A DNA stretch of 31,448 nucleotides. It comes from a virus. The stretch is taken from positions 1 to 31,448 of the IMG/VR virus record IMGVR_UViG_3300046369_000041. One strand, given 5' to 3'. Each line of letters opens with the position of its first letter. Position 1 is the first letter of the stretch. Below the pieces are notes generated by a model. The model saw only the letters and a list, made by a program, of their open reading frames with translations. It made no database searches and was not told the origin of the DNA. Below, one piece after another: positions 1 through 31,448 of this stretch. Made by a program: the position numbers and the translations under genes.

Positions 1-225
1 ATAATGCGTTATGGCCCGAGAAACATTCTTTTGAGGAACTTGAAGCAATACGCCAAGCGGATAGATATACTTTTAGTGGTCAGTATTTACAAATTCCGTC
101 GCCTCCAGAGGGTGGAGAGTGGAGAAAAGATTGGTTTAATATTATACACAGAGCCGAGTTACCGAGCGATATATCTTTTGAAATGTATATCGATGGCGCT
201 TATACCAAAGACACGAGAAACGATC
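1..225. repeat. Left copy of the 225-bp terminal overlap
   Basis: Positions 1-225 align without gaps to 31224-31448. Seven mismatches lie at 2, 29, 36, 53, 68, 95 and 98; positions 99-225 (127 bases) are identical. The repeat lies inside terL, so the window is a circle opened within that gene. It is best read as an assembly overlap rather than a biological terminal repeat. Confidence 0.93.
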
Positions 226-656
226 CGACGGGAATACAAATAAGCGGTAAAAGTGGCGACAATCTTTACATATTTAAAAGCATTGATAAGTATTTAGAGA
301 TGCCTGAACTAAAAAACTTTGTTACCTCTTTTGTGCAATCGTGTGGCGTTCCAATATCTCAAATATTAGTCGAGCCTAAAGCATCCGGGAAATCACTTGT
401 GCAGCTATTAAGGCGTGAAACTAGATACAATGTATCGGAAATAAAAACTAACTTTGTTAGATACTCTAAAATCGAACGAGCGAGAGCATCCTCGCCATTT
501 ATTGAAGGCGGTAGAGTTTTTATAGTTAAAGATAATTGGAATGATGCGTTTTTACAACAAGTTAGCACGTTTCCAAATGCTAAACACGATGAACACATTG
601 ACGTAACTTCCTACGCTATCGAAAGGAATTTAATTAACAACTTTTTTGTAGTTTAA
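3..656 (+). CDS. terL: Large terminase subunit, C-terminal part (nuclease domain)
   Basis: This is the C-terminal half of the packaging motor that cuts concatemeric DNA; its 5' part is at 30521-31448. Reading starts in phase at base 3, equivalent to residue 236 of a 452-residue protein. Candidate metal ligands of the RNase H-like nuclease fold are D299 (YIDGAYTKD), E359 (LVEPKASGKS) and D431 or D435 (KHDEHIDVTSY), in the order and spacing usual for terminase nucleases. Joining 30521-31223 to 1-656 gives one uninterrupted frame of 453 codons. The left-end allele differs from the right-end copy only at silent positions. The portal follows 51 bp downstream, the usual packaging-to-head order. Confidence 0.93.
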   Translation, partial: NALWPEKHSFEELEAIRQADRYTFSGQYLQIPSPPEGGEWRKDWFNIIHRAELPSDISFEMYIDGAYTKDTRNDPTGIQISGKSGDNLYIFKSIDKYLEMPELKNFVTSFVQSCGVPISQILVEPKASGKSLVQLLRRETRYNVSEIKTNFVRYSKIERARASSPFIEGGRVFIVKDNWNDAFLQQVSTFPNAKHDEHIDVTSYAIERNLINNFFVV

Positions 657-674
657 AAACAATTTTAAATTTTG

Positions 675-682
675 TATTTTTA
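675..682 (+). promoter_or_regulatory. Putative promoter -7 box upstream of portal
   Basis: TATTTTTA followed by CG and an A-run lies 25 bases before the portal ATG, in the only gap between terL and the head genes. It resembles the Bacteroidetes TAnnTTTG element and recurs before other late genes (3279, 7030, 7463, 15781). No well-placed -33 TTG was found. Confidence 0.45.
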
Positions 683-707
683 CGAAAATTTTATATTACT
701 TTAAAAT

Positions 708-2435
708 ATGGCATCTTTCTTTGACCGATTCAATTTTTCAAAAAAAAATCAAAACACAAACGAGCAATATAACAGAGCCATTTATAATTGGCTAGGTAAT
801 TCTGTTCTTTGGAACAATGAGAATGATGATTCTTATATTACGGAAGGTTATCAAAAAAATGCAACAATATATTCTTTGATAAATTTAATCACAAAGGCGG
901 CAACAACAATTCCGTTTCAAGTTTATGAAAAGACAAACGAAAACGATTATAAAAGATATAAGGCTTTAACATCAGGAATAATGGATTCAGCGTCTATACA
1001 AAAGGCGTCGTTATTGCAAAAAAACGCATTGGTTGAATTACAAGATACTGAATTACATAAAATATTAGAGCGACCAAATCCGGCACAATCTTACAACGCT
1101 TGGCTAACTGAATTAATTGCTTTTGGTAAATTAACCGGTAATAGATACATTTACGGAATTGGCCCTGATACTGGAGCAAACGTTGGTAAATTTACTGAGT
1201 TGTATGTTATGCCGTCGCAAGTGATGGAGATTATATCTAATGGTATAATGGAACCGGTATCAAAATATAAATTAGAATACAACGGAACAAAATATATTGA
1301 CGCATCTGAAATATGCCACATTAAAGACTTCAATCCTTACTACGATGGTACTGGCTCACATATGTACGGACAATCGCCATTAAGAGCGGGTTTGCGTTCA
1401 TTAACAACAAACAATGAAGCCGTACAAACGGGAGTAAAATATTTACAAAACCAAACTGCAAGAGGTTTATTAACTTCTGAGATGGGCGACATTAACGAGG
1501 TACAAGCGCAACAATTAAAAGATAAATTTAGACGTCAGCATCAAGGCTCAGACAATGCCGGAGATATTATCATAACTCCAAATAAAATGTCTTGGGTTAA
1601 TTTTGGATTAAATGCGTCTGATGTTTCTTTAATAGCGCAGTACAACGCATCAATAAAAGATTTGTGTAATATTTACAATGTACCGGTACAATTACTAAAC
1701 AATACTGAATCATCTTCTTATAACAATATGAAAGAGGCAAAAAAGGCATTGTATCAAAACGCAGTTATCCCAGAACTAATAAAAATTAAAGACGAATTAA
1801 ATAGATGGTTGGCGCCTAAATATGGCGACAAACTTTGTATTGAGTTTGATTTTTCTGTAATACCGGAGATGCAAGAGGAAACTGAAAAGATTGTAAATCA
1901 GTTATCAAAAGCGTGGTGGATTACTCCAAATGAAAAGCGTTCTGCAATGAACTACGGAAAGGATGAAGAAAATACTCAATTAGACGATTACTTTATACCG
2001 GCTAATTTAATTCCAACAAATCCAAGTGATATTGATTTACCTATTGAGCCAATAGATTTAGACGTAAACAAGTTTTTAGGTCAAAAAAAAAACGAAATAA
2101 TTAAGGCAGAAACCTATAATAATTATCCTCAATCTGCGACTAATAACGCTAAAAGGATGATTGAATGGCGTGATAAGTATGGGCGTGATGTTGTTACTGC
2201 CGGAACTGAGGTTGGTTGGCGTAGAGCATCGCAACTGGCAAACAGAGAAAATATTTCTTTAGATGTTGTTAAAAGAATGGCGCAATTTAATCGCCACAGA
2301 GAAAACGCAAAGATAGATCCTAAATATAAGGGAGAGCCCTGGAAGGATAATGGCTACGTTGCCTGGAACTTATGGGGTGGAACTGCCGGGGTTGATTGGG
2401 CAATTAGAGAAGTAAACAAATTAAAAGACGACTAA
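708..2435 (+). CDS. Portal protein, HK97 type, with extra C-terminal domain
   Basis: The portal forms the dodecameric ring at the capsid vertex through which DNA enters and leaves. Residues about 1-440 look like an HK97/phage-portal protein: an N-terminal YQKNATIYSLINLITKAA segment, the SPLRAG and LLTSEMGD region, and the QYNASIKDLCNIYNVPVQLL region typical of the family. Residues about 475-575 form a separate domain rich in W and R (AKRMIEWRDKYGRD, VGWRRASQLAN, VKRMAQFNRHREN, AWNLWGGTAGVDWA). I recognise this as an appended module found on various phage head proteins, often proteases. At 575 residues the protein is longer than simple HK97 portals. It sits between terL and the MuF gene and is in the same frame as the latter, separated by one stop codon. 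Confidence 0.92.
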   Translation: MASFFDRFNFSKKNQNTNEQYNRAIYNWLGNSVLWNNENDDSYITEGYQKNATIYSLINLITKAATTIPFQVYEKTNENDYKRYKALTSGIMDSASIQKASLLQKNALVELQDTELHKILERPNPAQSYNAWLTELIAFGKLTGNRYIYGIGPDTGANVGKFTELYVMPSQVMEIISNGIMEPVSKYKLEYNGTKYIDASEICHIKDFNPYYDGTGSHMYGQSPLRAGLRSLTTNNEAVQTGVKYLQNQTARGLLTSEMGDINEVQAQQLKDKFRRQHQGSDNAGDIIITPNKMSWVNFGLNASDVSLIAQYNASIKDLCNIYNVPVQLLNNTESSSYNNMKEAKKALYQNAVIPELIKIKDELNRWLAPKYGDKLCIEFDFSVIPEMQEETEKIVNQLSKAWWITPNEKRSAMNYGKDEENTQLDDYFIPANLIPTNPSDIDLPIEPIDLDVNKFLGQKKNEIIKAETYNNYPQSATNNAKRMIEWRDKYGRDVVTAGTEVGWRRASQLANRENISLDVVKRMAQFNRHRENAKIDPKYKGEPWKDNGYVAWNLWGGTAGVDWAIREVNKLKDD

Positions 2436-3272
2436 TTGAGGTTAGACAAAGACAAATGGCAAAAGGCTTTTGAAAAGGAATTAGACAAGGCCGAAAAAAG
2501 GCAATCCTCTAAAGTAAGGCGATACTATAAAGAGCAATATTTTAAAGGTGTTAATTCATTTTTATCTGCAAACCAAACAGATTTTCAATTATTATTTAAT
2601 ACAAGTGATATAATTAAAATTTATCGTGATTTATACGAGGATATTGGTTTACAATTTGCCAAATGGTATGCAAGAAATTTTGATAAATACATAAAAAAGG
2701 GAGTTAATCCAAACCAATTTGTTGATCAATGGGCTAACACATTTGCAGCTTTAGGCTCTGCCGTAGGTGCTGAAAGAGTTACTTTAGTAAGTGGAACGGC
2801 AAAAGTAACGCTTGTAAAAGTTACTCAAAATCTACTAACTGATATTGAATTTCAAAATACTGGTATTGACGAAAAGACTAGAATACTAAGGAGTCAATTT
2901 ACAAAGTATTCTGCGTTTCAGGCGCAAAGACTTGTTAGAACAGAGGCCACAAACGCCGCAAATTTCGCAACAATTAAATCTGCTGAAACAATATTTCCCG
3001 CTGAAGATTTACAAAAAGAATGGATTGCAGCAACAGACGAGAGAACAAGGCCAACACATAGGGCCATAAATGGTATTGTAATAAATCAAACAGATTTATT
3101 CAGCGTTGGAGATAGTTTAATGATGTACCCAGGAGATTCAAGAGGATCGGCTAAAGAGGTCATTAATTGCCGTTGTTCAATAGCGCCATTTCCAAAAGAA
3201 AACGCACAAGCGACCGGAGAAATATCCGACATTGGTTTTGGTGTTTCATTTGGTGCAAATCAAAAAATTTAA
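2436..3272 (+). CDS. Minor head protein, Mu F / SPP1 gp7-like
   Basis: This is a minor capsid protein of the MuF family, acting at or near the portal during head assembly and possibly injected with DNA. The family signature is in the C-terminal half: RTEATNAANFATIKSAE, then EWIAATDERTRPTHRAING, then the terminal NCRCSIAPFPK. The length of 278 residues fits short family members. The start is TTG at 2436, immediately after the portal TAA and in the same frame; no in-frame ATG occurs before the conserved region, so a TTG start, termination-reinitiation or readthrough all remain possible. The protease gene follows behind a promoter-like box. Confidence 0.88.
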   Translation: MRLDKDKWQKAFEKELDKAEKRQSSKVRRYYKEQYFKGVNSFLSANQTDFQLLFNTSDIIKIYRDLYEDIGLQFAKWYARNFDKYIKKGVNPNQFVDQWANTFAALGSAVGAERVTLVSGTAKVTLVKVTQNLLTDIEFQNTGIDEKTRILRSQFTKYSAFQAQRLVRTEATNAANFATIKSAETIFPAEDLQKEWIAATDERTRPTHRAINGIVINQTDLFSVGDSLMMYPGDSRGSAKEVINCRCSIAPFPKENAQATGEISDIGFGVSFGANQKI

Positions 3273-3278
3273 AAATCG

Positions 3279-3286
3279 TATATTTA
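3279..3286 (+). promoter_or_regulatory. Putative promoter -7 box upstream of protease/capsid
   Basis: TATATTTA followed by CAAAAA lies 15 bases before the protease ATG at 3302. It matches the TATnTTTAC motif shared with other late-gene upstream regions. A TTTG occurs at 3249-3252, but the spacing is longer than usual. Confidence 0.5.
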
Positions 3287-3301
3287 CAAAAATTTTTCTA
3301 T

Positions 3302-3991
3302 ATGAATACAATTCTTTATAAAGCGGCTCCGGTTGGAGAGTTAATCGATGCGGATGAAAAAGCCGGAATCATAAAAGGTTACGGATCATTCTTTGGAAAC
3401 AAAGATTCTGATTCTGATATAATTATGAAAGGCGCATACAAAAAGACAATCGCCGAGAATGGCTCTAGGGTTAAATATTTATATCAACACGATATGAATC
3501 AACCAATCGGTAAAATGACTGAACTTTATGAGGATGACAAAGGTTTAGTTTTTGTTGCAGAGATTGCTAAAACGCAACTAGGGAAAGATGTTGTTGAGTT
3601 GATGAAAAGCGGAGTAATAACCGAAAATAGTGTAGGTATATTGCCAATCCAAAAGCAAGACAAGGGAGATTATAGAGAAATCAACGAGGTTAAACTATAT
3701 GAAATTAGCGCCGTTACTTTGGCAGCTAATGACCAAGCTAAAATATTAGATGTAAAAGGGAACGTAGATTTAGAAAAAGTTTCTAAGCGATACGATAGCC
3801 TTTCTAAACTATTGCGCAAAGGCGAAATTTCAGACGAGATGGGTTACGCTATTGAAGCAGAAGTATTAAAATTAAAATCATTATTTATTGAGTTCACGAA
3901 GCCGACAGAAATTATCACTTCGCCGAATGTTGAAGTAAAAAGCAATGATTCAGAAGTGTATAATTATTTATTAAATTCATTAAATTCATAA
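3302..3991 (+). CDS. Prohead (HK97-type, S78 family) maturation protease
   Basis: This serine protease cleaves scaffold or capsid delta domains during prohead maturation. The 229-residue protein shows the expected order IKGYGSFFGNKDSDSDII, then YLYQHDMNQPIGKM with candidate catalytic H63, then GVITENSVGI with candidate nucleophile S110, then EVKLYEISAVTLAAN with a possible acidic partner at E134. I chose ATG 3302 rather than the upstream in-frame extension at 3167, because that extension overlaps the MuF gene and 3302 follows a promoter-like box. The region after residue about 150 is helical and charged and may act as a scaffold. The gene lies 4 bp before the capsid gene. Confidence 0.92.
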   Translation: MNTILYKAAPVGELIDADEKAGIIKGYGSFFGNKDSDSDIIMKGAYKKTIAENGSRVKYLYQHDMNQPIGKMTELYEDDKGLVFVAEIAKTQLGKDVVELMKSGVITENSVGILPIQKQDKGDYREINEVKLYEISAVTLAANDQAKILDVKGNVDLEKVSKRYDSLSKLLRKGEISDEMGYAIEAEVLKLKSLFIEFTKPTEIITSPNVEVKSNDSEVYNYLLNSLNS

Positions 3992-3995
3992 AAAA

Positions 3996-5189
3996 ATGAA
4001 CGAAGAACTAAAAGGTCAATTAGACGGAATAAGCAAGTCTATTGACGCAAAGATTGAAAAATCTAATTCAGACGTTGTAAACAACGTTGTTGAAAAAGCT
4101 AACGAGATTGTAAAATCAGAAGTAAGCGGAATGGCTACTAAATTAAACGAGCGTTTAGACGCTATGGAAGTAGCAAACAAAAAACAATTCAATAGCCAAA
4201 AGAAAGTAACTTTTAAAAGTGCTTTAAAAGAGGCGTTAGATAATGGAGCGGTTGATGGAATTGCAAAAGGTAATTCAAGAAGCGCATCATTTGAATTAAA
4301 AGCTGATATGACTGTTGCAGCTGATTTTACCGGAGAGGTAATTCCGGCGGACAGAGTACCGGGTTATAAGTTTGATCCAACGAGACCAGTTCACGTTAGA
4401 CAATTACTAGCTACCGGTTCAACTCAATCTGATGTTGTAAGATATGTAAAAGAATCAGGATATTCTAATGGCGCTGCTGCAACTGCTGAAGGTGCAACTT
4501 TAGGACAGTCTGACTTTGATATGACTGCTGCTGATGCTAACGTAAGAAAAATCGGAACTTACTTCCGTATTTCTGAGGAAATGTTAGCTGATACGCCTCA
4601 ATTAACTTCATACCTATCTGCTAGAGCACCTGAGAAACTTTTAGAAGTGGAAGATGCTCAAATATTAAGCGGAGATGGAACTGGTGCTAATTTAAGCGGT
4701 ATCATTACTGATGCAGCTGACTTTGATGTATCTGCAAGTGGTGCATTTTATCAGTCTGTTGAGTCTGCAAATGAGTTTGACGTAATCGTTGCTGCATTAA
4801 ATCAATTATCATTATTGAATTATAGCGCTGACTGTATTATGTTAAATCCTACTGACTTTAACAAAATCTTATTGTTAAAAGATTCAACTAACAAATACTT
4901 AAAAGACCAAGTTTATAACGGATTACAACCTTCTTTTTCAGGAGTTAAAGTAATTCAGAACACTGCTATCGCTGCGGGAACTTTCTTAATCGGAAACTTC
5001 GGTATTGGTACTCAGTTATGGGTTAGACAAGGTGTAAACGTTGAATTCTTTAGAGAAGATGGAACTAACGTAAGAGATGGATTTGTAACTGTTAGAGTAA
5101 GCGAAAGAGTTGCTTTAACAAACTACTTGCCAAATGCGTTTGTAAATGGAACTTTCTCAACTGCAATCGCAGCATTAGAGACTCCATAA
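3996..5189 (+). CDS. Major capsid protein, HK97 fold
   Basis: This is the main shell protein. Residues 1 to about 85 are a charged, coiled-coil-like segment (MNEELKGQLDGISKSIDAKI onward), the expected scaffolding delta domain removed by the upstream protease. From about residue 105 the HK97 pattern is clear: GEVIPADRVPGYKFDPTRPV, VRYVKESGYSNGAAATAEGA, GTYFRISEEMLADTPQL, the ILSGDGTGANLSGI loop, and the C-terminal GVNVEFFREDGTNVRDG. The length of 397 residues is normal for the family. ATG 3996 follows an A-rich tract and no Shine-Dalgarno sequence. A strong hairpin terminator closes the transcription unit at 5213. Confidence 0.95.
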   Translation: MNEELKGQLDGISKSIDAKIEKSNSDVVNNVVEKANEIVKSEVSGMATKLNERLDAMEVANKKQFNSQKKVTFKSALKEALDNGAVDGIAKGNSRSASFELKADMTVAADFTGEVIPADRVPGYKFDPTRPVHVRQLLATGSTQSDVVRYVKESGYSNGAAATAEGATLGQSDFDMTAADANVRKIGTYFRISEEMLADTPQLTSYLSARAPEKLLEVEDAQILSGDGTGANLSGIITDAADFDVSASGAFYQSVESANEFDVIVAALNQLSLLNYSADCIMLNPTDFNKILLLKDSTNKYLKDQVYNGLQPSFSGVKVIQNTAIAAGTFLIGNFGIGTQLWVRQGVNVEFFREDGTNVRDGFVTVRVSERVALTNYLPNAFVNGTFSTAIAALETP

Positions 5190-5212
5190 TAACTAAAATA
5201 ATTTATTTTAAG

Positions 5213-5243
5213 AGGCCTGGATTAATTTCTAGGCCTTTTTTTT
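5213..5243 (+). terminator. Rho-independent-type terminator after major capsid gene
   Basis: AGGCCT (5213-5218) pairs with AGGCCT (5231-5236) across a 12-base loop, followed by a run of nine T. It separates the highly expressed head operon from the accessory island. Confidence 0.85.
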
Positions 5244-5260
5244 GCGTTAAAAACTAAAAA

Positions 5261-5294
5261 TATTTTTTTAATTAAAGATATTTTTTTATATTGC
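5261..5294 (+). promoter_or_regulatory. Poly-T type promoter-like element before accessory island
   Basis: TATTTTTTTAATTAAAG is followed by ATATTTTTTTATATTGCGG. It is nearly the same string as at 23011-23044 and resembles 21775-21809, both before early genes. The -7-like part is TATATTGC at 5287-5294, 22 bases before the next ATG. Conservation between distant intergenic regions supports a promoter role. Confidence 0.55.
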
Positions 5295-5316
5295 GGTAAA
5301 TTTAAAAACAAACAAA

Positions 5317-5403
5317 ATGAAAAAACTACAAACATTGGTATTGATTTTAGCGCCTAGCTATTTTATTGTCAGATTATTAACCGGATTAATTTTTAACGTA
5401 TAA
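5317..5403 (+). CDS. 28-residue hydrophobic peptide (single membrane segment)
   Basis: The peptide begins MKKLQTLVLILAPSYFIV and ends RLLTGLIFNV: a basic start followed by one membrane-length hydrophobic stretch covering most of the chain. It has its own A-rich start region and lies just downstream of a promoter-like element. Its TAA overlaps the next ATG (TAATG at 5401-5405), a coupling used repeatedly in this genome, which favours a translated ORF over a chance one. Its function is unknown; a small membrane effector or a leader coupling translation to the DUF3310 gene is possible. Confidence 0.55.
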   Translation: MKKLQTLVLILAPSYFIVRLLTGLIFNV

Positions 5404-5621
5404 TGAGCAAGACACCAAAACACTACGACAATAACGCAAACTATGACGTCATAGATATAGCAAACGATTACAATTTATCCTTTGCTAGAGGTAACGCCGT
5501 TAAATACATTGTAAGGGCGGGAGTAAAAAAACAAGACACAGAGATTGAGGATTTAGAAAAGGCGATTACTTGTTTAGAAAGAGAGATTAATTACCTAGAA
5601 AAAAAGAAGTTATGTGTATAG
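5403..5621 (+). CDS. DUF3310 family protein
   Basis: This 72-residue protein matches the DUF3310 pattern common in phages: HYDNNANYDVIDIANDYNLS, then FARGNAVKYIVRAGVKK, then EIEDLEKAITCLEREINYLE. The family has been annotated as nucleotide-kinase-like, but I know of no firm biochemical role. The ATG overlaps the stop of the preceding peptide, and the 3' end overlaps the next gene by 10 bases, so it is part of a tightly packed three-gene unit. Confidence 0.82.
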   Translation: MSKTPKHYDNNANYDVIDIANDYNLSFARGNAVKYIVRAGVKKQDTEIEDLEKAITCLEREINYLEKKKLCV

Positions 5622-5749
5622 TTGACCACGAATTAAACGAGCATTTAGATTCTTTAGAGGAAAAAAGCGAATGTATGGAGTGCGGAGTTGATGTTTCTTT
5701 AGGAAAACATTATTGTTGTTTCAGTTGTTTGAACGCATCTAATAGGTAA
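5612..5749 (+). CDS. 45-residue zinc-ribbon-like peptide
   Basis: The protein starts MCIVDHELNEHLDSLEEKSE and contains CMECGVDVSLGKHYCCFSC. The CxxC pair followed by a second cysteine cluster is typical of a treble-clef or zinc-ribbon fold. It overlaps the DUF3310 gene by 10 bases. Its stop codon lies inside the 5' arm of a large hairpin (5747-5794). The partner and function are unknown; small zinc-binding peptides of this kind are often DNA- or protein-binding accessory factors in phages. Confidence 0.62.
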   Translation: MCIVDHELNEHLDSLEEKSECMECGVDVSLGKHYCCFSCLNASNR

Positions 5750-5794
5750 CGATGTCGTGTAACAGGTCGTTTTAATGCCTGTTACATATTGTTA
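5747..5794 (+). repeat. attC-like hairpin upstream of the RNA-ligase cassette
   Basis: Inner stem TGTAACAGG (5758-5766) pairs perfectly with CCTGTTACA (5778-5786) around the loop TCGTTTTAATG. An outer stem TAACGAT (5747-5753) pairs with ATTGTTA (5788-5794) with one G-U pair. The spacers are unequal: four bases on the 5' side and one on the 3' side. Outer AAC/GTT, asymmetric unpaired bases and an inner stem are the general architecture of integron attC sites, although the strict 7-base core consensus is not met. Confidence 0.5.
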
Positions 5795-5804
5795 GCATTA
5801 GTAC
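5791..5804 (+). repeat. Left arm of the cassette inverted repeat
   Basis: GTTAGCATTAGTAC here is the reverse complement, with one mismatch, of GTATTAATGCTAAC at 6381-6394. The pair encloses exactly the RNA-ligase gene. Complementarity between the first bases of a cassette and the inverse core at its end is a known property of integron gene cassettes. Confidence 0.6.
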
Positions 5805-5832
5805 GGATTATTAACATAAAAACTTAAATAGA

Positions 5833-6381
5833 ATGAAAAAATTAAGCACATTATTTAAAAAAGACCCTAACGATTTAGGGAGAGTAATTAATGAAGTAAA
5901 CCCTGAAAACGAATGGGCTTTTACTGATGGAATACCAACACGTAAATTTGATGGTACAAGCTGTGCTATTATTAATGGTGAACTATACAAAAGGTTTGAT
6001 TTAAAGAAAGGTAGAACCTTACCACAAAACGCTATACCTTGCCAAGAACCCGATAATAAAAGCGGACATCACCCACATTGGGTAAAATGCGAACGTGAAG
6101 ACAATAGTAATAAATGGCACTTTGTAGCTTTTGACCATTTGGAAAATAAAGAAGATGGTACTTATGAACTTTGTGGTAAAAAAGTACAAGGAAACCCTGA
6201 AAAGATTGAGGGACACAAGTTAATTAAGCACGGTTCAGAAAGATTAAGTTTAGAAGATGATTCTTTTGAATACATAAGGCAATACTTAACTGAAAACGAT
6301 ATTGAAGGTATTGTATTTCATCATAGAAATGATGATAGAATGTGTAAGATTAGAAAATCTGATTTTGGAATACGTAGGTAG
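5833..6381 (+). CDS. ATP-dependent RNA ligase-like protein
   Basis: The protein is a nucleotidyltransferase of the covalent ligase superfamily, predicted to seal RNA ends through a lysyl-AMP intermediate. Motif I is K38-F-D-G at TRKFDGTSCAI, followed by LYKRFDLKKGR. The central YELCGKKVQGNPEK, the late EGIVFHH (motif IV-like) and the terminal KIRKSDFG (motif V-like) are in family order. At 182 residues it is short and appears to be only the nucleotidyltransferase core, like compact RNA ligase 1/DUF5565-type phage proteins. It stands alone between inverted repeats and hairpins, with no neighbour of related function. A repair role against host RNA-cleaving defences is plausible but inferred. 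Confidence 0.85.
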   Translation: MKKLSTLFKKDPNDLGRVINEVNPENEWAFTDGIPTRKFDGTSCAIINGELYKRFDLKKGRTLPQNAIPCQEPDNKSGHHPHWVKCEREDNSNKWHFVAFDHLENKEDGTYELCGKKVQGNPEKIEGHKLIKHGSERLSLEDDSFEYIRQYLTENDIEGIVFHHRNDDRMCKIRKSDFGIRR

Positions 6382-6394
6382 TATTAATGCTAAC
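6381..6394 (+). repeat. Right arm of the cassette inverted repeat
   Basis: GTATTAATGCTAAC begins on the last base of the RNA-ligase stop codon and matches the reverse complement of 5791-5804 in 13 of 14 positions. It also forms the outer 5' edge of the long structured element that follows. Confidence 0.6.
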
Positions 6395-6520
6395 GGCAAA
6401 GAATAAAATTAGTAAGGGGTGGAGGTTAAAAACTCCCGACTCATAGGTAGCTATAATCTTGTCCATATCCTATGCCAAGCCCGTAGGTTATAGACCCCTT
6501 ATTATTTTTATTTATTGTTG
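6390..6520 (+). ncRNA. Long folded element after the RNA ligase (attC-like or structured RNA)
   Basis: A stem of about 20 bp, with one mismatch and two G-U pairs, joins 6401-6420 with 6494-6513. It includes the strong pairing TAAGGGGT (6413-6420) with ACCCCTTA (6494-6501). Weaker pairing continues outward towards CTAAC (6390-6394) and GTTG (6517-6520). Inside, GGAG/CTCC (6421-6424/6433-6436) and CATAGG/CCTATG (6442-6447/6469-6474) form hairpins. CTATAATC (6451-6458) can also pair with GGTTATAG (6486-6493), giving a possible pseudoknot. No ORF fits here. It may act as recombination-site DNA, as RNA, or both; it is not a tRNA. Confidence 0.5.
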
Positions 6521-6545
6521 TATGTCTTTTTTAATTGCATACAAC
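6517..6545 (+). repeat. Hairpin with the same loop type
   Basis: GTTGTATG (6517-6524) pairs perfectly with CATACAAC (6538-6545) around TCTTTTTTAATTG. The loop resembles that of the 5758-5786 hairpin (TCGTTTTAATG) while the stem sequence is different, suggesting a related element with compensatory stem change. Confidence 0.5.
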
Positions 6546-6565
6546 GAATTGTAATATGAAAAGTT

Positions 6566-6703
6566 ATGGAATTTAAAGACAGAAACAATATAATAGAACA
6601 AAGCCTAAAAGCCTTTGAAAAAGAACATCCATTTTTAAGTAAGTGGATAAGTTTGAAAGTAAAGATTAAACTATACTTACTTAATTTAAGAAACAGAAAG
6701 TAA
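6566..6703 (+). CDS. 45-residue basic orphan protein
   Basis: The frame begins MEFKDRNNIIEQSLKAFEKE, continues HPFLSKWISLKVKIK and ends LYLLNLRNRK. It is rich in K and R, predicted helical, with no motif I recognise. An alternative ATG at 6556 is closed after six codons, so 6566 is the only sensible start. It lies between two hairpins (6517-6545 and 6722-6753), as if it were the payload of a second small cassette. Evidence for expression is limited to an intact frame and typical codon use. Confidence 0.4.
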   Translation: MEFKDRNNIIEQSLKAFEKEHPFLSKWISLKVKIKLYLLNLRNRK

Positions 6704-6721
6704 TAATTTTTTATATTACTT

Positions 6722-6753
6722 GTTGTGCGTATGTACTTGTATTACGACACAAC
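6722..6753 (+). repeat. Hairpin with bulged A upstream of the HTH gene
   Basis: GTTGTGCGTA (6722-6731) pairs with TACG (6743-6746) and CACAAC (6748-6753), leaving A6747 bulged and an 11-base loop. GTTGTG/CACAAC echoes the GTTGTATG/CATACAAC hairpin 200 bp upstream. A single extrahelical base in a perfect stem is typical of folded recombination sites. There is no T-run, so it is not a terminator. Confidence 0.45.
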
Positions 6754-6785
6754 TACTTATATGCGTAATTCAAAAAATTGAACCA

Positions 6786-7019
6786 ATGAAAAACCTAGTA
6801 ATAATAAGACATATAGACAAAATAGAAGAATATGTTTACAAGACTTTGCAGAAAGATGAGATGGATTTAGTTCAATTATTTGAACGATTAAATAGATACG
6901 CAGACTTAGAGACAATATCCTCATATGCAAAAAGAAACAATATGTCTTATAACGGAGTAAAGAAATGCAGAAATATAATAGAATTGTTTGGTTGTAAGTT
7001 TGTTTTGGACAATGAATAA
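6786..7019 (+). CDS. Small HTH-like DNA-binding protein
   Basis: This 77-residue protein starts MKNLVIIRHIDKIEEYVYKT. The segment LETISSYAKRNNMSYNGVKK near residues 43-62 reads as a helix-turn-helix, so DNA binding is likely. I prefer ATG 6786 over the longer frame from 6720, because the upstream extension would translate the hairpin at 6722-6753 and has a cysteine-rich, unlikely composition. It lies 23 bp before the PD-(D/E)XK gene. As I recall, similar protein pairs occur in other Bacteroidetes mobile DNA, so the two may be one transferable unit. The target is unknown. Confidence 0.68.
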   Translation: MKNLVIIRHIDKIEEYVYKTLQKDEMDLVQLFERLNRYADLETISSYAKRNNMSYNGVKKCRNIIELFGCKFVLDNE

Positions 7020-7029
7020 AATATTTTGC

Positions 7030-7037
7030 TATCTTTA
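7030..7037 (+). promoter_or_regulatory. Putative promoter -7 box directly before nuclease start
   Basis: TATCTTTA followed by CAGAT lies only five bases before ATG 7043. TTTG at 7004-7007 is 22 bases upstream, close to the usual -33 spacing. A transcript from here would be almost leaderless. Confidence 0.5.
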
Positions 7038-7042
7038 CAGAT

Positions 7043-7402
7043 ATGGATAGCAGTCAAATTGGATGTTTAGCTGAATATAAGTTTGCAACTACCGCAATGG
7101 AACAAGGCTTTTATGTTTCTTTTCCTTTATTACATACTTCAAGATATGACTGCATAATTGAAACGCCTAAAGGATTGTTTAAAGTACAAATTAAATCAGT
7201 TCACAATCATAAAAACAGAACAAGAGTTTTTTTAAGAGATACAAAGAAAAAATGCTATGATAAAAAAGACGTAGATTTTTTTGCTATTTATTACAGAGAC
7301 AAAGACGGATTCTTTATTTTAAAAAATGACGGCAAACGAAAATCGTTTGAATTAACATCGCCTAAATATTTAAAATTTTTTAATAACTTTGCAGAACTTT
7401 AA
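7043..7402 (+). CDS. PD-(D/E)XK endonuclease-like protein
   Basis: This 119-residue protein fits the compact restriction-endonuclease fold seen in Holliday-junction-resolvase-like and PDDEXK_5 families. Visible active-site positions are E11 (GCLAEYKFA), D36 (SRYDCII) and Q49-I-K51 (KVQIKSV), where the usual glutamate is glutamine, a substitution tolerated in this group. A hydrophobic IYYRDKDGFFIL strand follows. It has its own promoter-like box and terminator and splits the capsid gene from the head-tail connector genes. This suggests a later insertion (moron or homing-type gene) rather than part of the head module. The substrate is unknown. Confidence 0.72.
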   Translation: MDSSQIGCLAEYKFATTAMEQGFYVSFPLLHTSRYDCIIETPKGLFKVQIKSVHNHKNRTRVFLRDTKKKCYDKKDVDFFAIYYRDKDGFFILKNDGKRKSFELTSPKYLKFFNNFAEL

Positions 7403-7429
7403 ATGTTTTCAATTTTGTTTTCCAACGAA

Positions 7430-7462
7430 AAGGCGTCGCAAACTAATGTGGCGCTTTTTTTT
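7430..7462 (+). terminator. Terminator after the PD-(D/E)XK gene
   Basis: GCGTCGC (7433-7439) pairs with GTGGCGC (7448-7454) using two G-U pairs, flanked by A/T closing pairs and followed by about nine T. It ends the accessory island; the next promoter-like box overlaps the end of the T-run. Confidence 0.7.
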
Positions 7463-7470
7463 TATCTTTA
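7463..7470 (+). promoter_or_regulatory. Putative promoter -7 box for head-tail connector operon
   Basis: TATCTTTA followed by CAAAAAT lies 16 bases before ATG 7487 and directly after a terminator. It has the same TATnTTTAC form as the boxes before other late genes. Confidence 0.5.
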
Positions 7471-7486
7471 CAAAAATATTCATAAT

Positions 7487-7693
7487 ATGAAACTAAAAAT
7501 CAAACAATCCATTTTAAAAGGAGACAAGCGTTACAATGAGGGCGATGTTATAGATGTAGATGCAAATACTGCTGAGAATTGGATTAAAAAAGGTTTAGGA
7601 TCTAAAATATCTAAAAAGAAAGAAAAACAAACTTTTGAGACTAAAGAACTAAAGGTTGAATATAAAGAAATCAAATCAGATGAGACAAATTAA
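7487..7693 (+). CDS. Small protein preceding the head-tail connector
   Basis: This 68-residue protein, starting MKLKIKQSILKGDKRYNEGD, resembles short phage proteins with a KG-x-Y-x-x-GD core that often sit just before the gp6-type connector. The last 25 residues are lysine- and glutamate-rich and probably disordered. The in-frame extension upstream to 7403 is rejected because it reads through the terminator and promoter-like region. The gene overlaps the next one by 14 bases, indicating coupled translation. Function unknown; a minor head or connector accessory role is inferred from position. Confidence 0.65.
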   Translation: MKLKIKQSILKGDKRYNEGDVIDVDANTAENWIKKGLGSKISKKKEKQTFETKELKVEYKEIKSDETN

Positions 7694-8195
7694 AATAAAC
7701 GCAACAACCGGAAATGAAATATTGACGGCTCAAAATGTTAAAGACTACGCACGTATTGATACAAGCGCAGATGATAATTTAATTACTGCAATGATTTCTC
7801 AGGCTCGTATATGGTGCGAAAATTATATTTCAAGAGATATTGTTCCAAAAAATAGAACTTACTACCTGGATAAAACAAATGGTATATTTGATTTACCTTT
7901 TGGCCCTATTGCTAGTATTTCTGAAATAACTATTGACGGAACGGCTACAACTGATTATGAAATACTTGGCTTAGATAATGAAACGATTGAATTAGATGGA
8001 GGCTCTGCTGAAAAAGTAAAAGTTACATACATAACAGTAGGGATAAACGATGCTTTAGTAAAACAAGCGATGTTGCAACTTATATCTACTTATTATGATA
8101 ATAGGGCGGATTTTACAACTGAGCAAAACGATGTCGCAGAAATACCAACATCAACAAGACAAATTTTAACGTCTTATAAAACTATGTTTATTTAA
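7680..8195 (+). CDS. Head-tail connector, HK97 gp6-like
   Basis: This is predicted to form the first ring attached below the portal. The 171-residue protein has the family pattern: NVKDYARIDTSADDNLITAM near the start, QARIWCENYISRD, a central beta region with LPFGPIASISEITIDG, and VKQAMLQLISTYYDNRADFT before the C-terminus. ATG 7680 is preferred over 7656, whose extra residues do not resemble the family and lie deeper in the preceding gene. TAA overlaps the next ATG (TAATG at 8193-8197). Confidence 0.87.
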   Translation: MRQIKINATTGNEILTAQNVKDYARIDTSADDNLITAMISQARIWCENYISRDIVPKNRTYYLDKTNGIFDLPFGPIASISEITIDGTATTDYEILGLDNETIELDGGSAEKVKVTYITVGINDALVKQAMLQLISTYYDNRADFTTEQNDVAEIPTSTRQILTSYKTMFI

Positions 8196-8521
8196 TGGAT
8201 GCGGGAAAACTAGATTCTAAAATAACAATAAAGCGATTAATTAAGTCGCCTGATGAATTTGGCGGATATAACTCTACTTTGTCAGAGGTTGCAACTGTAT
8301 GGTGCAATTTAAAGCAGATTAGCGGAGATATAGGCGACAAACTAGGTAAAAGAACGCAAGACATACAGATTGAAATAATGATGCGTAAAAACACCGCAGA
8401 TTTAATTCAGTTAGGAGATATATTTACATTAGAGGGCGGTACAAAGAATTATCGTATAAATGAAAAATATGAGTTTGATTTAGATTTTTATACTAAACTA
8501 TTAGCAACAAAATCTGAATAG
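8195..8521 (+). CDS. Head closure / head-tail joining protein
   Basis: This 108-residue protein fits the phage head-tail joining family (SPP1 gp16-like stoppers): MDAGKLDSKITIKRLIKSPD, then VWCNLKQISGDIGDKLGKRT, then GDIFTLEGGTKNYRI. Such proteins bind under the connector ring and close the head after packaging. The start overlaps the preceding stop codon by one base. Gene order connector, joining, completion and terminator is the standard one. Confidence 0.85.
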   Translation: MDAGKLDSKITIKRLIKSPDEFGGYNSTLSEVATVWCNLKQISGDIGDKLGKRTQDIQIEIMMRKNTADLIQLGDIFTLEGGTKNYRINEKYEFDLDFYTKLLATKSE

Positions 8522-8522
8522 G

Positions 8523-8954
8523 ATGGATATAAAAATAAATCAGTCAGACTTGGCTCAACTTAAAAAAAAGTTAGACAATTTAAGAACATTTGATAAAACA
8601 ACGCTTTCAAATGAACTTGGAAAGACTGGTGCCGATATTTCGAGAATTGCAACAAAAGCTGCGCCGTCTGATTATGGTACATTAAGGCAATCAATAAGGT
8701 ATCAAAAACAAGGCAAAACTGTTGAGGTTATAGCCGGAGCAAAATATGCGCCTTATGTAGAATTTGGAACGGGTGCTTTTGTAACTTTTGACGATATGCT
8801 AGAACTTGGAATACCAAAGAGTTATGCGGCACAGTTTAAAGGCTCAAAGCCGGGTTATATGAAACCTCAACCATTTTTCTTTGGCTCTGCTAGAATAGGT
8901 CTAAAAAAATTATTAACTCGTTTAAATGGCGAAATTAAAAAAGCAATAAAATAA
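8523..8954 (+). CDS. Tail completion protein, HK97 gp10-like
   Basis: The 143-residue protein carries the HK97 gp10 family hallmark AAPSDYGTLRQSIRYQK, followed by VIAGAKYAPYVEFGTG and a C-terminal PGYMKPQPFFFGSARIG. Family members act at the head-tail interface during joining. It starts two bases after the upstream stop. Confidence 0.9.
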   Translation: MDIKINQSDLAQLKKKLDNLRTFDKTTLSNELGKTGADISRIATKAAPSDYGTLRQSIRYQKQGKTVEVIAGAKYAPYVEFGTGAFVTFDDMLELGIPKSYAAQFKGSKPGYMKPQPFFFGSARIGLKKLLTRLNGEIKKAIK

Positions 8955-8955
8955 T

Positions 8956-9537
8956 ATGTTAGAGGCGATTCATTATGTAAGGAAAGCAATTATTGCGAAA
9001 TTAAACGGCAATGTTTTAATTAACAATGTCGCCGTACCGGTTTACAATCGTATTCCAACGGACGCAACTTATCCATTGATTAGAGTTTATTCAGTTTCAA
9101 CAGACGAAACAGACCAAAATCAACAATCATTTATAAGTGAAACAATAACACGAATTGAATGTATTTCAAAATTCTATTCAGATGATGGCGGACAATTAGA
9201 TACAAATTTAATGGTATCTCAATGCTTACAAAAACTCAGAACTAGGTCTGCAAACTATATTGATTTAGCGCCAAACGGATTTAATGTTTATACAAGTGAA
9301 AACAATGGCGTTACTTATTTAGAGGATGATTTAGCGGATTCAACTTATTTTAGAGGAATAATTGAACTATCAAATAAAATTCAACAAACTGTTCCGGTAA
9401 TTGTTTCATATACTGATCCTTTACAAAGTGAGTTGCAACTAGAATACAGAAACCAATATACAGATAGAATTGTAGCCGATGGAGGACAATACGAATCCAT
9501 TGAGTGCATTGAAACCGATATATTATACAACCAATAA
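8956..9537 (+). CDS. Tail terminator-like protein with DGG motif tail
   Basis: Residues 1 to about 145 resemble the DUF3168/gp11-type tail completion family: an N-terminal helix (LEAIHYVRKAIIAKLNGN), PVYNRIPTDATYPLIRVYSV, and SQCLQKLRTR before the last strands. The family caps the tail tube and joins it to the head. Residues about 146-193 are an extra segment ending DRIVADGGQYESIECIETD. The same short motif appears twice in the distal tail protein (19306-21705). Position after the gp10-like gene supports the call. Confidence 0.78.
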   Translation: MLEAIHYVRKAIIAKLNGNVLINNVAVPVYNRIPTDATYPLIRVYSVSTDETDQNQQSFISETITRIECISKFYSDDGGQLDTNLMVSQCLQKLRTRSANYIDLAPNGFNVYTSENNGVTYLEDDLADSTYFRGIIELSNKIQQTVPVIVSYTDPLQSELQLEYRNQYTDRIVADGGQYESIECIETDILYNQ

Positions 9538-9549
9538 AATAATAAAAAA

Positions 9550-10146
9550 ATGGCTAAAATAACCTATTCAGCAAAATTTGACAATGTAACTTCAGATTTA
9601 CCGGCAATAAATAAAGTCGTTGCTGCTGATATGAACGAAATAAAAGACTCTGTAAATTCCTTATACGATTCAATCGGTGGTTGGGTTGATTATGAAGATT
9701 CAGCGACCGCAGTAACTCCAATAAATTTGACTGCAAATGTTTGGACAGATTTAACAAATGATAAGGCCGGAAGCGGAACAATAACAACATATAAGCCTAG
9801 TTTTGTAAGTGGCGAATTATGGAACTCAGCCTCTAACTCGTTAGATTTTTCTGAAGTTGGAGCCGGTAGAGTTATTATTGTTAGAAACGATTTCGATATA
9901 ACCGCCGGAGCATCTAATACAAGACTAGACGCACGTTTATATTTTCCTGATACCGGAAAAACTGTTGAGTTTATGCACGATAATATTGCAAGTAATAATG
10001 ATTTAGTAAGGTATTCAAGAACTACCCAATTATTTACGCATACAGATGTTTTAACAAGTGGTTGTAAAATTCAGGTTAGAGTTGATAAATCAGGAGCGAC
10101 GGCAACTGTTGAGAACTTTTTAATTACGCTTATATCACATTTCTAA
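9550..10146 (+). CDS. Putative virion structural protein (beta-rich, fibre/decoration-like)
   Basis: This 198-residue protein starts MAKITYSAKFDNVTSDLPAI. A helical linker (DMNEIKDSVNSLYDSIGG) is followed by a beta-rich region (TPINLTANVWTDLTND, GRVIIVRNDFDITAG, LDARLYFPDTGKTVEF) reminiscent of trimeric jelly-roll heads on fibres or decoration proteins. I do not recognise a precise family. It sits between the tail terminator and the lysis amidase. A virion surface protein is the best inference. Confidence 0.6.
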   Translation: MAKITYSAKFDNVTSDLPAINKVVAADMNEIKDSVNSLYDSIGGWVDYEDSATAVTPINLTANVWTDLTNDKAGSGTITTYKPSFVSGELWNSASNSLDFSEVGAGRVIIVRNDFDITAGASNTRLDARLYFPDTGKTVEFMHDNIASNNDLVRYSRTTQLFTHTDVLTSGCKIQVRVDKSGATATVENFLITLISHF

Positions 10147-10155
10147 AACAAAACA

Positions 10156-10566
10156 ATGCGACAAATAAACAAAATCATCATACATTGTAGCGCTACGCCG
10201 GAGGGTAGAAAAACAAGCGCCGAAGAAATAAAGAGTTGGCATTTAGAAAGAGGTTTTTCTGATATTGGTTATCATTATATTGTCCATTTAGACGGCTCAA
10301 TTTCCTATGGTAGAAACATAGATAAAATAGGCGCACATTCAAGAGGTCAAAATAAAATGTCGATAGGCGTTTGCTATATTGGAGGTTTAAACGAATGTTT
10401 AGATCCTAAAGATACAAGAACGCCACAACAAAAAGAAACTCTTTTAATCTTGCTAAAAACACTAAAAAAATTACATTCTAAAGCGGTTATTTACGGCCAT
10501 AGGGATTTTAGCGAAAAGGCTTGTCCAAGTTTTAATGCGTTTGACGAATATAAATTTATTGAGTAA
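10156..10566 (+). CDS. N-acetylmuramoyl-L-alanine amidase, T7 lysozyme-like endolysin
   Basis: This zinc amidase cuts the bond between muramic acid and L-alanine in peptidoglycan, releasing progeny. Zinc ligands H10 (IIIHCSAT), H115 (YGHRDFSEKACPSF) and C123 match T7 lysozyme H17, H122 and C130. Y39 (DIGYHYIV) and K121 match its catalytic Y46 and K128. The length of 136 residues is close to T7 lysozyme. There is no signal peptide, so export would need a holin; the next gene, overlapping by one base, is holin-like. Confidence 0.93.
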   Translation: MRQINKIIIHCSATPEGRKTSAEEIKSWHLERGFSDIGYHYIVHLDGSISYGRNIDKIGAHSRGQNKMSIGVCYIGGLNECLDPKDTRTPQQKETLLILLKTLKKLHSKAVIYGHRDFSEKACPSFNAFDEYKFIE

Positions 10567-11009
10567 TGGCAAAGAAAAAGTTTAAAGACACAAAAGTTGG
10601 TCAGTTTATACTAAAAAAAATACCGGGTTTTGTTGGCGATATACTTCCACAAAAAGGAGTTTTAGGAGTTGTTAAAAATTTAATAGACAACGAGCCTGAA
10701 TTGACAAGTCAAGATAAAATACAATTGCACAATGAACTGATTGAGTTATATGAGTTAGAGGTTGCCGATAGAGATTCTGCTAGAAAGCGAGAAGTTGAAA
10801 AGGCTAAATCAGGAGGCTTTGACTTTATGTTTAATCTAACCGGTGTTATTGGATTAGGCGCTTTTGCTTTTATTATTTATGCGATTGTTTATTTACAAAT
10901 CCCGGAATCTAACAAAGAAGTTTGGATTCATTTGATTGGAATTTGTGAGGGAATTGTATTATCAATTTTCGGTTATTTCTTTGGCTCTGCGGTTAGAAAA
11001 AACAACTAA
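10566..11009 (+). CDS. Holin-like membrane protein
   Basis: This 147-residue protein has a soluble basic N-terminal part, an acidic helical middle (LHNELIELYELEVADRDSAR) and two hydrophobic segments near residues 90-115 (NLTGVIGLGAFAFIIYAIVY) and 121-142 (WIHLIGICEGIVLSIFGYFF), ending GSAVRKNN. This layout matches holin-superfamily proteins with C-terminal transmembrane hairpins. The start overlaps the amidase stop, forming a lysis pair. Pore formation is inferred. Confidence 0.72.
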   Translation: MAKKKFKDTKVGQFILKKIPGFVGDILPQKGVLGVVKNLIDNEPELTSQDKIQLHNELIELYELEVADRDSARKREVEKAKSGGFDFMFNLTGVIGLGAFAFIIYAIVYLQIPESNKEVWIHLIGICEGIVLSIFGYFFGSAVRKNN

Positions 11010-11032
11010 CTAATAAAGTGTTTTAATTTTTG

Positions 11033-11040
11033 TATTTTTG
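11033..11040 (+). promoter_or_regulatory. Putative promoter -7 box upstream of adhesin cluster
   Basis: TATTTTTG is an exact TAnnTTTG match, 18 bases before ATG 11059, in the gap after the holin-like gene. Confidence 0.55.
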
Positions 11041-11058
11041 TTTTTAAATTACAAAAAT

Positions 11059-12369
11059 ATGTCGTTAGCGGATAAAGCAAGTCTTTTACTTATACCAACC
11101 GGTTACAAATCACAAAAAGTTTATTCTATTTTTCCTACTGATGGAGTTGGGGATTTTGATTTTTCACGATCTAGTAGCGCCACAAGAATAGCAAAAAACG
11201 GATTAATAACAACAGTTGCTGCAAATGTGCCAAGGCTTGAATATCCTTTGATTGATGGTGTTGTAAATGGATGTCCTAGTTTATTATTAGAGCCACAGAG
11301 AACTAATTTGTTAACTTATTCAGAAGATATTAGTAATTCAGTTTGGACAACTCTTGCAAGTGGAGAAACAATAGTTAGTAATTCTATTATATCTCCAGAT
11401 GGTACATTAAATGCAGATACACTTGAGGGAGATGGTACTGCAACAAATGTTTATGTAAGACAAGATATAACTTTAACAACATCTACTGATTATACTTTTT
11501 CAATATTTGCTAAAAAGGGAACAAATGATTTTCTTGCAATTTCAGCAGAGGGTTTTTCTGGTGCTACTAATACTTTATTAATTTTTGATTTAAAAAATAG
11601 TATTGTTACCAATGGAACTGGTAATATAGAAAACTACGGAAATGGCTGGTTAAGATGTAGCTTTACTACTACAATAAGTACAGATGGAACTGGTAGATTT
11701 TTAATATATCCAGCGTATAACGGAGCAACAAGAGGTTTCCCAACATCTTCTGATGCTAATGGTCAAAATATTTATCTGTGGGGAGCAATGCTTGAAGAAG
11801 GCTCTTTTCCAACAAGCTATATCAAAACCAACGGAGAGATTAATGGTGTTACTCGTTCAGCAGAAACTGCTAATGGCTCTGGAGATGCAGCTACGTTTTC
11901 TGACTCAGAAGGTGTTTTGATGGCAGAGATTAGTGCGTTGGATAATGATGGGAATTTCAGAAGAGTAGGTGTTTCAGATAATAGTGTAAGCGATAGAGTT
12001 ATTGTAGGATTTACAAATGTTTCAAATCAAATACAAGGTTTTGTTTCTTCTAATGGTAGTGTGGTTTCTAATATGAATTATACCGTATCTGATGCTAAAA
12101 CTAACAATAAAGTTTGTTTAAGATATAAACAAGATTATCATTCACTTTGGATTAATGGTTTTGAAGTATTAAAGACATTAAATGCAAATACTCCAATAGG
12201 TTTATCTGATTTAAGTTTTGATAGTGGTGCTAGTGCCGAACAATTCTACGGAAAGACCAAACAAATACAATACTACAATTCAGCATTAACAGATAGCGAA
12301 CTAGAACAACTAACGTCTTGGACATCTTTTACAGATATGGCACAAGGACAATTATACACAATAGAATAA
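11059..12369 (+). CDS. Tail adhesin / lectin-like protein, paralogue 1
   Basis: This 436-residue protein is the first of three tandem paralogues. The N-terminal part contains DFDFSRSSSATRIAKNGLI and SLLLEPQRTNLLTYSED, a segment widely found in phage fibre proteins. It is followed by a carbohydrate-binding-like beta domain (DYTFSIFAKKGT to YLWGAMLEEGSFPTSYI) and a C-terminal concanavalin/LamG-like domain (ICLRYKQ-type strand KVCLRYKQDYHSLWINGFEV, ending FYGKTKQIQYYNSALTDSEL). Receptor binding at the tail tip is inferred. Its first 40 residues differ from the other two copies, so it may contain the attachment point to the virion. ATG 11059 is chosen over TTG 11038, which overlaps the promoter box. 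Confidence 0.78.
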   Translation: MSLADKASLLLIPTGYKSQKVYSIFPTDGVGDFDFSRSSSATRIAKNGLITTVAANVPRLEYPLIDGVVNGCPSLLLEPQRTNLLTYSEDISNSVWTTLASGETIVSNSIISPDGTLNADTLEGDGTATNVYVRQDITLTTSTDYTFSIFAKKGTNDFLAISAEGFSGATNTLLIFDLKNSIVTNGTGNIENYGNGWLRCSFTTTISTDGTGRFLIYPAYNGATRGFPTSSDANGQNIYLWGAMLEEGSFPTSYIKTNGEINGVTRSAETANGSGDAATFSDSEGVLMAEISALDNDGNFRRVGVSDNSVSDRVIVGFTNVSNQIQGFVSSNGSVVSNMNYTVSDAKTNNKVCLRYKQDYHSLWINGFEVLKTLNANTPIGLSDLSFDSGASAEQFYGKTKQIQYYNSALTDSELEQLTSWTSFTDMAQGQLYTIE

Positions 12370-12370
12370 T

Positions 12371-13606
12371 ATGGCACAGAAACTTAAATTCGGTAACGGA
12401 ACTTGGGCGACAAAGAAAGGCTCTACGTTGTCTTATAATGACGAAGGTGGAAATTATAAACCTCTACCTTTTACAACTACTAGAAATAGTATTGCTACAA
12501 GGGTAAATAAAGAAGGATTAATAGAAGTAGTTGGTAATGATGTACCAAGAATAGATTATACAGATAGTGCAGATGGTGCTTTGTTGTTAGAGAATAGCTC
12601 TACTAATTTGATTACTTATTCAAACAAATTTGATACCTATTGGTCGTTATTAGGTTTAGGTACTGGCTCTGCACCTACAATAATTAACAATAGTATTATT
12701 TCTCCAGATGGAAAGCAGAACGCAACAGAGGTTATTTTAAATGTTGGAAGTGGAACAACCACATCAGACAGAAGTTCTATCGAAGTTAATCAAACAGTTT
12801 CAGCGGGTAGTGATTATACTGTATCTTTTTACATAAAAGGTAAAAATGATGGAGACCAATTAATGATTGGTGCAATTAGTGGGGGTTATGAATTAATCAC
12901 ATTAACTACTGAATGGAAAAGATATACTATAACTCAAACTGCTGCATCCTCTCCAAGACCAGTTTTTATAGGTATTAGACAAGGTGTTTTTGGAGCTTTA
13001 AATAATAATGTTGAATTTTATTTATACGGAGCGCAATTAGAACAAGGTTCTTGCGCAACATCATACATCCCAACCAATGGCTCAGCAGTTACAAGAGTAG
13101 CTGATACTGCAAGTGGTGCTGGTAATAGCGAAGTGTTTAATGATAGTGAGGGAGTATTGTTTGCTAACATAGCTGCGAATGCAAATGATTTAACAATTAA
13201 AGTTATTTCTATAAATGATAATAGTGGTAATAATGTTATTAGGATGGGTTACGCTGTATCAAGTAATGAAGTAAATTTTATTGTAAGAGCAACCACTAAC
13301 ATATATAGTTATAATCAAGCATTAAGTGATATAACTACAATAAATAAACTCTCAATATCTTATAGTTCAAGTGGGGCAAAGGTTTTTATTAACGGATTTT
13401 TATCTGATAGTGGTGCTTTAAGTAGCTTACCAACTGGATTAAGTCAATTAGATTTTAGATATGGTAATGGTTCTTTTCCTTTCTACGGAAAAACAAAAGA
13501 ACTAGCATACTACAATACAGTTTTAACAGACCTTGAATTAGAAACGCTAACAAGCTATCGCTCATTAAACGAATTAGTAACAGAATTAAACTTAAAAGCA
13601 TTATAA
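12371..13606 (+). CDS. Tail adhesin / lectin-like protein, paralogue 2
   Basis: This 411-residue paralogue of its neighbours starts MAQKLKFGNGTWATKKGSTL. It shares NKEGLIEVVGNDVPRIDY, ALLLENSSTNLITYS, YLYGAQLEQGSCATSYIPT and the C-terminal FYGKTKELAYYNTVLTDLEL. The motif usually read LEPQRTN is altered to LENSSTN here. It begins two bases after the stop of paralogue 1. The role is presumably receptor or glycan binding; divergence is strongest in the central and lectin-like domains, as expected for host-range determinants. Confidence 0.76.
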   Translation: MAQKLKFGNGTWATKKGSTLSYNDEGGNYKPLPFTTTRNSIATRVNKEGLIEVVGNDVPRIDYTDSADGALLLENSSTNLITYSNKFDTYWSLLGLGTGSAPTIINNSIISPDGKQNATEVILNVGSGTTTSDRSSIEVNQTVSAGSDYTVSFYIKGKNDGDQLMIGAISGGYELITLTTEWKRYTITQTAASSPRPVFIGIRQGVFGALNNNVEFYLYGAQLEQGSCATSYIPTNGSAVTRVADTASGAGNSEVFNDSEGVLFANIAANANDLTIKVISINDNSGNNVIRMGYAVSSNEVNFIVRATTNIYSYNQALSDITTINKLSISYSSSGAKVFINGFLSDSGALSSLPTGLSQLDFRYGNGSFPFYGKTKELAYYNTVLTDLELETLTSYRSLNELVTELNLKAL

Positions 13607-13607
13607 A

Positions 13608-14762
13608 ATGGCAAACACATTAAAATTTGGTAACGGAGAATGGTATGGAAAGAAAGATACTATCCTTGCCTATAATGATGAAAATAGTAATTACAAACCT
13701 TTACCATTTAATTTTAGTAGAGAAGGTTCTGCTACTGTTGTAAACAAAGAGGGTTTAATTGAAACAGTTGGTAGTGGACAACCAAGAATAGATTATAAGG
13801 ATGATGTTAAAGGTGCTTTGTTGTTAGAGCCACAGAGGACTAATTTAATACCTTATTCGGAATACATTAGTAGCTGGTCTACAACTGGAGCAGTTGTTAC
13901 TGAAAATTATGCCATCAGTCCAGAGGGTGTTTTAAATGCTACAAGATTAGTAGGAACGGGAAATGACTTTATCCGACAAGACAATATTATAGCAAACCCA
14001 TCAAACAAAACATTCACATCCTCTTTTTGGGCGAAGAATAACGGAGGCGATGCCAACATTTCCGTTCAAATGAATAGCAGTGGTGTTTCTACTTATGCAA
14101 AAGGGATAGTCCTTACCAATGAATGGCAAAGATTTGATTTTACACAATCTTATGCGGGAACTGATACGGGTTCGCTTACATTTAGATTTAGACAAACGAA
14201 TAGTATTGATTGTTTGGTATACGGATTCCAATTAGAAGAAGGAAGCTACGCTACATCGTATATTCCTACATCTGGAAGTGCAGTAACGAGGTTGGCAGAT
14301 AGTTGTAGTCAAACTGTACCAGATGGTGTTATAGGACAAACAGAGGGAACTTTATTTGTTGAAACAACTAAATGGGTTCAATCTAATAATGGTAGAATTC
14401 TTTCTGTAAGTGACGGAACACTCTCTAATTACATTACAATAATTCAAAACACTACATTTTTAAACTATGGCGTATATATTCAAAGTGGGGGTGTTACTCA
14501 AGTAGCTTATACAGAAACTCAAGCTATACCAGATAATAGTAAAATAGCTATATCTTATAAACAAAATGATTTTACCATTTCTGTTAATGGACAAATAGTA
14601 CATACAGATACAAGTGGAGTAGTTCCGTCTACATCAAAAATATATTTAGGTTCAAGGGAAAATGGCTCAACCACATACTATTCAAGCAACCCAATAAAAG
14701 TCGCAAGGATATACAACACAAGATTATCAAATAGCGAATTAGCAGCATTAACACAAGTGTAA
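13608..14762 (+). CDS. Tail adhesin / lectin-like protein, paralogue 3
   Basis: This 384-residue protein starts MANTLKFGNGEWYGKKDTIL and is closest to paralogue 2 over its first 90 residues (NKEGLIETVGSGQPRIDY, ALLLEPQRTNLIPYS). The middle carries FTSSFWAKNNGGDANISVQM and YGFQLEEGSYATSYIPTSGS. The end (KIAISYKQNDFTISVNGQIV, VARIYNTRLSNSELAALTQV) is a LamG-like strand pattern. It lacks the C-terminal extension found after the lectin domain in copies 1 and 2. It starts one base after the previous stop, so the three form one transcription unit. Confidence 0.76.
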   Translation: MANTLKFGNGEWYGKKDTILAYNDENSNYKPLPFNFSREGSATVVNKEGLIETVGSGQPRIDYKDDVKGALLLEPQRTNLIPYSEYISSWSTTGAVVTENYAISPEGVLNATRLVGTGNDFIRQDNIIANPSNKTFTSSFWAKNNGGDANISVQMNSSGVSTYAKGIVLTNEWQRFDFTQSYAGTDTGSLTFRFRQTNSIDCLVYGFQLEEGSYATSYIPTSGSAVTRLADSCSQTVPDGVIGQTEGTLFVETTKWVQSNNGRILSVSDGTLSNYITIIQNTTFLNYGVYIQSGGVTQVAYTETQAIPDNSKIAISYKQNDFTISVNGQIVHTDTSGVVPSTSKIYLGSRENGSTTYYSSNPIKVARIYNTRLSNSELAALTQV

Positions 14763-14891
14763 CAATTACACCTATGATAACAACAAGAGTAAATCTTTAC
14801 ATAAGGAAAGAAATAAGATAAGAAAATTAAAAAAACTATACAGATAATATAATAACTAATAGTTATAACCAAAAGTTAAAATAAATAAGTA

Positions 14892-15293
14892 ATGAGAATA
14901 AGTAAATACAAATTTGATTCAAGAGAACAATGTCAAAGTAAAATTGATGCTCTTGGAACTGCAACTGATGAAGATGGAAACGAATATCCAACTCACAAAA
15001 GTACTATTGTACAACTAGGAAATATTGTTCTTGAACAAGGGGAATATGACGAAGAAGGAGAAGAAATAACTGCTCCAGTATTATCAGAAGGTTGGCATAT
15101 TGACGTATGTTGGAATGATGAAGATATTACTACAATAGAACAAGAGGCAGTTTTAGATGAAGAAGGTATGATAGTAACTCCGGCGGTTACATCGGTTGAT
15201 CATCCTGAAGGTTGGAAAGATTATGCAGTTGATATCGAAGGGAATGGCGTACATTCTTTTTATGGTTTAGATTACGATTCACACAAAATTTAA
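14892..15293 (+). CDS. Hypothetical acidic protein downstream of adhesins
   Basis: This 133-residue acidic protein starts MRISKYKFDSREQCQSKIDA. It contains paired segments around GEYDEEGEEITAPVLSEGWH and AVLDEEGMIVTPAVTSVDHP, and ends GVHSFYGLDYDSHKI. I recall similar short proteins near fibre genes of Bacteroidetes phages but no established function. Position directly after three adhesin genes makes a fibre assembly or virion accessory role possible. The 129 bases before it are A-rich and hold no convincing gene. Confidence 0.6.
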   Translation: MRISKYKFDSREQCQSKIDALGTATDEDGNEYPTHKSTIVQLGNIVLEQGEYDEEGEEITAPVLSEGWHIDVCWNDEDITTIEQEAVLDEEGMIVTPAVTSVDHPEGWKDYAVDIEGNGVHSFYGLDYDSHKI

Positions 15294-15297
15294 TATC

Positions 15298-15483
15298 TTG
15301 GATTTGGATAGCAAAATATCTTTTTTTGGTGGTTGGTTATTTACTACTGTTTCGTCAGTTTCTTTAATGGGATTATATCAAGCGGCTTTGGTTGGACTTG
15401 TCGGAGGTTTCTTTGGTCTTTTAGGCAAAGAGATATTCTACTTTATAAAAGGCAAGATAAATGACAAAGTTAAACGACAATAG
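15298..15483 (+). CDS. Small membrane protein, holin candidate
   Basis: This 61-residue protein has a long hydrophobic region (FFGGWLFTTVSSVSLMGLYQ, then AALVGLVGGFFGLLGKEIF) and a lysine-rich C-terminus. It could span the membrane once or twice. The start is TTG 15298, four bases after the previous stop; the first in-frame ATG would remove the front of the hydrophobic region. It overlaps a coiled-coil membrane protein gene by 23 bases. That pairing resembles holin-spanin pairs, giving the phage two membrane-active candidates with the 10566 gene. Confidence 0.6.
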   Translation: MDLDSKISFFGGWLFTTVSSVSLMGLYQAALVGLVGGFFGLLGKEIFYFIKGKINDKVKRQ

Positions 15484-15733
15484 TAATTTATCAATTAATA
15501 TCAAATGGCTTATCCAAATAGTTTTGGGGGTAGGTACTGCCGTTTATATGTACCTACAACTCGAAAATAGAATAAAAGAAGTAGAAGGCGATACAAAAGG
15601 AATTAGGCACAATCAAAACGTATATGTTTTTCCTGATATTAGAGTTTTAGAAAGTGAAATACTACAATGGAAACTCGAAAGGGAAAGATTAAGAAAAGAC
15701 ATCAAAAGAATAAACGAAATCATAAAAAAATAA
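15461..15733 (+). CDS. Membrane-anchored coiled-coil protein, spanin-like
   Basis: This 90-residue protein has one N-terminal transmembrane segment (WLIQIVLGVGTAVYMYLQL) followed by a charged helical region (ENRIKEVEGDTKG, ESEILQWKLERERLRKDIKR). One anchor plus periplasmic coiled coil is the layout of inner-membrane spanins (Rz-like). No lipoprotein partner (Rz1-like) was found inside or after it. Assignment is by topology and position only. Confidence 0.55.
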   Translation: MTKLNDNSNLSINIKWLIQIVLGVGTAVYMYLQLENRIKEVEGDTKGIRHNQNVYVFPDIRVLESEILQWKLERERLRKDIKRINEIIKK

Positions 15734-15780
15734 AATACTTATACAATAAATTCAACTATTTTCATAAATAAATATTTTCG

Positions 15781-15788
15781 TATATTTA
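15781..15788 (+). promoter_or_regulatory. Putative promoter -7 box for the tail operon
   Basis: TATATTTA followed by CACAAAATA lies 32 bases before the major tail protein ATG, in an 87-bp A/T-rich gap. It is the same TATATTTAC string as at 3279. Confidence 0.5.
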
Positions 15789-15820
15789 CACAAAATATAA
15801 TAATATTAAAAATTACATAA

Positions 15821-16228
15821 ATGGCTACAACCGGAGTATTTAACGGAACTAACTTAATTTTAACAGTAGAAGGTGCTACAGTTGGACATACTACAAGTTG
15901 TTCAATGTCTTTATCAATGGACACACCGGAAGCTACAACTAAAGATTCAAACGGATTTTCTGAGTATATCGGAGGCGTAAAAGGAGGAGAGATTTCTTTC
16001 GAGGGATTAGTAGTATATGACGATGCGTCAAATGCTATTGAGATGGCTGATTTTCTTTTAGCTAGAACTCAATTAACTTGCGTATTTGGAACTGCTGAAA
16101 CTGGAGACGCAGTCTATACTGCTGAAGCATTTTTATCAAGTGTTGAAATGTCTGCTGAAATGGAAGCTGCCGTAACTTATAGCGGGTCTTTAACTATCAC
16201 TGGAGCAATCACAAAATCAACTAACTAA
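15821..16228 (+). CDS. Major tail (tube) protein
   Basis: This 135-residue protein resembles TP901-1-type major tail proteins: MATTGVFNGTNLILTVEGAT, TTSCSMSLSMDTPEATTKDS, YIGGVKGGEISFEGLV, and C-terminal SSVEMSAEMEAAVTYSGSLT. Hexameric rings stack to form the tail tube. It has its own upstream promoter-like box and two terminators directly downstream, an arrangement suited to producing far more tube protein than chaperone or tape measure. Confidence 0.9.
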   Translation: MATTGVFNGTNLILTVEGATVGHTTSCSMSLSMDTPEATTKDSNGFSEYIGGVKGGEISFEGLVVYDDASNAIEMADFLLARTQLTCVFGTAETGDAVYTAEAFLSSVEMSAEMEAAVTYSGSLTITGAITKSTN

Positions 16229-16246
16229 TAATAATTAGTTTTTATT
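16223..16246 (+). terminator. Weak A/T hairpin terminator overlapping the tail protein stop
   Basis: AACTAAT (16223-16229) pairs perfectly with ATTAGTT (16234-16240) across AATA, followed by TTTTATT. It is A/T-rich and weak on its own, but stands in tandem with the next one. Confidence 0.5.
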
Positions 16247-16255
16247 ATATAGGCC

Positions 16256-16284
16256 GCCGTCAATATTTGGCGACGGCTTTTTTT
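16256..16284 (+). terminator. Strong terminator after the major tail protein gene
   Basis: GCCGTC (16256-16261) pairs with GACGGC (16272-16277) around a 10-base loop, followed by seven T. It would reduce transcription into the tail chaperone and tape-measure genes. Confidence 0.85.
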
Positions 16285-16307
16285 ACATTAATTTTAAACC
16301 TTAAAAA

Positions 16308-16685
16308 ATGACAAACAAAAAAAGGGGTTACATTGACATTAAAGTTGGTAACAAAAACAGAACTCTACATTTTTCAATGAACTTTTGGTCGGAATTTACC
16401 GAGCAATTAGGAATTTCACTACAAGACATTGGCGGAGCATTTCAAGACGGAATATCAATAAAAGGATTAAGAGCCTTAGTTTATTCTGCGATCTTAGCAA
16501 ACGACCAAGAAAACGGAAACGAAATAGATTATAATTTATTTACTGTTGGCGCTTGGTTAGATGAATTAGACGCCGAAAAAATTAATGAGATTGTTGAGGT
16601 AATGCTACAATCTAAAATTTTAGGTAATAGTTTAAATGGCGAAACTGAAACTAAGGGAAAGCGTCAGCCGTCAAAGAAGAAGTAA
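16308..16685 (+). CDS. Tail assembly chaperone, short form (gpG-like)
   Basis: This 125-residue protein occupies the conserved slot between major tail protein and tape measure. It is predicted to coat the tape measure during tail assembly, like lambda gpG. It begins MTNKKRGYIDIKVGNKNRTL and contains FWSEFTEQLGISLQDIGGAF and a helical VGAWLDELDAEKINEIVEVM. The basic end TKGKRQPSKKK is encoded just after the slippery heptamer at 16655, so most ribosomes would make this form. The start follows a run of A. Confidence 0.87.
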   Translation: MTNKKRGYIDIKVGNKNRTLHFSMNFWSEFTEQLGISLQDIGGAFQDGISIKGLRALVYSAILANDQENGNEIDYNLFTVGAWLDELDAEKINEIVEVMLQSKILGNSLNGETETKGKRQPSKKK

Positions 16686-17017
16686 ATTTTGAAAGCCTAA
16701 CTGACCATTATATTGGATTAGTTGGAATTAAGCCTGACGATTTTTGGCGGCAAACTTGGAGGGAAAATGCTTTAATAGCCCAACACTATCATAATAATAT
16801 CAATTTAAATTGGGAGCAAACTCGTTACATTGCCGTAATGATTCACAACGTGCAATGTGAGAAAAAATCACAGATGTTAAAGCCTGAAGATTTATTTCAA
16901 TTACCAAGCGATATTGCAAGAAAAAAGAAAAGGTCAGAGCCTAAATCTACAAAAGAGCAAATGGATGCTTTTATGGTAAAATATCAATCAATGACTAATA
17001 AAAAGACGTTAAAATAA
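16308..17017 (+). CDS. Tail assembly chaperone, long -1 frameshift product (gpGT-like)
   Basis: A second frame from 16655 to 17017 has no usable start of its own and is open through the end of the short form. A -1 shift at 16655-16661 joins 16308-16661 to 16661-17017 and gives 236 residues. The T part begins GKASAVKEEVNFESLTDHYI, continues GLVGIKPDDFWRQTWRENAL and QTRYIAVMIHNVQCEKKSQM, and ends YQSMTNKKTLK. In lambda, the T domain recruits the major tail protein to the chaperone-coated tape measure. Without the shift, 330 bp between the short form and the tape measure would be unexplained. Confidence 0.86.
16655..16661 (+). promoter_or_regulatory. Programmed -1 frameshift slippery site (G GGA AAG)
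   Basis: In the short-form frame the codons read AAG GGA AAG, giving the canonical X XXY YYZ heptamer G GGA AAG, the same heptamer used in lambda G/T. The -1 frame is closed by TAA at 16652-16654 immediately upstream and open afterwards, so the shift must occur between 16655 and the 0-frame stop. No strong downstream stem is evident. Confidence 0.85.
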
Positions 17018-17033
17018 AAGCGTCTTTTTTTTT
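17003..17033 (+). terminator. Terminator overlapping the end of the GT frame
   Basis: AAGACGTT (17003-17010) pairs with AGCGTCTT (17019-17026) across an 8-base loop, with one G-U pair, followed by about nine T. The stem includes the last codons and follows the GT stop at 17015-17017. A promoter-like box starts directly after it. Confidence 0.72.
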
Positions 17034-17034
17034 G

Positions 17035-17042
17035 TATTTTTG
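17035..17042 (+). promoter_or_regulatory. Putative promoter -7 box upstream of tape measure
   Basis: TATTTTTG is an exact TAnnTTTG match, 19 bases before ATG 17062 and next to the T-run of the preceding terminator. It equals the box before the adhesin cluster (11033). Confidence 0.55.
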
Positions 17043-17061
17043 TTTCAACTTATTTAATACT

Positions 17062-19296
17062 ATGGCCGAACAGAATTTAAAAATAAATATTACCGGAGAT
17101 TCTTCCAAGTTAAAAAATGCGCTTAGTTCTGCGAGTTCTAAATTGTCAAGTTTTGGATCAAAGATGCAAAGCGTTGGAAAGTCATTATCAACAAGATTAA
17201 CTTTGCCTTTGGCAGTTGCCGGTGGCGCAGCGGTTAAATTTGCAAGTGATTTTCAAGAATCAATGAACAAAGTAGATGTTGCCTTTGGCGAATCTAAACA
17301 AGAAGTAAAAGACTTTGCAAAAACTACATTAAAACAATTCGGTATTGCGGAGGGTAGCGCTTTAGATATGGCTGCATTATTTGGAGATATGGCAACTTCA
17401 ATGGGTTTAAATCAAGGGGCTGCATCTGATATGAGTACGTCTTTGGTTGGTTTAGCCGGAGATTTAGCATCATTTAAAAATATAGGAATTGACCAAGCGA
17501 CAACTGCATTAGCGGGAGTTTTTACTGGAGAAACCGAATCTTTAAAAAGGTTAGGTATTGTTATGACTGAGGCAAACTTAAAAAGTTTTGCAATGGAAAG
17601 GGGTATGAACGCCAATATAAAAACAATGACACAAGCGCAAAAAGTTGCGTTACGTTATAAGTTTATAATGGAATCAACCTCAAATGCTCAGGGCGATTTT
17701 GGTAGAACAAGCGGAGGCGCTGCAAACCAAATGAGAATATTTCAAGAATCTTTAAAAGAATTATCTGCGAAGTTTGGTCAAGTTATATTGCCAGTATTTA
17801 CTAAATTAGTATCATTTGCAAACGGCTTATTGCAAAAATTTTCAGAATTAAGTCCAACAACAAAAAAACTAATAGTAATATTTGCGGGTATCGCTGCGGC
17901 TTTAGGCCCGGTACTTTATATTTTAGGAACATTAGTTACTTTGGCACCGGCTATCGGAACGGCTTTAACTGTTATGATGGGCCCGATTGGTTTAATAGTT
18001 GCCGGATTAACTGCAATTTCAGTTGTAATTTATAAAAATTGGGCGGGTATAAAATCCGCTTTAGTAAAAATAGGAAACTATTTTATTGACTTATACAATA
18101 ATTCATTACCTATTCAATTAGCGGTAAATTCATTAATAGCTAATTTTAAAAATATGTTAGCCGTTGGAAAGTTTGTATTTTCTACTTTTTCAACAATAAT
18201 AAAAACATTTGCAAATAATTTTATAACACTATTTAAGGGGATTGGCGATATTATTATGGGCGTTTTTACCTTTGACAAAGATAAAATTGTTCAAGGGTTT
18301 TCAGACTTAGCAGATGGATTAAAAAATAATGTTACCGCTGCATTTGATTCAATTAAAACAGACGCCTCAATTTTAGGTAGTTCTGTCGTAGATAATTTTA
18401 ATGAAGCGCTACAACAAAAAACAATCGCAAAAATTGTTGTTCCGGTTGAAATGGCGGTTAGTGGTGGCGGAACTGATACTGCAACAGATGTTGGCGGTGG
18501 AGGTGGTATTGCAACAAGACCAATGGCAACCTCTGCAATGGAAGGAATTAGCGGTGCGGGAATACAGACACCAATTAGCAATATGATTGAGGCTGATACT
18601 GCAAGGATGCCAAAAGCATTTGCAGAGCAACAAGCCGTTTTTGCACAAGGAAAATTGGATGCTTTACAAAAAGCGGAAGCATTTAATCAAAGAATTGGTC
18701 AAATTATGACCGGAGGATTAAATAATTTAGCGCAAGGTATTGGAGCGGCATTAGGAAATGCTATTTCAACCGGCGGTAATTTAGTTAATGCTTTAGGTGG
18801 TTTATTACTTGGAACTATTGGGAGCATCGCCATACAGTTAGGAAAAGCCGCAATACAGATAGGTATTGCAATGAAAGCTATAAAATTATCTTTTAAAAAT
18901 CCTTTTACGGCAATCGCAGCGGGTATTGCTTTGGTTGCGGTTGGTACTATGATAAGAAATACTGCCGGAATAGTTCAAGGCGGTGGCGGTGGCGGTGGAG
19001 GTCGTAGAGCAATGGGATCGTCTGTCGGTGGTTATACCGGAGGTAATTCAGGAGGTGGATTTACTGCTTTTGCAAATGGTGGAATTATAAGCGGCCCGAC
19101 AATGGGATTAGTTGGCGAATATCCAGGTGCAAGACAAAATCCTGAAGTTATAGCGCCACTAAACAAATTACAATCTATTATTGGAAAATCTAGTAATGGA
19201 GGAAATATTAAAGTAACCGGAGAGGTTAGAGTTGATGGACAAGATTTGTTGATTGCAATAGAAAGAGCAAACGAAACTGCGGGAAGAGTTTACTAA
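17062..19296 (+). CDS. Tail tape measure protein
   Basis: This 744-residue protein sets tail length. Residues about 55-250 match the TP901-type tape-measure core: MNKVDVAFGESKQEVKDFAK, MAALFGDMATSMGLNQGAAS, DQATTALAGVFTGETESLKR, GAANQMRIFQESLKELSAKF. Hydrophobic segments follow at about 270-330 (LIVIFAGIAAALGPVLYILG, IGLIVAGLTAISVVIY), then glycine-rich linkers and a C-terminal FANGGIISGPTMGLVGEYPG typical of such proteins. At roughly 1.5 angstrom per residue, the tail would be about 110 nm. ATG 17062 is chosen because the longer in-frame reading from 17032 starts within the promoter box and T-run. Confidence 0.94.
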   Translation: MAEQNLKINITGDSSKLKNALSSASSKLSSFGSKMQSVGKSLSTRLTLPLAVAGGAAVKFASDFQESMNKVDVAFGESKQEVKDFAKTTLKQFGIAEGSALDMAALFGDMATSMGLNQGAASDMSTSLVGLAGDLASFKNIGIDQATTALAGVFTGETESLKRLGIVMTEANLKSFAMERGMNANIKTMTQAQKVALRYKFIMESTSNAQGDFGRTSGGAANQMRIFQESLKELSAKFGQVILPVFTKLVSFANGLLQKFSELSPTTKKLIVIFAGIAAALGPVLYILGTLVTLAPAIGTALTVMMGPIGLIVAGLTAISVVIYKNWAGIKSALVKIGNYFIDLYNNSLPIQLAVNSLIANFKNMLAVGKFVFSTFSTIIKTFANNFITLFKGIGDIIMGVFTFDKDKIVQGFSDLADGLKNNVTAAFDSIKTDASILGSSVVDNFNEALQQKTIAKIVVPVEMAVSGGGTDTATDVGGGGGIATRPMATSAMEGISGAGIQTPISNMIEADTARMPKAFAEQQAVFAQGKLDALQKAEAFNQRIGQIMTGGLNNLAQGIGAALGNAISTGGNLVNALGGLLLGTIGSIAIQLGKAAIQIGIAMKAIKLSFKNPFTAIAAGIALVAVGTMIRNTAGIVQGGGGGGGGRRAMGSSVGGYTGGNSGGGFTAFANGGIISGPTMGLVGEYPGARQNPEVIAPLNKLQSIIGKSSNGGNIKVTGEVRVDGQDLLIAIERANETAGRVY

Positions 19297-19305
19297 AATA
19301 AAACA

Positions 19306-21705
19306 ATGGCATACGGCGTAAAATACAGATTAGAATTTTCCGATGTTTTAGGATTTGGAAAAAAAATAGAAATATTAAAAAAAGATTATACCGGCGATGT
19401 TCTTCCAATGATTGGAGGCGCAAATCCGGTTTCAATATCTTGGCAATCGACTAACGATTTTTATAGCCCAATTATAGGCTCAAAATGTCAATTAAATTTA
19501 TTTGTTACCGACGACGTTTCTTATGATGATTTTTATAAGTTCGATGAACGAGAGTACAAAGTAGTTATTTACTACAATCAAACACAAACCGGAACTTATG
19601 TAAATAGAGTTGCAGATGACGGAGGAAGTACAGAATCTATTGAATGCGTTGATAATTCTATTGATGCAAATTTAACAACCTCTACAAGTTTTAGGCGTAA
19701 GGTTTTAGACGACGGAGGCTCTTTTGAATCTATACAATGTTTATACAATAAAATAACAATAAATGACATTCCAAATTGGACAGAATATTGGTCAGGTTTT
19801 TTAGTTGTAGATAGGTATAAAGAAAAAATGACTACAAAGCCATTTGCGGTAAGTTTTAACGCTTTTGATGGCTTAGGTACATTAAACAATTTTAATAGCG
19901 TAATAGGTTATAACAACGATAATACACCGGTAAGTAAAACAAATCTTCAACGTATTACAGAAATTTTGCAAAATTTAGATTTAGATCTAGATATTTACAT
20001 TGCATCTGATATAAAATACAGAACTTTTAGCCCGGTAACAACTAGCAATTTTGAAGAAATTACAACGCTAGATGTTGGATTTGATGAAATGACCGGAGAC
20101 TATGGTTTGCTAAATGCAAAACAACAACTAGAATTATTACTAAAACAATTTAATTTAAGAATATACCAATCTTATAACAAATGGTATATTGTTGAGGTAA
20201 CTAATATTTTTGATTATTACGTCAAAGATATGATTTACAACAAGGTGCAGTCAGGTACAAGCGCAACTGCAATAAGAGAAAAAATAACTACTCAATTACA
20301 AAGTACATACGAGGAATATATTGATTATAGAAAATATAACTATTTAGGTGCTACTATTGGAACAGAAAGAAAACAAGTTCTTTACAGTAACAAAACAGAA
20401 TTAAAAGAAACCGGAAACACATTAACAAGAGATTTTTTACAACCGGCATCTGAAGTTCATATTATTGGAAGTTATTTAAAGACTAAAAACGCCTTTTACA
20501 ATTCAGGTTTTGAGTATGGTAAATATGGCTTTGATGTCATAGAGGATTCTGCAACGTCGCCCGGATTTACATTAACAAATCCAGGTAGTGGGTTTTTTCC
20601 TGATGGCAGAAGAAACTATAATACAACCGGAGGAAGTGGAACGGGTATGATAGTAGATGCAATTATTAGCGGTGGAAGTGTTCAATCTTTTACTATTGTA
20701 AATAATGGACAAAATTATTTAGTTGGCGATATCATAAACATTCCTTTTGATGATCCTTTTGGAGTTTATGCAACTTTTGAAATAACTTCTATTCCATACT
20801 TTTCAGAAATAGCAACTGATGAAATATCTTTTAAAGGTAGGCGTTCAATGAAATTAACAGACATTGCACCGACTACTGGATTTACTCAAATGTTTAGTTT
20901 TGAAAGTGGTTTTTTTAATCCGCAAGAGGTTAAATATGCAGATTTTACTTGTAAATTAAAATACTACATAAGTGTTTTAAATTCACAAACAATAAATATT
21001 TCAAACTCGTTTAGTTATTCAATAAACACAGTTTTAGGAAGTACCGGATATTTTTGGGATGCTGCAAGTGGTAAATTTTCATCAACCTACGCAGGAGTTA
21101 ATACAATTACAACAACAACTACAAATAAATGGCTTGATTTAAATATTGCTTTAAATGATACTGATTTAAACGTTGGCTCTGCTACAACTGCAACAATAAA
21201 ATTCACTATTTACAACACTCAATGTTCAGACGCTGATTATGATACAACGTATTATGACAATATGCAAATATTAGAATCTAAAACGTCAGCAGACCAATCA
21301 GACCAAACCTTTATTTCTAAACTTACTAATGTAGGGGTAAATACTAACATTAAAAAAGTAAATAGAATACCTGACCAAAAGGCGGGATATTATAGAACTA
21401 GAGAGGCAAATCCTTCAGCTACTTTTAAACCAAATAGTATTAATTTAATGACTGTTTTAGGTAGAAATATAGCAAACGATTACAGAAATTTTGTTACAAG
21501 ATATACCGGAACTTTTAGAAACTTAAAAAGAGAGCCGATGTCTATTCATAATAAACTATGGTGTTACTTTTCAACAGATGAGTTTGATCCACAAACTACA
21601 ATAATTGACGGCCTTACTTATAACGTAAAAAACGCAGAGTTTAAAGTTGTATCACATTTACCAAACAATGATGACGATACGCCAACAACTAGTATAATAA
21701 ATTAA
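19306..21705 (+). CDS. Distal tail / baseplate-like structural protein
   Basis: This 799-residue protein follows the tape measure, where distal tail and tail-associated proteins are encoded. It begins MAYGVKYRLEFSDVLGFGKK with a Dit-like region (PVSISWQSTNDFYSPIIGSK). Near residues 97-150 it carries two copies of a DGG motif (NRVADDGGSTESIECVDNSI and RKVLDDGGSFESIQCLYNKI). Middle parts (LELLLKQFNLRIYQSYNKWY) fit Bacteroidetes phage tail proteins; the C-terminal half is beta-rich. It is probably the tail-tip hub, possibly combining Dit and Tal roles, since no separate gene for either is present. A strong terminator ends the late operon. Confidence 0.8.
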   Translation: MAYGVKYRLEFSDVLGFGKKIEILKKDYTGDVLPMIGGANPVSISWQSTNDFYSPIIGSKCQLNLFVTDDVSYDDFYKFDEREYKVVIYYNQTQTGTYVNRVADDGGSTESIECVDNSIDANLTTSTSFRRKVLDDGGSFESIQCLYNKITINDIPNWTEYWSGFLVVDRYKEKMTTKPFAVSFNAFDGLGTLNNFNSVIGYNNDNTPVSKTNLQRITEILQNLDLDLDIYIASDIKYRTFSPVTTSNFEEITTLDVGFDEMTGDYGLLNAKQQLELLLKQFNLRIYQSYNKWYIVEVTNIFDYYVKDMIYNKVQSGTSATAIREKITTQLQSTYEEYIDYRKYNYLGATIGTERKQVLYSNKTELKETGNTLTRDFLQPASEVHIIGSYLKTKNAFYNSGFEYGKYGFDVIEDSATSPGFTLTNPGSGFFPDGRRNYNTTGGSGTGMIVDAIISGGSVQSFTIVNNGQNYLVGDIINIPFDDPFGVYATFEITSIPYFSEIATDEISFKGRRSMKLTDIAPTTGFTQMFSFESGFFNPQEVKYADFTCKLKYYISVLNSQTINISNSFSYSINTVLGSTGYFWDAASGKFSSTYAGVNTITTTTTNKWLDLNIALNDTDLNVGSATTATIKFTIYNTQCSDADYDTTYYDNMQILESKTSADQSDQTFISKLTNVGVNTNIKKVNRIPDQKAGYYRTREANPSATFKPNSINLMTVLGRNIANDYRNFVTRYTGTFRNLKREPMSIHNKLWCYFSTDEFDPQTTIIDGLTYNVKNAEFKVVSHLPNNDDDTPTTSIIN

Positions 21706-21730
21706 ACTTTTTTCTTTTGTTTTGTTTGTC

Positions 21731-21769
21731 AGCCGTCGTTTAACAACTTTGTTATTCGGCGGTTTTTTT
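21731..21769 (+). terminator. Strong bipartite terminator ending the late region
   Basis: AGCCGTCG (21731-21738) pairs with CGGCGGTT (21757-21764), and an inner stem TAACAA (21741-21746) pairs with TTGTTA (21749-21754). A seven-T run starts at 21763. It separates tail genes from early genes. Confidence 0.85.
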
Positions 21770-21774
21770 AAAAA

Positions 21775-21809
21775 TAATTTTTTTATTTGAAAGTTTTTTT
21801 TTATTTTTG
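21775..21809 (+). promoter_or_regulatory. Poly-T type early promoter
   Basis: TAATTTTTTTATTTGAAAG is followed by a T-run and TATTTTTG (21802-21809, exact TAnnTTTG), then CG. It resembles 5261-5294 and 23011-23044; TTGAAAG is 12 bases upstream of the -7 box here and at 23011. It lies 22 bases before the first early gene. Confidence 0.62.
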
Positions 21810-21831
21810 CGTAACAAAATAAATAGAAAAT

Positions 21832-22029
21832 ATGTTTGAAAACAACTTCAAAGCCGAAATGAAACGGCTAAATCTAAAGCGTTATGATGTTTGCAGATTG
21901 CTAAATTGCACAATGCCAACACTAAAATCACGTTTACAAAATCCGAAATCCTTTACAATTAATGAAGTGGCAATATTACAAGGCGCTGAATTTAATTTGA
22001 ATGGAATAGAATTAACCTTAAATTTTTAA
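21832..22029 (+). CDS. Small helix-turn-helix regulator
   Basis: This 65-residue protein starts MFENNFKAEMKRLNLKRYDV. Residues about 17-40 (RYDVCRLLNCTMPTLKSRLQ) form a helix-turn-helix and FTINEVAILQG follows, so the chain is little more than one DNA-binding domain of Cro/XRE-like type. As first gene of the early operon, behind an early promoter-like element, it may regulate the early-late switch. Its operator is not identified. It starts six bases before the recombination gene unit. Confidence 0.65.
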   Translation: MFENNFKAEMKRLNLKRYDVCRLLNCTMPTLKSRLQNPKSFTINEVAILQGAEFNLNGIELTLNF

Positions 22030-22034
22030 ATTTT

Positions 22035-22670
22035 ATGAAAACATTTAAAGAAATTCAACAAGAATTAAAAAAAGAAATACCCTATAAATGGAGGGTGCAA
22101 AGTTTTAGTAAACATAAACCCCAGGCAACTTGTGTTGCTTATATTGATAGTAGAGACGTTCAAGATGTTCTTGATAAATACTGCAATTGGTCAGATAGAT
22201 ATTATTCTGTGAATGGGATGCTTTTTTGTGAAATTACAATTTACGCCGATGGTATTGAATATAAAAGATCTGATGCCGGAAGTGAAAGCAATGTTGAAGC
22301 CCAAAAAGGTCAAAGTTCAGACGCTTTTAAAAGGGCGGCAGTTAAATTTGGAATTGGTAGATTTTTATATTCTAAAAAAATGGTTTACTTGAAAGCCGAT
22401 GCAGTAAAAACCTCAAACAATTATCCAAATGTAGTTGATGACAATGGCAAAAAGGTTTGGGATATTACTAAACACATAAACCAATCAGCTAACCAATCAG
22501 CTAACCAAACAACTAAAAAAACGCCAACAGACGACAGACAATGGCTAACTGAATCACAACTAAACGCAACTTTAAAGGGTACAAAAGACCAAGCCGAAAA
22601 GGTTTTAATTTCGTATAAAATGAAGAAAGTTTACAGAGAACAAATAGTAAATAAGTTTAATTTAAAATAG
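22035..22670 (+). CDS. Rad52/Rad22-type single-strand annealing protein (Sak-like)
   Basis: This recombinase anneals complementary single strands during phage recombination and replication. Residues 1 to about 130 match Rad52/22-like phage proteins: VAYIDSRDVQDVLDKYCNWS, YADGIEYKRSDAGSESNVEA, and the signature SSDAFKRAAVKFGIGRFLY. A flexible region with tandem NQSA repeats (DNA repeat at 22479-22510) joins a C-terminal helical part. At 211 residues it is normal for Sak-type proteins. It is followed by an SSB-like gene and, 550 bp on, a RecE-like exonuclease: a complete annealing module. Confidence 0.88.
   Translation: MKTFKEIQQELKKEIPYKWRVQSFSKHKPQATCVAYIDSRDVQDVLDKYCNWSDRYYSVNGMLFCEITIYADGIEYKRSDAGSESNVEAQKGQSSDAFKRAAVKFGIGRFLYSKKMVYLKADAVKTSNNYPNVVDDNGKKVWDITKHINQSANQSANQTTKKTPTDDRQWLTESQLNATLKGTKDQAEKVLISYKMKKVYREQIVNKFNLK
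22479..22510 (+). repeat. Tandem 12-bp repeat inside the annealase gene
   Basis: AACCAATCAGCT occurs twice in a row (22479-22490, 22491-22502), followed by a partial third copy (AACCAAAC). It encodes NQSANQSANQTT in the linker and is in frame, so copy-number change would only alter linker length. Confidence 0.9.
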
Positions 22671-22677
22671 TAAAACA

Positions 22678-22950
22678 ATGAGTAAAGAGACAATCTACTG
22701 CGGAGGCGGTAAGCAAGTAAAAGGAGAGTACGGAACTTTTAGAGCCGTAACAATTAATCTGTCAAATCTACCGGCAGAACATATTTTTGAATATGAAGGA
22801 AAAAAGTATGTAAAGCTAAATATCAGCGATAAAAAAGAGGCTGACCAATACGGAAAGGATGTTTCTGTTTCTGTTAATACTTGGAAACCGGAGGCACAAA
22901 CTGAGCAAAAAGCACAAGCGGCAGCGCCAGTAAATGATTTACCATTTTAG
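22678..22950 (+). CDS. SSB-like small protein with acidic-hydrophobic C-terminal tip
   Basis: This 90-residue protein starts MSKETIYCGGGKQVKGEYGT, contains a beta-rich core (FRAVTINLSNLPAEHIFEYE, KYVKLNISDKKEADQYGKDV), then a Q/A-rich linker and ends VNDLPF. The tail resembles the DDDIPF tip by which bacterial SSB recruits partners, and the position next to the annealase fits a single-strand-binding role. I cannot confirm an OB fold by eye. A terminator follows directly. Confidence 0.65.
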   Translation: MSKETIYCGGGKQVKGEYGTFRAVTINLSNLPAEHIFEYEGKKYVKLNISDKKEADQYGKDVSVSVNTWKPEAQTEQKAQAAAPVNDLPF

Positions 22951-22973
22951 GTAATTGACAAACAAAAATCAAT

Positions 22974-23004
22974 AAGCGGTTTCAAATTGGAATCGCTTTT
23001 TTTT
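22974..23004 (+). terminator. Terminator after the SSB-like gene
   Basis: AAGCGGTTTC (22974-22983) pairs with GGAATCGCTT (22989-22998), including two G-U pairs, around a 5-base loop, followed by about eight T. Confidence 0.75.
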
Positions 23005-23010
23005 ATAAAT

Positions 23011-23044
23011 TATTTTTTTAATTGAAAGTATTTTTTTAATTTAG
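23011..23044 (+). promoter_or_regulatory. Poly-T type early promoter
   Basis: TATTTTTTTAATTGAAAG, then TATTTTTTTAATTTAGGC. The -7-like box is TAATTTAG (23037-23044). The first 30 bases match 5261-5290 with few differences. It drives the second early operon, starting at the coiled-coil peptide. Confidence 0.6.
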
Positions 23045-23073
23045 GCAAATATTAACATTTAAAATCTTAAATT

Positions 23074-23214
23074 ATGGAAAAAGAATTGATTAAATTTTTA
23101 ACAATGCAAGTTGAGGCGTTGCAAAAACAAAACAAAAAATTAGGAAAACAAAACGAAAAATTACAACAAATTTTAAAAGAACAAACAGATTATATCTGTG
23201 ATAATAGATTATAG
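23074..23214 (+). CDS. 46-residue coiled-coil peptide
   Basis: The frame reads MEKELIKFLTMQVEALQKQN, then repeated KQN/KLG/KLQ heptad-like units, ending DYICDNRL. The regular spacing of L, I and charged residues predicts one coiled coil. It is the first frame after a promoter-like element and ends four bases before the exonuclease start. Function unknown; a dimerising partner of a neighbouring recombination protein is possible. Confidence 0.55.
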   Translation: MEKELIKFLTMQVEALQKQNKKLGKQNEKLQQILKEQTDYICDNRL

Positions 23215-23218
23215 AAAT

Positions 23219-24001
23219 ATGGAAACAAAACAAAAAGAAGTAAAAGCGTTATTTGACACTAACGAAGATTATCATTCATCGCCCGGAATAAGCGCATCAG
23301 GTTTAAAAGCAATATTTAAAAAATCAGTATATCACTTTTTAAATCAAAAGCCTTTTGAATCCTCTGCAATGGCGTTGGGTACTGCGGTACATTGTGCAAT
23401 GCTAGAGCCTGAATTGTACTATAAAGACTTTCACGTAATGCCAAAGATTGACAGACGTACAAAGAGGGGAAAAGAGCAATTTGCAATGGAGCAAGAAAAA
23501 GCGGAAGGTAAATCCTTAGTTGGATTTGATGAACACCAAAAAATAACTGCGATTCTTAACAACTTTAGAAATCACGATTTAGCACAAAAATATTGCAAAG
23601 GCGAAATTGAATTGTCGCATTATTTAGAACACGAGGGTTTGCAAGTTAGAGTAAGGCCTGACTGTTTAAATAGGGTTGAGAACTTTATTAGTGATGTTAA
23701 AACGTGCCAAGATAATGCTCCAATGGCGTTTAAAAGAGACGTTTACAAATATGGTTATCACTTACAATGTGCATTTTATTCTGATATGTTAGGAATACCG
23801 GCTGAAAATTTTAGATTTATAGCGGTTGAAACTAACTATCCTTTTTCGGTAGAGGTTTACGGATTAAGTGAGGAAATGATTGAGCAAGGCCGTAGAGGTT
23901 GGAAGAGAGCGTTTGGCGATTGGAAAATATATAAGCAAACCGGGATAGTTTCAGGATATAACTGGAATGAATTTTCTGAGGATGGAAGTTTAATTTTATA
24001 A
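23219..24001 (+). CDS. RecE-like PD-(D/E)XK exonuclease
   Basis: This is predicted to chew dsDNA ends to give single strands for the annealase. The 260-residue protein fits phage PDDEXK exonucleases (DUF3799/RecE C-terminal type). Features are PGISASGLKAIFKKSVYHFL near the N-terminus, H58 (GTAVHCAMLEPE), D148 (RVRPDCLNRV), D159-x-K161 (ISDVKTCQDN) and a helical YGYHLQCAFYSDML. ATG 23219 is preferred to 23198, because the latter lies inside the preceding peptide gene and adds residues before the usual family start. Confidence 0.87.
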   Translation: METKQKEVKALFDTNEDYHSSPGISASGLKAIFKKSVYHFLNQKPFESSAMALGTAVHCAMLEPELYYKDFHVMPKIDRRTKRGKEQFAMEQEKAEGKSLVGFDEHQKITAILNNFRNHDLAQKYCKGEIELSHYLEHEGLQVRVRPDCLNRVENFISDVKTCQDNAPMAFKRDVYKYGYHLQCAFYSDMLGIPAENFRFIAVETNYPFSVEVYGLSEEMIEQGRRGWKRAFGDWKIYKQTGIVSGYNWNEFSEDGSLIL

Positions 24002-24009
24002 AATATTAT

Positions 24010-24489
24010 ATGTTAGAAAATTTAGAATTATTAAGAAACTTAATTATAAGAAATTTAAAGTTTGATCCTACTTCAAAAAGTAGAATTAGAGATGTTGTCG
24101 ATGTTAAAAAAATATTTTGTTTGATTGCTTTTTATGAAGTTAAAGGGTTTCGATATGCAAAGGTCGGTAGTTTTTTGGGTATGAATCACGCAACAGTTGT
24201 GCATCACGTTAGAACGGCAAAAGACTTATTGAGGTATGATCCACACTTCAAAGAAATGTATAGAAGAATCGAGGCTATGTTTTTTATGGCGAATCAAGAG
24301 GTTGTAATTTCTGATATTGAAAGTGAAATGAATATTCTTTTAATAAAGTTAAAAAGACTTAGACAAAAAAGGAACGATTATTTAGATAAAAGAGAAAAAC
24401 AAAAGTTATTGGCTGAATTTGAAGCTGATGATATAATTACAACTAAAACATTAACAGAAAATAAAAAACCTATACTATGGACGAATTAG
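24010..24489 (+). CDS. DnaA domain IV-like DNA-binding protein
   Basis: This 159-residue protein contains a helix-turn-helix like the DNA-binding domain of bacterial DnaA: FRYAKVGSFLGMNHATVVHH near residues 48-67, comparable to the DnaA signature around G-x-D-H-T-T-V. It has no AAA+ ATPase domain. The C-terminal part (ESEMNILLIKLKRLRQKRND) is a basic coiled coil. It may bind DnaA boxes to steer or block the host initiator, or act at the phage origin about 1.1 kb downstream. Confidence 0.78.
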   Translation: MLENLELLRNLIIRNLKFDPTSKSRIRDVVDVKKIFCLIAFYEVKGFRYAKVGSFLGMNHATVVHHVRTAKDLLRYDPHFKEMYRRIEAMFFMANQEVVISDIESEMNILLIKLKRLRQKRNDYLDKREKQKLLAEFEADDIITTKTLTENKKPILWTN

Positions 24490-24620
24490 AAATAAAAATT
24501 GAAAAAGCAAAAAAAGACCATTACAAAGTAAGTTTAATAAAAGACGGAAAATTGTTTTTTGCAGAATTAGAGCGCTCTGAGATTAGGCACATTATAGGAG
24601 TTTTAGACAACGCAATTTAA
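24477..24620 (+). CDS. 47-residue hypothetical protein
   Basis: The frame reads MDELEIKIEKAKKDHYKVSL and ends SEIRHIIGVLDNAI. It overlaps the DnaA-like gene by 13 bases, and its TAA overlaps the following ATG (TAATG), the same coupling seen elsewhere here, which supports it being real. No family recognised; it looks like a small alpha/beta protein. Confidence 0.6.
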   Translation: MDELEIKIEKAKKDHYKVSLIKDGKLFFAELERSEIRHIIGVLDNAI

Positions 24621-24991
24621 TGGCTAGGGCAAATCCATATCAAAAGTATTTAAAGGGCGAGGATTTACTCCAAAGGGCGGTAATTAATTATATTCAGATG
24701 CAATATCCTGATGCAATTTTTACGCACCCAATGAATGAGGGTAAAAGGTCGCCTTTTGAACAATACAAATTAAAATATCTTGGCACAAAGCCGGGTATTC
24801 CTGATTTACTTATTTTTACGCCAAACTCAAAAAGAAGCGGTTTAGCGATAGAATTAAAATATAAGTATAACAAACCTACCCCAAAGCAAAAAGAATGGCT
24901 TAAATGGCTTGAAAAATGCAATTGGGAGGCTATTTGGTTAAATAACTTTGACGATTGCAAAGAAGCTATCGATAATTACTTTAAAAATTAA
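24620..24991 (+). CDS. VRR-NUC domain nuclease
   Basis: This 123-residue protein is a compact PD-(D/E)XK nuclease of the VRR-NUC type, predicted to cut branched or structured DNA. The order is E14 (GEDLLQRAVINYIQ), then YLGTKPGIPDLLIF with D62, then GLAIELKYKYNKPTPKQKEW with E78, K80 and Q90. Standalone versions are common in phage replication regions and may resolve replication intermediates. The start overlaps the preceding stop. Confidence 0.88.
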   Translation: MARANPYQKYLKGEDLLQRAVINYIQMQYPDAIFTHPMNEGKRSPFEQYKLKYLGTKPGIPDLLIFTPNSKRSGLAIELKYKYNKPTPKQKEWLKWLEKCNWEAIWLNNFDDCKEAIDNYFKN

Positions 24992-24997
24992 AAAAAA

Positions 24998-25243
24998 ATG
25001 CAATATAAAACCATTTACTTTGACGCTGAAAAACAAAAAGTGCGATACACACAAAGTTCAACAACTGATAAAATAACTAATTATAGTTATATCGGAAAAT
25101 CAACACGAGTTGAGTTTGATCTTCTGATTGAGTTGCTTTGGTACAAGTACGAGGATAGCGAGATTCCTTTAGAGGATTTTAAAAAAATCTTTGAAGAACT
25201 AAGAAAATTTTGCGATTCATTAAAATATCAGCTAAATTTGTAA
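24998..25243 (+). CDS. Hypothetical protein
   Basis: This 81-residue protein starts MQYKTIYFDAEKQKVRYTQS. It has a beta-like first half and a helical acidic second half (EDSEIPLEDFKKIFEELRKF). No family recognised. It lies in the replication operon between the VRR-NUC nuclease and the initiator, and starts six bases after the upstream stop behind an A-run. Confidence 0.6.
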   Translation: MQYKTIYFDAEKQKVRYTQSSTTDKITNYSYIGKSTRVEFDLLIELLWYKYEDSEIPLEDFKKIFEELRKFCDSLKYQLNL

Positions 25244-25258
25244 AAATATTTTTTCAAA

Positions 25259-26149
25259 ATGGAAAACAAGAAAAACTATTATGCCGTTATACCGGCAGAG
25301 GTACGATATTCTAAAAATTTAAAGGCTAACGAGAAATTAATGTATGGCGAACTAACCGCATTGGCAAATGAAAAAGGCTATTGTTACGCCTCTAATGAGT
25401 ATTTTTCACAACTTTATAACGTATCAAAATCTACTGTATCAAGATGGATTTCTAACTTAGAAACAAACAAATTTTTAAAATTAAAAATGATTTATGAAAA
25501 AGGTACAAAGAACATAAAAGAGAGAAGAATTTACATTTCTACCCTATTGACGAAAAGCGCAATACCTATTGACGAAAAGATCAATACCCCTATTGACGAA
25601 AAGCGCAAGGTTATATATAAATATAATAATATTAATAATATAAAAAAGAATAATGTACGAAATGTAAAAGCGCCTATATTTACTGAGATTACTGAAAAGG
25701 CGTTTCCACATTTCATAAGCCTTTTTCCTTTAAATTATAGACCGAAAACAAAAGCACAAAAAAACAAATGGTTGGAATGCTTAGATAAAATTCAGCGCAT
25801 TGATAAATACAATTTACGAGATGTTTACAACGTGGCAAAAGATTTAAGAGATGACCAATTTTGGGCGAAAAACTTTTTAAGTATTCTTAAATTAAGAAAC
25901 ACAGATAAAAACGGCATAAAGTACATTGATAGGTTTATGGATGATTACCGCTCTAAAACCAAACCAATAGGCTATAATAAAATAAAAGGCATTATTGAGT
26001 ATTATATTTATACCTCTCCGGCAACTGGTCAAAAAGAATTAGGAGCAAAAACAAAAGGCGGAGAGTTATATGAATTTAATATAAAACAAACATTGCAAAC
26101 AAAAGAATTTCAAGATTTAAAAAAATACGTTCAAGATGGCAACAAGTAA
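25259..26149 (+). CDS. Replication initiator-like protein (lambda O / replisome organiser type)
   Basis: This 296-residue protein has an N-terminal winged HTH (AVIPAEVRYSKNLKANEKLM, then YFSQLYNVSKSTVSRWISNL) like HTH_36 phage replication proteins. A low-complexity middle encoded by iterons and A/T-rich DNA follows (residues about 95-135). The C-terminal region (FWAKNFLSILKLRNTDKNGI, RFMDDYRSKT) resembles the end of replisome-organiser proteins. It should bind iterons inside its own gene and recruit the phage primase-helicase, encoded downstream. It overlaps the next gene by 14 bases. Confidence 0.8.
   Translation: MENKKNYYAVIPAEVRYSKNLKANEKLMYGELTALANEKGYCYASNEYFSQLYNVSKSTVSRWISNLETNKFLKLKMIYEKGTKNIKERRIYISTLLTKSAIPIDEKINTPIDEKRKVIYKYNNINNIKKNNVRNVKAPIFTEITEKAFPHFISLFPLNYRPKTKAQKNKWLECLDKIQRIDKYNLRDVYNVAKDLRDDQFWAKNFLSILKLRNTDKNGIKYIDRFMDDYRSKTKPIGYNKIKGIIEYYIYTSPATGQKELGAKTKGGELYEFNIKQTLQTKEFQDLKKYVQDGNK
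25543..25606 (+). repeat. Three iterons inside the initiator gene
   Basis: CCTATTGACGAAAAG starts at 25543, 25565 and 25589. Copies 1 and 3 share 20 identical bases (extension CGCAA) and copy 2 diverges after AAAAG. Spacing is 22 and 24 bases, so copy 1 is read in a different frame from copies 2 and 3. Close to two helical turns apart, they look like initiator-binding sites. Confidence 0.85.
25609..25655 (+). other. A/T-rich unwinding region, putative replication origin
   Basis: From the last iteron for about 45 bases the sequence is almost purely A and T (TTATATATAAATATAATAAT onward), with two G near the end. Iterons followed directly by such a stretch inside the initiator gene is the layout of the lambda origin in gene O. 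Confidence 0.7.
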
Positions 26150-26546
26150 AAGCCTATCTAAATGGCGAGAATCTGATTTGTTTGAATGGTTATCAAAAAA
26201 CTATTATAATTTGTTAGTTGATACTAGCGATAATTTTTCAAAATCTGATTGTTACGATATTGAAACAAAAAACAGAATTGAATTAAAATGCAGAGCAACG
26301 CATTATGATAAACTAATAATTGAAAAACCTAAATACGAATATCTAATAAAAGAATCAAAAAATTATGGCGATATTCCAATTTACATAAATAGCACACCTA
26401 AAGGAATTTATTTATTTGAGTTAAAGGATCTAAAACTTAAATGGTTTGAAAAACCTTTGCCAAAAACAACAGACTTTGTAAACAACAATTTAACAAACAA
26501 AGAAGTAGCGACAATAAATATTAATAAATCAAAACAATTAAAGTAA
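26136..26546 (+). CDS. PD-(D/E)XK nuclease-like protein
   Basis: This 136-residue protein has SDNFSKSDCYDIETKNRIEL followed by KCRATHYDKLIIEKPKYEYL. D38 or D41 with E49-x-K51 gives a plausible nuclease core, and the IEKPKYEYL segment is shared with small phage nucleases of this type. The C-terminal 40 residues are lysine- and asparagine-rich. It begins inside the initiator gene (14-base overlap) and ends with TAATG coupling to the next frame. Substrate unknown. Confidence 0.65.
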   Translation: MATSKSLSKWRESDLFEWLSKNYYNLLVDTSDNFSKSDCYDIETKNRIELKCRATHYDKLIIEKPKYEYLIKESKNYGDIPIYINSTPKGIYLFELKDLKLKWFEKPLPKTTDFVNNNLTNKEVATININKSKQLK

Positions 26547-26710
26547 TGGAAGAAACATTAAAAGAAATAGAGAGATATTTAGAGGTAACATATCCTGATG
26601 ATTGGTTTTTACCTGGTAAATTAGATATTTTAAGACTTAAATTTTTATCAGAGTTGAAGCAACAAAAGATTGATGATTTAAAAAAACAAATATTAAAATT
26701 AAACAAATAA
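26546..26710 (+). CDS. 54-residue hypothetical helical protein
   Basis: The frame reads MEETLKEIERYLEVTYPDDW, then FLPGKLDILRLKFL, and ends in a lysine-rich helix (DDLKKQILKLNK). The ATG overlaps the preceding stop by one base and the stop lies four bases before the methyltransferase ATG. Tight packing and coupling support expression. No recognised family. Confidence 0.6.
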   Translation: MEETLKEIERYLEVTYPDDWFLPGKLDILRLKFLSELKQQKIDDLKKQILKLNK

Positions 26711-26714
26711 AAAA

Positions 26715-27338
26715 ATGAAAATAACAAATGAAGATAATATGGAACTAATGTCAAGGTATGAGGATAATTACTTTGATTTGGCTATTGTTGACCCTCCTTA
26801 TGGGATAGATGTAACTAAAATGACTTTAGGTAATGGAAAGAAAAAAATTAATAGAGGTACTTCAGATTGGGATAGTGCAATACCATTAAAAGATTATTGG
26901 GATAATTTATTTAGAGTTAGTAAAAATCAAATAGTATGGGGTGCAAATTATATGACAACTTACTTACCTCCATCAATGGGTTGGATATACTGGGATAAGG
27001 GAACGGGTGCAAATGATTTTAGTGATGGAGAACTTGCTTATAGTTCGTTTAATAGAGCTTTAAGAAGTTATAAGGTTTCTTGGGTTGGTGCTAATGCTAA
27101 CAATGGAACTCCTAGAATACATCCAACAGAAAAACCGATTAGACTTTATGAATGGCTTTTAATGAATTACGCAAAAGAAGGAGATAAGATACTAGACACA
27201 CACTTAGGTAGTGGAAGTATTGCAATAGCTTGTCATAATTTAGGATATGATTTAACTGCTTGTGAGCTTGATAAGGAATATTACGATGCAGCTATAAAAA
27301 GACTTAAACAACACAAACAACAAATAAGAATGTTTTAA
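26715..27338 (+). CDS. DNA adenine (N6) / cytosine N4 methyltransferase, beta-class order
   Basis: The enzyme transfers methyl from S-adenosylmethionine to an exocyclic amino group in DNA. The catalytic motif DPPYG is at residues 26-30 (LAIVDPPYGIDV). HPTEKP at 136-141 and the SAM-binding region LDTHLGSGS at 160-168 follow, so motif IV precedes motif I as in the beta class. 207 residues is compact and leaves little room for a large target-recognition domain. No restriction partner is adjacent, so it probably protects phage DNA or marks it for regulation. Target sequence cannot be read from the gene. Confidence 0.9.
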   Translation: MKITNEDNMELMSRYEDNYFDLAIVDPPYGIDVTKMTLGNGKKKINRGTSDWDSAIPLKDYWDNLFRVSKNQIVWGANYMTTYLPPSMGWIYWDKGTGANDFSDGELAYSSFNRALRSYKVSWVGANANNGTPRIHPTEKPIRLYEWLLMNYAKEGDKILDTHLGSGSIAIACHNLGYDLTACELDKEYYDAAIKRLKQHKQQIRMF

Positions 27339-27339
27339 T

Positions 27340-27364
27340 ATTTAAAATATTTTTTTTAATTTAG
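27340..27364 (+). promoter_or_regulatory. Poly-T type promoter-like element before primase-helicase
   Basis: ATTTAAAATATTTTTTTTAA leads into TAATTTAG (27357-27364) followed by CG, the same TAATTTAG-G/C ending as at 23037. It fills the 46-bp gap before the primase-helicase ATG. Confidence 0.5.
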
Positions 27365-27384
27365 CGAAAACAAACAAAAACTTA

Positions 27385-29061
27385 ATGAAAACATTTAAAG
27401 ACTTCAATATTGATGTCGGCAATAAAACGACCGGCAAAATTAAAACACAATGCCCAAAGTGTAGCCATACAAGAAAAAACAAACGTGATAAATGTTTGTC
27501 AGTAGACTTAGACAAAGGTTTATGGAATTGCCACAACTGCGGGTTTGGAGGAACTACAAAATTTGAGAAAAAGCAAGAATACATTGTACCTCAAAAAATA
27601 AAACTAAATATTTCGGAGCCAGTTATTGAATGGTTTAAAGGTAGAGGCATCACAGAGCCAACTTTAAAACATTGGAAAGTAGGGCAATCAATGGAGTATT
27701 TTCCGCAAGTAAACGCAAAGCGTAGGGCCGTAAACTTTAACTACTACCGAGAGAATGAACTTGTAAACGTAAAATATAGAGATTCGCAGAAAAACTTCAA
27801 AATGGTTTCAGGCGCTGAACTTATATTTTATGGCCTTGACAATATAAAAGAAATGGACAAAATTTATATTGTTGAGGGAGAAATGGATGCTTTAACCTTA
27901 CACGAGGCGGGTATTTATTCGGTTTGTTCTGTTCCAAATGGTGCGTCTAAAGGAAGCCAAAGACTAGAATATTTGGACAACTGTTGGCAATACTTTAAAG
28001 ACAAAAAAGAAATAATACTTTGCACAGATAACGACAATCCGGGAATTGAACTCAGAAAAGAACTTGCAAGAAGGTTTGGCGCATATCGTTGCAAATACGT
28101 TGATTTTGGCGATTATAACGATGCTAACGAGATTTTAATATCTAAGGGAGCAGAAACATTAAGGAATGTAATAAAAGGCGCTAAAAACTTCCCTTTAGAG
28201 GGCGTTTTAAATGTTGATGATATTTGGCAATCGGTTTTAAATTATAATGAGGCGGGAGTTAAAAACTATTCAATAGGTTTGCCTAACTCAGATACATATT
28301 TTAAAATGTCTTTAGGAGAATGGTCAGTTGTTACTGGAATACCAAATTCGGGAAAATCCGATGTTATGGATCAAATATTTTGCAACCTAGCAACTTCATA
28401 CGATATGAGATGCGCAATCTTTGCACCTGAATCATTCCCATACGAAGGCCATATAAAAAGAATTGCGAATAAATTAAACGAAACTAATTGCGATAGTAAC
28501 CAACTAAATAACACAAAAGATTTTATTGAAGACCATTTTTATTGGGTTAAAATAGATTTAGAAAATCTAACTTTAAAAGCAATATTAAACCATTTTAAAG
28601 AGTTAGTATTTCAAAAAGGAATAAATGTTTGTGTGATTGACCCTTGGAATATGCTCGACCATTCAGCACAAAGAGACCATTCTTATATCGGAAAAGTATT
28701 ATCTGAAATTACACAATTTTGTCAGCAAACAAATACACATTTGTTTTTAGTGGCGCATCCTAGAAAAATAGAAAGCGAAAACGGAAACTATAAAAAACCA
28801 ACTTTGTATGATATAAGTGGCTCTGCTGACTTTTTTAACAAGGCTTACAACGGATTAATAGTTTATAGATGTATTGGACAACGTACTAAATTTGATTCTG
28901 ATATTGTGAAAATGTATGTAGAAAAAGTAAAACGAAAAGAAAACGGACAATTAGGAGATTTTGATATTGCTCCTGATTTTAAAAACGGCGGTGTTTATAG
29001 GGATGTCGATTTAAATACAAAAAGGTTTGAAGTTGTAACCGATGATAATGTACCATTTTAG
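27385..29061 (+). CDS. Primase-helicase, T7 gp4/Twinkle-like
   Basis: This 558-residue bifunctional replication enzyme primes and unwinds DNA. A zinc-binding domain has C23-x2-C26 and C49-x2-C52 (TQCPKCSHTR, LWNCHNCGFGG). The Toprim domain has E164 (IYIVEGEMDALTL) and D215-x-D217 (LCTDNDNPGIEL). The DnaB-like helicase core has Walker A at 318-325 (GIPNSGKS), Walker B at D419 (VCVIDPWNML) and VAHPRK. The last residues are TDDNVPF, much like the C-terminal tip of SSB. It starts behind a promoter-like element and heads the last early segment. Confidence 0.94.
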   Translation: MKTFKDFNIDVGNKTTGKIKTQCPKCSHTRKNKRDKCLSVDLDKGLWNCHNCGFGGTTKFEKKQEYIVPQKIKLNISEPVIEWFKGRGITEPTLKHWKVGQSMEYFPQVNAKRRAVNFNYYRENELVNVKYRDSQKNFKMVSGAELIFYGLDNIKEMDKIYIVEGEMDALTLHEAGIYSVCSVPNGASKGSQRLEYLDNCWQYFKDKKEIILCTDNDNPGIELRKELARRFGAYRCKYVDFGDYNDANEILISKGAETLRNVIKGAKNFPLEGVLNVDDIWQSVLNYNEAGVKNYSIGLPNSDTYFKMSLGEWSVVTGIPNSGKSDVMDQIFCNLATSYDMRCAIFAPESFPYEGHIKRIANKLNETNCDSNQLNNTKDFIEDHFYWVKIDLENLTLKAILNHFKELVFQKGINVCVIDPWNMLDHSAQRDHSYIGKVLSEITQFCQQTNTHLFLVAHPRKIESENGNYKKPTLYDISGSADFFNKAYNGLIVYRCIGQRTKFDSDIVKMYVEKVKRKENGQLGDFDIAPDFKNGGVYRDVDLNTKRFEVVTDDNVPF

Positions 29062-29062
29062 T

Positions 29063-29299
29063 ATGCCGAAAAATAAAAAAATAAACATACCGCAAACAGA
29101 CGAACACAGAAAGGCAATGCAATGGTGCATAAAAAACAATGTTACAGTCGGCGTTTTACCTACAAAAAAAGGTTTAAAAGTTGAAATAAACGAAAATGGA
29201 GACAAAAAAATATCGCCAAAAATATACACACAAGAGGAAGCACAAAAAAAAGTAATAGAATTATATTTGTATATTTACAAAAAATACTGGCAAGTATGA
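29063..29299 (+). CDS. Hypothetical small basic protein
   Basis: This 78-residue protein starts MPKNKKINIPQTDEHRKAMQ. It has a helical N-terminal half (WCIKNNVTVGVLPTKKGLKV) and a helical C-terminal end (EEAQKKVIELYLYIYKKYWQ). ATG 29063 is preferred to 29042, which lies inside the helicase gene and would add residues out of pattern. It starts one base after the helicase stop and overlaps the next start (ATGA at 29296-29299). No family recognised. Confidence 0.6.
   Translation: MPKNKKINIPQTDEHRKAMQWCIKNNVTVGVLPTKKGLKVEINENGDKKISPKIYTQEEAQKKVIELYLYIYKKYWQV
29262..29277 (+). promoter_or_regulatory. Two overlapping promoter-like boxes inside the gene end
   Basis: TATATTTG (29262-29269, exact TAnnTTTG) is followed at once by TATATTTA (29270-29277) and CAAAAA. 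They lie 18-26 bases before ATG 29296 and could serve the membrane protein and ParB-like genes. Confidence 0.4.
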
Positions 29300-29481
29300 A
29301 CATAAACTTCAACACAACTATTTTTGCTTTATTCGGCATTTGCTTTGGCGCTAATTATTGGAACTCTAAAATGGATGACGATTTTGGTGAAACAGATTTA
29401 ACCGGAGAAACAGAACATTGTTTGCAATTCTTTATTGCGGTAGTTGGAATTTCTTTTGTTTGGTTTACACAAGATAAATAA
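29296..29481 (+). CDS. Small two-segment membrane protein
   Basis: This 61-residue protein has two hydrophobic stretches (TTIFALFGICFGANYW and CLQFFIAVVGISFVWF) separated by an acidic linker (MDDDFGETDLTGETEH). It overlaps the preceding stop by four bases (ATGA). Function unknown; superinfection exclusion is one possibility for small early membrane proteins, but nothing in the sequence shows it. Confidence 0.6.
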   Translation: MNINFNTTIFALFGICFGANYWNSKMDDDFGETDLTGETEHCLQFFIAVVGISFVWFTQDK

Positions 29482-29489
29482 TTACTCTT

Positions 29490-30017
29490 TTGAAAAAAAA
29501 AGTAAACATTGCATCTGTAAAAGAAAATCCTAAAATTAATTATGTAGAGGATAATTTAGAAAATAGATTTTACTATTCTTTAAAAAAACTTATAAGTATT
29601 TTACTTGTAAAAGAAAATCCGGACAATCCAAGATTCATAAAAGATTCTAAATTTAAAAAATTAGTCAAGTCAATTAAGGCGTTTCCTGAGATGTTAGAGA
29701 AAAGGCCAATAGTAGTTGATGAGAATATGGTTGTTCTTGGCGGAAATATGCGTTTAAAGGCTTGTAAGTCTGCCGGGTTGTTTGAGGTTTGGATTGATAT
29801 TGCACAAGGTTGGACAGAAGAACAGAAGCAAGAGTTTATTGTTAAAGATAATGTAGGCTTTGGAGAGTGGGATTGGGATATACTAGCCAATGAATGGGAT
29901 GTTCAAAAATTAGTTGAATGGGGAGTTGATCTACCAGTTTATGATGTTCCTATTGATGATGACCAAGAAGATAAAGACGGCACAGATAAAGACGTTTGCG
30001 AATTGTGCGGTAAATAA
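29490..30017 (+). CDS. ParB N-terminal-domain-like protein
   Basis: This 175-residue protein carries a ParB/Srx-like N-terminal domain: VKENPDNPRFIKDSKFKKLV, then KRPIVVDENMVVLGGNMRLK with the GGNMR box, then FIVKDNVGFGEWDWDILANE. This form is common just upstream of terminase genes in Bacteroidetes phages, where its role is unsettled; DNA-binding or CTP-dependent clamp activity is conceivable. The start is TTG at 29490, since the first in-frame ATG lies beyond the conserved region. The chain ends DVCELCGK, a lone CxxC suggesting half of a zinc knuckle. Confidence 0.8.
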   Translation: MKKKVNIASVKENPKINYVEDNLENRFYYSLKKLISILLVKENPDNPRFIKDSKFKKLVKSIKAFPEMLEKRPIVVDENMVVLGGNMRLKACKSAGLFEVWIDIAQGWTEEQKQEFIVKDNVGFGEWDWDILANEWDVQKLVEWGVDLPVYDVPIDDDQEDKDGTDKDVCELCGK

Positions 30018-30029
30018 ATTTGCACAATT
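30001..30029 (+). repeat. Inverted repeat at the end of the ParB-like gene
   Basis: AATTGTGC (30001-30008) and GCACAATT (30022-30029) are perfect 8-base complements around 13 bases, spanning the stop codon of the ParB-like gene. An A-run rather than a T-run follows. Role could be operator, mRNA 3'-end protection, or terminator on the other strand. Confidence 0.5.
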
Positions 30030-30053
30030 AAAAGAAAAATTATAATTTAGCAG

Positions 30054-30086
30054 AGGATTTAAACTGCCAAGTAAAAAATCCTTTTT
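30054..30086 (+). terminator. Terminator-like hairpin between early genes and terS
   Basis: AGGATTT (30054-30060) pairs perfectly with AAATCCT (30076-30082) across a 15-base loop, followed by TTTTC. A TAATTTAG box (30043-30050) precedes it, so a very short transcript could start and stop here. Confidence 0.5.
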
Positions 30087-30104
30087 CATAAAATTTAAGT
30101 TTGT

Positions 30105-30130
30105 ACCTCTCAGAAATGGGAGGTTTTTTT
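30105..30130 (+). terminator. Terminator upstream of terS
   Basis: ACCTCTC (30105-30111) pairs with GGGAGGT (30118-30124), one G-U, around AGAAAT, followed by seven T. It closes the early transcription unit. Confidence 0.8.
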
Positions 30131-30147
30131 ATGTATTTATATTTTTT

Positions 30148-30155
30148 TAACTTTG
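30148..30155 (+). promoter_or_regulatory. Promoter -7 box directly before terS
   Basis: TAACTTTG is an exact TAnnTTTG element preceded by ATATTTTTT and followed by CG. Only four bases separate it from ATG 30160, so the transcript would be nearly leaderless. Confidence 0.6.
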
Positions 30156-30159
30156 CGAT

Positions 30160-30534
30160 ATGGCAACAAAAACCGACATATTAAAAAGGAATCTTTTAGA
30201 AGCGCTAGAAAAATCGCTCGGAGTAGTTACAACGGCTTGTAAAATAGTTGATTGTAATAGAAGTACATTCTACAAGTATTACAATAATGACCAAGACTTT
30301 AAAGCGTCTGTTGATGAACTTCAAAACCTAACTTTAGACTTTGCTGAATCACAACTACACCAACAAATAAAAGACGGAAACACAACTGCAACAATATTCT
30401 ATTTAAAGACCAAAGGCAAAAAGCGTGGTTATGTAGAACGTAAAGAGGTAGAGATGACCGCAGAGGTTAGTACGAGCAAATTATCAAACGAAGCAAGAAA
30501 AAAGATTGACGACATTTTAAATGAAGAATATTAA
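30160..30534 (+). CDS. terS: Small terminase subunit
   Basis: This is predicted to recognise phage DNA and load the large terminase. The 124-residue protein has an N-terminal helix-turn-helix (ALEKSLGVVTTACKIVDCNR, STFYKYYNNDQDFKASVDEL), a helical oligomerisation region (TLDFAESQLHQQIKDGNTTA, IFYLKTKGKKRGYVERKEVE) and a charged tail, as expected for a small phage TerS. It overlaps terL by 14 bases. Confidence 0.88.
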   Translation: MATKTDILKRNLLEALEKSLGVVTTACKIVDCNRSTFYKYYNNDQDFKASVDELQNLTLDFAESQLHQQIKDGNTTATIFYLKTKGKKRGYVERKEVEMTAEVSTSKLSNEARKKIDDILNEEY

Positions 30535-31448
30535 CGAAATAATAAAGCAAAAATGTGAGGATTCGCTTTTGTTTTTTACTCGTTATATTTTCAAAGAAAA
30601 CACCGGAAATAAATTCGAGGCCGCAGAGTTTCATAGAACATTAGCCAACACATTACACAAAGTACATAACGGCGAAATTAAGCGCCTTATAATTAATATA
30701 CCTCCACGATACGGAAAAACTGAAATAGCCGTTAAAATGTTTATCGCCTGGACACTTGCTAAAAATCCTATGGCAAAGTTTATTCATTTATCTTATTCTG
30801 ATTCGTTGGCGCTAGATAATAGTTCAATGACAAAAGAATATATTAATTCAGACGCCTACCAAAGCATTTGGAATCTACAACTTAAAAAGGATTCACAATC
30901 ACAAAAGAAATGGTACACAACGCAAGGCGGTGGAGTTTATGCAACATCTTCAGGGGGTGCAATTACCGGGTTTGGTGCCGGTACCGGTGGAGCAATTATA
31001 ATTGATGATCCTTTAAAACCTGATGACGCATTATCAGATGTTAGGCGGTCGTTTATAAACAATCGATACAATACAACTATTCGTTCAAGGGTTAATGACA
31101 GAGATGTTCCTATTATCGTAATTATGCAGAGGCTACACGAGGAAGATTTGAGCGGTTATTTATTAGACGGCGGAAGTGGAGAGAAATGGCATCACTTAAA
31201 GTTAGCAGCATTGGATGACGATAACAATGCGTTATGGCCCGAGAAACATTCATTTGAAGAACTTGAAGCAATACGTCAAGCGGATAGATACACTTTTAGT
31301 GGTCAGTATTTACAAATCCCTTCGCCTCCAGAGGGTGGAGAGTGGAGAAAAGATTGGTTTAATATTATACACAGAGCCGAGTTACCGAGCGATATATCTT
31401 TTGAAATGTATATCGATGGCGCTTATACCAAAGACACGAGAAACGATC
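30521..31448 (+). CDS. terL: Large terminase subunit, N-terminal part (ATPase domain)
   Basis: This is the ATPase half of the DNA-packaging motor; it runs off the window and continues at 3-656. Residues 1-309 are visible here. Walker A is PPRYGKTE at 61-68, Walker B with catalytic acids is AIIIDDP at 158-164, and the coupling motif region is IVIMQRLHEEDLSG near 199-212. SSGGAITGFGAGTGG at 143-157 precedes Walker B, as in many phage terminases. ATG 30521 lies inside terS (14-base overlap). The combined protein of 452 residues is normal length. Confidence 0.94.
   Translation, partial: MKNINEIIKQKCEDSLLFFTRYIFKENTGNKFEAAEFHRTLANTLHKVHNGEIKRLIINIPPRYGKTEIAVKMFIAWTLAKNPMAKFIHLSYSDSLALDNSSMTKEYINSDAYQSIWNLQLKKDSQSQKKWYTTQGGGVYATSSGGAITGFGAGTGGAIIIDDPLKPDDALSDVRRSFINNRYNTTIRSRVNDRDVPIIVIMQRLHEEDLSGYLLDGGSGEKWHHLKLAALDDDNNALWPEKHSFEELEAIRQADRYTFSGQYLQIPSPPEGGEWRKDWFNIIHRAELPSDISFEMYIDGAYTKDTRND
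31224..31448. repeat. Right copy of the 225-bp terminal overlap
   Basis: This matches positions 1-225 with seven mismatches, all in its first 98 bases; the final 127 bases are identical. See the left copy. The unit length of the circle is therefore 31,223 bp. Confidence 0.93.

Follow-up and report, generated by a model that had tools for sequence, protein, structure and literature searches.

A probable replication origin within the HTH_36 initiator gene of a Bacteroidota-type phage

Introduction

The O protein of bacteriophage lambda binds iterons that lie within its own gene and melts a neighboring A/T-rich stretch of 40 bp (PMC5043065; PMC7466680). The lambda iterons are inverted repeats that are bound by O dimers (PMC5043065). 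In the plasmid pSK41, whose initiator is of the RepA_N type, a winged-helix N-terminal domain binds repeats located centrally in the rep gene, and the segment of the protein that the origin encodes is merely a linker, dispensable as protein (PMC5703833). The plasmid pPR9 has a hybrid initiator, in which a PF13730 N-terminal domain and an origin were swapped in, as a block of about 500 bp, for the pSK41 block; a pPR9 mini-replicon is capable of autonomous replication and can coexist with pSK41 as a compatible plasmid (PMC5703833).

Here we analyze a stretch of viral DNA of 31,448 nucleotides (the window). We propose that the region at 25540-25660 is a phage replication origin that is embedded in the gene for its own initiator. 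Given the sequence comparisons, a predicted structure, and the analogy to known systems, we consider this very likely.

The initiator gene and its setting

The ends of the window (1-225 and 31224-31448) overlap by 225 bp, with 218 of 225 positions identical. Because of this overlap, even if it is slightly mismatched, the window looks like a near-complete and circularly closing phage genome. The phage is of a marine, Flavobacteriaceae type. It probably infects a member of the Flavobacteriaceae, as a MAG contig from this family carries a 97% identical gene and the start codons lack obvious Shine-Dalgarno sequences. The features of the initiator gene, and the helicase that it may recruit, are:

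25259-26149, plus strand: replication initiator gene, 296 amino acids (PF13730 HTH_36, E = 1.7e-13; PHROG replication initiation families 19658, 270, and 428)
25316-25477, plus strand: HTH_36 domain (Pfam), residues 20-73; the predicted winged helix extends to about residue 92
25427-25465, plus strand: predicted recognition helix, residues 57-69, a helix in the AlphaFold model; residues 58, 59, and 62 covary with iteron bases 5 and 7
25538-25672, plus strand: low-confidence linker region, residues 94-138 (pLDDT under 50), which coincides with the iterons and the A/T tract
25685-26134, plus strand: C-terminal domain, about residues 143-292, probably the helicase-recruiting part (weak similarity to DnaD-like, replisome organizer, and lambda-O C-terminal families)
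27385-29061, plus strand: Toprim and DnaB-like primase-helicase, likely the recruited helicase (PHROG_239, E = 1.7e-89; Toprim_2, E = 1.2e-12; DnaB_C, E = 1.8e-4)

The first-pass annotation of this DNA described the gene as initiator-like, which is borne out by its matches to HTH_36 (50.6 bits, versus a cutoff of 25) and to the PHROG families. Its only O-like matches are remote ones, to PHROGs 391 and 678, through the helix-turn-helix region. The AlphaFold model (mean pLDDT of 70.5, pTM of 0.37) has an N-terminal winged helix, a linker, and a C-terminal domain. The winged helix is modeled with helices at residues 46-53 and 57-69 and strands at 74-79 and 86-92, and the linker, which is encoded by the repeats, is predicted to be disordered. 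A sequence search of the PDB with the initiator gave no match. By fold (Foldseek), the three best matches in the PDB are the N-terminal domains of RepA_N initiators (4pt7, 5kbj, and 4pql), with a Rep-DNA complex among them; these are modest matches, with E of about 0.01 and TM to target of 0.44-0.48.

The neighbors of the initiator encode a Rad52/Erf-type annealing protein, an exonuclease VIII-like protein, a VRR nuclease, a methylase, and the primase-helicase. Downstream, the order of genes is an unmatched 136-amino-acid ORF, a small ORF, the N6_N4 methylase, and the primase-helicase. No lambda P homolog was recognized in the scan of these genes, which covered the 136-amino-acid ORF, the methylase, and the primase-helicase. 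Upstream of the initiator, 24010-24489 encodes a 159-amino-acid protein in which a helix-turn-helix weakly resembles DnaA domain IV (Bac_DnaA_C at E = 2.5e-4, a match that does not reach the curated cutoff).

Repeats and an A/T-rich tract within the initiator gene

The repeat CCTATTGACGAAAAG is present in three exact copies, at spacings of 22 and 24, just upstream of the least stable 30- to 50-bp duplex in the window:

25543-25557, plus strand: iteron 1, exact repeat copy, read as LLTKS
25565-25579, plus strand: iteron 2, exact repeat copy in a shifted frame, read as PIDEK
25589-25603, plus strand: iteron 3, exact repeat copy, read as PIDEK
25608-25657, no strand assigned: A/T-rich probable DNA unwinding element, least stable 30-, 40-, and 50-bp duplex of the window

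The three copies and their spacing are as first annotated. The repeats had been placed in the middle of the gene, but they occupy codons 95-115 of 296, roughly one third of the distance along it. They have the format TAT-TGACG-AAAA and are asymmetric direct repeats: the score for an internal dyad was not above that of shuffled sequences (62% of which were as good). No other 12- to 15-mer occurs three times inside 80 bp anywhere in the window, and we found no additional copies of CCTATTGACGAAAAG across the whole window at 0 or 1 mismatch. The region at 25530-25660 also gives a weak signal for RNA structure (z = -2.2; 4 of 200 shuffles were equally stable), but we set that reading aside because the iteron copies are direct repeats.

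In the protein, copy 1 is part of LLTKSA, while copies 2 and 3 give PIDEKI and PIDEKR. Since copy 1 is in another frame than copies 2 and 3, the repetition is not explained by the protein, which argues for selection on the DNA, as the first-pass annotation had reasoned. Consistent with this, when residues 81-140 were recoded with synonymous codons, none of 5,000 sequences had a triple repeat of more than 8 bases, as compared to the 15 that are observed. If selection acted on the peptide PIDEK instead, with the DNA repeat being secondary, then copies 2 and 3, which are in frame with each other, would be accounted for, but copy 1 would not be. Furthermore, the segment is predicted to be disordered, and most arrays in related genes cross frames (see below), so we give this idea almost no credence.

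The A/T-rich stretch that had been noted after the repeats is directly 3' of them and includes 37 uninterrupted A/T bases (25611-25647); no other pure A/T run in the window is as long. At lengths of 30, 40, and 50 bp, the least stable duplexes in the entire 31 kb all fall within 25608-25657. At 60 and 80 bp, other sites in the window equal or exceed it in instability. One such site, at about 23989-24048, is equally unstable at 60 bp and is beside the gene at 24010 that weakly matches Bac_DnaA_C. If replication began there or at another A/T-rich site, the repeats would have some other role. However, when we scanned the other A/T-rich sites in the window for repeat arrays, neither this site nor any other had a comparable one, and the DnaA-box-like sites in the window (six matches) are at the number expected by chance, so we think that an origin at another A/T-rich site is quite improbable. 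The GC skew, which had been proposed as a check, does not mark an origin anywhere: the major genes are all on one strand and the cumulative curve climbs almost steadily through the window.

In the proposed mechanism, the N-terminal winged helix (HTH_36) would bind the three direct repeats, whose spacings of 22 and 24 bp are roughly two helical turns. Several assembled copies of the initiator would then strain and melt the adjoining A/T tract, and the C-terminal domain would recruit the primase-helicase of the phage (gene at 27385). The peptide that joins the two domains would be a tolerant linker, which would leave the coding DNA free to carry sites in any frame. What we observe directly are the repeats, their shift of frame, the instability, the conservation and covariation (see below), and the domain assignments; binding by the initiator, melting, recruitment of the helicase, and the activity of the origin itself are inferred.

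Arrays in related initiators

Among 133 distinct genes that we scanned, 101 have at least 3 tandem copies of a repeat and beat all 20 codon shuffles. We then considered 71 dereplicated relatives with arrays. The spacings in these arrays range from 20 to 25, with 22, 23, and 24 being dominant, and 60 of the 71 arrays span more than one frame (47 are in two frames and 13 are in all three). The 3-copy threshold was passed by 65 of the 71 relatives; for other ORFs at these loci, the count was just 1 of 132. Because the 71 were selected for having arrays, the first of these counts does not estimate how frequent arrays are in the family. When we scanned 60 new genes, 50 had arrays, 45 had at least 3 copies, and 44 had copies in more than one frame, while about 10 had no clear array by the finder that we used. 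The arrays of the type found in L019, L023, and L079 are degenerate. Overall, arrays recur across bacterial phyla with unrelated repeat sequences.

The least stable 40-mer of the locus is 3' rather than 5' of the array at 69 of the 71 loci, and it is above the 99th percentile of the locus in 64 of them (versus 7% by chance). An extreme unstable stretch on a consistent side of the array is what we would expect for an origin, but not if the repeats were an intragenic operator by which the protein represses its own or downstream transcription while replication starts elsewhere. An operator would fit with the predicted DNA-binding domain, which is of a kind that is also found in repressors, and binding sites alone could explain why the iterons covary with the recognition helix (see below). 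On the other hand, the gene is within a replication module and matches families of initiators, and in pPR9 a PF13730 N-terminal domain together with an origin segment supports replication (PMC5703833). Overall, we consider an operator to be unlikely, but it is the alternative to which we give the most weight.

Several relatives are unusual. L037:2459-3382 and L123 have the C-terminal domain of the window's initiator, but their N-terminal domains have diverged. The array of L037 is a different, A/T-rich one, and L123 shows none, so the origin may be elsewhere in initiators of this type. In L096:2462-3400, two of the three iterons are near-perfect palindromes (CGGACAAAATTGTCC) and the array is in all three frames; the palindromes suggest that some members have dimer-type sites. 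The combination of the helix-turn-helix and an iteron array is also present on the L180 and L192 contigs, which are from a Thermoplasmatales archaeon bin and a Burkholderia genome. These two occurrences could be due to mis-binning or to an unusually wide spread.

Constraint on the iterons and a natural chimera

In the window's close group, synonymous variation is seen in 2 of 15 iteron codons, as compared to 103 of 233 codons elsewhere in the gene. In a sister group, the corresponding numbers are 0 of 14 and 71 of 231. Also, all three copies in the sister group have GAA instead of GAC, a change that replaces T with K where it is read in one frame and D with E where it is read in the other. The positions and the spacing of the iterons are kept in genes down to about 65% identity.

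These observations bear on whether the repeats might be a recent tandem duplication or the result of slippage, without any function. Copies 1 and 3 are 100% identical across an extended 21-mer, as might be expected from a duplication, but that origin for the repeats would not account for their conserved positions and spacing, for the coordinated change of a base in all of the copies, for the depletion of synonymous changes, or for the recurrence of arrays with unrelated sequences in various phyla. We view a functionless duplication as highly unlikely, and the comparative tests favor a function for the repeats at the level of DNA.

L019 and L013 are near-identical over codons 1-30 and again downstream of iteron 3. 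Their identity falls to about 60% in two places, the recognition helix and the iterons, and is intermediate in between. From this pattern, L019 is a natural chimera that has changed mainly in its recognition helix and its iterons. It retains the iteron positions and the 22/24 spacing while the sequence of the iterons differs.

The recognition helix and the center of the iteron

The format TAT-NNNNN-AAAA, whose center is variable, is common to many of the relatives. (About a quarter to a third of the arrays do not follow the TAT register, and the tests below exclude them.) The first-pass annotation had suggested looking for iterons that changed in relatives whose helix-turn-helix had also changed. 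Besides the chimera L019, we found such covariation across the relatives: controlling for the rest of the N-terminal domain, the distance between centers tracks the distance between recognition helices, with a partial correlation of 0.25 (n = 78), or 0.23 among 47 dereplicated genes, although some phylogenetic signal remains, as the iterons' partial correlation with the rest of the domain is likewise positive. None of 2,000 permutations reached the helix-center correlation.

We also predicted the centers of held-out genes from genes whose domain, outside of the helix, differs by 25% or more. For 29 genes with a near-matching helix, the helix predicted 3.81 of the 5 center bases, while the rest of the domain predicted 2.70 and the random expectation was 2.05; many of these genes are in one T/V-S-K group, so the number of independent cases is below 29. 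With poorer matches to the helix, the prediction drops to 2.83 bases (6 genes) and then to 1.83 bases (3 genes).

The strongest or near-strongest associations between residues and bases are T59 with base 7, R62 with base 7, and S58 with base 5, all of which are in the recognition helix. Some columns outside of the helix also score highly, presumably because of shared descent. For residues 58-59-62, E-T-R is found with TGAC, T-S-K mostly with TGAA, V-S-K with TAAA, and V-T-R with TAAC. S-T-R is found with TGAC and also with ACGC or ATGC, so residues other than these three must matter.

It may be, and we think the chances are about even, that HTH_36 initiators share the format TAT-NNNNN-AAAA and that a few helix residues (58 for base 5; 59 and 62 for base 7) largely determine the variable bases. 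We found no description of the shared format or of the link to helix residues in the open-access papers that we searched; subscription papers on the origins of lactococcal and Lactobacillus phages were outside the scope of this search. The interest of this locus is mainly in this apparent specificity code, with repeats that shift along with the DNA-reading helix across several bacterial phyla. If the code is real and roughly additive, then the sequence of the initiator alone could reveal the origin and the incompatibility group for many uncultured phages. In any case, the paired changes in protein and DNA are ready material for studying how winged-helix initiators choose their sites. More broadly, this analysis points to a probable origin in a phage of the Bacteroidota type and offers a rule by which many others could be found from their sequences.

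Comparison with known systems

The locus had been called lambda-like, and for the layout and probably the mechanism this holds. As in gene O of lambda, the iterons are between a DNA-binding N-terminal domain and a helicase-side C-terminal domain, and the A/T melting tract is 3' of them. The four iterons of lambda also fall in three frames (0, 2, 2, 1), so the crossing of frames is not in itself new. The DNA-binding domain and the iteron dyad do not fit the description. The window's domain is HTH_36 and not Phage_rep_O: the window's protein has no match to Phage_rep_O (PF04492) at E of 0.01, whereas lambda O does match this family. The window's iterons are asymmetric direct repeats without a dyad, while the same test (which is crude and ungapped) was significant for lambda iterons 1 and 3, but not for 2 and 4. 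Instead of a recognizable P, the window has a phage primase-helicase. The similarity of the C-terminal domain to lambda O is weak (BLASTP, 39% identity over 33 amino acids, E = 8e-4; hhalign, E = 0.0017 with a probability of 15%), as are its profile matches to PHROGs 2357 (E = 5e-4) and 277 (E = 0.008).

The closest precedents are the RepA_N plasmids and pPR9. RepA_N initiators are like the window's in having repeats within the gene, and they provide its best, though modest, fold matches in the PDB. However, the window's protein has no Pfam match to RepA_N (PF06970) at E of 0.01, and we saw no similarity between its C-terminal domain and RepA_N proteins. The plasmid pPR9 shares the N-terminal domain family PF13730 with the window and differs in being a staphylococcal plasmid with the C-terminal domain of pSK41 (PMC5703833). 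Our searches of plasmids did not recognize pPR9 itself. For a match on an S. epidermidis plasmid (H67), the order of the replication genes is phage-type, not pSK41-type.

Phages with HTH_36 initiators, such as Staphylococcus phage 77, Fusobacterium phage Funu2, and Cellulophaga phage phi39:1, have a homologous N-terminal domain, an iteron array, and an A/T tract. In the HTH_36 phages of Firmicutes, Fusobacterium, and Cellulophaga, the C-terminal domains differ from the window's (it is Phg_2220_C in phage 77) and the iteron centers usually differ as well. The N-terminal domain, the iterons, and the A/T tract appear with different C-terminal domains as an exchangeable module, so phages and plasmids could switch their replication specificity by a single recombination step. 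The window has the sequence features of an intragenic HTH_36 origin: the HTH_36 N-terminal domain, direct repeats in the linker that are 20-25 bp apart and usually cross frames, and a weak A/T tract on the 3' side. Judging by these sequence features, it belongs with the HTH_36 initiators that have intragenic origins, which is an arrangement that was already known, and not, by its DNA-binding domain, with the lambda O family.
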